A DNA stretch of 64,000 nucleotides from Acholeplasmataceae bacterium. GTDB lineage: Bacteria; Bacillota_I; Bacilli_A; Acholeplasmatales; Acholeplasmataceae. The notes under the pieces are model-generated. The model made no database searches and was not told the DNA's origin. It saw nothing but the letters and a program-made list of their open reading frames with translations. The stretch spans positions 1-64,000 of the forward strand of contig JAGYNT010000002.1 of assembly GCA_018399615.1 (NCBI GenBank). Direction: 5' to 3'. Shown here piece after piece: positions 1 to 64,000 of the stretch (its first letter is position 1; each line of letters opens with the position of its first letter). The translations under genes and the position numbers were made by a program.

Positions 1-1559
1 TCGAGTTCGTCCTCATCGGAATTGATTCCGTAGAAAATCGTGATGATTTCCCGATCGGCATCAACCATATCATCGAGCAAAGCCTGGACGGTTTCCATCC
101 GGTTCGCGTTCGAGACCTTGATCTCGCCGCCGGTAATACCGATGAAATCGTCTTTTTTGATCTTGACACCATTGATCTCGGTATCCCTGACGGAGAACGT
201 CACTTCACCGGAACGCATATTCTTGACGACATCCATCATCTGTTCGATATTGTCGTCAACTTCCTGTGTTGGATCGAAAACCATGAGAGATGCGTAACCC
301 TGGGCGATACTCTTGGTCTTCAGGACACGGATCGAGCGATCCGAAGCGAGTTCCATCGTCTGTTCGGCCGAAAGAATGATGTTCTTGTTGTTCGGAAGAA
401 TGATGATGTTCTTGGAATTCGTGGATTCGACGGCTTTGACGAAGTCTTCCGTCGACGGATTCATGGTCTGTCCGCCATCAATGATGAGATCGACACCGAG
501 TTCCTTGAACGCTTCATGAATGCCTTCTCCGGATGCTACGGCGATGATGCTGTAATTCGCCTGTTTCTTGGGCTTCTTGTCTTCCCCGACGTGATCGGGC
601 GTACCCATGATCGTACTGTGCTGCAGACGCATGTTCTCGATCTTGATCGTCTGCAAGTCACCATATTTCTGGGCAAGCGTAAGCGCTACGCCCGGTTGAT
701 TGGTATGAACGTGAACCTTGAGCAGGTCGTCATCGGTAACCACGACGAGCGAATCACCCATTTGGCTGAGCGGGTTTTTCATGTTCGTTTCTTTGAATTT
801 CTCGGGTTTGTGCAACTTGACGATGAATTCCGTACAATAACCGTACTTGATATCGACATCGCCCAGATTGTGTGCGCCCTGATAGTCATTGTCGACGACA
901 GGCATACCGAGGTCGGACTCGTTGATCATCTGACCTTCGAGTGCCATGACCATCCCTTCGATGATCTTGATGAATCCGGCTCCACCGCTGTCGACGACAC
1001 CGGCTTCCTTGAGCACGGGCAATAATTCAGGAGTTTTGATGAGAGTTTCCTTGGCTTGTTCCAGATAAACCTTCAGAACCGCTTCGACGCTATCGATATT
1101 CGGTTGTTCGCGAAGCACTTTTTCCGCCGATTCGCGGACGACGGTCAAAATCGTTCCTTCAACGGGATCCATGACGGCACGATAAGCCATCTGGTAACCC
1201 CCGACGAGAGCCTTGATGAACTCCTCGACGGTCGCCGTGCCTTCTTCAGTCGTGATCTTGGCGATTTCACTGTAGACCCCTCTAAAAAACTGGGAGAGAA
1301 TGACGCCTGAGTTTCCGCGCGCTCCCATGAGTAATCCACGTGATAGAATTTTGGATATGTCAACGATCGATTGCGAATCGAGGTTACTGACTTCTTTGAT
1401 ACCGGCCATCATCGTCATCTGCATGTTCGTTCCGGTATCCCCATCGGGGACCGGGAAGACATTCAAATGATCGATCTCTTTATGATTGTTTTTAAGGTTT
1501 ACCGCACCATTGGTTACCATCTTTTTAAATAGAGTGCCACTGACTGTTTTATTCGCCAT
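1..1559 (-). CDS. yloV: DAK2/DhaL-domain phosphatase-like protein (YloV family), 3' end beyond window
   Basis: Minus-strand translation from ATG at 1559: MANKTVSGTLFKKMVTNGAVNLKNNHKEIDHLNVFPVPDGDTGTNMQMTMMAGIKEV...LSRGLLMGARGNSGVILSQFFRG; the NVFPVPDGDTGTNM and GARGNSGVILSQ motifs are typical of DAK2 proteins. Absent from ORF track because it runs off the left edge. Confidence 0.9.
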   Translation of the reverse strand, partial: MANKTVSGTLFKKMVTNGAVNLKNNHKEIDHLNVFPVPDGDTGTNMQMTMMAGIKEVSNLDSQSIVDISKILSRGLLMGARGNSGVILSQFFRGVYSEIAKITTEEGTATVEEFIKALVGGYQMAYRAVMDPVEGTILTVVRESAEKVLREQPNIDSVEAVLKVYLEQAKETLIKTPELLPVLKEAGVVDSGGAGFIKIIEGMVMALEGQMINESDLGMPVVDNDYQGAHNLGDVDIKYGYCTEFIVKLHKPEKFKETNMKNPLSQMGDSLVVVTDDDLLKVHVHTNQPGVALTLAQKYGDLQTIKIENMRLQHSTIMGTPDHVGEDKKPKKQANYSIIAVASGEGIHEAFKELGVDLIIDGGQTMNPSTEDFVKAVESTNSKNIIILPNNKNIILSAEQTMELASDRSIRVLKTKSIAQGYASLMVFDPTQEVDDNIEQMMDVVKNMRSGEVTFSVRDTEINGVKIKKDDFIGITGGEIKVSNANRMETVQALLDDMVDADREIITIFYGINSDEDEL

Positions 1560-1852
1560 ATTGCTCCTCCTCTATGTTTTAGGTAGTACCGATCTTTATA
1601 TTGAGTTGGTCATATTCATTTTCAACAAATTCCATTTAAGTATAGCACTTTTCAATTTGAAATGCAACAGGCAAGAAGACCTTCTTTTTGCCACATACAT
1701 TATATCATAACTCGCAACGGAAAATGCAAATATCTCGTAATGTAAGCGTTATTTAATGTTAGATAAGTGATTTTTTTAATCTTCCATCGTTTTTCGTTGC
1801 TTTTTTCACATTTTTGTGATACATTGGTAAGGCAGTGAAGGAGTGAGACAAT

Positions 1853-2041
1853 ATGGCTGAATGCTACGTAACAGGCAAGAAAACCCTTTTCGGTAACAGG
1901 CGCAGTCACGCAATGAACGCGACACGCCACAAGTGGAAGGCTAACCTTCAAACCGTAAGGATCAGGTTGGAAGACGGAACGACGAAAAAAGTCAAAGTTT
2001 CGGCTCGCGCCCTCAAAAAGAACAATCTGGAGCGCGTCTAA
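1853..2041 (+). CDS. rpmB: 50S ribosomal protein bL28
   Basis: [37 protein letters not shown]... matches bL28 family pattern. Confidence 0.96.
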
Positions 2042-2044
2042 AAA

Positions 2045-2075
2045 AAATGAAAAGGTCATGACCTTTTTATTTTTT
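2045..2075. terminator. Bidirectional rho-independent terminator between rpmB and thiN
   Basis: aaaaggtcatgacctttttattttttt palindrome with A/T tracts on both sides, between convergent genes. Confidence 0.7.
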
Positions 2076-2686
2076 TATGTCGCCTGATTCATATGCCGTA
2101 TGACGAGCACACGACCCGACAGAATTTCAATCGTGGCGGGCGAATGCGATACTTCGTTACTGATTCCAAGCGTATCGAAGCGTTCCATGTCGTAGTCTTC
2201 GAGCGGAAACTTGAACCCCTTCAACGTGATCCGGGCTTTCGGGTAACCGAAGATCGAAACGAATCCGTTTCCCTCGATCGGATGTATCCCGGATTCGAGC
2301 ATGAACATATGGCTCGTCTCGTCTTTCATGACCAGATCGGGAAAGCGATCGAAAAGCATGGTGTGCGCCAAAAAGTGTTCGCTTCTGTCTCCACCGAACC
2401 CTCCGACGACCAGGACCTTTTCATAGCCTTGATCGTAGGCGTAGGTGACGGCGAAATCCGTATCGGTGACATCCTTTTCAACCGATAGGCGACAGACGTC
2501 ATAGCCCTCAAGAAGGGACTCGTCCGACAGCGAATCGAAATCTCCGACGACCATGTCGATGGGGATTTTTTGTTTGAGGGCGTAATCGAAGGCCTGGTCG
2601 ACCACGATGACAAAGTCATCGGTGTCGATTTCGACGACATCCGGGATCCGCTTCGGCGTCGGATACGTGATGATGATCGCTCTCAC
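2075..2686 (-). CDS. thiN: Thiamine pyrophosphokinase
   Basis: DQAFDYALKQKIPIDMVVGDFDS...KDVTDTDFAVTYA...VVGGFGGDRSEHFLAH motifs. Confidence 0.85.
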   Translation of the reverse strand: MRAIIITYPTPKRIPDVVEIDTDDFVIVVDQAFDYALKQKIPIDMVVGDFDSLSDESLLEGYDVCRLSVEKDVTDTDFAVTYAYDQGYEKVLVVGGFGGDRSEHFLAHTMLFDRFPDLVMKDETSHMFMLESGIHPIEGNGFVSIFGYPKARITLKGFKFPLEDYDMERFDTLGISNEVSHSPATIEILSGRVLVIRHMNQAT

Positions 2687-3312
2687 TTCAGACTCCTGAT
2701 CGCCTTGGCGCGATCCTTCTTGTTGAATACGTAACTGCCTGCGACGACGATGTCGACGCCGGCATCTTTCACGAGGTCGATGTTCGAATCACCGATTCCC
2801 CCATCGACTTCGATCAGGAACCTATGGTTCCCATCTTCCCGGATACGCTTCAAAGCCCGCACCTTTTCCATCATGTCCGGCATGAAGGATTGACCGCCGA
2901 ACCCCGGTTCGACCGTCATGACGAGCACCAGATCGACATCGCTCAGAAAAGGGACAATGCTTTCGACCGTGGTCTTGGGCTTGATCGACAGACCGACACC
3001 GATTTCGTGTTTTCTGATGAGCTCGATGCTTTCTTTCACGTCATGCGCTTCGATGTGCACGGTGATGAACGCCGTGTTTTCAAAAGCGAACCCTTCGATC
3101 CAATGACAGGGATCGGTCACCATGAGGTGCACGTCCAAAGGAAGTCGCGTTTTACTCGCGATCGTTTTGGCGATCGCGGGTCCAAACGATATATTCGGAA
3201 CGAAATGACCGTCCATGATATCCAAATGGATATAGTCCGCCGTTTCGATCGTAGTCAGTTCTTCCCTGAGTTGACTGAAGTCGGCAGTCAATACCGATGG
3301 GGCAACTTTCAT
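2683..3312 (-). CDS. rpe: Ribulose-phosphate 3-epimerase
   Basis: VAPSVLTADFSQLREEL...IHLDIMDGHFVPNISFGP...VMTVEPGFGGQSF...EVDGGI. Confidence 0.96.
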   Translation of the reverse strand: MKVAPSVLTADFSQLREELTTIETADYIHLDIMDGHFVPNISFGPAIAKTIASKTRLPLDVHLMVTDPCHWIEGFAFENTAFITVHIEAHDVKESIELIRKHEIGVGLSIKPKTTVESIVPFLSDVDLVLVMTVEPGFGGQSFMPDMMEKVRALKRIREDGNHRFLIEVDGGIGDSNIDLVKDAGVDIVVAGSYVFNKKDRAKAIRSLK

Positions 3313-3325
3313 GTTCGCATCTCCT

Positions 3326-4282
3326 TCAATACTTGGCTTTCATGTCCTTGATCTCATGATAGAACGCGAGATAGTGGGCATATCTGGATTCGGGAATTTT
3401 CCCATCTTCAACGGCCTTTTTGACCGCGCATCCGGGTTCGTGCACGTGCAGGCACTTTCCTTTGAATTTGCAGGCGTCTGCGTAAGAAACGAAATCGGGA
3501 TAGGCATCCTTGAGCGATGTGGCTTCGAAGATCTTGAGATCGATCTTCGAGAAGCCCGGCGTATCGACGACATAGCCGCCCTTGTAAGCGTAGAGTTCGG
3601 TGTGTCTTGTCGTGTGTTTCCCGCGACCGAGCGCCTTGGAGATCGCCTGTGTCTGCAAGTCGAGTCCGGGAATGAGCGCGTTGACGAGCGTCGACTTGCC
3701 GACACCGGTCTGACCGGCGACGACGATGATCTTGTCCTTGAAGACCGGATCGAGCTTCCCGGTTCCCATCCGTTTCTTGCTGTCGACGAAATAGGTCTCA
3801 TACCCGAGTTGTTCCCGGTAATAGAGCAAGTCGTGTTCGAGTGATTCGAGCGCCGTCGGTTCAATGAGATCGATCTTCGAGATGACGAGAATCGGTTCGA
3901 TCCGACTCATGTTCAGGATGACGAGAAAACGATCGAGCAGATGAAAACTGAAGTCGGGGTCGACCGCCGAAAAAACGAGCAGAGCGGAATCGACGTTGGC
4001 GACATCCGGTCGGTCGAGCTCATTTCTCCGTGGCATGATCTCGAAGATCAGAACCTGTCCGTCCCGTTCCTCATACGTCACGTTATCCCCGACTTTCGGG
4101 CTGATCGTGATGAAGCGGTTTTCTTTTTTGGTCCGCTTCGTCGTTTGTCTGTTGAAGGTGCTCTTGTCGGTGATCCGCATATACCGAAGCTTCCCGCGTG
4201 CGTGCGCGATCCGCTCATTCTTGTCTTCATCGATGATGGTGTACTGATTGGATATGATCCGTTTGATGAACGCTTCTTTCAA
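3326..4282 (-). CDS. rsgA: Ribosome small subunit-dependent GTPase A
   Basis: Circularly permuted GTPase: ISKIDL, AGQTGVGKSTLVNAL, DTPGF, C-terminal zinc site CKFKGKCLHVHEPGCAVK. Confidence 0.95.
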   Translation of the reverse strand: MKEAFIKRIISNQYTIIDEDKNERIAHARGKLRYMRITDKSTFNRQTTKRTKKENRFITISPKVGDNVTYEERDGQVLIFEIMPRRNELDRPDVANVDSALLVFSAVDPDFSFHLLDRFLVILNMSRIEPILVISKIDLIEPTALESLEHDLLYYREQLGYETYFVDSKKRMGTGKLDPVFKDKIIVVAGQTGVGKSTLVNALIPGLDLQTQAISKALGRGKHTTRHTELYAYKGGYVVDTPGFSKIDLKIFEATSLKDAYPDFVSYADACKFKGKCLHVHEPGCAVKKAVEDGKIPESRYAHYLAFYHEIKDMKAKY

Positions 4283-4291
4283 GAGTACCTC

Positions 4292-5316
4292 CTACAGGTG
4301 CCTGCTCCGAAGCTGCCCGCAGGCAGCGTCGATGTCGTGACCCTGTTCTTTTCTGAGTGTGACCTGAATGTGGTTTTTCATGAGCGTGTCATAGAATGCG
4401 AGCATCGTTTCTTTCGCCGAGCGTTGATAGGGTGCTCCTAGGACGTCGTTATAGGGGATCAGATTGACGTAGACGTTGAGCCCCCGCAAAAGTGAAACGA
4501 GTTCTCGTGCGACCTCTTGCGAGTCGTTGATGCCGGAGATCAGTATGTATTCGATCGTCACGCGCCTGTTCGTGACATCGATATAGTACCTGATGGCATC
4601 GATCAGATCTTTGATCGGATAGGTCTTGTTGATTTTCATGAGTCCCGTACGGATCGAATCGTTTGGTGCGTGCAGACTTACGGCGAGATTGACCTGGAGA
4701 TCGAAATCGGCATAAGCCCGGATTTTGGGAACGATGCCGGACGTGGAAACGGTGATGTGTCTCGCACCGATGGCCAACCCTTTGGGGTGGTTCAGCGTCT
4801 TTAAGAAACGGATGAGATTCTCGTAATTGTCGAACGGTTCCCCGATTCCCATGACGACGACGTAACTGATGCGTTCTTCAAGCAACCTTTCGGTCATGAT
4901 GACTTGTGCGATCATTTCACCCGCGGTCAGATCCCGTACTTTCTTCAACTGCCCGGACGCGCAAAAACGACACCCGATGTTGCAGCCGACTTGCGTCGTC
5001 ACGCATACGCTGTTGCCGTAGTGCTGCCGCATGAGCACCGTTTCGATCAAGTGACCATCGTGCAGTTTGTAAAGGAACTTGACGGTATCGTCGGAGCTCA
5101 CGTTCTTGAAAACGCGTTCGAGTCCTTTGAGTATGAACCGTTCGCTCAACAGAACATCGCGGCAAATCCTTCGGCACGTTTTTTTCATCATGTCGAAAGA
5201 CGATACCTTCTGGTCGGTAGAGCCAGTCCCAGACCTGGTCGGCCTGATAAGTCTTGAACGGTTTTCAGCCAGAACGAAACGAGTTCGTCAGGAAAGATCA
5301 TGTATCAGCATATCAT
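4292..5316 (-). pseudogene. rlmN: 23S rRNA (adenine2503-C2)-methyltransferase; catalytic part intact, N-terminus broken by several indels (assembly error suspected)
   Basis: 4292..5191 encodes CCTTQVGCNIGCRFCASGQLK-type radical SAM core (CVTTQVGCNIGCRFCASG...); N-terminal homology (AEN..FKTYQADQVWDWLYR..QKVSSFDMM..NVPKDL..RDVLSERF) is spread over all three minus frames within 5150-5316. Confidence 0.85.
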
Positions 5317-5361
5317 CACCCTCACCCATATTATACACGAAATCGGGTCGTTCTATGCGTG

Positions 5362-5398
5362 ACGAAAAAAACGCACAAAGCGAAGCTCTGTGCGCATA
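5362..5398 (-). terminator. Rho-independent terminator downstream of TMEM43-like gene
   Basis: Minus strand GCGCACAGAGCTTCGCTTTGTGCGTTTTTTT. Confidence 0.65.
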
Positions 5399-5399
5399 T

Positions 5400-6566
5400 T
5401 GCAGCATCAGGCGTGTTCGGCTTTTGACGCGCTTGTTTCGCAAATAGAGAATGACCCTGAAAACCAAAGCGAGTACGACGTGATTTATCGCGAGAATCGT
5501 ATTGTGAAAGATCATGCCCAAAACGCATCGTCAACAAGGTCAGGAACGAGTGACACGGGCGAACGCGAGCACGGCGTAGAGTCCGCGGCCGATGCGGGAA
5601 AAAAAATCGAATGACGCTGATCAGAACGAATGCCGGTTTACCGACAAGAAGGAGTCCCATGAACATCATCAGAAATCCGATGAGACGCATCATCCAGAGC
5701 GCGCTCTCATATTCGCTTTGCAGGATGTCGACGACGCCTTCGCGGCTTTCGACACCTTGGAAGAAACGATGGATCACGTTATCTTTTTGTGTATGAAAAG
5801 GAACGAGGACACCCTCTTCGTAAGCACCCAGATAAGTGCCGCGATCGGCATTCGTGATGACTTTGAAGACGATTTTGACGTCACCGATCTCGGGTACTTC
5901 GGGTGTGGACGTACCCGAACTGTTCGAACGATAGATGATACCGGAAGAAACGCTTTCATTGTCATTCAGCATGGTTTTGTCGACGAGCGTTTCGGACAGT
6001 TCGAGATCTTTCGCTCCCGAAAAGGTCAATTGTGCGGAAGAAACAGGCGTGCCGCCGATCGTGATCGTTTCTGCCACATTCGTGACCCCGTCGGGCATCT
6101 CATCGATCCATTGATCGTAATTGACGAGAGCCACCGGTCTTTCGGAAGAATCGCCTTGAAATGTGCTCTGTTTCTGAGGGTCTTCCAACCATTTCCTTTC
6201 ATAGGAGTAAGTCGTGACCGTTGTTTCGCTGCCACCGAAATTCTCACGCGTTTCCCTTTCCTCCTCTTCCTCGTAACCGTAGAAATAGACCCTTCGTTCA
6301 AGATAGATAAAACTCTGGTCGTTCAGATAAGGATCGGTTGCGTAAGTTTCCGCGTCCATCGTGTCGATCACGTGAATGAGTTCATTCTAGCCGGGCAAAG
6401 ACCCGGCATCGAAAACCTTTGACTCACGGGCGTATTCCGCCAGATTTTCCCGACCTTCGTTGATGAACAGGACGGCGAATGACCCGAAAAACAAAAGGAT
6501 ACCGACCAACGCTCCGACAAACGAGTTGATGATCCTTTTGAAATAGCCCGTTCGTTTGACTTCCAT
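5400..6566 (-). pseudogene. TMEM43-like (DUF1625) membrane protein, interrupted by an in-frame TAG and 3' frameshifts
   Basis: Start ATG 6566 preceded by GGAGG; MEVKRTGYFKRIINSFVGALVGILLFFGSFAVLFINEGRENLAEYARESKVFDAGSLPG*NELIHVIDTMDAETYATDPYLNDQSFIYLERRVYFYGYEE...; C-terminal hydrophobic stretch continues in other frames. Confidence 0.65.
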
Positions 6567-6621
6567 ATGAGATTGCCTCCTTGTTTTTGTTAGTGATATT
6601 ATATCACGACAACGACAAAGA

Positions 6622-6646
6622 AAAAACCTGAAAAATTCAGGTTTTA
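6622..6646 (-). terminator. Rho-independent terminator after pheT
   Basis: aaaacctgaaaaattcaggtttt hairpin at the 3' end of pheT. Confidence 0.6.
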
Positions 6647-8998
6647 ACTGCGAACGGTCGCCGAGACTTCATAAGCGAGACGTTTGGTGATCCGTTTCAT
6701 GAGCTTGTCGACATCCTCGCTTTCCATCGTCTTCTTCTCATCACTGAACACGAGTCTGAATGCGAGCGACTTCTTGTCGTCATCGATGCCCTTGCCCTGG
6801 TAGACGTCAAAGATTTCGACGGTTCTCAGGGCCGGTCTTCCGGTCTGTTCGATCAAATCCAGAATCCTTTTCGCTTCGATCTTTTGATCGATCACGATGG
6901 CCAGATCGCGACTGACCATCGGATAACGGGATACCATACGATAGTTGATCGTCTTTTTGCCTTTCAACAGCGTGTCGAGCTCGATCGTGAATACGAACGT
7001 TTCCGGCAGATCGAGTTCTTTCTCGAGACGCGGATGCAGTCTGCCGATGACGCCGAGTTCGATGCCTTGAGAAAAAACCTTTGCCTGCTGATAGGGATGA
7101 AAGGACGGATGGTCGGTCGTCTCGTAAACGAAATCGATTCCAAGCGGAGAGAACACGCGTTCGACCAGACCTTTGAGAAGATGGAAATCAGCGACGAGCG
7201 CCGTGTTCTTCCAGGTATGCTTGTGAAGTTTCCCGGAAAGAGCGATACCGAGATGGTTTTTCTCGTAACCTTTCGCGAAGCAGTGTCCGATCTCAAAGAG
7301 GTGGACGTCATCGATCTTTCGTGAACGGTTGTACCGGATCGTATCGACAAGACCGTGAATCAGACTCTGACGGAGCGTTTTCTTGTCCTCGCTCATCGGT
7401 TTGAGAACGGATACCGGTGTGCCGATGTTCTGGAATACGTGAACGTCTTGTTCCCTGATGAGGCTGTAGGTAATGACTTCGTTCAATCCGAGATCGGACA
7501 GAGCGTGTCTCAGACCACGCAGGCGCTTCTGTTCGAAGCTCAACTTTCCTTGCAGAATACCGCTCGCCGAGCGATCGGGAATGGCGTCCAGACCATAGAT
7601 GCGGGCGATCTCTTCGAGTACGTCCGCAGGGATTTTTATATCATTGCGGTAGCTCGGCGCCTGAACGATCCACTTTTCCTTGGTCGTCTTGACGTCGTAG
7701 TTGTAACGCTTGAGATACGTCAAGACGTCCGTATCCTTCAATTCGAGTCCGAGCGCGTCATTGAAATAGGTTCGTGCGATCTCGATTTTCGGGTTTTCAT
7801 TTTCATAGCGTATCGCTTTGGCAATACCTTGAAGAACTTTCGCATCGGCGAGCTCGATCATGAGTTCCGTTGCGCGTTCGAGTCCGTAGAAGACCCGTCG
7901 GTCGTCGATCCCGCGCTCGAACCGCAAAGAAGAATCGCTCTTGAGATCGAGTCGTTTCGTCGTTTTCCGAATCCGCTCGGGATCGAAATAGGCCGCTTCG
8001 AGAATGACGGATGTCGTATGGTCGTCGATCATCGTATTGGCGAGTCCCATGACCCCACCGATGGCGATCGGTTCCCTTCCGTTCGTGATGACGACGTCAC
8101 CCGCTTCGAGTCGTCTGTTCATATCGTCGAGCGTAACGACTTCTTCGCCCGGTTTCGCATCGCGTACGACGATCCGATCGGTTTTGACCTTGTGGGCGTC
8201 GAACATGTGAAGCGGCGTCCCGTATTCGATCAGGACGTAGTTGCTGATGTCGACGACATTGTTGATCGGCTGAATCCCGACCGATAGCAATGCGCTCTTG
8301 AGCCACCAGGGCGATTCTTTGATCCGAATGTCTTTGAACGATCGTCCGTAGTAACGGCCGCAACCATCGGTTTCAATCGTGATGTCCAAAGGATTTTTCG
8401 ATTCATTCTCGCTGATTACCGGTTCTTGGAGTTCGATCTTCTGATTGGTCATGGCTGCCAGATCATAGGCGAACCCGAGCACGGACAAAAGATCCGAACG
8501 GTTCGGTGTCAGACCGAGTTCCATGATCCATCCCGATAATCCCAGGGCGGGAAGCGCGGGTTTTCCGATGTCCTGGGGTTCCTCGAAGTAAAAGATGCCG
8601 TCCCGATAGACTTCGGGGACATAGCGCTCATCGAAACCGAGTTCGTTTAAGGAACAGATCATTCCATGCGATGATTCCCCCCGGATTTTCGCCGCCTTGA
8701 TCTCGAAATCGCCGGGCAGAACCGTCCCGACCTGGGCGACGATGACGTATTGGTCCTTTCGGACGTTTTGAGCCCCGCAGACGATCTGTTCGACGCGATC
8801 ACCGAGATCGACGGTCGTAAGCGACAGCGTATCCGCGTTCGGGTGTTTCTCACACGTGAGAACACGACCGACAACAAGATCGGTTGACGTGTTGACCGGT
8901 CCGAAAGACTCGACCTCGACGATCTTCTGATTCGTGATCTCATGAATGTTTTTCGGTATATCAAGCCATTTGGCGAGCATGTTCGAATTGATTTTCAT
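6644..8998 (-). CDS. pheT: Phenylalanyl-tRNA synthetase beta subunit
   Basis: 784 aa, tRNA-binding domain N-terminus (VVGRVLTCEKHPNADTLSLTTVDLG), B3/B4, FDX-ACB C-terminus. Confidence 0.97.
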   Translation of the reverse strand: MKINSNMLAKWLDIPKNIHEITNQKIVEVESFGPVNTSTDLVVGRVLTCEKHPNADTLSLTTVDLGDRVEQIVCGAQNVRKDQYVIVAQVGTVLPGDFEIKAAKIRGESSHGMICSLNELGFDERYVPEVYRDGIFYFEEPQDIGKPALPALGLSGWIMELGLTPNRSDLLSVLGFAYDLAAMTNQKIELQEPVISENESKNPLDITIETDGCGRYYGRSFKDIRIKESPWWLKSALLSVGIQPINNVVDISNYVLIEYGTPLHMFDAHKVKTDRIVVRDAKPGEEVVTLDDMNRRLEAGDVVITNGREPIAIGGVMGLANTMIDDHTTSVILEAAYFDPERIRKTTKRLDLKSDSSLRFERGIDDRRVFYGLERATELMIELADAKVLQGIAKAIRYENENPKIEIARTYFNDALGLELKDTDVLTYLKRYNYDVKTTKEKWIVQAPSYRNDIKIPADVLEEIARIYGLDAIPDRSASGILQGKLSFEQKRLRGLRHALSDLGLNEVITYSLIREQDVHVFQNIGTPVSVLKPMSEDKKTLRQSLIHGLVDTIRYNRSRKIDDVHLFEIGHCFAKGYEKNHLGIALSGKLHKHTWKNTALVADFHLLKGLVERVFSPLGIDFVYETTDHPSFHPYQQAKVFSQGIELGVIGRLHPRLEKELDLPETFVFTIELDTLLKGKKTINYRMVSRYPMVSRDLAIVIDQKIEAKRILDLIEQTGRPALRTVEIFDVYQGKGIDDDKKSLAFRLVFSDEKKTMESEDVDKLMKRITKRLAYEVSATVRS

Positions 8999-10020
8999 CA
9001 GCGATTCACCCCCTTGAACTGTTCGAGAAACCGCAAGTCATTCGTATAGAAATGGCGGATATCGTCGATCCCGTACTTGAGAATGACGATGCGTTCCACA
9101 CCGATGCCGAAGGCAAAGCCTTGATAGGTGTCCGGATCGTATCCGCCCATCCTGAGAACCTCGGGATGAACCTGACCGGCACCGAGTATCTCGATATAGC
9201 CGATCTCGCCATTTTGCTTGACGTAGGAAACGTCGACTTCGACGCTTGGTTCCGTAAAGGGAAAATAGGACGGTCTGAGCCGGATTTCCCGTTCCGGTCC
9301 GAACAGGTGTCTGACCATCTTCAAAAGCGTATCCTTCAGATGCCCGAACGTAATGTCCCGATCGATGACGAGCCCTTCGATCTGCGTGAACTGATGGCTG
9401 TGGGTCGGGTCGTCATCGTCCCGACGATAGACCCGGCCGGGACAGATGATGCTCAGGGGTTTCCCCTTTTTTTCGAGCATGGTGCGGGCCTGAACGGGCG
9501 ATGTGTGCGTCCGCAACAACGTCGTCGGATCCGTATAGAAAGAATCCTGCATGTCTCGGGCCGGATGGTCTTTCGCCAGGTTCATCATTTCAAAATTGTA
9601 ATAGTCGTTTTCGAGTTCGGGCCCATCGGCGATCTCATATCCGAGCCCGACAAAGAGATCCTCGAGATCCTCGATGACCTGGTTCAACGGGTGAATCGTT
9701 CCCTGGCGGAATGCATATCCGGGAAGCGTCACGTCGATCTTTTCTTTTTCCAGGCTTTCAAGCAAAGCCCGATCCTCGAGTTCCCGCTTTTTCGCGTGCA
9801 GTACCTCTTCGATCGTCTGTTTGACGTCGTTTACGGCACTGCCGAAAGCCGGCCTTTCTTCCTTGGGAAGGTCGCGAAGTTTTCCCATCAGCATACTGAC
9901 TTCGCCTTTCTTGCTCACATAGCGGATGCGGAGTTCCTCGAGTTCATTCAAGTCCTTGACCGCACCGAGTTCTTCTCCGATCTTTTCGGTGAGACGTTTC
10001 AGTTCCTCTGTCACTTTCAA
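8998..10020 (-). CDS. pheS: Phenylalanyl-tRNA synthetase alpha subunit
   Basis: Class II aaRS motifs ([43 protein letters not shown]). ORF track start at 10059 overlaps the T-box terminator; TTG (10020) or GTG (10014) behind AGGAGAGG is more likely. Confidence 0.94.
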
Positions 10021-10040
10021 TCCTCTCCTTCTCATATATA

Positions 10041-10258
10041 AAAATATCGTCCTTAGCAAAATCTAAGGACGACTAAAAAATCGCGGTACCACCTTAGTTC
10101 CGGCATGAAGCCGGCACTCAAATGCCTTTAACGCAGGCTTACGGGTGTGATTGGCACCTCTCCAAGCTGAATTCACACGGACGGTTTTGGCGTAACTCCC
10201 ACCTTTGTCACGCTCTCTTTATTCAAAACGCTGTCCGGTTACTTGTTCTTTTCTTCGA
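10041..10258 (-). promoter_or_regulatory. T-box leader (candidate tRNA-Phe-sensing) upstream of pheST
   Basis: Minus strand AAGGTGGTACCGCG (10082-10095) T-box sequence followed by terminator TCGTCCTTAGATTTTGCTAAGGACGA (10047-10072); candidate specifier loop GAATTCA with UUC (Phe) at 10169-10171. Confidence 0.9.
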
Positions 10259-10259
10259 T

Positions 10260-10994
10260 TTATCTTCGACTTGCGGATAAGATGATGATGAGTCTCAGGA
10301 TCTCGATATAGATCCAGATGATCGTAACCATGAGTCCGACGGCAACCATCCATTCGTAGCGCTTGTCCGCGCCACCTTCAACGATGCTTTCGGCCCGATC
10401 GAAGTCAAGCGTAAGCATGAGTGCTCCGAAAACGATCAGGAAGAGACTCAAACCGACCGCGAATGCCGGGCTCGACATGTAGAAGTCATTGAAGAAACTC
10501 ACACCGAACACGTTGAGCAACATGTTGAAGACGAAGAACACGAGAATACCGAGCAGTGATGCGTACATGATCGTTCGAAATCTGTTCGTGACCCGGATCG
10601 TCCGGCTCGAATAGAGGAAGAGCATGACGAGGAAGATCGACCCCGTTCCGATGATCGCGGTAACCGCGGCACCGGGTGCGAACGCTTCGGCCAAAACGGT
10701 TACGAAGCCGAGGATGACCCCTTCGGCGAGCGCATATACGAACGAGAACGGCATCGCGAGTCGCGGGCTCCTCGAAGCGACGATCACGGCGATGAGCGCG
10801 ATGATCATCGAACCGAACAAAAGCGGCAACAGAGCTTCGGGTCCAATCGATGTCACGGCATAGAATCCGCTCAGAATAGCAGCAGCAAACAACAAGAATG
10901 TCTTGGCGACAATACCACCGTAGGTAGCTTGTTCAGCGACGGTGTAGGACTGATCTCTTTCGATCGTCTTGAATACGGGATTTGAGCTACGCAT
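10260..10994 (-). CDS. Bax inhibitor-1/YccA family membrane protein
   Basis: Seven hydrophobic segments; N-terminal RSSNPVF...ATYGGIVAKTFLLF pattern typical of bacterial Bax inhibitor-1-like proteins. Confidence 0.88.
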   Translation of the reverse strand: MRSSNPVFKTIERDQSYTVAEQATYGGIVAKTFLLFAAAILSGFYAVTSIGPEALLPLLFGSMIIALIAVIVASRSPRLAMPFSFVYALAEGVILGFVTVLAEAFAPGAAVTAIIGTGSIFLVMLFLYSSRTIRVTNRFRTIMYASLLGILVFFVFNMLLNVFGVSFFNDFYMSSPAFAVGLSLFLIVFGALMLTLDFDRAESIVEGGADKRYEWMVAVGLMVTIIWIYIEILRLIIILSASRR

Positions 10995-11038
10995 GTTTTA
11001 CCACTCCTTTTACTAAAATTATTATACTCATTTCGCTC

Positions 11039-14000
11039 CTAAAGTGCAAATAAACCGTCGTCAATCACATTATTTTCCGATTTTAGATCACCGAAAGCGC
11101 CATAATCCATGAGTTTGTCAAAGAGCGTCTTGTTGAGACGTGTCCGCCTTTTGACATCGGCGACCGAATCGAAGGGTCGTTCGAGCCGATTGTCGCATAC
11201 GTCCTCGGCGACTGCGGCACCGAGTCCGTCGATCGTCGAGAACGGCATTCTCAGTCCGCCCTCTTCCATCTTGAATGTCGTCGCCAGAGACGTATGGATA
11301 TCGACGGGCAGAAACGCAAATCCCCGTGCCACCATCTCATGGGCGACGCTCAGCGTGACGAGCAGGTTCTCATCCTTCGCGGTTCGACCGTAACCCTGAG
11401 CGAGTTCGATGATCCGTTTTCGGATGGCCTTCTTGCCGGCAACCATCGTGTCGTACTCGAAGTGCGACGCGCGCTTCGAGAAAAACGCACTGTAGAAAAG
11501 CAAAGGCTTGTAGACTTTGAACCAGGCGATCCGCATCGCCATGATGACATAAGCGGTCGCGTGTGCTTTCGGGAACATGTATTTGATCTGTCCCGCCGAC
11601 CAGATGTACCATTCCGGAACACCGTTCTGCCGCATTTCCTGTTCGTACTCCAGCCACTTGACGGGGTCCTTGCTGGGCTTGCCCTTCCGGACGAACTCCA
11701 TGATTTCGAAGGCACGATCGGGTTCGAGTCCGAACTCGGCGAGTTGAACCATGATGTCGTCCCGACAGGCGATGATGTCGTTGAAATCGATCGTTCCGTA
11801 TGGCGTCGTATTGTCGATGAGCGCCTGTGCGTTTTTCAACCACACATCGGTTCCGTGCGACAATCCGGAAATCTTGACGAGTCCGGCGAACGTGTTCGGT
11901 CGGATGGCGGTGAGCATCTGTCTTGTGAAAGGCGTGCCGAACTCCGGGATACCGAAGGAGGCGATCTCTTTTTTCTCGTAGTCGTCGTCGACATTGAAGG
12001 CGTCGACCTTGGAAAAGATCCGGTAGACCCGAGGGTCGTCGACGGGAATATCCTGAGCCCGATCGAACGGAAACTCATCCTGATTGAGTGACACGTGATC
12101 CATCAGGAATTTGAGCATCGTCGGATCATCATGCCCGAGGATATCGAGTTTGAGAAGATTCGACTCGAACGAGTGATAGTCGAAGTGCGTCGTCTTCCAT
12201 TCCGACTTGGTATCGTTGGCCGGATATTGAATCGGCGTCACGTCAAAGATCGTCTTGGATTTGGGAACGACGACGATGCCTCCGGGATGCTGGCCGGTCG
12301 AACGTCGGACGCCTTGTATCTTTTTGGCGAGCCGTTCGATCTGCGCTTTCCGGAACGTGAGATTCTTGTCTTCGAGATAGCCTTTGACGTAACCGAAAGC
12401 ATTTCGCTCGGCGACCGTCTGAATCGTACCGGCCCGAAAGGTATGGTCTTCTCCGAGCAGCTCACGGACGTAAGCGTGCGCTTTTGCCTGATACTCCCCT
12501 GAAAAGTTCAGGTCGATATCGGGTACTTTGTCGCCTTTGAATCCGAGAAAGGTTTCGAAGGGGATGTTGTGTCCGTCCTTGGCGAGTTTCGCACCGCAGA
12601 TCGGGCAATCCGCCTCTTTGAGGTCATAGCCCGACTGGGCGCTTTTGAGTTCCTTGAAAAACGCTTTCTGTTCGGGTGTGACACCATATTTGTGTATCTC
12701 TTCTTCCGTGAAATGGAACGCCGTGAAATCACCGTTCGGACAACGATAGTGCGGACGCAGAGGATTGACTTCGGTAATATCGAGCAGTGTGGCAACCAGG
12801 GAAGATCCGACCGACCCGCGCGAACCGACGAGATAGCCGTCTTCGAGCGACTTCTTGACAAGAAGGTGCGACATGTAATAGATCGGCGCGAAACGGTTGT
12901 CGATGATATTGGTCAACTCGCGCGACACCCTTTCCGTGATATAGGGATGGGGTTCGTTGCCGTAGAGATACTGCAGCTTGTCATAGACGAGTCGTCGGAC
13001 TTCATCGCTGATGCTTTCGATCCCGAGGGTTTCCTTGAAGGCATCATCGGGAAGCGAATAGAGATCGTCGGGAAACGCTTTGATCCGGTCGATCTTCCGG
13101 TTGAGCATCTGCGTGTTGTCAACAATGATTTCATGCGCGAGTTCATCGCCGAGAAAACGCATCCGTTCGAGCATTTCTTCGGTCGTAAGAAAATACTGAT
13201 CCGGCATCCGGTCGTATGGAAACAGATCATGAATTCCACCGCCGACCAAAGGCGTCCGAATATAGATTTCCCGATAAAGAACGTCTTTCTGGTCGAGGTA
13301 GTGCACGTCGCCGGTGGCGATGACGATTTTACCCGCCTCTTTGGCGAAACGGACGATTTTGGCAATGACCGCTTCGATGATCTCATCGGCGTAGTCGCCG
13401 AGCCCGTTCTTGAGATGACGATAGGCATCGGGTGGCTGAACTTCGATGTAATCATAAAATGAGATTGCTTCCCTGAGCGTCTCATCGTCTTTGTTCAACG
13501 CCGCTTCAAAGACATTCCCGTGTGAACATCCGCTACCGACGAGAAGACCTTCCCGATACGTCTTCAGAACGCTCGAAAGTGTCCGCGGTCCGCTATGGAA
13601 ATGATCGGTCAAAGCGTCGCTGATCAGTCGAAAGAGATTTTTGTATCCTTTCTGGTTTTGAACGAGAACATTGATGTGATACGGTTTTTCGTGTTTCCAG
13701 GCCTCATGAAGATCGATGGCGCGATCGATATCGAGGTATGTCCTGATCTTTCGTTTCGTCAGATCCGTAAGCATGGATAGCAGGATCTGTGCCGTCGCTT
13801 CGGCATCGGCATCCGCCCTGTGGTGTTGATCGAGTTTGACTTTGAAATGCTTCGCGAGTGCCTTGAGGTTGAAACGTTTCAACGAATCATGGTAGAAGTA
13901 GCGCGCCATGTTCAACGTATCCATGACGTATTCGAAATCGAAAGCGAGACCGAGCGTCCGAGCGTTCTCTTTGATGTGTCCGACATCGAATGAGGCGTTG

Positions 14001-15508
14001 TGGGCGACGAGGACGCTGTCCTTGGCGAAATCCAGAAAGGCGTTCATCGCCTGATCGATCGTCGGCGCACCCTGAACCATCTCATTCGTGATCGACGTGA
14101 GTTTGGTCGTGAAGTCCGACAACGGCTCGTCGGGATCGACGAATGTCTGAAAGCGTTCGACGATCGCATTCGAGACGACTTTCACGGCACCGATCTCGAT
14201 GATCTTGTCGCGTGTGATGGACAGACCGGTCGTTTCGATGTCGAAAACGACAAATGTCGCATCCTTCAGATTGAGATCTTCTTTTGCGGGAGTCGTCATC
14301 CGAAATCTTGTCTCATCGACAAAGTCGAGTTCGACGCCATAGATCGGTTTGATATTGTTCTTGTAGCAGGCTCTGGCGATGTCGGGATACGCATGGAGGT
14401 TGTTGTGGTCGGTAAAAGCGATCGCTTCATGGCCCCATTTCATGGCACGACTGACATACTCTTCGACATCCGTCACGGCATCCATGCTCGACATTTTCGT
14501 ATGAACGTGAAATTCGATCCGTTTCTTCTTGGCGTGATCCATCCGTTCGGTTTTCGGCGTGGCCTTCACGTAATTGATGCAGTTCGATTGCTTGAGCATC
14601 AGGACAACCGTTTTCTGGAAGGTATCGAATTCCGCGATCCCGATGACCGAAACACGATCGCCTTCTTTCAGAGCATGCGCGAACTCCTTGTCCTTGTCGG
14701 TATTGAGAAAACGTTTGGCGTAAATCGCGTCATCCTCGTCGGCAATGACGAGCGTAAGCAGTTCCGATCGTTTCAAGCGTCGTACCTCGACGCGATCGAT
14801 GACACCTTCGACGACGAATTTGGTGTCGCCCTTTTCATTCTTGTATTGATCGAGACGGTACTGATCGATCGGAATCTCCTGAATCGGTACGGCGTCGGGG
14901 TTGCGTTTCCTCGAAAACGTCCTTTTTTGGGTCTCGACGTTTTCCTGTTTTTTCATGACTTTTTTCTTTTCTTTGAGAAGCGTGTTCTGCTCATCGATCG
15001 AGGACTCGATCAGCTGACTGACCGGGATGAGATCTTCCGCGATTCGCACATCGAATCCGACGGAGAATCCGAGCTGTTGAAAAAAGGCCTTCAACGTATC
15101 AAAATAATCTTTCACATACGTACTGTCGGGATCGACGGTCACCGTATACGTGTTTCGATCGAAGGAAACCTTGAAATTTTTCAAAACGAGAAAACTCGCC
15201 TTTTCCTTTGCGAGTTCGAATACGACAAAATCGAAATAGGCCTTGGCATAGGGACCGAGATCGCCGTATGTCTCATAGTGGATGACGACATCGATTCCGT
15301 TCAGCACAGACGGCTTGAAAAAATAGCTCTTCATCGTCTGGATGAACGTGAACAAGGCCTCCGGTTCGACCACGTCTTCGAGCGTTATATCGAATGTCCA
15401 CACCCGTTTTTCCGGATCGATCGTGACATGATTGAGTTTCGCCTGTTTCAGAATCGGTGAGGGAAAATCGGACTGTCTCAGAAAGACATCGAATTTGTTT
15501 TCTTTCAC
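11039..15508 (-). CDS. polC: DNA polymerase III alpha subunit, Gram-positive type (PolC)
   Basis: 1489 aa; OB domain, PHP (HVHTKMSSMDAV), DnaQ-like exonuclease (FVVFDIETTGLS) and polymerase domain (GSRGSVGSSLVA, PDIDLNFSGEYQ). Confidence 0.98.
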   Translation of the reverse strand: MKENKFDVFLRQSDFPSPILKQAKLNHVTIDPEKRVWTFDITLEDVVEPEALFTFIQTMKSYFFKPSVLNGIDVVIHYETYGDLGPYAKAYFDFVVFELAKEKASFLVLKNFKVSFDRNTYTVTVDPDSTYVKDYFDTLKAFFQQLGFSVGFDVRIAEDLIPVSQLIESSIDEQNTLLKEKKKVMKKQENVETQKRTFSRKRNPDAVPIQEIPIDQYRLDQYKNEKGDTKFVVEGVIDRVEVRRLKRSELLTLVIADEDDAIYAKRFLNTDKDKEFAHALKEGDRVSVIGIAEFDTFQKTVVLMLKQSNCINYVKATPKTERMDHAKKKRIEFHVHTKMSSMDAVTDVEEYVSRAMKWGHEAIAFTDHNNLHAYPDIARACYKNNIKPIYGVELDFVDETRFRMTTPAKEDLNLKDATFVVFDIETTGLSITRDKIIEIGAVKVVSNAIVERFQTFVDPDEPLSDFTTKLTSITNEMVQGAPTIDQAMNAFLDFAKDSVLVAHNASFDVGHIKENARTLGLAFDFEYVMDTLNMARYFYHDSLKRFNLKALAKHFKVKLDQHHRADADAEATAQILLSMLTDLTKRKIRTYLDIDRAIDLHEAWKHEKPYHINVLVQNQKGYKNLFRLISDALTDHFHSGPRTLSSVLKTYREGLLVGSGCSHGNVFEAALNKDDETLREAISFYDYIEVQPPDAYRHLKNGLGDYADEIIEAVIAKIVRFAKEAGKIVIATGDVHYLDQKDVLYREIYIRTPLVGGGIHDLFPYDRMPDQYFLTTEEMLERMRFLGDELAHEIIVDNTQMLNRKIDRIKAFPDDLYSLPDDAFKETLGIESISDEVRRLVYDKLQYLYGNEPHPYITERVSRELTNIIDNRFAPIYYMSHLLVKKSLEDGYLVGSRGSVGSSLVATLLDITEVNPLRPHYRCPNGDFTAFHFTEEEIHKYGVTPEQKAFFKELKSAQSGYDLKEADCPICGAKLAKDGHNIPFETFLGFKGDKVPDIDLNFSGEYQAKAHAYVRELLGEDHTFRAGTIQTVAERNAFGYVKGYLEDKNLTFRKAQIERLAKKIQGVRRSTGQHPGGIVVVPKSKTIFDVTPIQYPANDTKSEWKTTHFDYHSFESNLLKLDILGHDDPTMLKFLMDHVSLNQDEFPFDRAQDIPVDDPRVYRIFSKVDAFNVDDDYEKKEIASFGIPEFGTPFTRQMLTAIRPNTFAGLVKISGLSHGTDVWLKNAQALIDNTTPYGTIDFNDIIACRDDIMVQLAEFGLEPDRAFEIMEFVRKGKPSKDPVKWLEYEQEMRQNGVPEWYIWSAGQIKYMFPKAHATAYVIMAMRIAWFKVYKPLLFYSAFFSKRASHFEYDTMVAGKKAIRKRIIELAQGYGRTAKDENLLVTLSVAHEMVARGFAFLPVDIHTSLATTFKMEEGGLRMPFSTIDGLGAAVAEDVCDNRLERPFDSVADVKRRTRLNKTLFDKLMDYGAFGDLKSENNVIDDGLFAL

Positions 15509-16284
15509 TTGACCGCTCCTTTCGGAATCACGTGAATCGAGCGATAAGCCCAGACATGATAGATGTATGTCACGAGAATGCTGATGAAACCGATGACCGA
15601 AAGATCGAAGAGTACGAGCAGGAGCTCGACGACGACATAGACGGTCGTCAGATAGACGGCAAGTTTGAACCGATGCTTGAACGGAAGTTCCACGTGATAG
15701 ATGAAGAGCATCATGACGAGCGTCATGAAAAGCGTCATGAGCACATAATCGATCAACCCGATGATGTAGGTATAGTTGAGGTCGACGAACAGAAGCAGAC
15801 CGACATCGTCGAGAAAGGACTTGATCGACAAGGTCAGACGACTGATTTCGGCGTCCGTCGGATCTTCGAAGTCGAAGTCGAGAAGACCGAGTTCCTCATA
15901 GCTGGCACTCTCGATGACGATCCGATTGGCCATGAGCACGAGATTCTCGTCTTCGAACACGACCGCAAGCGATGAAAACGACTGTTCCTGCTCACCGACA
16001 TAGATCGTGTAATACGCGAAATCCGCGTTTGCGGGTTCCGGATCGTTCAGTACGCCCGAATCGATCCTGGCATCGATTCCGATGATGTCCTTTGTAACGG
16101 CGGCTTTCATCGACTGATAGCGTTCCGGGTCCATCCCGGGACGGATCACCGCGGTCAGAATCAGCGGCAACAACAAAAGAAGCGGTACGAAAAAGAGATG
16201 GCGAACGACCTTTCCCCATGAATCCCTGATAAAAAAAACGGCGAGTGGTGGCTTCGTCAAACTGGTTCGAATGCGCTCTAACAT
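15505..16284 (-). CDS. DUF1189 family membrane protein
   Basis: N-terminal TM, extracytoplasmic segment, three C-terminal TMs; architecture and sequence resemble DUF1189; overlaps polC start. Confidence 0.65.
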   Translation of the reverse strand: MLERIRTSLTKPPLAVFFIRDSWGKVVRHLFFVPLLLLLPLILTAVIRPGMDPERYQSMKAAVTKDIIGIDARIDSGVLNDPEPANADFAYYTIYVGEQEQSFSSLAVVFEDENLVLMANRIVIESASYEELGLLDFDFEDPTDAEISRLTLSIKSFLDDVGLLLFVDLNYTYIIGLIDYVLMTLFMTLVMMLFIYHVELPFKHRFKLAVYLTTVYVVVELLLVLFDLSVIGFISILVTYIYHVWAYRSIHVIPKGAVK

Positions 16285-16336
16285 ATCGTCATCTCCTTAC
16301 CATTCATTATAACACATTCGGCCCTTATATGATAAA

Positions 16337-17287
16337 ATGAAAGTGATGAAAAAAGATCATGTGATGACCCCTGAAAAACACTATCAGACACTTTCAAACC
16401 ACTACCGTCACGTCTATCAGCAAAAAGTTTTCAAGGTTCCGCTGAACGGTGGTTTTTCGTGTCCGAACATCGACGGAACCGTCGGTTACGGCGGATGCGC
16501 GTTCTGTTCGTCGCGCCATGGCGGCGAGTTCGCGGGAAACCCCCTCGAACCTCTCGATGTCCAATTCGAAAAGGGTTTACGCATGATGCACAAGAAGTGG
16601 AAAGACGCCTATTACATCGTCTACTTTCAGGCCAACACGAATACGCACGCCCCACTTTCCCGCCTCAAAGAACTCTTTGAAGAAGCGATCCGGTTGGATC
16701 CGAAGATCATCATGATCAGTATCGCCACGAGACCGGATGCCTTGAACGATGATATTATCCGATACTTGTCCGACCTCAACCGAAGGATGCCCGTCCAAGT
16801 CGAACTGGGACTGCAGACCATCCACGAAAAGACCGCGGAATCGATCAACCGCTGTCATGACCTGGCAACCTTCGACCGGGCGTGCAGGAAACTCTCGGAC
16901 GCCGGGATCGAAGTGGTCGCCCACATCATCAACGGCTTGCCAGGCGAAACGAAAGAGATGATGCTCGAAACGGTCGGACACCTCAATACCCTCCCGATCG
17001 ACGGGATCAAGATCCACATGCTTCACATCGTCGAAAACTCGAAAATGGGTGAGGACTACAAAAAGAGTCCCTGGCCGCTCCTGACGCTCGATGCGTATGT
17101 CGATATCGTCGTCGACCAGATTCTGATGCTGAAAAAGGATATCATCATCCACCGTCTGACCGGCGATGCCGATCGGAACGCCTTGATCGCGCCGACATGG
17201 ATCATCAAGAAATTCGTCGTCATCAATCGAATCGATCAGACCTTGCGGAAAAAGGGTCTTTACCAGGGGGATCATTATGAAACCTAG
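16337..17287 (+). CDS. ytqA: Radical SAM protein, TIGR01212 family (YtqA-like)
   Basis: KVPLNGGFSCPNIDGTVGYGGCAFCSSRHGG...; VELGLQTIHEKTAESINRCHD. Confidence 0.92.
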   Translation: MKVMKKDHVMTPEKHYQTLSNHYRHVYQQKVFKVPLNGGFSCPNIDGTVGYGGCAFCSSRHGGEFAGNPLEPLDVQFEKGLRMMHKKWKDAYYIVYFQANTNTHAPLSRLKELFEEAIRLDPKIIMISIATRPDALNDDIIRYLSDLNRRMPVQVELGLQTIHEKTAESINRCHDLATFDRACRKLSDAGIEVVAHIINGLPGETKEMMLETVGHLNTLPIDGIKIHMLHIVENSKMGEDYKKSPWPLLTLDAYVDIVVDQILMLKKDIIIHRLTGDADRNALIAPTWIIKKFVVINRIDQTLRKKGLYQGDHYET

Positions 17288-17834
17288 AACCATGACCGCC
17301 CTTTCGCATGTGCTTCTCAGAGACATGATTACCAAGGATGACGTCATCGTGGACGCCACGATGGGCAACGGCAACGATACGCTCTTTCTGTCGCGGATCG
17401 CTTCTTCTGTCTATGCCTTCGACATCCAAAAAGAAGCGCTTCGAAAGACGCGTGCCCTTCTCGAAAGACATGACGTCCGAAACGTCGAACTGATCCTGGA
17501 CAGTCATACGAACATCATAGATCATGTCAAGACGTTCAAAGGCGTCATCTTCAACCTGGGATATCTGCCCGGTGGCGACCGAAACGTGACGACGGTTCAC
17601 GATACGACCATCCAGGCGATCGATCGCCTTTTGCCGAACATCGAATCGGGGTTCATGCTCATCGTCTGTTATCCCGGTCACGAGGAAGGCGGACTCGAAA
17701 CCGAGGCCATCGACAAACGCCTCGAAACACTCGATCCGAAAAAGTACCAGGTCACGACGATCCGCCATCCTTACCAGCCCAACGATCCGCCTTTGATCCA
17801 TCTTGTCATCGGCAAAAAAAAGGACGGGACATGA
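17277..17834 (+). CDS. ytqB: Class I SAM-dependent rRNA-methyltransferase-like protein (YtqB family)
   Basis: DATMGNGNDTLFLSRI...; GVIFNLGYLPGGDRNVTT; typical ytqAB pairing with overlapping start. Confidence 0.92.
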   Translation: MKPRTMTALSHVLLRDMITKDDVIVDATMGNGNDTLFLSRIASSVYAFDIQKEALRKTRALLERHDVRNVELILDSHTNIIDHVKTFKGVIFNLGYLPGGDRNVTTVHDTTIQAIDRLLPNIESGFMLIVCYPGHEEGGLETEAIDKRLETLDPKKYQVTTIRHPYQPNDPPLIHLVIGKKKDGT

Positions 17835-17850
17835 AATCCATGTTCCGTCC
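17820..17850 (+). terminator. Hairpin at end of ytqB
   Basis: GGACGGGACATGAAATCCATGTTCCGTCC inverted repeat. Confidence 0.5.
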
Positions 17851-17871
17851 GAATCATCCATGATGGGGGAC

Positions 17872-18879
17872 CTATGGACGATTACCCGGGTTATCCTCGC
17901 CATCTTCATCATCGTCGTCGTCACGATTCTGGAAACGGTCGATTCGATCCTGAATGGTCTGTCTCCGTTCTTCGGCACGTTCGAGATACTCTGCGACGCG
18001 ATCTTCGTGTTCTTCCTTGATGCGATTTCTTTGTTGCATCATTTCCATGAAGAGCACTTCACTCATGGCATGATACTCATCTCTGAGTTCATCGAGTTCG
18101 GCCTTGAGTTCTTCTTGTAGCGTTTCGAGTTGAGCGAGGAGCTCATCGATGTTTTCACCTTCGAGCGCTTCGTCGATCTCGAGTTCGAGCGCTTCGATCT
18201 GTTCCTTGTAGGAATCGAGCAGCGCGTCTCTTTCATTCATGAAATCGTCTTTGATCGATTCGGCGACTTCTTTATGTTCTTCCTTCTTTTCTTGCAGCAG
18301 ATCCATCAGTTCTTCCTGTTCCATACCGATGACATCTTCAAGGGTCAGTTCGTCGCTCATTTCAACGACCTTTTTCGCCATGCGCAGGAATCCCGGATTG
18401 ACTCCGTAACTTTCCGCTTCGGCGATGAAGTCCGGCATGTAACCCTTGTCAACGGCACGACCGATCATGGCACGCGCATTGAACGCTTCATTGACATGTT
18501 CCTTGATGCGATTTCTGACCGCCTCGCGGATTTCGGCTTTTTTGGCCTGAACATCGACGGCTACGACGATTTCTTCGTCTTCGGTATCGATGAATCCGAG
18601 TGCGATCGCTTCAGCGATGATCAGATCAACGGCTTCTTCGACGGGCAATCCCACGAGTTCGAGATCGAGCAACAACAACTCGCCGTCCTCATTGAGCGGA
18701 TTGGCGTAGATGACGATATCACGCGGCGAGACGATCAATTCGACGCTCGGATTGATGTCGATCGTCACATACGTATCCTCATCTGAGAGAAGTTCGACAT
18801 CCTCTCCACTACAACCGGCGATCAGAAAGACCGCGAACAATACGACTGCAAAACTCATGAACCATTTCATTTTTTTCAT
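17872..18879 (-). CDS. RsgI-like lipoprotein with long acidic/coiled-coil C-terminus
   Basis: Lipobox FLIAGC; YVTIDINPSVELIVSPRDIVIYANPLNEDGELLLLDLELVG resembles anti-sigma factor RsgI-like middle domain; then long E/K-rich helix and DDDDDEDGED tail. Start likely MKKMKWF at 18879. Confidence 0.7.
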   Translation of the reverse strand: MKKMKWFMSFAVVLFAVFLIAGCSGEDVELLSDEDTYVTIDINPSVELIVSPRDIVIYANPLNEDGELLLLDLELVGLPVEEAVDLIIAEAIALGFIDTEDEEIVVAVDVQAKKAEIREAVRNRIKEHVNEAFNARAMIGRAVDKGYMPDFIAEAESYGVNPGFLRMAKKVVEMSDELTLEDVIGMEQEELMDLLQEKKEEHKEVAESIKDDFMNERDALLDSYKEQIEALELEIDEALEGENIDELLAQLETLQEELKAELDELRDEYHAMSEVLFMEMMQQRNRIKEEHEDRVAEYLERAEERRQTIQDRIDRFQNRDDDDDEDGEDNPGNRP

Positions 18880-18907
18880 TTGAATTCCTCCTTTGTTCAC
18901 TCTATAT

Positions 18908-18933
18908 ACGGGATCCGTCCCGTTTTTATTGGT
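18908..18933 (-). promoter_or_regulatory. Candidate sigma-dependent promoter/operator, copy A
   Basis: Minus strand ACCAATAAAA + ACGGGA-CGGA-TCCCGT inverted repeat + TATATAG, upstream of RsgI-like gene. Confidence 0.5.
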
Positions 18934-18939
18934 CTTTTC

Positions 18940-19977
18940 TCACATTTTACCCTTTGATCGTGCTTTTTCGAAGTGATAGACGTCTTCTCCCCGGGGCTTG
19001 ATCCGATAATCATAGATCCATGTTCCCGTTTGCATCGACTCCTCGAGGCGGATATCGATCCGTCCCGTTTCGTTTCGATCATCGATGATCATGGCATAGT
19101 TGACCGCGAGCGTAGGCGTGGCATCGTCATTCCCGCGGTCGAGCGAGAAGCGATACGTGCCACGTTGCGTGCCACTCAGAAACTGCAGAAAGACGTGCGA
19201 CCTCTCGCTTTTTTCAATCGTGAGGCCGAACTTCTCCTTGGTAACGTCACCTTCGAACACGTCGATCGTGTAAAGTCGTTCATCCTCGGTTTCGGTCAAT
19301 GTCGATTCGATCTCGTATCCGTCATCCAAAACGATACGGTAAACGAAGGATTGTTCGTCTTCACCCGTTTCGGTCCGGGCCGAAACGAAATATGCGCCGT
19401 TCGGTGTGGCAAGAAGACCATCGAGCACGATCAGAGAATCGCTTTTATGCAGGAGATCGTAATAGAGATCATAATCCGTCTGTTCGTCAAGAAAGTTCAG
19501 ACTCGAAAAACGCATGTGCTTCTGATAGGATACGGCGGATCCGGCATCCGTCACTTCGAATGTCGGGTCACTCGAGAAAAGGTGCTCCATCAGATGAAAG
19601 TAATCGCCGAGCCCTTCGAGTTCGTCATCGATCAGGTTCGAGTCCGTCACGTCCTCGCTTTGCAGCGAAATCCGATCGGCGAACACGTCGTTCGCCAGAC
19701 TCGCCGACATGACCGAAGACAAAGCGATCGTTTCTTCTTCGAGCACGAGCGCATCCGGTCCGGGAGTCGTCTGAAACAGGACAAAAGCCAGAACGAGCAC
19801 CATGACGGCAAAACTCGTTTTAAGCATCGGTCGAAACCACGACCGACGAAAAACGGGTTTGACCGTTGTTGTTTTCGGCAAGCGACCGACTCGATCGAGT
19901 ATGCTTTTCGATATGTTTGGAACATCGATTTCGTCCGCTTTCTTTTTCAGCAATTCGATGATATCCCTGTTTTTCAT
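18940..19977 (-). CDS. Predicted membrane-bound anti-sigma factor
   Basis: Cytoplasmic N-terminus, single TM (MLKTSFAVMVLVLAFVLF), extracytoplasmic domain; translationally overlaps sigma factor gene. Confidence 0.65.
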   Translation of the reverse strand: MKNRDIIELLKKKADEIDVPNISKSILDRVGRLPKTTTVKPVFRRSWFRPMLKTSFAVMVLVLAFVLFQTTPGPDALVLEEETIALSSVMSASLANDVFADRISLQSEDVTDSNLIDDELEGLGDYFHLMEHLFSSDPTFEVTDAGSAVSYQKHMRFSSLNFLDEQTDYDLYYDLLHKSDSLIVLDGLLATPNGAYFVSARTETGEDEQSFVYRIVLDDGYEIESTLTETEDERLYTIDVFEGDVTKEKFGLTIEKSERSHVFLQFLSGTQRGTYRFSLDRGNDDATPTLAVNYAMIIDDRNETGRIDIRLEESMQTGTWIYDYRIKPRGEDVYHFEKARSKGKM

Positions 19978-20486
19978 TTGAAGTCGTCACCTACCTTTTC
20001 TCTCAAAACCCGGATGCCCTTCTGATAAAGCCACAGCACCGTGCCGAGCGGCTTGTTCGTGATCCTGGCAATGTCCTTGAACTTCAGATCGTTGATGATC
20101 CGTTGCGTGACGACTTCACGCTCGGCTTCACCAAGCAGCTGCAAGATCTCAAGGACTTCGGGATCGTCATGATCCTCTTCACTCGGGGCCAAGTGAACGA
20201 GTTCGTCCGAAAGGACTTCGTGTTTTCGTTTGTGATACAGATTGATCGAAAGATTTCTCGCAATGGTCAGAAGATAGGACTTGACGTTTTTATCGGTGTC
20301 GACCAGATCGATCTTCTGAAGAAACGTCATATAGGTCTCCTGCATGATATCCTCGGTGAGATTGGGGTCGATCAGAATATTGAGGATGGTGAAATAGACG
20401 CTTTTTTTCGTTTCCGCATAAAAAGCATCGAAAGACCGGTAATCCTTATCCTTGAATTGCGAAATGATGTCTTTCAAATCGTCCAT
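19974..20486 (-). CDS. ECF-type RNA polymerase sigma-70 family factor
   Basis: Region 2 (LTEDIMQETYMTFLQKI, KSYLLTIARNLSINLYHKRK) and region 4 (EREVVTQRIINDLKFKDIARITNKPLGTVLWLYQKGIRVLRE). Start likely MDDLKD at 20486. Confidence 0.92.
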   Translation of the reverse strand: MDDLKDIISQFKDKDYRSFDAFYAETKKSVYFTILNILIDPNLTEDIMQETYMTFLQKIDLVDTDKNVKSYLLTIARNLSINLYHKRKHEVLSDELVHLAPSEEDHDDPEVLEILQLLGEAEREVVTQRIINDLKFKDIARITNKPLGTVLWLYQKGIRVLREKVGDDFK

Positions 20487-20509
20487 AGATACCCCTATCC
20501 ACCTATAAT

Positions 20510-20535
20510 ACACGCGGACGTGTCGTTTTATTGGT
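20510..20535 (-). promoter_or_regulatory. Candidate sigma-dependent promoter/operator, copy B
   Basis: Minus strand ACCAATAAAA + CG + ACACG-TCCG-CGTGT inverted repeat + TATTATAG, upstream of ECF sigma gene. Confidence 0.5.
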
Positions 20536-20577
20536 ATTTTTCAAAAGAAAAGAAGCGCCAAGCGTTTGCTTGGCGCC
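20536..20577 (-). terminator. leuS rho-independent terminator
   Basis: Minus strand GCGCCAAGCAAACGCTTGGCGC followed by TTCTTTTCTTTT. Confidence 0.8.
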
Positions 20578-20582
20578 ATGAA

Positions 20583-23003
20583 TCATCCTTTGACAACGAT
20601 GTTGATGAGTTTGTCCTTGATCACGATGACCTTGTGAACGGTCTTGCCTTCAAGATGACGCTTGACGTTCTCATTGTCACGCGCGATCGTCTCGAGCTCG
20701 TTTCGGTCAAGCCCGGTTCTGGTCTGGAACTTGCCGCGGACTTTTCCATTGATCTGAACGACCATTTCGACTTCGTCGCTGACGAGATATGTTTCATCAT
20801 AGGACGGCCATTCGGAATAGAGGAGCTCTTCGTTCTGACTCAAGTACCGTTGATTGAGTTCTTCCGTGATATGCGGACAGACCGGATTGAGCATTTTCAA
20901 GAAGTCTCGAGCCTGTTTTTTACCGATCTTTTTCTGCTTGTAGACGTCATTGACGAAAATCATCATCTGGCTGATCGCCGTATTGAACGCCAGCTTCTCG
21001 AAATCCTCGGTCACCTTTTTGACCGTCTGGTGGTAGCTCGTCATGAGTGCTTCGACATCCTTGTTCTCGATCGGAAATTCGAACATGCGCCAGACACGAT
21101 CCAAGAACTTCTTCGAACCGTTGAGACTTTCGGTCGACCACGGTTTTTCGCTCTCCAAAGGACCCATGAACATTTCATAGAGTCTCAGGGCGTCCGCCCC
21201 ATGGGATTTGAAGACGTCATCGGGATTGACGACGTTTCCGCGTGATTTGCTCATCTTGCTGTGGTCGGAACCGAGAATCATGCCCTGATTGAACAGTTTG
21301 GTAAACGGTTCTTCAACGGAGACGAGTCCGATGTCATAAAGAAATTTCGTCCAGAACCTGGCATAAAGCAAGTGACCCACCGCGTGTTCGGTCCCGCCGA
21401 TGTAGAGATCGACCGGCAGCCAGGCATCGAGTTCCTTTTTCGCATCAGGACTGTCAAGAGGTATGAGCTCGAGCTTGTTCTTGAGGATATAGGCGATGAA
21501 ATACCAGGAACTTCCGGCAAGCTGCGGCATCGTATTCGTCTCCCGACGTCCCTTGATTCCCTTGTAGTCGACATGGAGCCAATCGTGGGCATTGGCGAGC
21601 GGGCTCTCGCCCGTTCCGCTCGGACGCATGTTCTTCAGCTTGGGAAGTTCGAGCGGAAGATCCTCATCGTCGAGCGTATGGATGCCTCCCTGTTCGTCGA
21701 AAACGATCGGAAAGGGTTCGCCCCAGTACCGTTGTCTTGAAAACACCCAGTCCCTGATCTTGTATGTGCTATGCCGGTATCCCTGCCCGGTCTTTTCCAG
21801 GTAATCGTTGATCTTCCGTTTGGCTTCCTCGTTCATGAGGCCGTCGATGATTCCGCTGTTGTAATGGATGCCGTCCCCGACAAAGGCTTTTTCGCCTTCG
21901 CCCTTGACGACTTCGATGATATCGAGTCCGTGTTTCTGGGCGAACTCGAAGTCTCTCTCGTCGTGAGCGGGAACGGCCATGACGGCACCGGTCCCGTAAT
22001 GGGGCAGGACGTAATCGGCGACCCAGATCGGAACTTTCCTGTGGTTCAAAGGATTGATGGCGTAAGCACCGGTAAAGACGCCGGTCTTCGATTTGTCGAC
22101 CGTACGATCCATATCGGATTTCTGTTTCGTCTTTTCGATATACGACTTGACCTCGTCGAGTTCGTCTTCCGAGGTGATATCGAGCACGAGCGGATGCTCG
22201 GGGGCGAGCACGCAATAGGTCGCACCGTAGATCGTATCGGGCCGTGTCGTAAAGACTTCGAACGATTCGTTCGACTCATCGACCTCGAACGTCATCATCG
22301 TACCGACGCTCTTGCCGATCCAGTTTCTCTGCATCTCTTTGAGATGCTCGGGCCAGTCGAGTTTCTCGAGATCCTCCAGAAGACGGTCGGCATAGGCCGT
22401 GATGCGAAGCACCCATTGACGCATCGCCTTTTTGACGACCGGATAATGACCTCTTTCGGACACCATCTTGCCATCGACGAGTTCGATCTCGTCATTGGCG
22501 AGAACCGTGCCGAGTCCTTCACACCAGTTTACTTCGATATCCTTGAGCACGGCCAGTCCGTGTTCATGGAGTTTCTTGAAAATCCATTGTGTCCACTTGA
22601 AATAACCGGGGTCCGCGGTTGCGATCTCACGATCCCAATCGATGCCTTTGCCCGATTCGATGATCTGACGCTTGAAGTTTTCGATGTTCTGATAGGTAAA
22701 ACTGCGGGGATCTTTCCCGGTCGAAAGCGCGTATTGTTCGGCTGGCAGACCGAAAGCGTCCCACCCCATCGGATGAAGGACGTTGAACCCCTGCATGCGC
22801 TTGAAGCGACTGACGATGTCGGTCGCCGTATACCCTTCGATATGACCGACATGAAGGCCATGCGCACTCGGATAGGGGAACATGTCGAGCACGTAATATT
22901 TCTCCTTGAGTTGCCCTTTTTGTGTCTTGAAGAGCTTGTTTTCGTACCAGTGCGTCTGCCATTTCTTTTCAATGGTCGTGTAGTCGTAATATTCCATTGC
23001 CAT
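20583..23003 (-). CDS. leuS: Leucyl-tRNA synthetase
   Basis: 806 aa; [20 protein letters not shown] (HIGH), [14 protein letters not shown] (KMSKS), editing domain. Confidence 0.98.
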
Positions 23004-23093
23004 CCCTCACTTTTGAAATCCCTTTAATTATAGACGATAAGTCGGATAATATCAAGGGAGAATCCATGGGAAGACACAAACATTCCCCAAATA

Positions 23094-23118
23094 AAAAGAA
23101 GAGACGCGCTCTTCTTTT
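23094..23118 (-). terminator. acpP terminator
   Basis: AAAAGAAGAG-ACGCG-CTCTTCTTTT hairpin downstream of acpP. Confidence 0.65.
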
Positions 23119-23131
23119 CGGATAAACTCTT

Positions 23132-23359
23132 TTACTGGTGTTGTTCGACGTACTTGCAAAGGTCGCCGACCGTTTTGACGCTTTGTGCTTCTTCGTCGCT
23201 GACTTCGATATCGAAGGCCGTTTCGATTTCCATGATGAGTTCGACGGCGTCGATCGAATCGGCACCCAGATCTTCCGCGAGACGCGCTTCTTTCGTAACT
23301 TTGTCTTCGGCCACGCTGAGTTGCTTGACGATCAAATCCTTGATTGTTTCGAATACCAT
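23132..23359 (-). CDS. acpP: Acyl carrier protein
   Basis: LGADSIDAVELIMEIE phosphopantetheine site (DSID), 75 aa. Confidence 0.96.
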   Translation of the reverse strand: MVFETIKDLIVKQLSVAEDKVTKEARLAEDLGADSIDAVELIMEIETAFDIEVSDEEAQSVKTVGDLCKYVEQHQ

Positions 23360-23404
23360 GTCTCTCTTCCTCCTTTTTGTAACGAGATTAGTATACGTTA
23401 TAAT

Positions 23405-24916
23405 TCATCGTTTGTCAATCGAATCGTGACGCTCTCGTTCTCTGAGCTGCAAAGGATCTCGTCCGTAGAGTTCCGTGAAACGACGGATCTTCTCTTTGAG
23501 CCCACCTGTGAAATCGAAGTCGGTCATACGCCAGCGCCAGTTGTTTCCAAGCGTCGACGGGTGATTCATCCGACCTTCCTCACCGAGGTTCAGGTAATCC
23601 TGCATCGGAATGATCGCCGTATCGGAAACACTCGACAATGTCGCCTTGATCAGGCTGTCGACCGGATTCTTTCCGGTATGATTGATGTAGTCCAGACAGT
23701 ATTCAAGGTCTTGTTCCGGCAAGTGTTCGAACCACGTCCTGGACGTCTCATTGTCGTGCGTCCCCGTGTAGACGACCGTGTTGCGCGTATAACGATGGGG
23801 GAGGTAGTCGCTTTCTTCGCGTGCGTCGAAAGCGAATTGAAGCAGTTTCATACCGGGAAATCCGGCCTGTTCCCGTAATCGTCTGACCTCTTCGGTAACG
23901 ACTCCCAAGTCTTCGGCGATGATGCTGACATCACCGAGTTCCTTTTTGATGGCTTTGAACAGTTCGATTCCGGGGCCCTTGTGCCAGGCACCGTCCTTGG
24001 CGGTTTTCGCACCGTATTCGATGGAAAAATAGTTCTGAAAGCCGATGAAGTGATCGATGCGAACACAATCAAGAAAGTTCGATCGCCGAACGAACACGTT
24101 CGACCCACCATTTTATAGCCCTGTTTTCCATGAGGTCCACAGTCATAGAGCGGGTTCCACGAAGACCCCTGACCGTCATCGGAGAAACTGTCGGGTGGAA
24201 CACCTGCAATATGGATCGGTATGCGTTGTCGTCGAGATCGAAAGGGAAGGATTCGCCCAGACATCACTGCTGTCATAGGAAACGTAGATCGGCATATCCC
24301 CGATAATATAGATTCCATGCTCGTTGGCATAGTTTTCAAAACATACCACTGCATGGCTGCGACATACTGCACGAACCGATGAAATCAGGTCTCTGCAAAG
24401 TTTATCGCGTGCTTCATCGAGCGCGCTTTCTTCCCGCATCCGCAACGGCTTTTCCCAGGATATCCACGAGTCACCGTTCCGTTCGATCTTGAGTGCCATG
24501 AACAGACAGTAATCGTCGAGCCAGAAACGATTCGCCTCACAGAAGCGATGATAGGACGCATCACTTGGATCAAAGCGTTCAAAAGCTTTCCGAAGGACGA
24601 TGAAACGTTCTTCGTAGAGCTTCCCGTAATCGACGTATCGGTCGGTCGAGTGAGATGAACGTATGTCACTTCGTTCGAGCAATCCGTCTTGAACCAGAAA
24701 ATCGAGATCGATGAAATAGGGGTTGTAGGCGAAAGCGGAAAACGTCTGGTAGGGTGAATCGCCGTAGGACGTCGGTCCGATCGGCAGGATCTGCCAGTAC
24801 GTCTGTTTCGTTTCGATCAGAAAATCGACGAATTCATAGGCCTTTTTCCCGAACGTGCCGATCCCGTAGGGACTCGGCAGACTCGATATGTGCAACAATA
24901 TGCCGCTTCTTCTCAT
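23405..24916 (-). pseudogene. malQ: 4-alpha-glucanotransferase (GH77), frameshifted in the middle (24060-24400)
   Basis: N-terminal part RRSGILLHISSLPSPYGIGTFGKKAYEFVDFL; C-terminal part CVRIDHFIGFQNYFSIEYG...IIAEDLGVVTEEVRRLRE...YTGTHDNETSRTWFE; central homology spread over frames. Confidence 0.88.
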
Positions 24917-26613
24917 TTCAATTCCTCCACTCTCAATGCGATTGCCCCATGGGGTTCGAGGCGGACGACATCGTCCGATACATGCGCACCGTGTGCGATC
25001 ATGGTCCTGATGATTCGGTACTTCGACAGGTCGAAGATGATTTGCTCATCTTCAAACGAACAGAGAACGAGCATGCTTTTCTCTTCGTAGGTTCTTCTGT
25101 AGCCATAGATCTTCTCTTCGGTGGGTACCGGTTCATAGTCCCCGTAGATGACGAGGTCGCGATCGGGTCCCGCTTTACGCAAAGCGATCAGATCCTTGTA
25201 ATGGTTCAGAAGCGAATCGGGATCGTTTTGTTGAACAAAGACGTTCACCGTTTCGTAGTTCGGATTGACGGGAATCCAGGGCGGGTGCGTCGAGAATCCG
25301 GCATAAGGACTTGCGTCCCACTGCATCGGCGTACGCGCGTGATCTCTCGACATCGGACCGATTTGTTCCATGATCTCCCGCTCGCTCATGTCCGTATCGT
25401 TTTCGAGCTCCCGATAGCGGTTAATCGTGGCGATATCGCGAATCTCTTCCCGCTGACGAAACGGATAGTTCGTCATGCCGATTTCCTCACCCTGATAGAT
25501 GAACGGCGTCCCTCTCATCAGATAGAGCGCGGTCGCAAGCGTCTTGGCGGAACGAACGGGATCACGTTTCGATCCGTAATGACTGATCAGCCGCGGTTGG
25601 TCGTGGTTGAGCCAGTTGAGCGGCAACCACCCCTTGTCCAGGAAGGCTTCCTGCCAGCTCGAAAACACCTTTTTCAGACGCGGAAGGTCGATCGTTTCTT
25701 CGTCTCCCTCGGATAGTTTGCACCAGTTGTGGTCGAAATTGAAAACCATGTCGAGTTCGCCCGAGGCGAAGCTCGCATACTTGAGACCGTCGGAAATGCT
25801 CGCTTCCCCTCCGACTTCGCCGATCGCCAGACAGTCATGGGGCTCGAACAGCGTTTCGTTCAGTTCCCGCAAATAGTCGTGGACGCGAGGCTGATTGGAA
25901 AACTTTTTCCAATCGAGAACATAACGGCCTTCGGCCCCTTCCACATCGACCAGCGGAGCGCGGTCGAGATGCGCGACGGCATCGATGCGAAAGCCGTCGA
26001 CGCCCCGGTCGAGCCACCACTTTCCGACGGAAGCCATATCCTTTCGGACACGTGGGTTGTTCCAGTTCAGATCCGGCATCCGGTTCGAGAAGATCTTCAT
26101 GTAATATTGTTTCCTTTTCTCGTGCCATTGCCAGGAACTGCCCCCGAAAAACGAGCCCCAGTTGGTCGGTTCGACGCGCTTCCCGTTCTTGATTTTTCCG
26201 TCATGCCAGATATAATAGTCCCGGTAAGGGTTATCTCTGTTTTCGGCCGATTCGATGAACCAGCGGTGCTCATCGGACGTGTGATTCAAGACGAAATCAA
26301 GGATGACTTTCATGCCGAGTCCGTGCGCTCGCGCGAGCAGACGATCGAAGTCCTCCAACGTCCCGTACTCTTCTGCCACGGCAAAAAAGTCCCGTACGTC
26401 ATAGCCCTCGTCTTCCATCGGCGAATCGTAAAAGGGACAGATCCAGATCAGATCGACCCCGAGATCGTGTATGTAATCGAGCTTTTCCTCGATGCCTCTG
26501 AGATCGCCGATACCGTCACCGTTCGAATCGTTGAAACTCTTGATGTAGATCTGGTATGCGACGCGTTCCATCCACCACTTTTTTTCCATGTGATGCTCCT
26601 TGTTCTGATACAC
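24913..26613 (-). CDS. malL: GH13 alpha-glucosidase / oligo-1,6-glucosidase
   Basis: WWMERVAYQIYIKSFNDSNGDGIGDLRGIEEKLDYIHDLGVDLIWICPFYDSPMEDEGYDV; GFRIDAVAHLDR. Confidence 0.93.
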   Translation of the reverse strand: MYQNKEHHMEKKWWMERVAYQIYIKSFNDSNGDGIGDLRGIEEKLDYIHDLGVDLIWICPFYDSPMEDEGYDVRDFFAVAEEYGTLEDFDRLLARAHGLGMKVILDFVLNHTSDEHRWFIESAENRDNPYRDYYIWHDGKIKNGKRVEPTNWGSFFGGSSWQWHEKRKQYYMKIFSNRMPDLNWNNPRVRKDMASVGKWWLDRGVDGFRIDAVAHLDRAPLVDVEGAEGRYVLDWKKFSNQPRVHDYLRELNETLFEPHDCLAIGEVGGEASISDGLKYASFASGELDMVFNFDHNWCKLSEGDEETIDLPRLKKVFSSWQEAFLDKGWLPLNWLNHDQPRLISHYGSKRDPVRSAKTLATALYLMRGTPFIYQGEEIGMTNYPFRQREEIRDIATINRYRELENDTDMSEREIMEQIGPMSRDHARTPMQWDASPYAGFSTHPPWIPVNPNYETVNVFVQQNDPDSLLNHYKDLIALRKAGPDRDLVIYGDYEPVPTEEKIYGYRRTYEEKSMLVLCSFEDEQIIFDLSKYRIIRTMIAHGAHVSDDVVRLEPHGAIALRVEELK

Positions 26614-26647
26614 TCATTGTATCATATGCTTTTCGTTCTTATCATCA

Positions 26648-26661
26648 TGTTAGCGGTTTCA
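26648..26661. promoter_or_regulatory. LacI/CcpA-family operator-like site between divergent malL and neopullulanase genes
   Basis: TGTTAGCGGTTTCA matches cre consensus TGWAANCGNTNWCA at 13 of 14 positions. Confidence 0.55.
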
Positions 26662-26709
26662 TATTTTGAAATCATGGCCTTATGATATAATTGTCGTGGT
26701 GGTGATGAT

Positions 26710-28509
26710 ATGAATGAACAAGCCTTGTGGCACCAGGCAAAATCCGCGTACTCCTACGCCTACGACGACCACACCCTCCATATCCTTTTGCAGACGGCTT
26801 CCGGTGACGCCGATCGCGTATCCCTTGTACACGGGGATCCGTTCGCGTGGAAAGGCGATCACGAGGGAAACCCGATTTGGAACCATGCGGTCGAGAAGAT
26901 GGAAAAGCGTTACGAGACATCCCTTTTCGACGTCTATTTTCTTGAAATCAGACCGTCGGACCTGCGGACGAAATATGCGTTCGTAATCGAAAAGGACGGC
27001 CGTTCCTACGCCTTCGGTTCAAGAAGGCTCAGACCTCTCGAAAAAGCCGATGCGCTCTATGACACGTTCGATCTGAGCGAGTTTTTCAATTTTCCCTACA
27101 TCCACGTCGAGGACTCGCATCAGACCCCTGCCTGGGTCAAGGATACGATCTGGTATCAGATCTTCCCGGATCGCTTCAATCGCGTCGGAAGCGACAACAC
27201 GCGTCCCTGGGGCGAACTGCCGGTACACAACCACCGTCTGTTCGGCGGAAACCTTCAAGGCATCATCGAAAAGCTTCCCTATCTGAAAGATCTCGGGATC
27301 AACGGCATCTATTTCACCCCGATCTTCGAATCGCCTTCCGCGCACAAATACGATACGACCGACTACTTCAAGATCGACCCGCAATTCGGTACGAACGCGG
27401 ATTTCAAAGAACTCGTGTCAAAGGCACACGAAGCGGGCATACGCGTCATGCTCGACGGCGTCTTCAACCATGCCGGGTACGAGCACCCCTATTTCCAGGA
27501 TGTGATCGAGAAAGGTGAAAAGAGTATCTATCACGATTGTTTCCATATCGAGGGTCACCCGATCGTCAACTTCCCCCTCGATGAAAACGGACGCCCGGTC
27601 CGCTACCACAACATCGAACTGAACTTCAGGACATTCGCCTTCACGCCCCACATGCCCAAATGGAATACCGGGCAGCCGCTCGTCCGAAAACATCTCCTCG
27701 AATCCATCGCCTATTGGATTCGCGAATACGACATCGACGGCTGGCGCCTCGACGTATCCAACGAGATCAGTCACGATTTCCTAAGAGAAATCAAAAAGGT
27801 GAGTCGGAAAGAAAAAGCCGACACCTTCATCCTCGGTGAAAACTGGGATTCCTCGCTCCCGTGGCTCATGGGTGATCAGCTCGATTCGGTCATGAACTAC
27901 GACTTGAGCTATCCGCTCTGGAAATACCTCGAACACGCGATCGACCTCACGACGTTTAGAGACATGGTCACGACACACGTCATGATGACACCCAAACACG
28001 TCATAAGAAACATGTTCAACCTCGTCGGAAGCCACGACACGATCCGAATCAAGAGACGTCTTGCCGATGATCAAAGGCGTGTCAGACTCGCCTATCTCTT
28101 CATGTTTCTCTCGGCCGGAGCTCCGAACATCTACTATGGCGACGAAGTCGGCCTTACCGGCGAACACGACCCCGACAACCGTCGGACGATGCCTTGGGAC
28201 GAAGCGGAACACGACCCCGACTTCAACCGGTTCGTCCGACGTCTGATCGAACTCCGAAAAACGAGAAAATGCTTCATGAATCCGGATTTTCATTTCATCG
28301 ACCTCGACATCCTGGCCTTCTTCAAACAGGAAGCGCACGACTCCGTTCTCGTGTTCATGAACAACGGTCCGAAAAAAACGTTTGACATCCCAAAATCTCT
28401 TGTCGGAGCGTATATCGACCTTTTCACCGGCAAAAAGGTTCCGATTCATGATAGAATGACTTTGGAAGCCTATCGGTTTCTCGTACTCGAAAAGGAGGAA
28501 CCCAGATGA
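26710..28509 (+). CDS. GH13 neopullulanase / cyclomaltodextrinase / maltogenic amylase-like
   Basis: N-terminal CBM34-like region then WYQIFPDRFNR...GGNLQGIIEKLPYLKDLGINGIYFTPIFES; DGWRLDVSNEISHDF. Confidence 0.93.
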   Translation: MNEQALWHQAKSAYSYAYDDHTLHILLQTASGDADRVSLVHGDPFAWKGDHEGNPIWNHAVEKMEKRYETSLFDVYFLEIRPSDLRTKYAFVIEKDGRSYAFGSRRLRPLEKADALYDTFDLSEFFNFPYIHVEDSHQTPAWVKDTIWYQIFPDRFNRVGSDNTRPWGELPVHNHRLFGGNLQGIIEKLPYLKDLGINGIYFTPIFESPSAHKYDTTDYFKIDPQFGTNADFKELVSKAHEAGIRVMLDGVFNHAGYEHPYFQDVIEKGEKSIYHDCFHIEGHPIVNFPLDENGRPVRYHNIELNFRTFAFTPHMPKWNTGQPLVRKHLLESIAYWIREYDIDGWRLDVSNEISHDFLREIKKVSRKEKADTFILGENWDSSLPWLMGDQLDSVMNYDLSYPLWKYLEHAIDLTTFRDMVTTHVMMTPKHVIRNMFNLVGSHDTIRIKRRLADDQRRVRLAYLFMFLSAGAPNIYYGDEVGLTGEHDPDNRRTMPWDEAEHDPDFNRFVRRLIELRKTRKCFMNPDFHFIDLDILAFFKQEAHDSVLVFMNNGPKKTFDIPKSLVGAYIDLFTGKKVPIHDRMTLEAYRFLVLEKEEPR

Positions 28510-29480
28510 AAACGACCATTCGAGACGTCGCTAAAAAGGCGAACGTCAGCGTATCGACCGTTTCCCGGGTCATCAACAAAAAGGGATACGTCCATGAGGA
28601 CACGAAAGTACTCGTCAACAAGATCATCGAAGAACTCGGTTTCATTCCGAACCAGCTCGCCCGCAGTCTGACGAGTCGCAGTTCGAAGATCATCGGTGTC
28701 ATCGTCCCCCATATCGGCCCCTCGTTTTACGGTGAACTGCTCGAGGGAATCGAGTCCCAGGCGGCCGCCTACGGATACAAGATCATGTTCTGCCATACGC
28801 AGGACGACCCCGATCGGGAACTCGAATATCTCAAGTTTTTCGAACAATACAATGTCGAAGGCCTGATCATCGCCTCGAACTTCTCGAACCGGGACTTGTT
28901 GAGCGACCTGAACATCCCCGTCGTGACGGTCGACCACATTCTCGATGAGAATATCCCATCGATCACGTCCGATAACGTCAAAGGCGGTATGCTCGCCGCC
29001 GAAAAACTCATATCGACCGGCGCGAAAAACATCCTCGTTTTCCGTGGACCGTCCTTTCTTCTGACGACCATGGAGCGGACGATCGGCTTCTTGAAAGTAC
29101 TCAAGAAACACGAATTGTTCGCCGACATCTTCGACCTTGATCTGATCAATCCCGATGCGAAACTGATCGAAAAAGTACTCGTGAACAACCCGCACGTCGA
29201 CGCGATCTTCGCTTTCTCCGATACGATCGCTTTCGTCATCTTGAACATCCTGCAGAAAATCGGCAAGCGCGTTCCCGAAGACGTCTCGCTCATCGGATAC
29301 GACAACACCCCCTTCAGCAAGTGGATGACGCCGTCGATCACTTCGGTCGACCAGTCCATCAATTTCATGGGAAAGCAGTCGTTCATCAATCTCACGCGGT
29401 TGATCCGCGGTGTCGAACTCGAAAGTCTTCACGACATCATCGATGTCCGCCTCGTCGAACGGACATCGACCAAAATATAA
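28506..29480 (+). CDS. LacI family transcriptional regulator (MalR-like)
   Basis: HTH TIRDVAKKANVSVSTVSRVINKKGYV and periplasmic-binding-like effector domain; ATGA overlap with upstream GH13. Confidence 0.95.
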   Translation: MKTTIRDVAKKANVSVSTVSRVINKKGYVHEDTKVLVNKIIEELGFIPNQLARSLTSRSSKIIGVIVPHIGPSFYGELLEGIESQAAAYGYKIMFCHTQDDPDRELEYLKFFEQYNVEGLIIASNFSNRDLLSDLNIPVVTVDHILDENIPSITSDNVKGGMLAAEKLISTGAKNILVFRGPSFLLTTMERTIGFLKVLKKHELFADIFDLDLINPDAKLIEKVLVNNPHVDAIFAFSDTIAFVILNILQKIGKRVPEDVSLIGYDNTPFSKWMTPSITSVDQSINFMGKQSFINLTRLIRGVELESLHDIIDVRLVERTSTKI

Positions 29481-29510
29481 GGACCGAGTCGCCTCAGTCC
29501 TTTTTTTGTT
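29480..29510. terminator. Terminator between convergent lacI and glgB
   Basis: aggaccgagtcgcctcagtccttttttt. Confidence 0.6.
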
Positions 29511-31328
29511 GCCGGAAGATCATCGCCGCGAACGGTCCGAGTTTGACGGGAATGAATTCGGGTTTCCCGTTCCGGTTGCCCATCCTCGAATCGAGGTCGA
29601 GCCCGTTGTATTGGTTGCTGCCATGATAGATATCCTTGTCGCTGTTGAGTATCTCCCGATACGTTCCCTTGGGAACGCCGAGCTGATAGGTCTCGTGCAC
29701 GTTCGGTGTCATGTTCAAAACGACAAGAAGCGTTTCGCTTTCCGACTTCCGCAGATATGCGAAAACGCTTTGCGCGCGATCGTCGACGACGAGCCATTCG
29801 AACGTAAAGGGATCGTGATCGAGGGCATAGAGCGCGTCATGCGCGTGATAGATCCGGGCGAGATCCTTGAAAAACCGGCTCGCATCCCGATGTGCGGGAT
29901 AATCGAAAAGATTCCAATCGAGTTCTTTGTTCGCGTTCCACTCACTGAACGACGCGAATTCAGAACCCATGAAGAGCAGTTTCTTTCCCGGATGCGTCAT
30001 CCAAAATGTCATCAAAAGGCGCCATTGAGCGAATTTCTGAAAATAGTCGCCGGGCATCTTGTTGATCAGACTACCTTTCATATGAACGACTTCATCATGG
30101 GAAACGGTAAAATGAACTGTTCGTTGAAGGCAGATCAGACTGAACGTGATCTTGTCGTGGCGTACTTCCGATTGATCGGATCCGTCTTGAAATAGGTCAG
30201 GACGTCATTCATGAATCCCATGTTCCACTTGTAGTTGGAAACCGACGCCGCCTTGGTCGATCGGGTGGGTCACTTGCGGGAAATCGGTCGAATCTCGGCC
30301 ATGAACAGGATACGATCATCCTTTCATAGAGACTCAAGCCCAGTTCGCGGATAAAAGCGATGGCGTCGTGATTGATTCCGTGATCGCGATTGCCGAGATA
30401 ATAGATCAGGATTCGAGACGGCATCGATCCGAAAGCCGTCGACATGGAAGTAATCGATCCAGAAATGGAGGGCCGAGCGCATGAAACTGCGCGTGATGCC
30501 CGGAAAAGTCCAGATTGTTCGTCCCCAGGTGACGTTCTCGCGGTGGAAGCGGTCTTCATACCTATAGAGCGGTGTCCCGTCAAAATACGAGAGTCCGTGT
30601 CCATCGCGGCAGATGTGTCCGAGTACCCAGTCCAAGATGACATGGATGCTGGCCCCGGTGCATGCGATCGACGAAGTACATCAGATCCTGCGGAACACCG
30701 TAGCGCGACGTCGCGGCGAAATAACCCGTGCCCTGATAACCCCAGGAGTCATCCAGGGATATTCAGATCGGCATCAGTTCGACATGCGTGAATCCGTGGT
30801 CTTTGACGTGCGCGATCAAATCGTCGACGATCTCATTGTATTTTTGAAAGCACCGAAGCGACGTTGCCAGGACCCCAGATGGACTTCAGATCAGAACCGG
30901 TTGGTCATGGCAGGGTTTTTTCCTGTATTGACGGTGTGCCTCGTCATGCCAGGGATATCCGTCGATAAGGATAGACTTCGAACCCGTGGCCGGACGCTCT
31001 TCCGCGAAAGGCGAAGGGGCCGGCTTTGTAGATCACGCGTCCGTCCTTGGTGTGAATCTCATATTTGTAAATCGCCCATTCATGATTACCGGGAACCCGA
31101 TCCGATAGGGATCTTGAAAGTACGTTTTCAACGTGTTTCCAGCCCTCGAAACCGTTGAATCCCGGCGATCAGACGGACTGACGCGCATTGGGTGCGTAAA
31201 CGGTAAAAGAGTGTTCGGACGGTGTTTCCGTTTGAATCCTTGATCAGGTGCGCACCCATCCACTCGTGGAGGTCGTCGGCTTTGCCGTGAAAAAACCGGT
31301 TCATGCGTTCATCGAAGTTTCGTGTCAT
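29494..31328 (-). pseudogene. glgB: 1,4-alpha-glucan branching enzyme (GH13), broken by many indels in 30080-31340
   Basis: C-terminal part intact (MKGSLINKMPGDYFQKFAQWRLLMTFWMTHPGKKLLFMGSEFASFSEWN); N-terminal MTRNFDERMNRFFHGKADDLHEWMGAHL; catalytic part in shifting frames ([24 protein letters not shown]). Confidence 0.88.
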
Positions 31329-31332
31329 CCAA

Positions 31333-33297
31333 TCACTCCCCGTTTTCGTTGTCATATACGATATAGAGGCCGACGGCATCCATTTCGATCATATGGTCAT
31401 CGACCTTGGCGCGATTCTTGCCGAAGACGACCTTTCCGCCATCAAGATGCTTTCGAACAAGACCCTGATCGAATTTCACATAGTGCGTGAACACGTGATT
31501 CCGATCTTTGATCCGATAGAGCAAAACGTTATGATCCAGTTTGAAAAAGACATCTTTTTCCAGATTTCCGTATACCGGATAACGCTTTCTTAAAGCGATT
31601 AACGATTTAAGTTCCCCTACACTTTCCAAATCCGGTTTCCAATCGATTCGATTGATGTCATCGGGACTTCGATAGGCGTTTTCGACACCCTGCTTGCTGC
31701 GGTAGAATTCCTGTCCGGCATGAAAAAAGGGTATACCGGAAGCGATCACGACCAAGTGATTCGCGAAATCCTGATAGCGATGCAGCAAGACATCGTCTTT
31801 AGAAAGATAGCGAAGCATCTGGTCAAAGAACGTCATGTTGTCGTGGCACTCGACATAGTTGATGCTTTGGGCCGGGGATGACAAGAGATGCGGACTGCCG
31901 TTCAAGGCCTTTTTCATGAGGTGTCTGTCCTTCCGATTCCCGGTTGCGAAACCGGGTATGGCTTCGTGAAGCGGTCCTTTCAGCGTGTTTCGAAAAAAAT
32001 CATTGAAAAACGCGTAACCCGGCATGAGCCGGTGATTCGTCATGTTGCTGCGCTTCTTCGGTGGAACTTCCGTTGTCATGTTCCACCCCTCGCCATAAAG
32101 CATGATTGAAGGATTGATGCGCCTCAGTCTCTGTTCGATCGCATGCATCGTATCGACGTCAAGAAGACCCATCAGGTCGAAACGAAACCCGTCGATCCGA
32201 AAGGCTTCGGCCCAGTAGGCGAGGTTGTCTGTGATCAGGCGCCGTACCATGTAGTTTCTCGTCTCGATGTCGTTCCCGCAATAACTCGCGTCCGTCTGTT
32301 TTCCATGTTTGTCATGACGAAAGAAGTACCCCGGAACGAGATAGTCGTAAGGAAATTTCGCGCGTTGATAGACATGGTTGAAAACGACGTCCATGTTGAT
32401 CCCGAGTCCGAGTGCGTGCGCGCGTGATATCAATTCCTTGAACTCGTCGATCCGGGCATAGGGGTCCTCCGTATTCTTGGCGAACCACCCCTTGCAAACG
32501 AAAAACTGGCGCGGATTATAGCCCCAGTTGTATGATGCGTCCTTGTCGTCGTCATCGACGCCGAAAAAATCGAAGACCGGCAACAACTGCAGATGCGTCG
32601 CGCCAAAGTCCTTGACGTATTCGAGGACGGAAGAACCAAGTCTTTCACTGTGTTCGAAAAGTCCTTGGAAAAGTCCCTTGGACTCAACATCCAAAGCGAT
32701 CGTCATGTCACGGACATGCCCCTCATAGAGGACGGCATCGGTATATTTTTCCAGAACGATCGGACTCTTTTCAAGCGGTCTGGTTCTGGAAAAGTCGATC
32801 ACATAATTCCTGTCGTCTTTTCCATGCGCATTCGCGTAAGGGTCACGGACACGATGAAAAGAGTCGGATAACCGAACGTCATAGTCATAGGGCTTTCCGG
32901 CGTGGTCTCCGGATACGCTTACGTGATAGATCGGTTCCCGGTAGCTCATCGGGTAAGAAATATCCCCGAGGTTGAGCCGGACGTCTTTCGCGACCGGTGT
33001 GAAAAGATAGAAATCGGTATGCGTCTTGTGATAGACATAACCAAGTGGTCCGTCATAGCGGAAACGTTCTTCGAAAGCCTTCTGAAGGGTGACCAGACCG
33101 ATCTCGAGCGGATGGTCTTCACCGTTGATCGTCAGGCGATCCGCTTCATGCAAAACGATGTCCCGATCCGTTTCGAAATAGTGATCCATGCCTTTTCGTT
33201 CGGCGAACGAAAAGGCATAGTCCTTGTGTTCAATCGTTTCGATCGCGCTTTCGGATTCGACTCGGATCAATCGGAAATCATCGATAAAAGCTCTCAT
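31333..33297 (-). CDS. pulA: Type I pullulanase (GH13), intracellular
   Basis: YNWGYNPRQFF-type motif YNWGYNP; FRIDGFRFDLMGLLD; NYVECHDNMTFFDQ. Confidence 0.94.
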   Translation of the reverse strand: MRAFIDDFRLIRVESESAIETIEHKDYAFSFAERKGMDHYFETDRDIVLHEADRLTINGEDHPLEIGLVTLQKAFEERFRYDGPLGYVYHKTHTDFYLFTPVAKDVRLNLGDISYPMSYREPIYHVSVSGDHAGKPYDYDVRLSDSFHRVRDPYANAHGKDDRNYVIDFSRTRPLEKSPIVLEKYTDAVLYEGHVRDMTIALDVESKGLFQGLFEHSERLGSSVLEYVKDFGATHLQLLPVFDFFGVDDDDKDASYNWGYNPRQFFVCKGWFAKNTEDPYARIDEFKELISRAHALGLGINMDVVFNHVYQRAKFPYDYLVPGYFFRHDKHGKQTDASYCGNDIETRNYMVRRLITDNLAYWAEAFRIDGFRFDLMGLLDVDTMHAIEQRLRRINPSIMLYGEGWNMTTEVPPKKRSNMTNHRLMPGYAFFNDFFRNTLKGPLHEAIPGFATGNRKDRHLMKKALNGSPHLLSSPAQSINYVECHDNMTFFDQMLRYLSKDDVLLHRYQDFANHLVVIASGIPFFHAGQEFYRSKQGVENAYRSPDDINRIDWKPDLESVGELKSLIALRKRYPVYGNLEKDVFFKLDHNVLLYRIKDRNHVFTHYVKFDQGLVRKHLDGGKVVFGKNRAKVDDHMIEMDAVGLYIVYDNENGE

Positions 33298-34583
33298 GCC
33301 ATACGTCCCTTCGTCGTGTCGATGATGATCGGTCCTCTGGGAAGCGATACGCGTCCTTCGTGTACGGTAACCATCCGATCATCCAATCTGTTCATGTATC
33401 GCCCGTCTTTAAGTAATACGCTTGTTTCCCGCTGAGCGGAAAGATTGAAAATACCGATCAGATATTCGTGTCCGAAAAGGTAATGGATCACGGCGACACC
33501 ATGTGCAACATGTGAGTGATACGTACCCTCTTTGAAGATCGGTTTTTTCTTGAGTTCGGAAAGTCTTTTGATCAATGGTTCGAACGAATGCGTGAAATCC
33601 CATTCGATCACATCATCGTTGAAGAGATCGGGTCTATGCGCGATCCCGTGTTCCATGCCGGCATAGATGAGCGGGGCGCCCTTGATGAAGAAGTTCAAGG
33701 CGAGCATGTTTGCGAAGTGATGGTCATCTTTGACCAGACTGCGCAAGCGCGGTTGATCGTGATTCTCGAAACTGCGCAATTTGACGTAGTTCTTCGGATA
33801 GACGGCTTCCTGCCGTTCGATTTCTTCGAGCCACCTCGTGGGATCGCCCGTTTCGAGATATGCGGTCATGAAATCGAAGATGTCGTAATCATAGAGAATA
33901 TCGAAAGCCCGATACATCTCGGAATCGCTCGAGCAATCGTAGCCGAGGTCGCGCAGATACTTGACGAACGAGAGATGAACCGACTCCGACAACCAGATGA
34001 AATCGGGTTTGATCGTATGTATGCGTTGACGCGCTTCAAGCCAGAAATCGAGCGGTATGAGCGGTGCGACATCACACCGAAAACCATCGACATATGTCGC
34101 CCAATCGAAAAGGATGTCCAAAAAGTAGTCCCAGACCGGACGCTTGTTGTAATCGAGGTCGGTAATATCGCTCCAGTCACCGACACGATTGGCGAAATTC
34201 CCGTTCTTATCCCTGTAAAACCATTCCGGGTGTTCGAAAACGAGATCGGAATCGCGCGAGGTATGGTTGATGACGATATCCATCATCACTTTGAGGCCGA
34301 GCGCGTGCGCTTTTCCGATCAGACGCTTGAAGTCGTCGAGCGTCCCGAGTGACGGATCGATGCGATCATAGGCTTGGATCGAATAGGGACTCCCGACGGA
34401 TCCCTTTCTGGCTTTCTCGCCGATCGGATGAATCGGAAGCAGATAGATCACATCGACTCCGAGCGCCCTGATGCGTTCCAGATCATCGATCACGCCCTGG
34501 AAATCCTGACTCTTTGTGTGTTGTCTGACGAATACCTGATAGAAGATGGTGTTGCGCAAATTCAAGTTCGTGTCCTTGGCCAT
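33294..34583 (-). CDS. GH13 alpha-amylase family protein
   Basis: IFYQVFVRQHTKSQDFQGVIDDLERIRALGVDVIYLLPIHPIGEKARKGSVGSPYSI; VDGFRCDVAPLIP. Confidence 0.92.
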   Translation of the reverse strand: MAKDTNLNLRNTIFYQVFVRQHTKSQDFQGVIDDLERIRALGVDVIYLLPIHPIGEKARKGSVGSPYSIQAYDRIDPSLGTLDDFKRLIGKAHALGLKVMMDIVINHTSRDSDLVFEHPEWFYRDKNGNFANRVGDWSDITDLDYNKRPVWDYFLDILFDWATYVDGFRCDVAPLIPLDFWLEARQRIHTIKPDFIWLSESVHLSFVKYLRDLGYDCSSDSEMYRAFDILYDYDIFDFMTAYLETGDPTRWLEEIERQEAVYPKNYVKLRSFENHDQPRLRSLVKDDHHFANMLALNFFIKGAPLIYAGMEHGIAHRPDLFNDDVIEWDFTHSFEPLIKRLSELKKKPIFKEGTYHSHVAHGVAVIHYLFGHEYLIGIFNLSAQRETSVLLKDGRYMNRLDDRMVTVHEGRVSLPRGPIIIDTTKGRMA

Positions 34584-34602
34584 ATGCGTGTCTCCTCTTT
34601 GA

Positions 34603-36978
34603 CTATCTTATTTTTTCGAGGTTCCAGATGTCCTTGTTGTATTGTTCGATCGTCCGATCGGATGTGAAGTGTCCCGAGTTCGCGATATTGATGATGACGC
34701 GCTTGAACCAGTCTCCCCGGTCCTGATACATCGCGTTCGCCCGCTCATGGGCTTTGACATAGGCGTCGAAGTCCTTGAGGACGAGGAAATAGTCGCTGTT
34801 CAAAAGATTGTTCAAAATGAAATCGAAGTGTTGCGGGTTGCTTCTGAGTCCCCGAACGAATGCGAAAACGTCCTTGAGTCTCTGGTCCTTTTCATAGATC
34901 TCACGCGGCTTGTAGCCGTTGTTCTGATAGAACTGGGAAACCTCGTCGGCGGTCATGCCGAAAATGATGGCGTTTTCCTCGCCGACTTCGTTGACGATCT
35001 CGAGGTTCGCACCGTCGAGCGTACCGATCGTAATCGCGCCATTCATCATGAACTTCATGTTTCCGGTACCACTCGCTTCTTTGGTTGCCGTTGAAATCTG
35101 TTCGGAGAGATCCGCGGCCGGCATGATGTATTCCGCGTAGGTGACGTTGTAGTTGCGGATAAAGACGACTTTGAGCAGGTCCTTGGTCTCCTTGTCGTGG
35201 TTGATGACATCCGCGACCGTGTCGATCAGTTCGATGACCGCTTTGGCCATATGGTAGCTCGGAGCGGCTTTCCCACCGATGATAAACGAATGCGGGACAT
35301 AGTTCGCCTTGAACTCCGGATCCTTCTTGAGTCTCTGATAGACGTAGATGATGTGAATGATATTCATCAGTTGTCGCTTGTATTCGTGCAGACGTTTGAC
35401 CTGAATGTCGAATATGCCATCCGTATCGAGTTTGACACCCTGATCGTGATAGATGCGGCTGGCCAACGCTCTTTTCTTGGTCTGTTTCATCTCGTAGACG
35501 TCGTTTCGCGTCGCTTCGTCATCCTGATAATCCTCCAACTTCTTGAGCTTGAGGAGGTCTTCACGCCAGGACGTGCCGATCCGTTCATCGAGAATATCGA
35601 CGAGCTCGTGATTCGTATGGATCAACCAGCGACGATGGGTGATCCCGTTGGTCTTGTTGTTGAACTTGTCGGGATAGAGCGTGAAGAAGTCTTTCATCTC
35701 GTATTTCTTGAGAATGTTCGTATGGAGTTCGGCGACCCCATTGACACTAAACGATCCATAGATCGAAATATGTGCCATCCGCAAGTGCTGATGTCCGATC
35801 AAAGCCATGAGATAGATCTGTTCCCGGTTGAAACGTCCGTCTGTTTCGAGCAGTTCCTTGAAGCGTCGATTCATTTCGAGTATGATCTCGAAAATACGGG
35901 GAAGAAGGTTTCTGAAAATACCGATCTCCCATTTTTCCAGTGCTTCGGATAGAATCGTATGGTTTGTGAATGCGCACATTCTGGTCGTCAGATCCCACGC
36001 CTTGTCATAACCCATGCCCTCTTCGTCCATGAGCACGCGCATGAGTTCGGGAATGACGAGCGTCGGGTGGGTGTCGTTCAACTGAAAGACATAATAATCT
36101 GGCAGCGTGTCGAGCTCGCGCTCGAGCGCTTTATGTTCGTTGATCACACGCTTGACTCCGGCTGCGCTGAACAAGTATTGCTGCTGCAACCTGAGCGTCT
36201 TACCCTCTTCCTTGGAATCGTCGGGGTAGAGCTGATCGTCGATCCGTGCGACCATACGCAAGTATTTCCCGTCGTGATGGGCGTGCCGTTCACTCGGTTC
36301 GGTCGACCACAGTCTGAGCGACGTGACGACATCGTTGTGATCACCGATGATCTTGACGTCATAAGGGACCGCTTTGATCCAGACCGGGTTGATCAGACGC
36401 GTATGCTCGACATATCCGAAGAAAGGAATGTGGATCGACTCGTCTTCCCGCTTCGTTTCCCAGATGAACGGTCGGTCCAACCAGGGGTCTTCGAGTTCGA
36501 CCTGTTTGTGGTTGCGTATCTCCTGTTTGAAAAAACCCTTCTGATAACGCAGACTGTTCCCATAGAGCGGGTATCCCAGAGATGCCGCGGAATCGAGAAA
36601 ACAGGCCGACAGACGACCGAGACCGCCATTGCCGAGTCCCGCATCGGACTCGCTTTCTTCGATCTCGTTCAAGTTGATGTTCAGATCCATGAAGGCTTCC
36701 TTGACGACGTCATAGAAACCGCTGTTCTGCAAGTTGTTCGTGATCAGACGCCCCATCAGAAATTCCATTGAGAAATAGATCGCCTTTTTCAGGCCTTTCT
36801 CTCTGACGGTACGTTCCGTTTTCTGAAATTTTTTCTCGAGATGCTGATCGAGCAGTTCGGCGAGTACGCTATACCTCTGATAGGCATTCGACTCCTCGAG
36901 CTCGACTTCGAACGTTTCTTCAAGACGGCTCAGAAATGCGCCTTTGAAAGTATCCTTGTTCAGAAAAATATGTTGCAT
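34603..36978 (-). CDS. glgP: Glycogen/maltodextrin phosphorylase (GT35)
   Basis: 791 aa; AIYFSMEFLMGRLITNNL; EASGTGNMKFMMNGAITIGTLDGANLEI PLP-site region. Confidence 0.97.
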   Translation of the reverse strand: MQHIFLNKDTFKGAFLSRLEETFEVELEESNAYQRYSVLAELLDQHLEKKFQKTERTVREKGLKKAIYFSMEFLMGRLITNNLQNSGFYDVVKEAFMDLNINLNEIEESESDAGLGNGGLGRLSACFLDSAASLGYPLYGNSLRYQKGFFKQEIRNHKQVELEDPWLDRPFIWETKREDESIHIPFFGYVEHTRLINPVWIKAVPYDVKIIGDHNDVVTSLRLWSTEPSERHAHHDGKYLRMVARIDDQLYPDDSKEEGKTLRLQQQYLFSAAGVKRVINEHKALERELDTLPDYYVFQLNDTHPTLVIPELMRVLMDEEGMGYDKAWDLTTRMCAFTNHTILSEALEKWEIGIFRNLLPRIFEIILEMNRRFKELLETDGRFNREQIYLMALIGHQHLRMAHISIYGSFSVNGVAELHTNILKKYEMKDFFTLYPDKFNNKTNGITHRRWLIHTNHELVDILDERIGTSWREDLLKLKKLEDYQDDEATRNDVYEMKQTKKRALASRIYHDQGVKLDTDGIFDIQVKRLHEYKRQLMNIIHIIYVYQRLKKDPEFKANYVPHSFIIGGKAAPSYHMAKAVIELIDTVADVINHDKETKDLLKVVFIRNYNVTYAEYIMPAADLSEQISTATKEASGTGNMKFMMNGAITIGTLDGANLEIVNEVGEENAIIFGMTADEVSQFYQNNGYKPREIYEKDQRLKDVFAFVRGLRSNPQHFDFILNNLLNSDYFLVLKDFDAYVKAHERANAMYQDRGDWFKRVIINIANSGHFTSDRTIEQYNKDIWNLEKIR

Positions 36979-36992
36979 GGTAGTCTCCTTGT

Positions 36993-37006
36993 TGTTTAGG
37001 TTTACA
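36993..37006. promoter_or_regulatory. Weak operator-like palindrome upstream of glgP
   Basis: Minus strand TGTAAACCTAAACA, 12 of 14 to cre consensus; just upstream of glgP RBS. Confidence 0.25.
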
Positions 37007-37057
37007 CCTATATTTTACCACATATGCGGGGGAACTGTCGCCTGTGACCCCCGTTCA

Positions 37058-37090
37058 AAAGAAAAGGGTAAAAAATCTACCCTTTTGTCG
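37058..37090 (-). terminator. Terminator of mal transport operon
   Basis: aaaagggtaaaaaatctaccctttt hairpin overlapping the malG stop. Confidence 0.55.
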
Positions 37091-38147
37091 CACCTGCCAT
37101 GATTCCCTCGATCAGGTAACGTTGGAAAAGCATATATAGAATCGTGATCGGCAATCCGACGAGAAGCGCCCCTGCCGCGAATGCGGAGTAGTGAATGTAT
37201 TCCAGGTCATTGATGAACTTGAACAGACCGACGGCGAGCGTCCATTGTTGGGTGACGTCATACCCTGCCGGGGCATCGGGCGGATAATAGTTGAGCAGAT
37301 AACCCGGAAGCATGTAGTCCATCCACGGAACCATGAACATCGTTACGGCAACGAACGTCAGAATCGGTACGGAAAGCGGCAGGATGATCCGCCAGAAGAT
37401 CTGGAACTTGTTCGCACCGTCGATCATGGCCGACTCGTCCAGATCCTTCGGTATTTGCGAGAGGAACCCTTTGACGAGCCAGAGATTTCCCGGTATGCTT
37501 CCGCCGATATAGAGAATACTCAGTGCTCGCGGTTGACCGAGTAGACCGAATTTCCAGAAGAGGACATACATCGCGATGAGTCCCATGAAGGATGGGAATG
37601 CCTGAAGAACGAGAATCGCCAGGAGCCCCGCCCGTTTCCCGACGAACTTGAACCGTGCGAAGACATAGGCGGCACCGGTAATGAGTACCGTTCCGACGAA
37701 CATGTTGATCAAGGCGATACTGAGCGTGTTCCAGTACCAGCGAACGAACTTCGTCTCTTCGAAGAGATAAGTGAAAGCTCCGGTGTTCGGATCCTTGGGC
37801 CAGATCGTACTCGGAACCGAGCTTTGAATGTTCGAAAGCGACAGTCCGATGATATAGACGACCGGCACGATGACGATGATCGAAATCAAAGCGATCTCAC
37901 CGTAAATCAAGGTTCGCGCGACGAAATTCTTCAGTGAAAAGACCGCTCGAAGACCCTGTTTCGATATGTTCCGACGCTTTTTCCTTAGGATGTAATAGTA
38001 AAGACCATAGACGGGAACGAGCCCGATCAAACCCGGCTTGATCCCTTCATAACCTTTTTTCCTGGCGTATTCGACAACCGTCCCCTGATGGATCAGAAGA
38101 ACGACGATCGCGCCATAAATGAATAGTAGTTGTAGTATGAGTGGCAT
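37077..38147 (-). CDS. malG: Maltose/maltodextrin ABC transporter permease MalG-like
   Basis: EAA-loop type ESAMIDGANKFQIFWRIILPLSVPIL; multiple TMs; N-terminal extension with extra TM. Confidence 0.93.
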   Translation of the reverse strand: MPLILQLLFIYGAIVVLLIHQGTVVEYARKKGYEGIKPGLIGLVPVYGLYYYILRKKRRNISKQGLRAVFSLKNFVARTLIYGEIALISIIVIVPVVYIIGLSLSNIQSSVPSTIWPKDPNTGAFTYLFEETKFVRWYWNTLSIALINMFVGTVLITGAAYVFARFKFVGKRAGLLAILVLQAFPSFMGLIAMYVLFWKFGLLGQPRALSILYIGGSIPGNLWLVKGFLSQIPKDLDESAMIDGANKFQIFWRIILPLSVPILTFVAVTMFMVPWMDYMLPGYLLNYYPPDAPAGYDVTQQWTLAVGLFKFINDLEYIHYSAFAAGALLVGLPITILYMLFQRYLIEGIMAGATKG

Positions 38148-38150
38148 CTT

Positions 38151-40514
38151 CTAATCCTCCTGAAATGCTCGTGTCTTCGACAGGTTCCAAGCCGTGATCG
38201 AACCGACGAACAAGAAAATGAGAACGGAGAAGACGGAAGCCATGTTGAAGATCGCTTCGTCTACCGTCAGCTTGTACATCCATGAGATCAGGATGTCACT
38301 GTCACCGGCAAAACCACGCGAATAGTGACCGGCATTCGGTCCACCACCCGTGATGAAGTAGATGACCCCGAAGTTATTGAAGTTCATCGAGAAGGTCATA
38401 ATCAAAATGGGTGCGGTCGAATAGAGCACCAGCGGCATGGTAATCGCCCAGATTTTTTGCCAGTTGCTGGCACCATCGATATCCGCGGCTTCATAGAGTG
38501 TTCTGTCGATGGCCGTCATGACTCCCGTCATGAGCGCCATGAAATAGGGGAACCCGAGCCAGATATTGACGACGATCAGTGTCGCTCGGACAAACGTCGG
38601 ATTGAACGGGTTGGTAAACCATTGGATATTGTCCTTCCCGAGATAGAAAAGCCTGCTGATTCCGGAAAGGGAACTGAAGTCCACTCCGAGCATGCCCAGA
38701 TTCTCGAGTATCCCGTAAACCCCGATATCCTGAAGGAAGGAGTTGATGAATCCGATCTCGTTGAACATGACCGAAAAGACCATCTGGGAGAGAAGCGCGG
38801 GAATCGCCCAAGGAAGAATGAGCAACGTACGCCACATTTTCCGGAAGACGACTTTCTCGCTGTTGAGAATGAGCGCTTGGAAAAAACCACCGAAAAAGAC
38901 GGTACCCGTCGACAGGATCGCCCAGACGACGGTCCAACCCAGGACACGCCAGAAAGCCCGACCGAAGGACTCGCCCAATCCGGATGAAAAGTTGAACAGG
39001 GCGATGAAATTCTTGAAACCGACCCAGTCGAACGTCGCGACCATGGACTCGTTTCCCGATATGTTCGTAAAGGATATGATGAATCCGAACGTGATCGGCA
39101 TGATCGAAATGAAGGCGAGAACGAAGAGCGCCGGGGATAAGATGATGTACTCGAAACTGCGTTCGTAGACGTCTTTGAAATAAGGAACATCCTTGAGTAC
39201 CTTTTCTTTCTTCCTTTTGGCCTCGGAGATACGGTAGGCATCACGGATCGACCAGAACATGAAGATGTAGAAGAAGAACGAAAGGATGATGCCGATCAGC
39301 CCTTCGAGAAGAATGATCGTCGACGTATGTCCCTGAATCGGGATGTCTTCCGAGATCGAAAAGTCCGTGACCGTATACATGTTGAACGGTTCACCACGTG
39401 CCCCGACGAGTGCGTCCGACAGAGCCACGTGCCCCGTGAAATTGAGTTTCTGGGCCACACCGAGCGTCACGACCGACCAGTAGCTTCTTACGAAGAAGCC
39501 GGCCTTGTCATAGAAGAAATTGTCGTATTGTTCGATGAACGTTTCATTGATATCGGGATTCAGTTGAAGGTGGACCTTGAGCAAAAGACGATTATAGTGC
39601 CGGTTTCCATACTGATTCCAGTCAAAGGAATACGTGTAGAACATGACTTGCCGGAAGGTCTCACTGAATTCGGTTCCTTCATATTGAAGACGAACCGAAT
39701 TGTAGATCATGCCGGCTTCATAGTATTCATAGATGCCGTCGCTGACGTAATAGAGCGGACCCGTGACTTCGACTTCCTCGGAATCGGAAATCGGTCCGAC
39801 GATCTCTTCCGTTAAAAGATTGACGTGTCTGATGACGCCGTCGTCTTCGACACGCAGGTAGTATTGGCCGTCGGATTCAAAGATCTGATCGGTCTTGACG
39901 AAGGTCGTCAGTCCTTCTTCGCTTCGTGTGACATTATTCTCGTTGAGCTCGTCGGTCAACAGCGTCGTCTCAACGAATTCTTTTTTATTGGTTCCGTCCG
40001 GATCGGTTACGGTACGTTGGCGGTAGTAGAGGTCTTCTGCCTGATTGTAATAGAGCGTCCCGCGTCGATTGAGGTGAACGCGATCTTCATCGGCGAATTC
40101 GGAAGCCAGGATGCGATCGGGATTCCTTTCAAGCAACTCACCGAGTTCCGTATAACGAATCGGATTGTTTTCTTTCAAGTCCTCCGCCAAAAACGCGATG
40201 AACGCATCTTCATCAAGGTTCTCTCTTCCCCCGATCGCCACGAGATAATCCTCGAACGGTTCATAGGGATCGTCGTTCGCCAAATATTCCGCCATGAACG
40301 TTTCTTTGAAATAGGTATCTCCGTAATTTTCACCCGGTAACTTGTCGTAGGCGTTGATCTCCTCGAAATACGAACTCGTACTGAGTTCGATCCCGACGAA
40401 TCCGGCAAAAACAATAAAAAAGAACAGGGCTTTGAGCAACTGCAGATTCAGAAGTTGCCCGAATCCCCAAATGAATCCAGAAGCAACGGCTTTGATAATG
40501 CTGAAAAATTTCAT
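38151..40514 (-). CDS. malF: Maltose/maltodextrin ABC transporter permease MalF-like with large N-terminal extracytoplasmic domain
   Basis: C-terminal permease core (EAADIDGASNWQKIWAITMPLVLYSTAPILIMTF) preceded by TM1, ~350 aa soluble insertion, TM2. Likely start MKFFSII at 40514. Confidence 0.92.
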   Translation of the reverse strand: MKFFSIIKAVASGFIWGFGQLLNLQLLKALFFFIVFAGFVGIELSTSSYFEEINAYDKLPGENYGDTYFKETFMAEYLANDDPYEPFEDYLVAIGGRENLDEDAFIAFLAEDLKENNPIRYTELGELLERNPDRILASEFADEDRVHLNRRGTLYYNQAEDLYYRQRTVTDPDGTNKKEFVETTLLTDELNENNVTRSEEGLTTFVKTDQIFESDGQYYLRVEDDGVIRHVNLLTEEIVGPISDSEEVEVTGPLYYVSDGIYEYYEAGMIYNSVRLQYEGTEFSETFRQVMFYTYSFDWNQYGNRHYNRLLLKVHLQLNPDINETFIEQYDNFFYDKAGFFVRSYWSVVTLGVAQKLNFTGHVALSDALVGARGEPFNMYTVTDFSISEDIPIQGHTSTIILLEGLIGIILSFFFYIFMFWSIRDAYRISEAKRKKEKVLKDVPYFKDVYERSFEYIILSPALFVLAFISIMPITFGFIISFTNISGNESMVATFDWVGFKNFIALFNFSSGLGESFGRAFWRVLGWTVVWAILSTGTVFFGGFFQALILNSEKVVFRKMWRTLLILPWAIPALLSQMVFSVMFNEIGFINSFLQDIGVYGILENLGMLGVDFSSLSGISRLFYLGKDNIQWFTNPFNPTFVRATLIVVNIWLGFPYFMALMTGVMTAIDRTLYEAADIDGASNWQKIWAITMPLVLYSTAPILIMTFSMNFNNFGVIYFITGGGPNAGHYSRGFAGDSDILISWMYKLTVDEAIFNMASVFSVLIFLFVGSITAWNLSKTRAFQED

Positions 40515-40542
40515 GCTTGCCTCCAAAATATAACCAAATGAG

Positions 40543-40561
40543 GGCGGCACGGCGTGCCGCC
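40543..40561 (-). promoter_or_regulatory. GC-rich hairpin between malE and malF
   Basis: ggcggcacg g cgtgccgcc near-perfect palindrome without a T tract in the malE-malF intergenic region. Confidence 0.5.
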
Positions 40562-40597
40562 TTCATCGGTTCATGTTTTAAGAATATTCGTTTCCGC

Positions 40598-41967
40598 TTA
40601 TCCTGCCAAACCAACACGGGCGAGATAAGAGGCTTCTGCTTCCGTAGCTGCTACGGCCGGATCGATGTCGTTGTTCCAGACGTCGATAATCATCGTTTCA
40701 CCCGGTCCCCAATAGTAAGTGACCTGAGGAATCGTAGGCACATCGGAACGGACGTTTCGAGAGGCTGATCGGACATTGCCAGCAAGCAGTTCATCATCGG
40801 AAACACCGGAATCTCACTTGCGAGTTCGGATACCTGCCAGGAATTTACCCTTCTGTTTCGTATTGGAGTTCCATTGCGATATCGGGAATTGGGAACTCGA
40901 CGAACTTGATCGCGTCTTCGGTATTGTCCGAATACTTGTAGACAACTGCCATCATCGCGCCTGCGAACGTACAGTCGGTGTATCGACGCCATCGACATTG
41001 TTCGAAGGCTTATCGGTGCGACGCTGTAGTTCTTCGGCGATAGCCCATAGGCTTCATGGTTCCATGGTCCGCCGATGACATAAGGGATTTACATAGCTGT
41101 CTTCAAAGGCGTACCGCCGCCGCCATTGGAGTTGTGTGAACCCGGCTCCGGTCGTACAGCGTAGTTTCAGTTCGTTTTCCATCCATTCAGAAGTGCGGGA
41201 ACAGCATCTTCGAAACCGACAGCAGTCGGATCGTTGAGCTCGGGTCAGCGGATAGAAATCAAAGGCCAGATAAATACGATTGCTGCATATGAAATAGCTG
41301 TCCGCCCAATGGCTCGACGTACCGAGGTAGTACCAACCCTTTTGTGCGTTGGTCTGTCGATTCGTCTGCTGCAAGGCGGCATTCCACATACATCCGCTTC
41401 AGCTAAAGTTCTTCATATGTTTCCGCCGGTTCGGCGACCAGATCGGTATTGTGGGAACAAGCCGATTCAACCGGTATCGGAACGGCCTCTAAAGTCTTTC
41501 AACGGCTTGACGTCGGGCTCTGGATCGAAGGATTGTGCGCCTTCGTCATAGGATACGGTCGCGATGCTCAATCCGAGTTCATGTGCGCGGCCTTCGAGAA
41601 CGTCACGCGTTGAAATAGGAAGCGGCAGAACGAGGTCTTCGAGAGTTGCCTGTGCCAAGTGGTCATGTGGGAACTGGAATACGTCCGCACCATTACCGGA
41701 AGGACCGAATGTCTTCAACAATTCGCGCGCATCGACGCTACCCATGTGCTGGTGTTCGACGACGATGTTCGGATAGACTTCATTGAATGCTTCGATGACG
41801 GCTTCCATGTATTCACCGTTTTCATCATCGATCCAAACGCGAATCTTGCTCTTCTGTACGAACGTGTCACCGAAATCGATGAGTTCGCCTTCATTGACGG
41901 GTTCTGAACAAGCGGCTAGCGTAAGCACGCCCGATAGAACGAACAGTAATAACAATAGTTTTTTCAT
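40598..41967 (-). pseudogene. malE: Maltose/maltodextrin-binding lipoprotein, broken by dense indels (about 40740-41500)
   Basis: N-terminus MKKLLLLLFVLSGVLTLAACSEPVNEG...KSKIRVWIDDENGEYMEAVIEAFNEVYPNIVVEHQHMGSVDARE; C-terminus ..PTIPQVTYYWGPGETMIIDVWNNDIDPAVAATEAEASYLARVGLAG; intervening homology in alternating frames (WENELK, GGPWN, ISPDG-type segments). Confidence 0.85.
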
Positions 41968-41979
41968 GTGCGTGCCTCC

Positions 41980-43437
41980 CTACTCAGTTTTTGAAACTCT
42001 GAAAATGAACGTTTCATCCGTGACGTTGCCCCATTCATCTTCAACTCGCAACAGAATCGTGTAATCTCCTTCTTCACGCGTATCCAAAACGGATTGACCG
42101 CCCTTGGGTACGAATACGAAGGATGTCAAGTCACCATCGCGATTGTCATCGACTCTGAATCGCGGGAACAGGTTCTGATCGAACGGTTGTCCCCATGTGA
42201 CTTCGATTACTCGGTCTTCCGGATCCAGTCCGACGATGCCGGATGGGGAAATGAAGTTCAGAACCGGAGCTTCACGGTCAAGATCGACCGGAATCGAAGC
42301 TTCGGCGTTTCCTTCTTCCAATCCGAGGTCGAAGAAAAGCTCATAATCCTTGGAATTGTCGAGTTCGCTGCCTTCGGCAAGAATGATGACGAATGCCGTC
42401 AGCGTATCGTTGGCGGCGAAGTCAACGCGTTCGATTGCCAGAGGATCTTCGCTATAGGTGCCTTCTCCGAGAACTTCGTGGACGGCGAACCATCCTTCGA
42501 TCGTTGCAGTCGCTTCTTCCTTGTCTTCCGCGTCAGGATACGGGGACGCGACAGGAGAACTCGTCTTGACGATGATCGTGGTCGGATCGACGGCGTATGT
42601 TCCGTCTTTTTCTTCATTGTCGAAAGGCATCAACTGGAATGAGAATGCCATTTCGGAGAATGTGGCGGGATCGTTATAAAAGACATTGTCGTTCGCCGTA
42701 TAGGCATTACCCTTGCTTACCACGTAAGCGACACCGACTTCACCGTTCAGGAATTCATCCATGGCGTTGGCGATCGTAACGTCACCGGTCTTCTTGTTGG
42801 CGTCTCCGCCGGCATAAACCAGTAAACCGGCCCCATCTTCTTCGGCATAAAGCATGGCTGCCTTGACATCATAACCGGAAGCGGCAACTCCACCCTTCGT
42901 GAAGACTTGTGATGGGTTGCCCCATTCGGATCCGTAACCTTCCCAGCCCCAGGCGTGAACACCGAGTTCTTCTTCGTATGCTCCGGATGGATCATAATAG
43001 ACGGTGAGCATGTTCGGTGCGTCGTTTCTGGCGATATAATGACCTGGGTCATCATCCGTCGTCGCTGCGCCTTCGAAGACATAGACGTGTGTCGTTTCAC
43101 CTTCGACAACCGCACTCGGATCGATGAAAATGTCACCGGTCAGCTTGCGATCCCAATTCGGACCTTCGCCTTCCCAATAGACGGCGATGAATCCAACTTC
43201 AGTTCCAACAGGAATATCATTGAACTCGTAGTAAACACCGAAGTCATCTACACCATCGTGAAGCTTGCCTGCGGCGGGTCCGCCCCAAGCGTGAGATCCA
43301 AGACCTTCGTAGTCACCTTCCCAAGCTTGGAAGTGAACGACGAGATTCCCGGTACCCGCTTCGACCGCATACGAGCTGATGCCGATCGCGATAAAAGCGA
43401 AAATACCGAGAAATAAAGCTACCAATACTTTCTTCAT
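41980..43437 (-). CDS. Secreted non-catalytic protein with CBM41/pullulanase-associated-domain-like modules and C-terminal DUF5011-like Ig domain
   Basis: Signal peptide; NLVVHFQAWEGDYEGLGSHAWGG...FNDIPVGTEVGFIAVYWEGEGPNWDRKLTGDIFIDPS; second HAWGWEG module; C-terminal VDDNRDGDLTSFV...REEGDYTILLRVEDEWGNVTDETFIFRV. Confidence 0.7.
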   Translation of the reverse strand: MKKVLVALFLGIFAFIAIGISSYAVEAGTGNLVVHFQAWEGDYEGLGSHAWGGPAAGKLHDGVDDFGVYYEFNDIPVGTEVGFIAVYWEGEGPNWDRKLTGDIFIDPSAVVEGETTHVYVFEGAATTDDDPGHYIARNDAPNMLTVYYDPSGAYEEELGVHAWGWEGYGSEWGNPSQVFTKGGVAASGYDVKAAMLYAEEDGAGLLVYAGGDANKKTGDVTIANAMDEFLNGEVGVAYVVSKGNAYTANDNVFYNDPATFSEMAFSFQLMPFDNEEKDGTYAVDPTTIIVKTSSPVASPYPDAEDKEEATATIEGWFAVHEVLGEGTYSEDPLAIERVDFAANDTLTAFVIILAEGSELDNSKDYELFFDLGLEEGNAEASIPVDLDREAPVLNFISPSGIVGLDPEDRVIEVTWGQPFDQNLFPRFRVDDNRDGDLTSFVFVPKGGQSVLDTREEGDYTILLRVEDEWGNVTDETFIFRVSKTE

Positions 43438-43514
43438 TGTTTTCCTCCTTTGTTATTCATGGAATGAAAGAATCACTCCTGACGCCTTCATTCTATCACA
43501 AATACCCGATTTTA

Positions 43515-43589
43515 TGTAACCGCTTTAGCTCTACCTTCAATGTGCAACCGTTTTCTTTTTGAAATCGCTATCATTTTTAACCGGTTCCA
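43515..43589. promoter_or_regulatory. Cluster of four LacI/CcpA-type operator-like sites in divergent intergenic region
   Basis: TGTAACCGCTTTAG (43515), TGCAACCGTTTTCT (43543), TGAAATCGCTATCA (43560, full consensus match), TTTAACCGGTTCCA (43576). Confidence 0.65.
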
Positions 43590-43632
43590 TTCCTCAATCA
43601 TGATATCATAGAAACGAAGGAGGTCATGACCT

Positions 43633-46578
43633 ATGAAAAAAATACTGTTTTCCATTATGCTTGGATTTACGCTCATCGGTTTGAACATCACGATCGAGGC
43701 GAACGATCTGCCGACAACACTCGTCGTCCACTACTATCGCTATGATGATGACTATACGAATTTCAATTTCTGGATGTGGCAACACGAACCCAGCTCCATC
43801 GGCGGTATTCAGCACGACTTCAACGTTGAAAACACCGATGAACACGGGGTCTATCACGTCGTCGACCTGGAAGAAGACTATCCGGATGCCACGAAAGTCG
43901 GCATCATCATCAAGCAGGGCGGCTGGGACGGTTACCGTGAAGTCGGTGGCGACCGTTTCATCGACTTGAGTGAAGTCGAGGTCACGGGTGGTGTCGCTCA
44001 CGCCTATTTCGTCGAACAGGACCTTCGGATCGGTCTTTCGGAAAGCGATCTCGAGGCGAACATTCCCGATTATCGCGACCGGATCCTGACCGCCGCTTTC
44101 GATGCCGACAAGAAGATCGTCGCCACGCTGACCGCCGTCCCCGTGCTCGGTTATGAGATCTATGAGGAGGGCGTAAGCATTCTGACGACAACGACAGCTT
44201 TCTCAAAAACGATCACCGTGTCCATAGACGACATCGATATCGCGAAGACCTACACGCTCGTCGTCCATTTCAACGAGGATCGGACCGACGAGAAAGCCAT
44301 CTCGCTCCAAAATCTCTATGACACCGACGCTTTCGAGGATCTCTATACGTACGAGGGCACGCTCGGCGTGAGTTTCGAAGACGAGTTCACCGTTTTCCGT
44401 CTGTGGGCTCCGTTATCGGAAGCCGTGTCGCTCAACGTCTATCAACAGGGTCACCCGGATTATGACGATCTGGGTAACGCATCAAGCGAAGAGACGCCCT
44501 ATGAGACGCACGCGCTCTATCCGATTGAAAACGGAGCGTGGGAAGTCAAGCTGACCGGCGACTACCTCTCCGATTATTACACGTTCACGGTAACGAACAA
44601 CGGCGTCGCCCATGAAGTCACCGACCCTTACGCCTATTCGACCGGTGCGAACGGACAACGCGCGATGATCGTCGATTTCGAGGCCACCAATCCCGATGGA
44701 TGGACCTATAACGATCGTCCCGACACGATCCGTTCCTTGACAGATTACATCGTCTACGAACTTCACGTCCGTGATCTCACGAGCCATGAATCATGGCTGG
44801 GTACGGAAAGTTATCGTGGCAAGTTCATGGGATTGACAGAAAAAGGAACGACCTATCAATCCGGTGACGTGACGGTCACGACCGGTCTCGACCATATCGC
44901 CGAGCTCGGCGTCAACGCCGTTCAACTCCTGCCGATCTTCGATTTCGGTTACGTCGATGAAATCGAAGCTTTCAGTAATCCGAATTACACGAACATCTTC
45001 AACTGGGGTTACATGCCCTATCACTTCAACACGCTCGAAGGATCGTATGCCACGAACCCGTTCGACGGTGAAGTACGCATCAAAGAGTTCAAAGAAGCCG
45101 TCATGGCGTTGCATGATTACGATATTCGTGTTATCATGGATGTTGTTTACAATCATACGGGCGAATCGGAAACGTCGAACTTCCATAAGATCGTTCCCGG
45201 CTATTATCACCGTCTCACGGAGACCGGTGGCTTCAGCAATGGCTCGGGTACCGGAAACGAAACCGCATCCGAACGTTCGATGATGCGCAAGTTCATGCTC
45301 GATTCCGTGGAATTCCTGGCGACCGAATACAATCTGTCCGGTTTCCGTTTCGACCTCATGGCACTCCATGACGTCGAAACGATGAATCAGATCCAGTCAC
45401 TGCTCGAATCGATCGACCCCACGATCATCGTCTACGGTGAACCGTGGATGGGCGGAACGAGTCCTCTGGACGAAAATATTCGCGCCGACAAGGAAAACCT
45501 TTCCGACATGAACAACGTCGGAGCCTTCAACGACGTCACGCGCGACGCCTTGAAAGGTTCGGTCTTCCAAGCCGGAGAATCGGGCTGGATCCAAGGCGAA
45601 GCCACCTATGATACGGCCAATGGCGTCCGTTACGGCGTCGTCGGCGGGATCGACCATAACGGCTATTCCGGTGTGGACCCCTGGCATCTGGATCCGAATC
45701 AGATGGTCAACTACGTCACGGCCCACGACAACAACACGCTCTACGACAAGTTCATGCTGACGGGGTTCAGCGGAACGAGAAACAAAGACAAGGTCAAAGC
45801 GATGCAAATCCAGTCGAACGCCGTCGTCCTGACCTCGCAAGGCGTATCCTTCCTGCATGCCGGAGTCGAATTCATGCGCTCGAAGCCGTTGGAAGAAGGC
45901 GGTTACGACCACAACTCCTACGAATCGCCCGATAGCGTCAACCAGCTTCGCTGGGATCGCAAGGCACGCTACACCGATGTCTTCGAATACTACAAGGACC
46001 TGATTGAAATCCGCAAGTCATTCAACCATTTCCGGATGGATGACGCCGCTTCGATCCGATCACGCCTGAGTTTCCTCGACACCGATCAGGGCGATCAGGC
46101 CATCGCCTACCGGATCGCCGGAGAAAACAACGACCCCGAAATGATCGTCGTCCACAGCGGAAACCCGAGCGGTGGACTGACCTACGTCGAACTTCCGGCC
46201 GGAAAACAATACGACATGCTGACCTACGTCGAAACGAGTGATCCAAACGGCCTTGAAGTCATCAGCAATGCCGTCTACGTTCCCGCCAACACGTCCGTCA
46301 TTCTCGTCGAACGCACGGAGGAACGCATCACCATCAAGAAGGACGTCGTCGAAATCGATCCGGGTGATTCTTTCGATCCGGCCCAGAACATCACGGTCAA
46401 CAGCGGTGATTATCCCGATCTCGAAGTCTATTACTCGAATGGGCACGACATCGACAGACCTGGTTATTATACGGTCACGGTTGCCGTCACCGAGCCCTTT
46501 GGGCGTCAGACGCACTACTATTACGTCCTTCACGTAAAGGGCGGAGAGTATGACGTCAATCTCGTATATCCGAATTAG
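43633..46578 (+). CDS. pulA: Secreted type I pullulanase (GH13) with N-terminal CBM41-like and C-terminal Ig-like domains
   Basis: Signal peptide; TTLVVHYYRYDDDYTNFNFWMWQ; FNWGYMPYHFNTLEGSYATNP; LSGFRFDLMALHDVETMN; NYVTAHDNNTLYDK; C-terminal DUF5011-like segment. Confidence 0.95.
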   Translation: MKKILFSIMLGFTLIGLNITIEANDLPTTLVVHYYRYDDDYTNFNFWMWQHEPSSIGGIQHDFNVENTDEHGVYHVVDLEEDYPDATKVGIIIKQGGWDGYREVGGDRFIDLSEVEVTGGVAHAYFVEQDLRIGLSESDLEANIPDYRDRILTAAFDADKKIVATLTAVPVLGYEIYEEGVSILTTTTAFSKTITVSIDDIDIAKTYTLVVHFNEDRTDEKAISLQNLYDTDAFEDLYTYEGTLGVSFEDEFTVFRLWAPLSEAVSLNVYQQGHPDYDDLGNASSEETPYETHALYPIENGAWEVKLTGDYLSDYYTFTVTNNGVAHEVTDPYAYSTGANGQRAMIVDFEATNPDGWTYNDRPDTIRSLTDYIVYELHVRDLTSHESWLGTESYRGKFMGLTEKGTTYQSGDVTVTTGLDHIAELGVNAVQLLPIFDFGYVDEIEAFSNPNYTNIFNWGYMPYHFNTLEGSYATNPFDGEVRIKEFKEAVMALHDYDIRVIMDVVYNHTGESETSNFHKIVPGYYHRLTETGGFSNGSGTGNETASERSMMRKFMLDSVEFLATEYNLSGFRFDLMALHDVETMNQIQSLLESIDPTIIVYGEPWMGGTSPLDENIRADKENLSDMNNVGAFNDVTRDALKGSVFQAGESGWIQGEATYDTANGVRYGVVGGIDHNGYSGVDPWHLDPNQMVNYVTAHDNNTLYDKFMLTGFSGTRNKDKVKAMQIQSNAVVLTSQGVSFLHAGVEFMRSKPLEEGGYDHNSYESPDSVNQLRWDRKARYTDVFEYYKDLIEIRKSFNHFRMDDAASIRSRLSFLDTDQGDQAIAYRIAGENNDPEMIVVHSGNPSGGLTYVELPAGKQYDMLTYVETSDPNGLEVISNAVYVPANTSVILVERTEERITIKKDVVEIDPGDSFDPAQNITVNSGDYPDLEVYYSNGHDIDRPGYYTVTVAVTEPFGRQTHYYYVLHVKGGEYDVNLVYPN

Positions 46579-46590
46579 GAGGGACATATT

Positions 46591-46977
46591 ATGAAAAAAG
46601 CAATCACAATCATTATGGTTCTGGCCGCGCTGATCGCCTTGGTCGGTTGTAACGGCAGTGAAGGTGACACACTCGATGTCAACGTCATGAATGAACGACT
46701 CGGATTTCGAACGATCGACGTTCACGTCGTCATTTCCGAACCGATCACCGATATGGATGCCCTCTTGGAAATCACCAACGACATCGCGAGACAAAGCTAT
46801 CAGAAAAACTTCTCGACGATCGGAACCGAATTCTATACGCTGACGGTCTACCTCTACGAGACCGAAGACGACTACGAGGATGAAGACGTCACCTACGGGT
46901 ATCATACGTATCTGATCAACAAAAGCGTCACCGAACCCGGGATTGATTCCGGAGATGACAATCTGAAAATCAATTGA
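46591..46977 (+). CDS. Small lipoprotein of unknown function
   Basis: RBS GGAGG, signal peptide with lipobox LIALVGC, 128 aa, co-oriented with secreted pullulanase (13 bp gap). Confidence 0.75.
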   Translation: MKKAITIIMVLAALIALVGCNGSEGDTLDVNVMNERLGFRTIDVHVVISEPITDMDALLEITNDIARQSYQKNFSTIGTEFYTLTVYLYETEDDYEDEDVTYGYHTYLINKSVTEPGIDSGDDNLKIN

Positions 46978-46987
46978 GAGAACATGC

Positions 46988-47023
46988 AAAAGAGCGAACC
47001 GGATCGGTTCGCTCTCTTTTTTT
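46988..47023. terminator. Terminator between convergent genes
   Basis: agagcgaaccggatcggttcgctcttttttt. Confidence 0.75.
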
Positions 47024-47024
47024 G

Positions 47025-47834
47025 TCATGTGAACTGTTTCTTTCCGTAAACGAGCATGACGAGCATCGTGATGATCCCCATCGACAACTGATAGATGACC
47101 GTGGAGAAAGCCGGCACGAACAGTCCAATCAGAAGACTCAGGACTGCCGGGAGTCCCATCAGAAACACGATCAGTTTCATGCTTTCCCTGAACGTCATGA
47201 AACTCGAATACCCGAACTTGAACAACTGGATGACGAGCGCGAGCATGATGATGAACACGATGCTGATCAGAATATGGATGATCGTGTTGACGAACACGGT
47301 ATAGATGACGATATAGGGACCGAACGTCTCTTCGATTGCCACACCGAAGTCGATGTAGGCCTCTTCTCTTTCGCTTCCGCTCATGAGATTGAGTTCCAAA
47401 AAACTCACCGGTTCCGAGAACCCTGTATAGTTGAAACCGCTCATACTCGCGTCGCTGCCGTTGGTATAGACGATACGGTTTTCAAGGAAATAGACGGCTT
47501 CGGTATCGAGATCGACATCGTCGTCCGTGGCATTGAACACATAGACCATGTCCCGATGCTCATAGCGATACGTCTCATCCGAGTCGCAGACCAGTTTCGA
47601 TGCGCGCAGCGCACACGTTTCGGGAAGTTGCCACTCCGGTGTTTCAAGACGGAAACTCTCTTCGATGAAGTCGAGACGCCATCCCGTTTCACGGACGATC
47701 AGGAAGTTCAGAGGAAACGCGCTCATCAGACTCAACAGCAGGAAATAGATGAAAACCTTGTACCCTTTTTCATGAAGCCTTTCGAAGATGCGCTTGTACT
47801 CGAACGAGTATTTGAAATAGCGCAAGAGAAACAT
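47025..47834 (-). CDS. DUF1189-like membrane protein
   Basis: Same TM/extracytoplasmic layout as 15505-16284; ends near the amylase gene with which it is overlapped by 1 nt. Confidence 0.6.
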   Translation of the reverse strand: MFLLRYFKYSFEYKRIFERLHEKGYKVFIYFLLLSLMSAFPLNFLIVRETGWRLDFIEESFRLETPEWQLPETCALRASKLVCDSDETYRYEHRDMVYVFNATDDDVDLDTEAVYFLENRIVYTNGSDASMSGFNYTGFSEPVSFLELNLMSGSEREEAYIDFGVAIEETFGPYIVIYTVFVNTIIHILISIVFIIMLALVIQLFKFGYSSFMTFRESMKLIVFLMGLPAVLSLLIGLFVPAFSTVIYQLSMGIITMLVMLVYGKKQFT

Positions 47835-49357
47835 CAGGTATAATCCTCGATCAGGTCCGTATCGATTTCGACGACAAGCGATTCATAGGGGGCGAGCGAA
47901 AGATCACCGTAGATCAGTTCCTCGTACGGAAAATCGAGATCGAACGTATCCGATGACGAAAGATTGTGGATGATCAGGAGTGTCTGGTCGTTGTTTTCAT
48001 CCTGATAGGATCGGATATATCCCTGAATGAACGTATCGTTGTCACGATAAGGGATGAAGTCGTTTCCGTAGCGAAGCGCGACGTGCTCGAGTCTTAAGTG
48101 ATTCATGGTCCGATACGTGTGATAGAGCGAGTTGGCATCGTCCTTTTGCTCGTTCAAAGTGGCCGTGGCGTCATTCTGCGCATCCGGGAACCATGTCGTC
48201 TCGATCTCGGAGTCACCCCAGAGAAACGGCGTACGACGATACTCGTCGTAGGCGACACCGTATCCGGGCACGTTCTGTCCGTCATTTGCGTAATCGCGGT
48301 ATCCTTTCATGCCGAGTTCTTCCCCGTAGTAGATGAAGGGCGAACCGGGAAGTGTCAGAAGAATCCGACTCGCGAGCTTGAGTTTGGCGAGTGAATCATA
48401 GGTTGAAAAACCGGGAGTCGAAGCGAGCCTGTCGAGGTCGTGATTGGTCAGAAACGGTGCGTCGACAAAATAAGGGTCCACTTCCCGGATGCTGTCGTAG
48501 AACCGTTCGAAACTGCGGACGAATAGCGACCTGCTCTCTCCGAGACCGACCTTGTCCTTGATCGTCTTGTAGCCGAAGAAATTATAGACCGAATCGGATC
48601 CGATATAATAATCGGGATAGATGATCTCGCTGTATTCGAACACTTCGGAAACGATGTAGCTGTCGGGATGGTTTTCCGTGATCGACCGATTCAGATCATT
48701 GATGAAAAGCGTGTTCTTAAGGTCGACGCCGACGATGCCGGGCTTGTCGAAAAAGTGCTTGGCGGCATCCAGTCTGAAACCGTGCACACCCATTTCAAGA
48801 TAATAATCCATGATCGTCTTGACTTCGAGAACGACTTCTTCGTTGGCCAGGTTCAAGTCTTTCATCCCGCCGACGAAACTCTCGAAAGCATTTCCGTTAT
48901 CCCAGATATAGAAGTCACGATAAGCGCTTTTCGGGTTTTGCGCACCGACATACCAGGGATGCTGATCCGAGGTATGATTGATGACGAGATCGATCAGAAT
49001 CCTGATGTCGCGGGATTCGGCTTCCGTGATCAGATTCTTGAAATCGTCCATCGTGCCGTAATCCTCGTTGATGCCGTAATAATCGGTGACATCGTATCCG
49101 TGGTAGGATGGTGAGGGATTGATCGGCAGAAGCCAAAGCGCGGTCACACCGAAATCCTCGAGATAATCGAGGTTTTCGGTAATTCCGTTCAAATCGCCGA
49201 TACCATCGCCATCACTGTCGGCGAACGACCGGACGAAAATCTGGTAATACGTATCGTTATGGGGATTGAGATCGCTTTCTTCGGTCGTCTTCTCGTCACA
49301 TCCGACAATGAATATGACCGTTGATAGCACGATCATCGATAAAATCAATTTTCTCAT
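47834..49357 (-). CDS. Surface lipoprotein alpha-amylase (GH13)
   Basis: Lipobox FIVGC; YYQIFVRSFADSDGDGIGDLNGITENLDYLEDFGVTALWLLPINPSPSYHGYDVTDYY; GFRLDAAKHF. Confidence 0.94.
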   Translation of the reverse strand: MRKLILSMIVLSTVIFIVGCDEKTTEESDLNPHNDTYYQIFVRSFADSDGDGIGDLNGITENLDYLEDFGVTALWLLPINPSPSYHGYDVTDYYGINEDYGTMDDFKNLITEAESRDIRILIDLVINHTSDQHPWYVGAQNPKSAYRDFYIWDNGNAFESFVGGMKDLNLANEEVVLEVKTIMDYYLEMGVHGFRLDAAKHFFDKPGIVGVDLKNTLFINDLNRSITENHPDSYIVSEVFEYSEIIYPDYYIGSDSVYNFFGYKTIKDKVGLGESRSLFVRSFERFYDSIREVDPYFVDAPFLTNHDLDRLASTPGFSTYDSLAKLKLASRILLTLPGSPFIYYGEELGMKGYRDYANDGQNVPGYGVAYDEYRRTPFLWGDSEIETTWFPDAQNDATATLNEQKDDANSLYHTYRTMNHLRLEHVALRYGNDFIPYRDNDTFIQGYIRSYQDENNDQTLLIIHNLSSSDTFDLDFPYEELIYGDLSLAPYESLVVEIDTDLIEDYT

Positions 49358-49800
49358 TAGAATCCTCGCTTTCGCATCGATTCGCCTTTTCCAATGTAGT
49401 TGTCTCTACCCTGGGGCGGTTCCAAGTCGATGACTTTTGTTTTGAATATAAGATCATGAAACGCTCTGCTCGTATGATCCGATAAGAAAAAATAGGAGAT
49501 GACGGCGTAAACACCGAAGGTCCCGATGCTCAAGACGAGTTTGAACACATCCCGAAGCAGGACGTGCCATACCGGGATCGGGCTTCCATCCATTCGAACG
49601 ACCCTGATTTTCTGGATACGCTTGCCGAACGTCTGTCCGCTTGAAAAGAAATAAGGGACGAGATAGAGTCCGAGAAAACCGAATGCGGCGAGCAGATAAG
49701 CATAGACTTCGCCGAGTGGAATCGCGAGAATCATGAGCAATGCGACACCCGACGTATCGATCGCGAATGCCCGGACACGCTTTTCAAATGATGGAATCAT
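49357..49800 (-). CDS. RDD family membrane protein
   Basis: RVRAFAIDTSGVALLMIL ... SSGQTFGKRIQKIRVVRMDGSPIPVWHVLLRDVFK. Confidence 0.85.
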   Translation of the reverse strand: MIPSFEKRVRAFAIDTSGVALLMILAIPLGEVYAYLLAAFGFLGLYLVPYFFSSGQTFGKRIQKIRVVRMDGSPIPVWHVLLRDVFKLVLSIGTFGVYAVISYFFLSDHTSRAFHDLIFKTKVIDLEPPQGRDNYIGKGESMRKRGF

Positions 49801-49821
49801 GTACGCATACCTCCAAACCGA

Positions 49822-51870
49822 TTATATCACAGGCGTGTCTCTAAAACCGTTTACATTCGTGATTCGAATGGGTCCGGGCAGGATGGAAACATCACGTGCG
49901 AGAAAGAAAACCGAACCGTTGAGAAGAATGGGCGAGTCGAGATAGAAATAGTCCTCGGTCAACGCCAGTTCGAGAAGAACGTCATAGAAAACGTCACGAA
50001 TGAGAATACCGGTATCCACAGGGTCGACGCCGTATATGAACGGTGCAAAGGGGTAGTCGAAGACATAGTCGTTGGTCGCGACGAGATAGAGTTCGTCATC
50101 GGAAAAGGTGAGTCCCGGTCGGATATCGTGATAGTCGTAATAGGAATCCGCGAGCAAACTCTTGACTTCCAGACCGGTCAGATAAACGGTCTTGATCCGA
50201 TTGTCGAAAGGAAAGATCTGGTATAGCGTCGACATCGTCATCGCTTCGTAGGCCTGTACGTCGGTTCTGGTCCCGCCGGAATTGTGAAAAGCGATATCAC
50301 TGTCGGTGACCGTACGTATGAGTCGTGCCATATAGGTCGTGAGGTCACCTCTGCCCAAGTACTCACCGGCCGTAATGATCGTTTCGGTCAGAAGCGGTTC
50401 GACGATTTCCAGATATGGCGCGAGCGCGTCATCGACGATCGGACTGCTCGTCTGGAGTCGTGTGTCGCTAGAACCGGTCAAGTTGTCCGCCTGGTAATCC
50501 GCGACGACTCCGTCCGTCAGATCCAGACGCAGGCGTCCCAAGTATTCGCCGTTGGCACCGGATTGGATGACGGGCATGTCGACGCCCGGACGTGCTTCGA
50601 AAGTCGTATATGCCCGATGCGAGTGTCCATTGAAGACGGCATCGACGTGTTGATTTCCGACCAAGTCGCCGACGGCCTGATTGAACCCGTCATCGGAACC
50701 ATGAATGGCGACGATGACGACATCGACACCTTCTTCGACTCTGAGATGTTCGCTGCAATATGCGGCCTCGTCAAGGGGGTCGCCGAACTCGTAGTCACGG
50801 ATGCGGGAAGTCGCGATACTCGATTCGAGACCGTATCCCATCAGACCGATGATGCCGACCTCGAGATCACCCTTGGCAACGATCGTATAGGGGTCGATGA
50901 ACTCGGGTATTTCCCGGGTACCCTTGAAAAAGACATTCGCCCCCAGAAGGGGGAACTCCGCTTTGAGCCCTTCTTTGTCGGGATCGAAATATTCGGTCAC
51001 GATATCGAGTCCCCAGTCGAACTCGTGGTTCCCGAGGACAAACGCGTCGAGTTCGATCGCATTCAGTGCGGCAATCGCCGATTCACCGAAAAAATAGTTC
51101 GAAATGAGCGTACCCTGAAGAATATCCCCTCCGGCGATGAAAACCGTCTCTTCGGGGTTTTCGGTCCGTTCATCGATGATGAGGTTGCCGATTCGGCCCA
51201 GACCCATTTCCGATCCTTTTTCAAGGATCGCGCCATGCGTATCGTTGATGTTGTAGATGTTGAGCGTAGATACGGTCGGAACCGATGATTCGATCACGAT
51301 GACATGGACGGTTTCAAATGCCTGGTTGCCGAATGAATCGGCAACCGCATAGATCAATTCGTACGTCCCTTCCGTCATCAGGTCGACATCACCGTCATCA
51401 TAGGTAATGCGTTCGGTGAGTACCCCTTCTTCCGCGTCATATGCACGAATCGATTCCAGATAGTCCGGTGCCGCATCGCCGATCGTATGCGTGAAGTCCT
51501 TGGCATCGAGAAAAATCGGTTTCGTCGTATTGGGCTCCAACCCGTCTTCAAGAACGATGACGTTGACCGTCTCGGTGGTCGAGAAACCGTCAAGGTCGCT
51601 GACGCGGTAAATGAGCTCGTAAATACCCGCTACAAGCAGGTTGACATCTGAATCATCAACGGTGATTCGGTCGGTGAGATCACCGTCGCTCAGATCATGC
51701 GCGGTGACGTTTTTGAGATAATCGGGTTGTTCGTCGCCGATCGTATGCGTGAGGTCACGCGCCCCGCTGATCGTCGGTGGAACCATGTCCTTCGAACTCG
51801 GTTCATTCTCGCAACCGGCGAGAAGTGCCAATCCGACGAGGATCAATATCCATATCGTTGTTTTTTTCAT
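49822..51870 (-). CDS. Lipoprotein bifunctional metallophosphatase/5'-nucleotidase with two N-terminal DUF5011-like Ig repeats
   Basis: LNIYNINDTHGAILE, VFIAGGDILQGTLISNYF, LGNHEFDWG, FNGHSHRAY; N-terminal tandem ~80 aa repeats. Confidence 0.93.
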   Translation of the reverse strand: MKKTTIWILILVGLALLAGCENEPSSKDMVPPTISGARDLTHTIGDEQPDYLKNVTAHDLSDGDLTDRITVDDSDVNLLVAGIYELIYRVSDLDGFSTTETVNVIVLEDGLEPNTTKPIFLDAKDFTHTIGDAAPDYLESIRAYDAEEGVLTERITYDDGDVDLMTEGTYELIYAVADSFGNQAFETVHVIVIESSVPTVSTLNIYNINDTHGAILEKGSEMGLGRIGNLIIDERTENPEETVFIAGGDILQGTLISNYFFGESAIAALNAIELDAFVLGNHEFDWGLDIVTEYFDPDKEGLKAEFPLLGANVFFKGTREIPEFIDPYTIVAKGDLEVGIIGLMGYGLESSIATSRIRDYEFGDPLDEAAYCSEHLRVEEGVDVVIVAIHGSDDGFNQAVGDLVGNQHVDAVFNGHSHRAYTTFEARPGVDMPVIQSGANGEYLGRLRLDLTDGVVADYQADNLTGSSDTRLQTSSPIVDDALAPYLEIVEPLLTETIITAGEYLGRGDLTTYMARLIRTVTDSDIAFHNSGGTRTDVQAYEAMTMSTLYQIFPFDNRIKTVYLTGLEVKSLLADSYYDYHDIRPGLTFSDDELYLVATNDYVFDYPFAPFIYGVDPVDTGILIRDVFYDVLLELALTEDYFYLDSPILLNGSVFFLARDVSILPGPIRITNVNGFRDTPVI

Positions 51871-51893
51871 AGTATACCTTCCTTTGCAAAGTG

Positions 51894-51940
51894 ATTATAA
51901 CACAGTTGTGTCATCGCTTGAAAGCAACTTGTGTTATAAT
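51894..51940. promoter_or_regulatory. Divergent mirror-image promoters (extended -10 on each strand)
   Basis: TTATAACACA-GTTG ... CAAC-TTGTGTTATAA inverted repeat; TGTTATAAT on both strands. Confidence 0.55.
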
Positions 51941-51962
51941 GATTTACGAGGTGTAAAAACGT

Positions 51963-52529
51963 ATGAAATCAGAACGCACGCTATGGAATCTTTTTCTTAC
52001 ATTTTTCAAGATCGGCGCTTTCACATTCGGTGGCGGACTCGCGATGATGCCTGTCATGCGTCGTGAAGTCGTCGATCAGAAACACTGGGTCAACAACGAC
52101 GATATTTTCAAGATTCTGACGATTTCCGAGTCCACCCCGGGTGTTTTCGCGGTGAACTCCGCGACATTCATCGGTTACAAGATCGCCGGATTCAAAGGCA
52201 GCCTGATCGCGACGCTCGGTGTCGTCTTGCCTTCATTCATGCTCATCTCGCTTCTTTCGCTTTTCATCATCGAATTCAAGGAAATCAGACTGGTCGGCTA
52301 TGCTTTCGAAGGCATCAAGGCCGGGGTCGCGATTCTCATCCTCGGAGCCGGTCTCAGACTCGCCCGCAAGATCCGATTCACGCGCTTCGTCACGATCGTC
52401 TTCGTCCTGGCGCTCCTCGCGACGATTTTCACGTCCGTCAGCCCGATATACCTTTTGCTTTCCGGTGCTCTTCTGGGTATCCTCTACAGCATGATCATCA
52501 ACTACGGGGAGGCGAAACGAGATGCTTGA
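51963..52529 (+). CDS. Chromate transporter half (ChrA family)
   Basis: FFKIGAFTFGGGLAMMPVMRREVVDQKHWV; ISESTPGVFAVNSATFIGYKIAG. Confidence 0.93.
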   Translation: MKSERTLWNLFLTFFKIGAFTFGGGLAMMPVMRREVVDQKHWVNNDDIFKILTISESTPGVFAVNSATFIGYKIAGFKGSLIATLGVVLPSFMLISLLSLFIIEFKEIRLVGYAFEGIKAGVAILILGAGLRLARKIRFTRFVTIVFVLALLATIFTSVSPIYLLLSGALLGILYSMIINYGEAKRDA

Positions 52530-53100
52530 AATCCTGACGCTTTTCTGGATCTTTTTCAAGATCGGTCTGTTCACCTTTGGTGGCGGGTACGCCATGATTC
52601 CCCTAATTCAGGCGGAAATGGTCGGTAGGGGATACATCGACTACGAGCTCATGGTCGATTTCATCGGGATCAGCGAATCGACACCCGGTCCGCTCGCCGT
52701 CAACATGGCGACATTCATCGGTATGAACCAGTACGGTCTGATCGGTGCTTTCGCGACCACGCTCGGCGTCGTCCTTCCCTCTTTCATCATCATATCCCTG
52801 ATCGCCGCTTTCGGCAGCAAGGCACTCGACAGTCTTTGGTTCAAGCGCGCGTTTCTCGGTCTCAGACCGGTCGTTATCGGCCTGATCGTCGGCGTATCCG
52901 TCACGCTCGCGATTCGTTCCTTTCTCCCGAACACGATACTGAATGAACGCACGTTCGATTTGTCTTCGTTCCGTTTCGAAGGTCTGATTATCCTCGTGAT
53001 CATCGCCTTGCTCAAGTTCATCTGGAAAATCCCACCGATCAGACTCATTCTCATCGCGGCTGTGCTCGGCATTCTGATCAACCTCGTTTCACCCCTTTGA
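52522..53100 (+). CDS. Chromate transporter half (ChrA family)
   Basis: FFKIGLFTFGGGYAMIPLIQAEMVGRGYI; ISESTPGPLAVNMATFIG; overlaps the preceding ORF. Confidence 0.93.
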   Translation: MLEILTLFWIFFKIGLFTFGGGYAMIPLIQAEMVGRGYIDYELMVDFIGISESTPGPLAVNMATFIGMNQYGLIGAFATTLGVVLPSFIIISLIAAFGSKALDSLWFKRAFLGLRPVVIGLIVGVSVTLAIRSFLPNTILNERTFDLSSFRFEGLIILVIIALLKFIWKIPPIRLILIAAVLGILINLVSPL

Positions 53101-53103
53101 AAG

Positions 53104-53865
53104 GTGGTTGTGGACATGAAAGATCTGACCTGGCTCAAAGAGGACATGATCGCCCATCGCGGCCTTCACACGCACGACAAAAGCGTTCCGGAAAATTCAC
53201 TTCTCGCCTATGAGAAAGCACGTGATCGCGGTTATGCGATCGAACTCGACGTCAACATCCTGAAAGATGGGACGGTCGTCTGTTTCCACGACAAGGACCT
53301 CAAAAGACTCACGGGTGACATAAGAGCCTTGAAAGACGTGACCTATGATGAGATCCGGGATCTCCGGCTTCTCGGCACGGATGAAAAAATCCCACGACTG
53401 GCCGAGGTTCTCGAACTCGTCAAGGGCGAGGTCAACCTCCTGATTGAAATCAAGCCTTTCGGAAAAACACGAAAACTGATCGAAGGCCTCGTGGAAATGC
53501 TTAAGGACTACGACGGTGTTTACGCGATCTTCTCCTTTCATCCCTACGTTCCCTATTATTTGAAAAGGCACTATCCGATGATCGTCCGAGGACAGATCAC
53601 CGAGTACTTCACGGCGAACAGAAAGATGACGAAATTATACAAGTACTTGATGAAATCGATGTTTTTCAATCGGTTTTCCCAGCCCGACTTCATCAGCTAC
53701 GGCATACAAGACCTCCCAAACAGATACGCGACCAAGGCACATGAAAAGGGACTCACGGTCATCAGCTACGCCGCGAGAACCCAGAGTCAACTCGATTTCG
53801 TCAAGGCACACTATGACAACGTCGTCTTCGAATTCTTCGAACCCGCAACGAAAAGAGCACCCTGA
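53104..53865 (+). CDS. Glycerophosphodiester phosphodiesterase family protein
   Basis: MIAHRGLHTHDKSVPENSLLAYEKARDRGYAIELDVNILKDGTVVCFHDKDLKRLTG. Confidence 0.93.
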   Translation: MVVDMKDLTWLKEDMIAHRGLHTHDKSVPENSLLAYEKARDRGYAIELDVNILKDGTVVCFHDKDLKRLTGDIRALKDVTYDEIRDLRLLGTDEKIPRLAEVLELVKGEVNLLIEIKPFGKTRKLIEGLVEMLKDYDGVYAIFSFHPYVPYYLKRHYPMIVRGQITEYFTANRKMTKLYKYLMKSMFFNRFSQPDFISYGIQDLPNRYATKAHEKGLTVISYAARTQSQLDFVKAHYDNVVFEFFEPATKRAP

Positions 53866-53887
53866 TCAGGTGCTCTTGTTTTTTTGA
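53850..53887 (+). terminator. Terminator after GDPD gene
   Basis: agagcaccctgatcaggtgctcttgttttttt. Confidence 0.75.
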
Positions 53888-53932
53888 TTCTTTCCTTTTT
53901 CGCACGCGTATGAAGAGACGTTTCATGATCGA

Positions 53933-55813
53933 TCAATCCATGTCGACATCGAAGCTTTCAAGAAGGCCTTTCTTCTCAATCCTGGCGTCACCGTGCTTGA
54001 CGAAATACATCGTGATGAAGGCGGACGCCACGAAAACGGTCGCGTACGGAAAGAGAACGAGCCTTCCGCCGCTGAGCGTATCCATCAGGAAACCGGATAA
54101 GATCGGCGTCACGATCTGAGCGGCCATGCTGAAGGTGTAATAGTACCCGGTGTACTTTCCGACATCGGAACCTTTGGACAGTTCGACGACCATCGGATAG
54201 GAGTTGACGTTGATCGTCGCCCAACCGATCCCGACCAGACCGAAAACGAGATACATGACCCATCCGAGTGATTCGTTCAGGAAACGGACGCTCAGAAACG
54301 AGAGGGATAGGATGACGATTCCGATCAATATCGACTTGCGTCGTCCGATCCTGGTCGAGATGATCCCAATCGGAATGAACGCGATGAGGGCGACACCATG
54401 AGCGATCATGACCGCCAGAGCGGCACCCATGTTCAAGATTTTGGGCGCGTAATCGGCGACTTTCGATACGACGGCGTTATACCCCATGAACCATAGGAAA
54501 ACCGACAACAGAATCAAATAGAGTGAGATACGCTTGCTGCGGGCGAGATCGATCTGTTCCTGTGTTTCGAGCATGTCTTCTTCATCGGTAATGCCGTATT
54601 TCAAGTCGTCTTTGATCTTCTCTTCGACGAGTCTCGGTTCTTTGACTTTCCAGAGAAAGACGACGAGAATGATCAACATGATGATGCCGACGAGAATGAA
54701 CACGGTCGTATAGGATACATAGGAGACTTTATCGGCTTTGGTAATCGCGAGAATCGCGAGTGCGACGATGGCCGCGAGCGATCCCATCAGATTGATGATC
54801 GCATTCGCTTTCGACCGCAACGGTTTCATCGTCGTGTCGGGCATCAGCGCGACAGCGGGCGAACGGAAGACCGACATCGAGATCAGAGCGACGAGCAGGA
54901 TGAACATGAACAAAACGAGGACGAGCGGGTCGCTTACGGTAACTTCCCAGGCACGCGTACTCAGATACGTGTAATAGTTTTCTTTGAGTGGGGCGAACTC
55001 GCGGGGCGAGAACGTCCCGTCTCCGTCGTGATCATCAATGATCTTCGACATCGGTTCGTTGACATCGTCGTTCCACTCATCGTATTGTTTTTGCGTGATC
55101 AGTTCCTGATCGAGCGCATCGGCGCGTTCGTTTTGCATCTGATAGAGGACGATCTGCCAGTGGGCAACCGAATTCTGCCACGCCTCGGAGCCGAGATACG
55201 CATAGTAACTTTCAAGCAGGACTTCGAACTCGCTTTCGACGAAGTATTCCTCGCTGTCGTGATCGCTGATGATTCCCTCGATCGTTGCCAGAGGCCCCGC
55301 GACAAATGCATCGTATGTCTCTTGTGAGATCTTGCCGTCAGCAAGCGCACTCTGTCGTTCCCGGTCCATCAGTTCGGCGATGGTCCCCCAGTGTTCGACC
55401 GACTCGAGTTCGGCATCGGATACCTGGTTCTCGAAATTGAACGCGAACCCGTAATGGACATTGTTGACATCCGTTTCGTTGATCTTGTTCGTCTGGAGAA
55501 TGTCGGCATAGGATAGCGTCATGAAGGCAAAAGCCGCCAATACGGTTCCGACGATGATAAAGGGTGTTCTCCGGCCACGCTTGTGGTTGCTGCGATCGGA
55601 GAGCGCACCGAAAACAGGCAAAAGGATAACCGCGAACATGTTATCCAACGCCATGACGACACCGGACCACGTCTGATTGAGTCCGAACTTGTCGATCAGA
55701 ATTCTCGCAATAATGTTGTCATAGGTTTGCCAGAAGATCGTGATGATGAAAAATGCGAGGCCAACATAAAATGTCTTTTTATAGTCGAGTTTCATATGTT
55801 CTCCCTTGTTCAT
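53933..55813 (-). CDS. MFS transporter (SLC45/GPH-like) with extracytoplasmic tandem EF-hand-like insert
   Basis: TM1-3 (FYVGLAFFIITIFWQTYDNIIARILID; SGVVMALDNMFAVILLPVFGALSDRSNHKRGRRTPFIIVGT), ~185 aa insert, then remaining TMs. Confidence 0.88.
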   Translation of the reverse strand: MNKGEHMKLDYKKTFYVGLAFFIITIFWQTYDNIIARILIDKFGLNQTWSGVVMALDNMFAVILLPVFGALSDRSNHKRGRRTPFIIVGTVLAAFAFMTLSYADILQTNKINETDVNNVHYGFAFNFENQVSDAELESVEHWGTIAELMDRERQSALADGKISQETYDAFVAGPLATIEGIISDHDSEEYFVESEFEVLLESYYAYLGSEAWQNSVAHWQIVLYQMQNERADALDQELITQKQYDEWNDDVNEPMSKIIDDHDGDGTFSPREFAPLKENYYTYLSTRAWEVTVSDPLVLVLFMFILLVALISMSVFRSPAVALMPDTTMKPLRSKANAIINLMGSLAAIVALAILAITKADKVSYVSYTTVFILVGIIMLIILVVFLWKVKEPRLVEEKIKDDLKYGITDEEDMLETQEQIDLARSKRISLYLILLSVFLWFMGYNAVVSKVADYAPKILNMGAALAVMIAHGVALIAFIPIGIISTRIGRRKSILIGIVILSLSFLSVRFLNESLGWVMYLVFGLVGIGWATINVNSYPMVVELSKGSDVGKYTGYYYTFSMAAQIVTPILSGFLMDTLSGGRLVLFPYATVFVASAFITMYFVKHGDARIEKKGLLESFDVDMD

Positions 55814-55929
55814 GATGATTTTTACTGCTCAGTTTAATCCCATTATAGCACGATTATGACGATGTTTAAGTAAAAATTCCGGCAAATTCCTTCGCATGTT
55901 CATCGGATACGATCATTTTTCGTTTCGAC

Positions 55930-55968
55930 CGTAAAAAAAGGACTCGCACGAAGCGAGTCCCCATTCGT
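55930..55968 (-). terminator. Terminator after VOR operon
   Basis: ggactcgcacgaagcgagtcc hairpin followed on minus strand by TTTTTTT. Confidence 0.7.
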
Positions 55969-55973
55969 TTTCC

Positions 55974-56513
55974 TTAAGCGTCAATGAACGAGCGTCCCTT
56001 TTCAAGAGCGCTTCGATTGACCTCGAGCATATCCTTTTTCTTTGCTCCGAGCAGTTTCAGAAGCGAATCCAGAATGACGTCATCCTTGAAGAGACCGACA
56101 CGCTTCAGGTATGCCCCGAGCATCACCATGTTCGCGACTTGGGGCTTGCCGAGTCGGATGGCCTCTTCACTCATCGGTATGCCGAAAACATGCGTATCGG
56201 CGGAAACAACGTCCTCTTCGATCAAAGATGCGTTGTAAAACAGATTCCCGTCATCCTTGACCCGATCCTTGAACTTCTGATAGGATGGGAGATTGAACAC
56301 CATGAGGTCGTCCGAATCCTTGAATACGGGTGAGAAAATCGGTTGATCACTGATGGTTACGGCACAGTTCGCGGTTCCACCACGGGTTTCCGGTCCGTAA
56401 GTGGGCACCCAAATGCTGTAGAGACCCTGTTTCGTTGCCGCATAAGCGAGCAACTGACCGGTCAGCATGACGCCCTGACCACCGAAACCGGCGATTCTGA
56501 TCGTGCGTATCAT
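55974..56513 (-). CDS. 2-oxoacid:ferredoxin oxidoreductase gamma subunit
   Basis: IRIAGFGGQGVMLTGQLLAYAATKQGLYSIWVPTYGPETRGGTANCAVTIS. Confidence 0.95.
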   Translation of the reverse strand: MIRTIRIAGFGGQGVMLTGQLLAYAATKQGLYSIWVPTYGPETRGGTANCAVTISDQPIFSPVFKDSDDLMVFNLPSYQKFKDRVKDDGNLFYNASLIEEDVVSADTHVFGIPMSEEAIRLGKPQVANMVMLGAYLKRVGLFKDDVILDSLLKLLGAKKKDMLEVNRSALEKGRSFIDA

Positions 56514-57250
56514 TTCTTCATCACATCCTTATAGACGCCAAGCGGATAGAAAGGCTCCATGTGTTCATGCGACCAGTCGAGGGCATCCTTGGGGTTCATG
56601 TGCCAGTTGACCGGGCACGTCGAAAGGACTTCGATCATCGTGAATCCGCGTTTTTCCTGTTGGTACGTGAACGCTTTTTTGATCGCTTTTTTCGCTTTGA
56701 TGACGTGTTGGGGATTATAGAGCGAAACGCGTTCGATATAGGCGGCACCATCGAGTGTCGCAAGCATCTCCGAGACACGGATCGGATGCCCGTGTTGGAG
56801 AAGATTACGACCGTCCTGCGACGTCGTCGTCACTTGGTCGACGAGCGTGGTCGGCGCCATCTGTCCACCCGTCATGCCGTAGGTCGCGTTGTTGGCGAAG
56901 ATGACCGTGATGTTTTCACCGCGGTTGGCAGCGTGTACGGTTTCCGCGATCCCGATTGACGCAAGATCGCCATCACCCTGGTAGGTGAAGACGGTACGAT
57001 CCGGCAAGACACGCTTGATTCCGGTCGCTACCGCACAGGCCCGTCCGTGCGCGGCTTCCTGCATGTCACAATTGATATATTCATAGCTGAAGACGGAACA
57101 GCCGACCGAAGAAACACCGACGGTCTGACCGAGAAGCCCGAGTTCTTCGAGCACTTCGGCTACGAGTTTATGAAGAATACCATGGGTACACCCGGGACAA
57201 TAATGCGTATTCTTATCCGTCAAACCTTTGGTTCTTTCGTAACGAATCAT
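56510..57250 (-). CDS. 2-oxoacid:ferredoxin oxidoreductase beta subunit (TPP-binding)
   Basis: HYCPGCTHGILHKLVAEVLEELG; TYQGDGDLASIGIAETVHAANRGENITVIFANNATYGMTGGQMAPTT. Confidence 0.95.
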   Translation of the reverse strand: MIRYERTKGLTDKNTHYCPGCTHGILHKLVAEVLEELGLLGQTVGVSSVGCSVFSYEYINCDMQEAAHGRACAVATGIKRVLPDRTVFTYQGDGDLASIGIAETVHAANRGENITVIFANNATYGMTGGQMAPTTLVDQVTTTSQDGRNLLQHGHPIRVSEMLATLDGAAYIERVSLYNPQHVIKAKKAIKKAFTYQQEKRGFTMIEVLSTCPVNWHMNPKDALDWSHEHMEPFYPLGVYKDVMKK

Positions 57251-58317
57251 CGTTTCACCGCCCAATCTTCAAATGATGTGATCGCATCGACGAGTTCTTC
57301 CGGTTCGGGAACAACGCCACCGGAGCGACCATAAAACGAAACATTGAAACGACCTTGATTCGCGATCAGAACGTCATCGACCATCTGACCCATGCTCATT
57401 TCGAAAACCATGATCCCTTTACACGTCTTGGGAATGTCGTCGAACGTCTTATGGGGAAAAGGCCAAAGCGTAATCGGTCGGATCATGCCGACCTTGATTC
57501 CTTGTTGTCTGAGTATCTGGATCGATGAGCGGGCGATCCGTGCGGACGTTCCATAGGCGACGATGACATACTCGGCATCATCGAGATCGATCGTTTCGAC
57601 CCGTGTTTCGTTTTCAGTGATCAGACGGTATTTCTTCTGCAAGTTCTTATTGTGTTCTTCGAGTTCGAGCGGATCGAGATAAACGCTGTTGATGATGTTT
57701 CTGCCGTCGTGATGATCCGTACCATTCGATGCATACGTCTTCGGTGGAATTTCTCTCTTCTTGTATGGACGATCCAGTTCGATCGACTCCATCATCTGAC
57801 CGATCAGTCCGTCCACCAGTATCATGACAGGATTTCGATAGATCTCGGCGATTTCGAAACCTTCCTTCATGTAGTCGACCGTTTCCTGAATCGATTCCGG
57901 TGCGATGACGATGACATTGTAGTCACCGTTCCCGCCTCCGCGTGTCGCCTGATTGTAATCACCTTGGGCCGGAGCGATTCCGCCCAAACCCGGTCCGCCA
58001 CGCATGACGGATACGATCAGACACGGCAACTCCGAACCGGCGATATAACTGATTCCTTCCTGTTTGAGGGCGATGCCCACCGATGATGACGACGTCATCA
58101 CGCGTGCACCGGCACCGGCGGCGCCGTATACCATATTGATCGCCGCGACTTCGGATTCGGCTTGTACGAACACTTTGCCGGCTTCGACCAGGTGTTTCGA
58201 CAAATATTCCGGAATCTCGTTCTGCGGTGTGATCGGATAACCGAAGAACGCATCACAATCCGCCTTGATCGCCGCCAAAGCGATCGCTTCATTACCTTTC
58301 ATCAGTACTTTACTCAT
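57247..58317 (-). CDS. 2-oxoacid:ferredoxin oxidoreductase alpha subunit (VorB-like)
   Basis: LMKGNEAIALAAIKADCDAFFGYPITPQNEIPEYLSK; GGPGLGGIAPAQGDYNQATRGGGNGDYN. Confidence 0.95.
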   Translation of the reverse strand: MSKVLMKGNEAIALAAIKADCDAFFGYPITPQNEIPEYLSKHLVEAGKVFVQAESEVAAINMVYGAAGAGARVMTSSSSVGIALKQEGISYIAGSELPCLIVSVMRGGPGLGGIAPAQGDYNQATRGGGNGDYNVIVIAPESIQETVDYMKEGFEIAEIYRNPVMILVDGLIGQMMESIELDRPYKKREIPPKTYASNGTDHHDGRNIINSVYLDPLELEEHNKNLQKKYRLITENETRVETIDLDDAEYVIVAYGTSARIARSSIQILRQQGIKVGMIRPITLWPFPHKTFDDIPKTCKGIMVFEMSMGQMVDDVLIANQGRFNVSFYGRSGGVVPEPEELVDAITSFEDWAVKR

Positions 58318-58537
58318 TGTCGATCACCTCGACTTTGATGACGGAATCCGGACAGATGATCGCGCAGTGCGCACAACCGATGCATCGATCCATATCGCTT
58401 ACCGATATGAGATTGTAGCCCGAACTGTTGATCCGCTCGTTATCGAGCGATAGAATGTTTACCGGACAAAAGGCGACACACAGTCCACAGCCCTTGCAGG
58501 CTTCGTCATTGAACGTCAGTCTTCCCTTCTTTTTCAA
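58310..58537 (-). CDS. 4Fe-4S ferredoxin-type delta subunit
   Basis: CKGCGLCVAFCPVNIL and CIGCAHCAIICPDSVI. Confidence 0.95.
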   Translation of the reverse strand: MKKKGRLTFNDEACKGCGLCVAFCPVNILSLDNERINSSGYNLISVSDMDRCIGCAHCAIICPDSVIKVEVIDNE

Positions 58538-58554
58538 ATTATCACTTCTTTCTG

Positions 58555-59634
58555 TTAACGTTTTATGTAGTTGTCATGCAAGCGGTTAATCGTTTCAATA
58601 CGGTTCTTGGCGAATACTTTCGCAGCCTGTTGCGTATGAATGTCTTCCTGATCGGCGATCGAGAAGATTTCGAGCAGGCGATCGTAGATGCGTTGGATGT
58701 CACGCTTCGCGGTATCCTTGTCATAGGATTTCAGTTCGTGGTAGACGTTGATCAATCCACCGGCGTTGATGACGAAATCCGGGGCATAGAGAATGTCTCT
58801 GTCCTTGAGCATCTTACCGTGGGTATCGTCATCGAAGAGAATGTTGTTCGCGGTGCCCGCGACGACTTTCGCCTTCAGTTTCGGAATCGTCACGTCGTCG
58901 AGCATGCCGCCGAGCGCACATGGGACGAATACGTCGACGTCCGCTTCGAAGATCTTGTCCGGCTCGATGAATTCGACTTCCGGATGTTCTTTCTTCATGC
59001 GTGCGATATGCTTGTCGTTGATTTCCGTGAAATAGACTTTCCTGGCATTGGCTTCAAGCAAATATTTCACAAGATAATAACCCGTCTGTCCTGCGCCCTG
59101 AACGGCAAATGAATAATTGGAAATGTTCTCATCGTCGAACTTGTACTTCAGCGATGCCTTGATGCCGTAGAAAGCACCGAGTGCCGTCATGGGCGAGGGA
59201 TTACCCGATTTGCCTTCGAGTCCGACGACATAGTCGGTTTCCATTTTGACGAAATCCATGTCACTCGTCGATGTGTTGATATCTTCGGCGGTAATATAGC
59301 GTCCGTTCAAGGATTGCACGTAACGTCCGAGTGCGCGGAAATAAGCTTCCGTCTTGACTTTGTTCGCGTCACCGATCAAAACCGTTTTTCCACCGCCCAG
59401 GTTCAATCCGGCAGCGGCAGCCTTGTAGGTCATGCCCCGTGCGAGTCTCAGACAATCGAGAACGGCGTCGTCCTCACACGCATAATTCCACAGTCTCGTG
59501 CCACCAAGGGCTGGCCCCAATGTGGTGTTATGAATGGCTGTAATTCCCTTTAAACCCGTCGTCTTATCATAAAAATAGACGATCTGCTCGTACCGGTGTT
59601 TTTCCATGTACTTGAAATGATCGAAATTGCCCAT
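58555..59634 (-). CDS. Leucine (Leu/Phe/Val) dehydrogenase
   Basis: LGPALGGTRLWNYACEDDAVLDCLRLARGMTYKAAAAGLNLGGGKTVLIGD; Rossmann AVQGAGQTGYYL. Confidence 0.95.
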   Translation of the reverse strand: MGNFDHFKYMEKHRYEQIVYFYDKTTGLKGITAIHNTTLGPALGGTRLWNYACEDDAVLDCLRLARGMTYKAAAAGLNLGGGKTVLIGDANKVKTEAYFRALGRYVQSLNGRYITAEDINTSTSDMDFVKMETDYVVGLEGKSGNPSPMTALGAFYGIKASLKYKFDDENISNYSFAVQGAGQTGYYLVKYLLEANARKVYFTEINDKHIARMKKEHPEVEFIEPDKIFEADVDVFVPCALGGMLDDVTIPKLKAKVVAGTANNILFDDDTHGKMLKDRDILYAPDFVINAGGLINVYHELKSYDKDTAKRDIQRIYDRLLEIFSIADQEDIHTQQAAKVFAKNRIETINRLHDNYIKR

Positions 59635-59654
59635 ACTGTTCTCCCTTCATATTT

Positions 59655-59668
59655 TAAAAGCGCTTACA
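59655..59668. promoter_or_regulatory. cre-like site upstream of leucine dehydrogenase/VOR operon
   Basis: Minus strand TGTAAGCGCTTTTA, 13 of 14 to TGWAANCGNTNWCA. Confidence 0.6.
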
Positions 59669-59952
59669 CTCATATTATAACACAACAAAAATCGTTTGTA
59701 ATCCCCCAAACTCATCTTTTCCTTTCAAACCTTGTAAAAGCATCTTTTCTTAAGTGATTCACTTTGGATATACGCAAAAAAGAACGTTGTTTCAAACCCG
59801 TTATGTGACGTTGTGTGACGACTCCTGATGATTCGATTCCTGCTGCCCGCACGGCAATGAACGCAGGTCCGTATCATTTCATCATAAGCAAGGAGTCGCT
59901 GTTCCATGCTTTGAAGTATCGCCATATCAACCGCTTGATAAAGCCCTTTATT

Positions 59953-59990
59953 TGAAAAAAAGAGGGAAAACCCTATTTGGGTATCCCTTG
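59953..59990 (-). terminator. Terminator after alpha/beta hydrolase gene
   Basis: Minus strand AGGGATACCCAAATAGGGTTTTCCCTCTTTTTTT. Confidence 0.65.
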
Positions 59991-60005
59991 GTCTTCTACT
60001 GATTT

Positions 60006-60917
60006 TCAGGCTTTGAGAAAACGGATTCTCTGCTCGATCGCATCCTGTGTGACACGTGCCCGTCTGATCGTGTCGAACCCATGAACCGTGGCCTTCGTAT
60101 GGTTTTCCGTGACGTCCACTCCGGCCGCCTTCAAGGCCTTCGCGTAGTCCATGGCCTCGTCTTTCAGACAGTCGAATTCCGCGGTCTCGACGTATGCCGG
60201 CGGCAACCCACTCAGATCGGCCAGATTGGGCGAAGCGTATGGCAACATATCCTTCGTCCCCTCGCGCAGATAGTCTTCCCACATCACCTTGTTGTGGACG
60301 CTGTTCCATACGGGGGTGTCGACATACGCCTTGATCGAGTCGGTTTTCTGTTCATGATCGATGACGGGATAGATGAGTACCTGTTTATCGATTTTCGGAC
60401 CCTTGCGGTCACGGGCGAGCAACGTGAGTGCTGTCGCGAGATTTCCTCCGGCGCTGTCGCCATAGACGTAGATCTCCGTGACATTCAGCTTCTCTTTGTT
60501 TCGATCGAGCCACAGCAAGGCCTCATAACAATCCTCGAGCCCGGCGGGAAAGGGATGTTTCAAAGAAAGACGATATCGGACGTTCAAAGCGGAATACCCC
60601 GTTTCTTCCACGATCGTCTTCACCTGGCTGACGTGCATGGGTGTTCCTTCGAACTTGAAAGCACCCCCGTGGATGAATATCACACACGGACTCGCTTGCT
60701 TCATGCCGCGCTTTTGGAAGTGTCTGACTTTGACGTGGCGCTTGTTTCCGATGCGAAACGTCCTGGTTTTGAAACGGAAACTCAACTCGCTGAAAAAAAG
60801 CGCGATACGCAAAAAAACATTCATCCGACGTATTCTGGCGTGTGAAAACTGTTTGAACCCGAGCACATTCAGTGCTTTCAGCTCGGGGTCGATCGGGTAT
60901 GTCCGTCTATCGCTCAT
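60006..60917 (-). CDS. Alpha/beta hydrolase (HSL/esterase family)
   Basis: [17 protein letters not shown] (HGG oxyanion), [15 protein letters not shown] (GDSAGG), late D/H residues. Start likely MSDRRTYP at 60917. Confidence 0.9.
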
Positions 60918-61347
60918 CTTTTTCAAACAAGGCGAGATAATCGCCATATCCTTCCTTTTCGAGTTCGTCGACCGGAATGAAACGCAAGGCGGCCGAGTTG
61001 ATGCAATACCTCAGTCCCCCTCGATCGACGGGTCCGTCATTGAACAGGTGCCCCAAGTGACTGTCGGCTTCATTGCTGCGGACTTCCGTGCGCACCATTC
61101 CGAATCCCCGATCTTCCTTGAGTTCGAGTTTCTTCAACGAATCACTGAAACTCGGCCACCCGCAACTGCTGTCGAACTTGTCAAGACTCGAGAACAACGG
61201 TTCCCCCGATACGATATCGACGTAAAGCCCTTCCTCATCGTGATCCCAATAAGCGTTTTCAAACGGAGGTTCCGTTCCGTTTTCCTGGGTCACCCGGTAT
61301 TGTGTTCTGGTCAGTCGCTTCTTCAGTTCCTTTTTGTCTTTGTTCAT
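60907..61347 (-). CDS. msrB: Peptide-methionine (R)-S-oxide reductase
   Basis: [69 protein letters not shown]. Confidence 0.97.
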
Positions 61348-61406
61348 GTCCGATCACCTCACTTATAAGTCTAACATAAATCAAAACAATCGTGTTTTAC
61401 GGACGC

Positions 61407-63839
61407 TCAATCGGATTCGACCAACGCCTTCAACCGTCTTTTGAGCATTCCGACTTCCTTTTTGAACACATTCTGAAAGAGATCGAATGCACTCACGTCA
61501 CGTTCGCTCGCGTGCTCGAGCATGTGTCTCAGGAGCCACATGACGCGCGCACCCGATACGTAACCGACCGACCCCTTGACGTAATGGAGTGTGCGTTGGA
61601 TTTCCTCACGATCCTCTGTGATGAAGGCCTTTTCGATGGCATCGAGATCGTGGTCGACATCTTTCAAAAAACCGATGACGACCTGCGTTCGAATGTTTTC
61701 GCTTCCTTCATACAAGCGTTCGAACTCCGATTCATCGAAAACCGGCAGGTTTTCGGGTATGTCGATCGTGTGCGACCGGTTTATGTGCTTGTCGAGCATC
61801 ATGAGTGCGTGATCGACCTGAATCGGCTTATGCAGAACATCATCCATCCCGGAAAGAGGGATCATCTCATCGTCGTTCGCGAAAATATTGGCGGTGATCG
61901 CGATGACCGGAACGCTTTTCTCTTTGCCGTCCAAAGCGCGTATGCGTCTCGTCGTCTCATAGCCGTCGATTCCCGGCATCTGAATATCCATCAAAACGGC
62001 ATCATAGGAATCGATTTGGACTTCTTCGATCGCCTTGATCCCGCTGTCGACGTGCTTCGTCGAAAAACCGTGCTTGAAAAGAATACGGGCCAATGCGACA
62101 CGATTCGTGTAGTTGTCATCGACGATGAGCACATGTCCCTTGTGCGCTGTGCCGGCATCCGAACCGATTCGGTTCAGTCTGTCCTTTCGCGCCCTGATCA
62201 GTCTTTGGTGGATCGTTTGTCTCGCGATCGGATACTCGAGATAGATATCCATGCTTTCCAGGCCCGCTGTCTGATCCCGACAGCTCATAATGAAAAGCGT
62301 ATCGTTTTTGGCATATCTCTGTCTGATATGTTCGAGATCGGACTCGCTTGCAAGCGGAACATTGACGATGATGAAGTCGACCTTCCCCGGAATCGGCTCT
62401 GTTTTCTTTCGGAACGTGAACCCGATGCTCTCAAAGAGCGTTCGACACGACTTCTTAAACGCGCGTTCATTGAATACGACGGCATCATAGAGCGCGTGGT
62501 TCAAATAGTCGTGTCTCTTCCCTTTGGTAAAGGTGAGATCGATTTGAAAGGTGCTGCCGATGCCTTTTTTGCTTTTGACACTGAGGTCGCCCCCGAGCAG
62601 TCTGATCAGCTCATAGGTGATGGGGAGTCCCAAACCGCTGCCGCTCTGTTCGCGTGAGTGTTTCGATTGAATCCGATAAAAAAGATCGAAAATGTGTTCG
62701 AGGTCTCCCTTCGGAATACCGATTCCGCTATCCTTGATCGTTACGGAAAGGTCGATCGTCGATCCGTGGTCCTCATGATCGACTTTGATTTTCACGAATC
62801 CTTCATTCGTGTATTTGACGGCGTTGGTCAAGACATTCAAGACGATCTGCCGAAACTTCTGAACGTCACCGATCACCTGGTGTTCGATGCCGTAATCGAA
62901 CTCGAACTCGAGCTCGATGCCTTTTTCCGCAGCCGGAAACGTCTGCATCGAAAGAACTTTGGTGAGTTCGTCCTCGAGATCGAAGGTATCTTCGAACACA
63001 TCCATTTTTCCGGCATCGATCTTCGAGAGGTCCAGGACGTCGTTGACGATGCCCGATAGCGTTTCAATCGACGTCTGCGCGATATTGAGATACTGTTTCT
63101 GTTCGAGCGTCGTATGCGTCGTATGCAGCAGATAGATCGCATTGTGTATGCCGCTCAAGGGTGTCCTCATCTCGTGACTGATGCTCGCGAGAAACTTGCC
63201 TCTGGCCTCGTTCGCACGCATGGCCTGTTCACGCGCTTCGATGAGATCGGATTCGATCCGTTGCCTGATCAGACTGTTCGTGATCATTTCCGCGAGCACT
63301 TTGAGCAATTGGAATTCGCGCTCGTCCCAGACGCGCTTTCTTCTGTTGTCGTCGAAACCGACGAAACCGAGAAGATTTTTTTTATCGATCAAAGGTAACG
63401 TCAGAACGGACTTGATACCTTGAAAATCCAGCGTCTGATAGACGATGCTGTCGTGATCGAGCTTCGAGACGTCACTGATGTTGACGGCTTCGCCCCGGAT
63501 ATGATAGGAAGCCCAATCATCGAAAACATCTTCGATCGGAATGTCCTTGAGGTTCTCGATTTCTTTGGAAATCCCTTCGTTGCACCACTCATACGTGTTC
63601 GATGTCGTTCTTCTGACAAAGTCGTATTCGAAGACATAGATCCGATCGACATCGAAAAAGAGACCGACGAGTTCGAATGCGTCATTGAGCACCTGGTCGA
63701 AATCCTCGGGATCGACATTGATGAATTCGGTCGCGATCCGCATCAGGATCGTTTCAAAAGCGAGTGTCTGAACGTTTCGTCCTATATTCTCTTTGTCATT
63801 GGCACGAGCCATGATCACAATACCTTCTTTCATTTTCAC
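61407..63839 (-). CDS. GAF-domain hybrid sensor histidine kinase with receiver and HPt domains
   Basis: HisKA FLASISHEMRTPLSGIHNAIYLL; HATPase NVLTNAVKYTNEG, SGIGIPKGDLEHIFDLFYR, GSGLGLPI; receiver VLIVDDNYTNRVALARIL...YDAVLMDIQMPGIDGYETTRRIR; HPt HYVKGSVGYVSG. Confidence 0.95.
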   Translation of the reverse strand: MKMKEGIVIMARANDKENIGRNVQTLAFETILMRIATEFINVDPEDFDQVLNDAFELVGLFFDVDRIYVFEYDFVRRTTSNTYEWCNEGISKEIENLKDIPIEDVFDDWASYHIRGEAVNISDVSKLDHDSIVYQTLDFQGIKSVLTLPLIDKKNLLGFVGFDDNRRKRVWDEREFQLLKVLAEMITNSLIRQRIESDLIEAREQAMRANEARGKFLASISHEMRTPLSGIHNAIYLLHTTHTTLEQKQYLNIAQTSIETLSGIVNDVLDLSKIDAGKMDVFEDTFDLEDELTKVLSMQTFPAAEKGIELEFEFDYGIEHQVIGDVQKFRQIVLNVLTNAVKYTNEGFVKIKVDHEDHGSTIDLSVTIKDSGIGIPKGDLEHIFDLFYRIQSKHSREQSGSGLGLPITYELIRLLGGDLSVKSKKGIGSTFQIDLTFTKGKRHDYLNHALYDAVVFNERAFKKSCRTLFESIGFTFRKKTEPIPGKVDFIIVNVPLASESDLEHIRQRYAKNDTLFIMSCRDQTAGLESMDIYLEYPIARQTIHQRLIRARKDRLNRIGSDAGTAHKGHVLIVDDNYTNRVALARILFKHGFSTKHVDSGIKAIEEVQIDSYDAVLMDIQMPGIDGYETTRRIRALDGKEKSVPVIAITANIFANDDEMIPLSGMDDVLHKPIQVDHALMMLDKHINRSHTIDIPENLPVFDESEFERLYEGSENIRTQVVIGFLKDVDHDLDAIEKAFITEDREEIQRTLHYVKGSVGYVSGARVMWLLRHMLEHASERDVSAFDLFQNVFKKEVGMLKRRLKALVESD

Positions 63840-63901
63840 TTCGATCGCTTCTTGTCATTTCAAATCATCCACGTTATAATGGATGAAAGGATGTGACAAA
63901 C

Positions 63902-64000
63902 ATGAATGAACCCAATATGCCCCAGAAGAAGCCCTATGTCGTCGAGTTGAAAGCCGACCAGCCCTATCTTTATTGCAGTTGCGGAAAAAGCGGGAATCAA
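63902..64000 (+). CDS. CDGSH iron-sulfur domain protein, truncated by window end
   Basis: MNEPNMPQKKPYVVELKADQPYLYCSCGKSGNQ; matches start of CDGSH motif (CxC..GxS..Q). Confidence 0.8.
   Translation, partial: MNEPNMPQKKPYVVELKADQPYLYCSCGKSGNQ

Follow-up and report, generated by a model that had tools for sequence, protein, structure and literature searches.

The 64,000-nucleotide stretch of Acholeplasmataceae DNA analysed here (the window) encodes an MFS transporter with two tandem copies of a helical module in the loop between TM3 and TM4. The subfamily of this transporter carries the module once; it was duplicated in tandem in the lineage of the window, and a separate iteration resulted in three copies in one Izemoplasmatales protein. 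The protein is best explained as a lineage-specific variant of an SLC45/GPH-like symporter with a duplicated outer module and a putative structural Ca2+ in copy 2, and the probability of this reading is estimated to be about 50%. The architecture is real and somewhat unusual, and the EF-hand label given to its domains in the preliminary description is wrong.

Results

The transporter and its fold

The features of the transporter gene are as follows (coordinates in the window, strand in brackets):

53933..55813 (-): MFS transporter of 626 aa (SLC45/GPH-like), 12 TM helices and the TM3-TM4 ectodomain; assigned by MFS_1, AF2 and Foldseek
54926..55504 (-): extracytoplasmic TM3-TM4 ectodomain, aa 104-296; assigned by alignment to relatives, charge bias and AF2 helices
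55172..55402 (-): unit copy 1 at aa 138-214, which evolves faster than copy 2 (branch length 2.31 versus 0.22); unit HMM 68 bits
54941..55171 (-): unit copy 2 at aa 215-291, next to TM4 and predicted to fold as a bundle of three helices; unit HMM 92 bits, unit AF2 pLDDT 93.5
55229..55264 (-): DHDSEEYFVESE, aa 184-195, degenerate counterpart loop of copy 1, which keeps D1, D3, F8, E12 and F13
54998..55033 (-): DHDGDGTFSPRE, aa 261-272, Dx[DN]xDG-type loop joining helix 2 to helix 3 in copy 2; assigned by sequence, motif statistics and AF2

The Pfam family MFS_1 matched the open reading frame in three stretches with an E value of 4.5e-34. Twelve long helices were predicted in the full-length AF2 model (66 sequences; pLDDT 85.7, pTM 0.83). 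With the HMM match, the 12 TM helices and MFS motif A (DRSNHKRGRRTP) between TM2 and TM3, the protein belongs to the MFS. The top Foldseek matches of the model in the PDB were SLC45A4 and MFSD2A, therefore, the SLC45/GPH affinity proposed earlier is sound; sequence matches to SUC1 and SLC45A4 were also obtained. The window protein shares the 12-TM MFS body with SLC45A4, plant SUC1 and MFSD2A, however, these matches leave its TM3-TM4 ectodomain uncovered, and we know of no such ectodomain in the three proteins. A sugar:H+ symport activity is putative and was assigned from weak family matches together with the gene neighbourhood.

The additional helices (aa 116-294) were placed by AF2 between TM3 (83-113) and TM4 (297-327), in accordance with the position first given for the insert. 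Lysine and arginine were abundant in motif A and the remaining inner loops, and the ectodomain contained 10 K/R versus 41 D/E. Under the standard MFS topology, the contrast between the K/R-rich inner loops and the acidic insert indicates that the insert faces outwards, as had been suggested. Helix 3 of copy 2 (270-294) runs into TM4 (297-327) almost unbroken, with a two-residue break between them. The confidence of the full-length model was low for copy 1 (pLDDT 43-80).

The tandem repeat

The two copies were aligned in an exact 77-residue register without gaps, with 37.7% amino acid identity and a BLAST E value of 1.5e-16. The Smith-Waterman score of the pair was 138, far above those of 2000 shuffles (mean 26.6, maximum 49), so the tandem repeat described previously was reproduced together with its coordinates. 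The DNA of the copies was just 54% identical, which refers to an old duplication and rules out an assembly duplicate or error as the source of the repeat. The unit alone was modelled with AF2 (60 sequences) as a confident three-helix bundle (pLDDT 93.5) with helices at 6-25, 31-51 and 60-81. The unit HMM was built from our own rows, and its scores for the included rows, both window copies among them, are circular.

Distribution and copy number of the module

Of 61 genomes from the family and order of the window, 28 contained homologues, mostly 515-557 aa long and with one unit in the same place. Scanning GTDB genomes yielded 80 loci, which belong to Acholeplasmataceae, Izemoplasmatales and related MAGs. 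According to the HMM, 82 of the 87 proteins had one unit, one (the window protein) had two, one (L065) had three and two had none. The remaining protein, L071, scored as two part-units and reads as a single interrupted unit. Apart from the circular HMM scores, the copy numbers can be read from the alignment by inspection. The two-copy form is known from one MAG, which is 67% complete.

The preliminary description knew of no standard MFS architecture of this kind. The insert is not unique to the window protein, as the single-copy module is present family-wide in the Acholeplasmataceae and Izemoplasmatales orthologues with conserved synteny. With one module as the rule in the family, the window protein is less unusual in its architecture than first thought. 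The preliminary description named a widely annotated insert as a ground for refutation, and this applies in part: the module is family-wide, but it is without annotation in Pfam and NCBIfam. It was also considered as a free-standing domain, and this was rejected: among 346 genomes of the class, the unit profile matched MFS-sized ORFs and a contig-cut paralogue alone.

In the other, more distant homologues (441-510 aa), the TM3-TM4 loop was almost absent, or shorter and unrelated. Across the subfamily, the length of this loop varied from near zero to 246 aa, therefore, it is a site where the subfamily gains and enlarges an ectodomain. The three-unit protein (L065, Izemoplasmatales STE_77; JAQVKB010000096.1, 679-2697, + strand) is 673 aa long and holds its units in tandem in the TM3-TM4 loop. 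The Izemoplasmatales-side proteins L064, L066, L067, L068, L073 and L133 have inserts of 150-173 aa, consisting of one clear unit and an N-terminal extension. In some Izemoplasmatales-side inserts, this extension contains a GxxTxxxYW-like motif and may be the decayed remnant of a second unit. L130 and L134, both labelled Oscillospiraceae, have a TM3-TM4 ectodomain which is comparable in size and shows no similarity to the unit.

Gene neighbourhood and duplication history

Two neighbouring genes are referred to below:

53104..53865 (+): GDPD (glycerophosphodiester phosphodiesterase), convergent neighbour; Pfam PF03009, E 3.5e-27, and synteny
48002-49357: GH13 amylase lipoprotein, several genes downstream; E 1.4e-83, present near about a dozen orthologous loci

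In the transporter tree, the window protein was placed beside the syntenic Acholeplasmataceae clade with moderate support (92/62). The gene order in the window is that of the clade, with leucine-dehydrogenase-like and 2-oxoacid:ferredoxin oxidoreductase genes upstream, and GDPD, two ChrA-type and 5'-nucleotidase genes downstream. In 41 of 66 loci, which come from two orders, the GDPD gene and the transporter gene are convergent. A horizontal gain of the insert was ruled out, since the module is ancestral and the genes on either side match those of the orthologous loci. In the unit tree, the window copies (WIN_c1 and WIN_c2) were sisters (93/68) with branches of 2.31 and 0.22, respectively; this placement, derived from about 80 columns, is suggestive only.

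A second paralogue group is located between rplM-rpsI and gltX, and a single-unit fragment of it, cut by the contig end, is present in the genome of the window (L052; G000:C121:8929-9846). The GH13 lipoprotein (48002-49357) has a DSDGDGIGD motif of its own. In some relatives, large repeat-bearing surface proteins are encoded directly upstream of the transporter (L079:2-4819 and L104:1-4869), and that of L079 contains Flg_new repeats and a pectate-lyase domain (Pfam).

EF-hand and dockerin homology

The insert had been described as an EF-hand-like repeat, for which a search with EF-hand and dockerin HMMs and a structure prediction were suggested. The Pfam families EF-hand_5 and EF-hand_7 gave no match on the window ORF even at E<=10, Dockerin_1 gave none anywhere in the whole genome at E<=10, and no EF-hand family was among the 25 families listed for 60 unit rows. 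The insert itself was matched by neither EF-hand nor dockerin HMMs. In hhalign, the probability of the module against the calmodulin lobes was 0.6%, with a calmodulin profile consisting of two sequences. No PDB fold was matched by the confident unit model in Foldseek (best E 2.5). The structure prediction showed a helix-loop-helix context in copy 2 and brought no match to an EF-hand fold in the PDB.

The homology of the module to EF-hands or dockerins was thus rejected by the Pfam searches of the protein, the insert and the 60 units, by the genome-level family searches and by hhalign, and the claimed EF-hand domain was abandoned. Within the reach of the tests run, the module does not descend from an EF-hand domain. 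What it has in common with EF-hand proteins (calmodulin, bacterial EF-hands) and dockerins is a 12-residue D-x-D-x-D-G-x-h-x-x-x-E loop between two helices, whereas no sequence or fold homology to them was detected and the module has no EF-hand pair. A paired second loop of canonical form is absent. A SHOCT-like reading of ERxxxLxxGxISxxxYxxW, which had no Pfam match, was discarded. The literature search, with subscription papers mostly outside its coverage, revealed no EF-hand or TM3-TM4 ectodomain in the MFS.

The calcium-type loop

The loops of both copies are 12 residues long and share D1, H2, D3, F8, E12 and the next F, which suggests that the length and half of the ligands probably preceded the duplication. 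The loop of copy 2 contains EF-type ligands at positions 1, 3, 5 and 12 and Gly at position 6. The Dx[DN]xDG motif with a downstream acidic residue is present in copy 2 (DHDGDG...E) and absent from copy 1, where half of the motif is retained. Both the calcium-loop-like motif and its degenerate counterpart were therefore found as first described. In the AF2 model of copy 2, helix 2 ends at position 1 of the loop, position 7 forms a bridge and helix 3 begins at position 10; this agrees with the register of a calcium loop. Compared with the PROSITE EF-hand pattern, the loop of copy 2 has a single mismatch, F at position 8, a residue which is atypical for EF-type loops.

The strict motif, D-x-[DN]-x-[DNS]-G-x-hydrophobic-x3-[DE], occurred in 0.075% and DxDxDG in 0.5% of the shuffles of the acidic insert. 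At the loop site, the strict motif is expected in 0.16% of sequences according to the family column-frequency model. It was seen in 2 of the 78 inserts, those of the window and L074, versus about 0.13 expected, a rough comparison in which relatedness is ignored. The two proteins sit on distant branches. At the same site, L074, a distant single-copy homologue, has DANTDGIMSEFD (DANTDG), and L142 has DGSTTGTINQID; the segment DGSTTGTINQIDI of L142 fits the PROSITE EF-hand pattern without a mismatch. D1, D3 and D5 are absent in most relatives, therefore, neither the fold nor the function of the module depends on the loop. The count of the general loop pattern among the relatives was set aside because it largely reflects the conserved DNIQT stretch ending TM3.

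Discussion

Judged by the sequence and the models, the most likely explanation is that a Ca2+ loop has arisen by convergence in a modular ectodomain, which packs onto TM4 and in which Ca2+ would be a structural ion. According to Rigden et al. (PMC3123361), Dx[DN]xDG loops have arisen convergently in a dozen unrelated folds, are mostly extracellular and often structural, and the motif is one nucleotide change away in Asp-rich loops. The loop of copy 2 resembles the non-EF-hand examples of that survey in its motif, its position between regular elements, its extracytoplasmic location and its probable convergent origin. It differs in that the word 'transporter' is absent from the survey and the calcium loop of the window protein is putative. 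The occurrence of the strict motif in the window and L074, with the ligands missing in most relatives, fits the repeated acquisition of such a loop by convergence, at a turn that tolerates it.

An ancestral single three-helix module in the TM3-TM4 loop, outside the cell, was duplicated in tandem in the lineage of the window. The 12-residue loop that joins helix 2 to helix 3 turned into the Dx[DN]xDG calcium type, probably ahead of the duplication, since D1, D3, F8 and E12 are shared by the two copies. Copy 2 would hold one Ca2+, pinning the turn between the two helices. As helix 3 is almost continuous with TM4, the ion would stiffen the stalk by which, in this wall-less cell, the ectodomain may be held above the outer opening of the transporter. 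Copy 1 would be a decayed spacer or extension. With less certainty, the module may act as a cap or docking surface which helps to take up a sugar-like solute, rather than as a Ca2+ sensor. The ectodomain may also be no more than a spacer.

A possible, although tentative, alternative is that the acidic loop is a product of neutral drift in an exposed Asp/Glu-rich turn that binds no specific metal, and that the duplication was a neutral change in the length of a tolerant loop. Drift would account for the free variation of the TM3-TM4 loop (almost nothing to 246 aa), the acidity of the whole ectodomain (41 D/E), the restriction of the strict motif to 2 of 78 inserts and its distance of one nucleotide step from Asp-rich loops (PMC3123361). 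However, the strict motif was seen more often than the roughly calculated 0.13 cases, and the exact 12-residue length of the loops, the D1, D3 and E12 residues shared by the copies and the calcium-loop register are not expected from drift.

MFS transporters with large ectodomains are few. The best-known ones, mammalian PepT1 and PepT2, carry theirs in the TM9-TM10 loop, unlike the TM3-TM4 loop of the window protein, and are read as a case of enzyme recruitment. Considering this example, the ectodomain might dock a secreted hydrolase, perhaps the GH13 lipoprotein, and Ca2+ might tune the docking, which we regard as quite unlikely. In PepT1/PepT2 (SLC15), two tandem domain copies in an outer MFS loop, as in the window protein, use acidic residues to recruit trypsin, and transport does not require the domains (PMC4597091). 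These are, however, Ig-like beta domains that dock trypsin and are not known to carry a calcium loop, and their fold is unrelated to the helical module. The GH13 gene belongs to the conserved neighbourhood at about a dozen loci, but it is non-adjacent to the transporter gene, convergent genes lie between them, and it is missing near many orthologues.

The Ca2+ site of ferroportin lies in the transmembrane body and not in a loop of such kind. A true EF-hand-derived Ca2+ sensor regulating transport is highly improbable: the canonical-looking 12-residue loop in its helix-loop-helix context and the activation of ferroportin, another MFS protein, by extracellular Ca2+ (PMC6079014) would agree with it, but the module has no EF-hand or dockerin HMM match, a calmodulin hhalign probability of 0.6%, no EF-hand fold in the PDB and no canonical paired loop, the ligands are absent in most homologues, and in ferroportin Ca2+ is a cofactor for the transporter's own conformational change without any ectodomain module.

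With the structural Ca2+ in a duplicated outer module as the preferred reading, the remaining interest lies in the countable ectodomain and the likely convergent calcium loop. That the MFS subfamily, with its outer ectodomain of 0-3 copies, would have repeatedly gained a convergent Ca2+ loop at a single fixed turn beside TM4, with extracellular Ca2+ regulating the sugar-type transporter allosterically or structurally, is a broader proposal and a rather doubtful one. The bacterial family presents the ectodomain as a countable helical module in 0, 1, 2 and 3 copies, with the intermediates extant in related genomes. It can therefore show how a transporter loop becomes a domain and how the domain is duplicated, as well as the convergent rise of a calcium loop within a known fold context.
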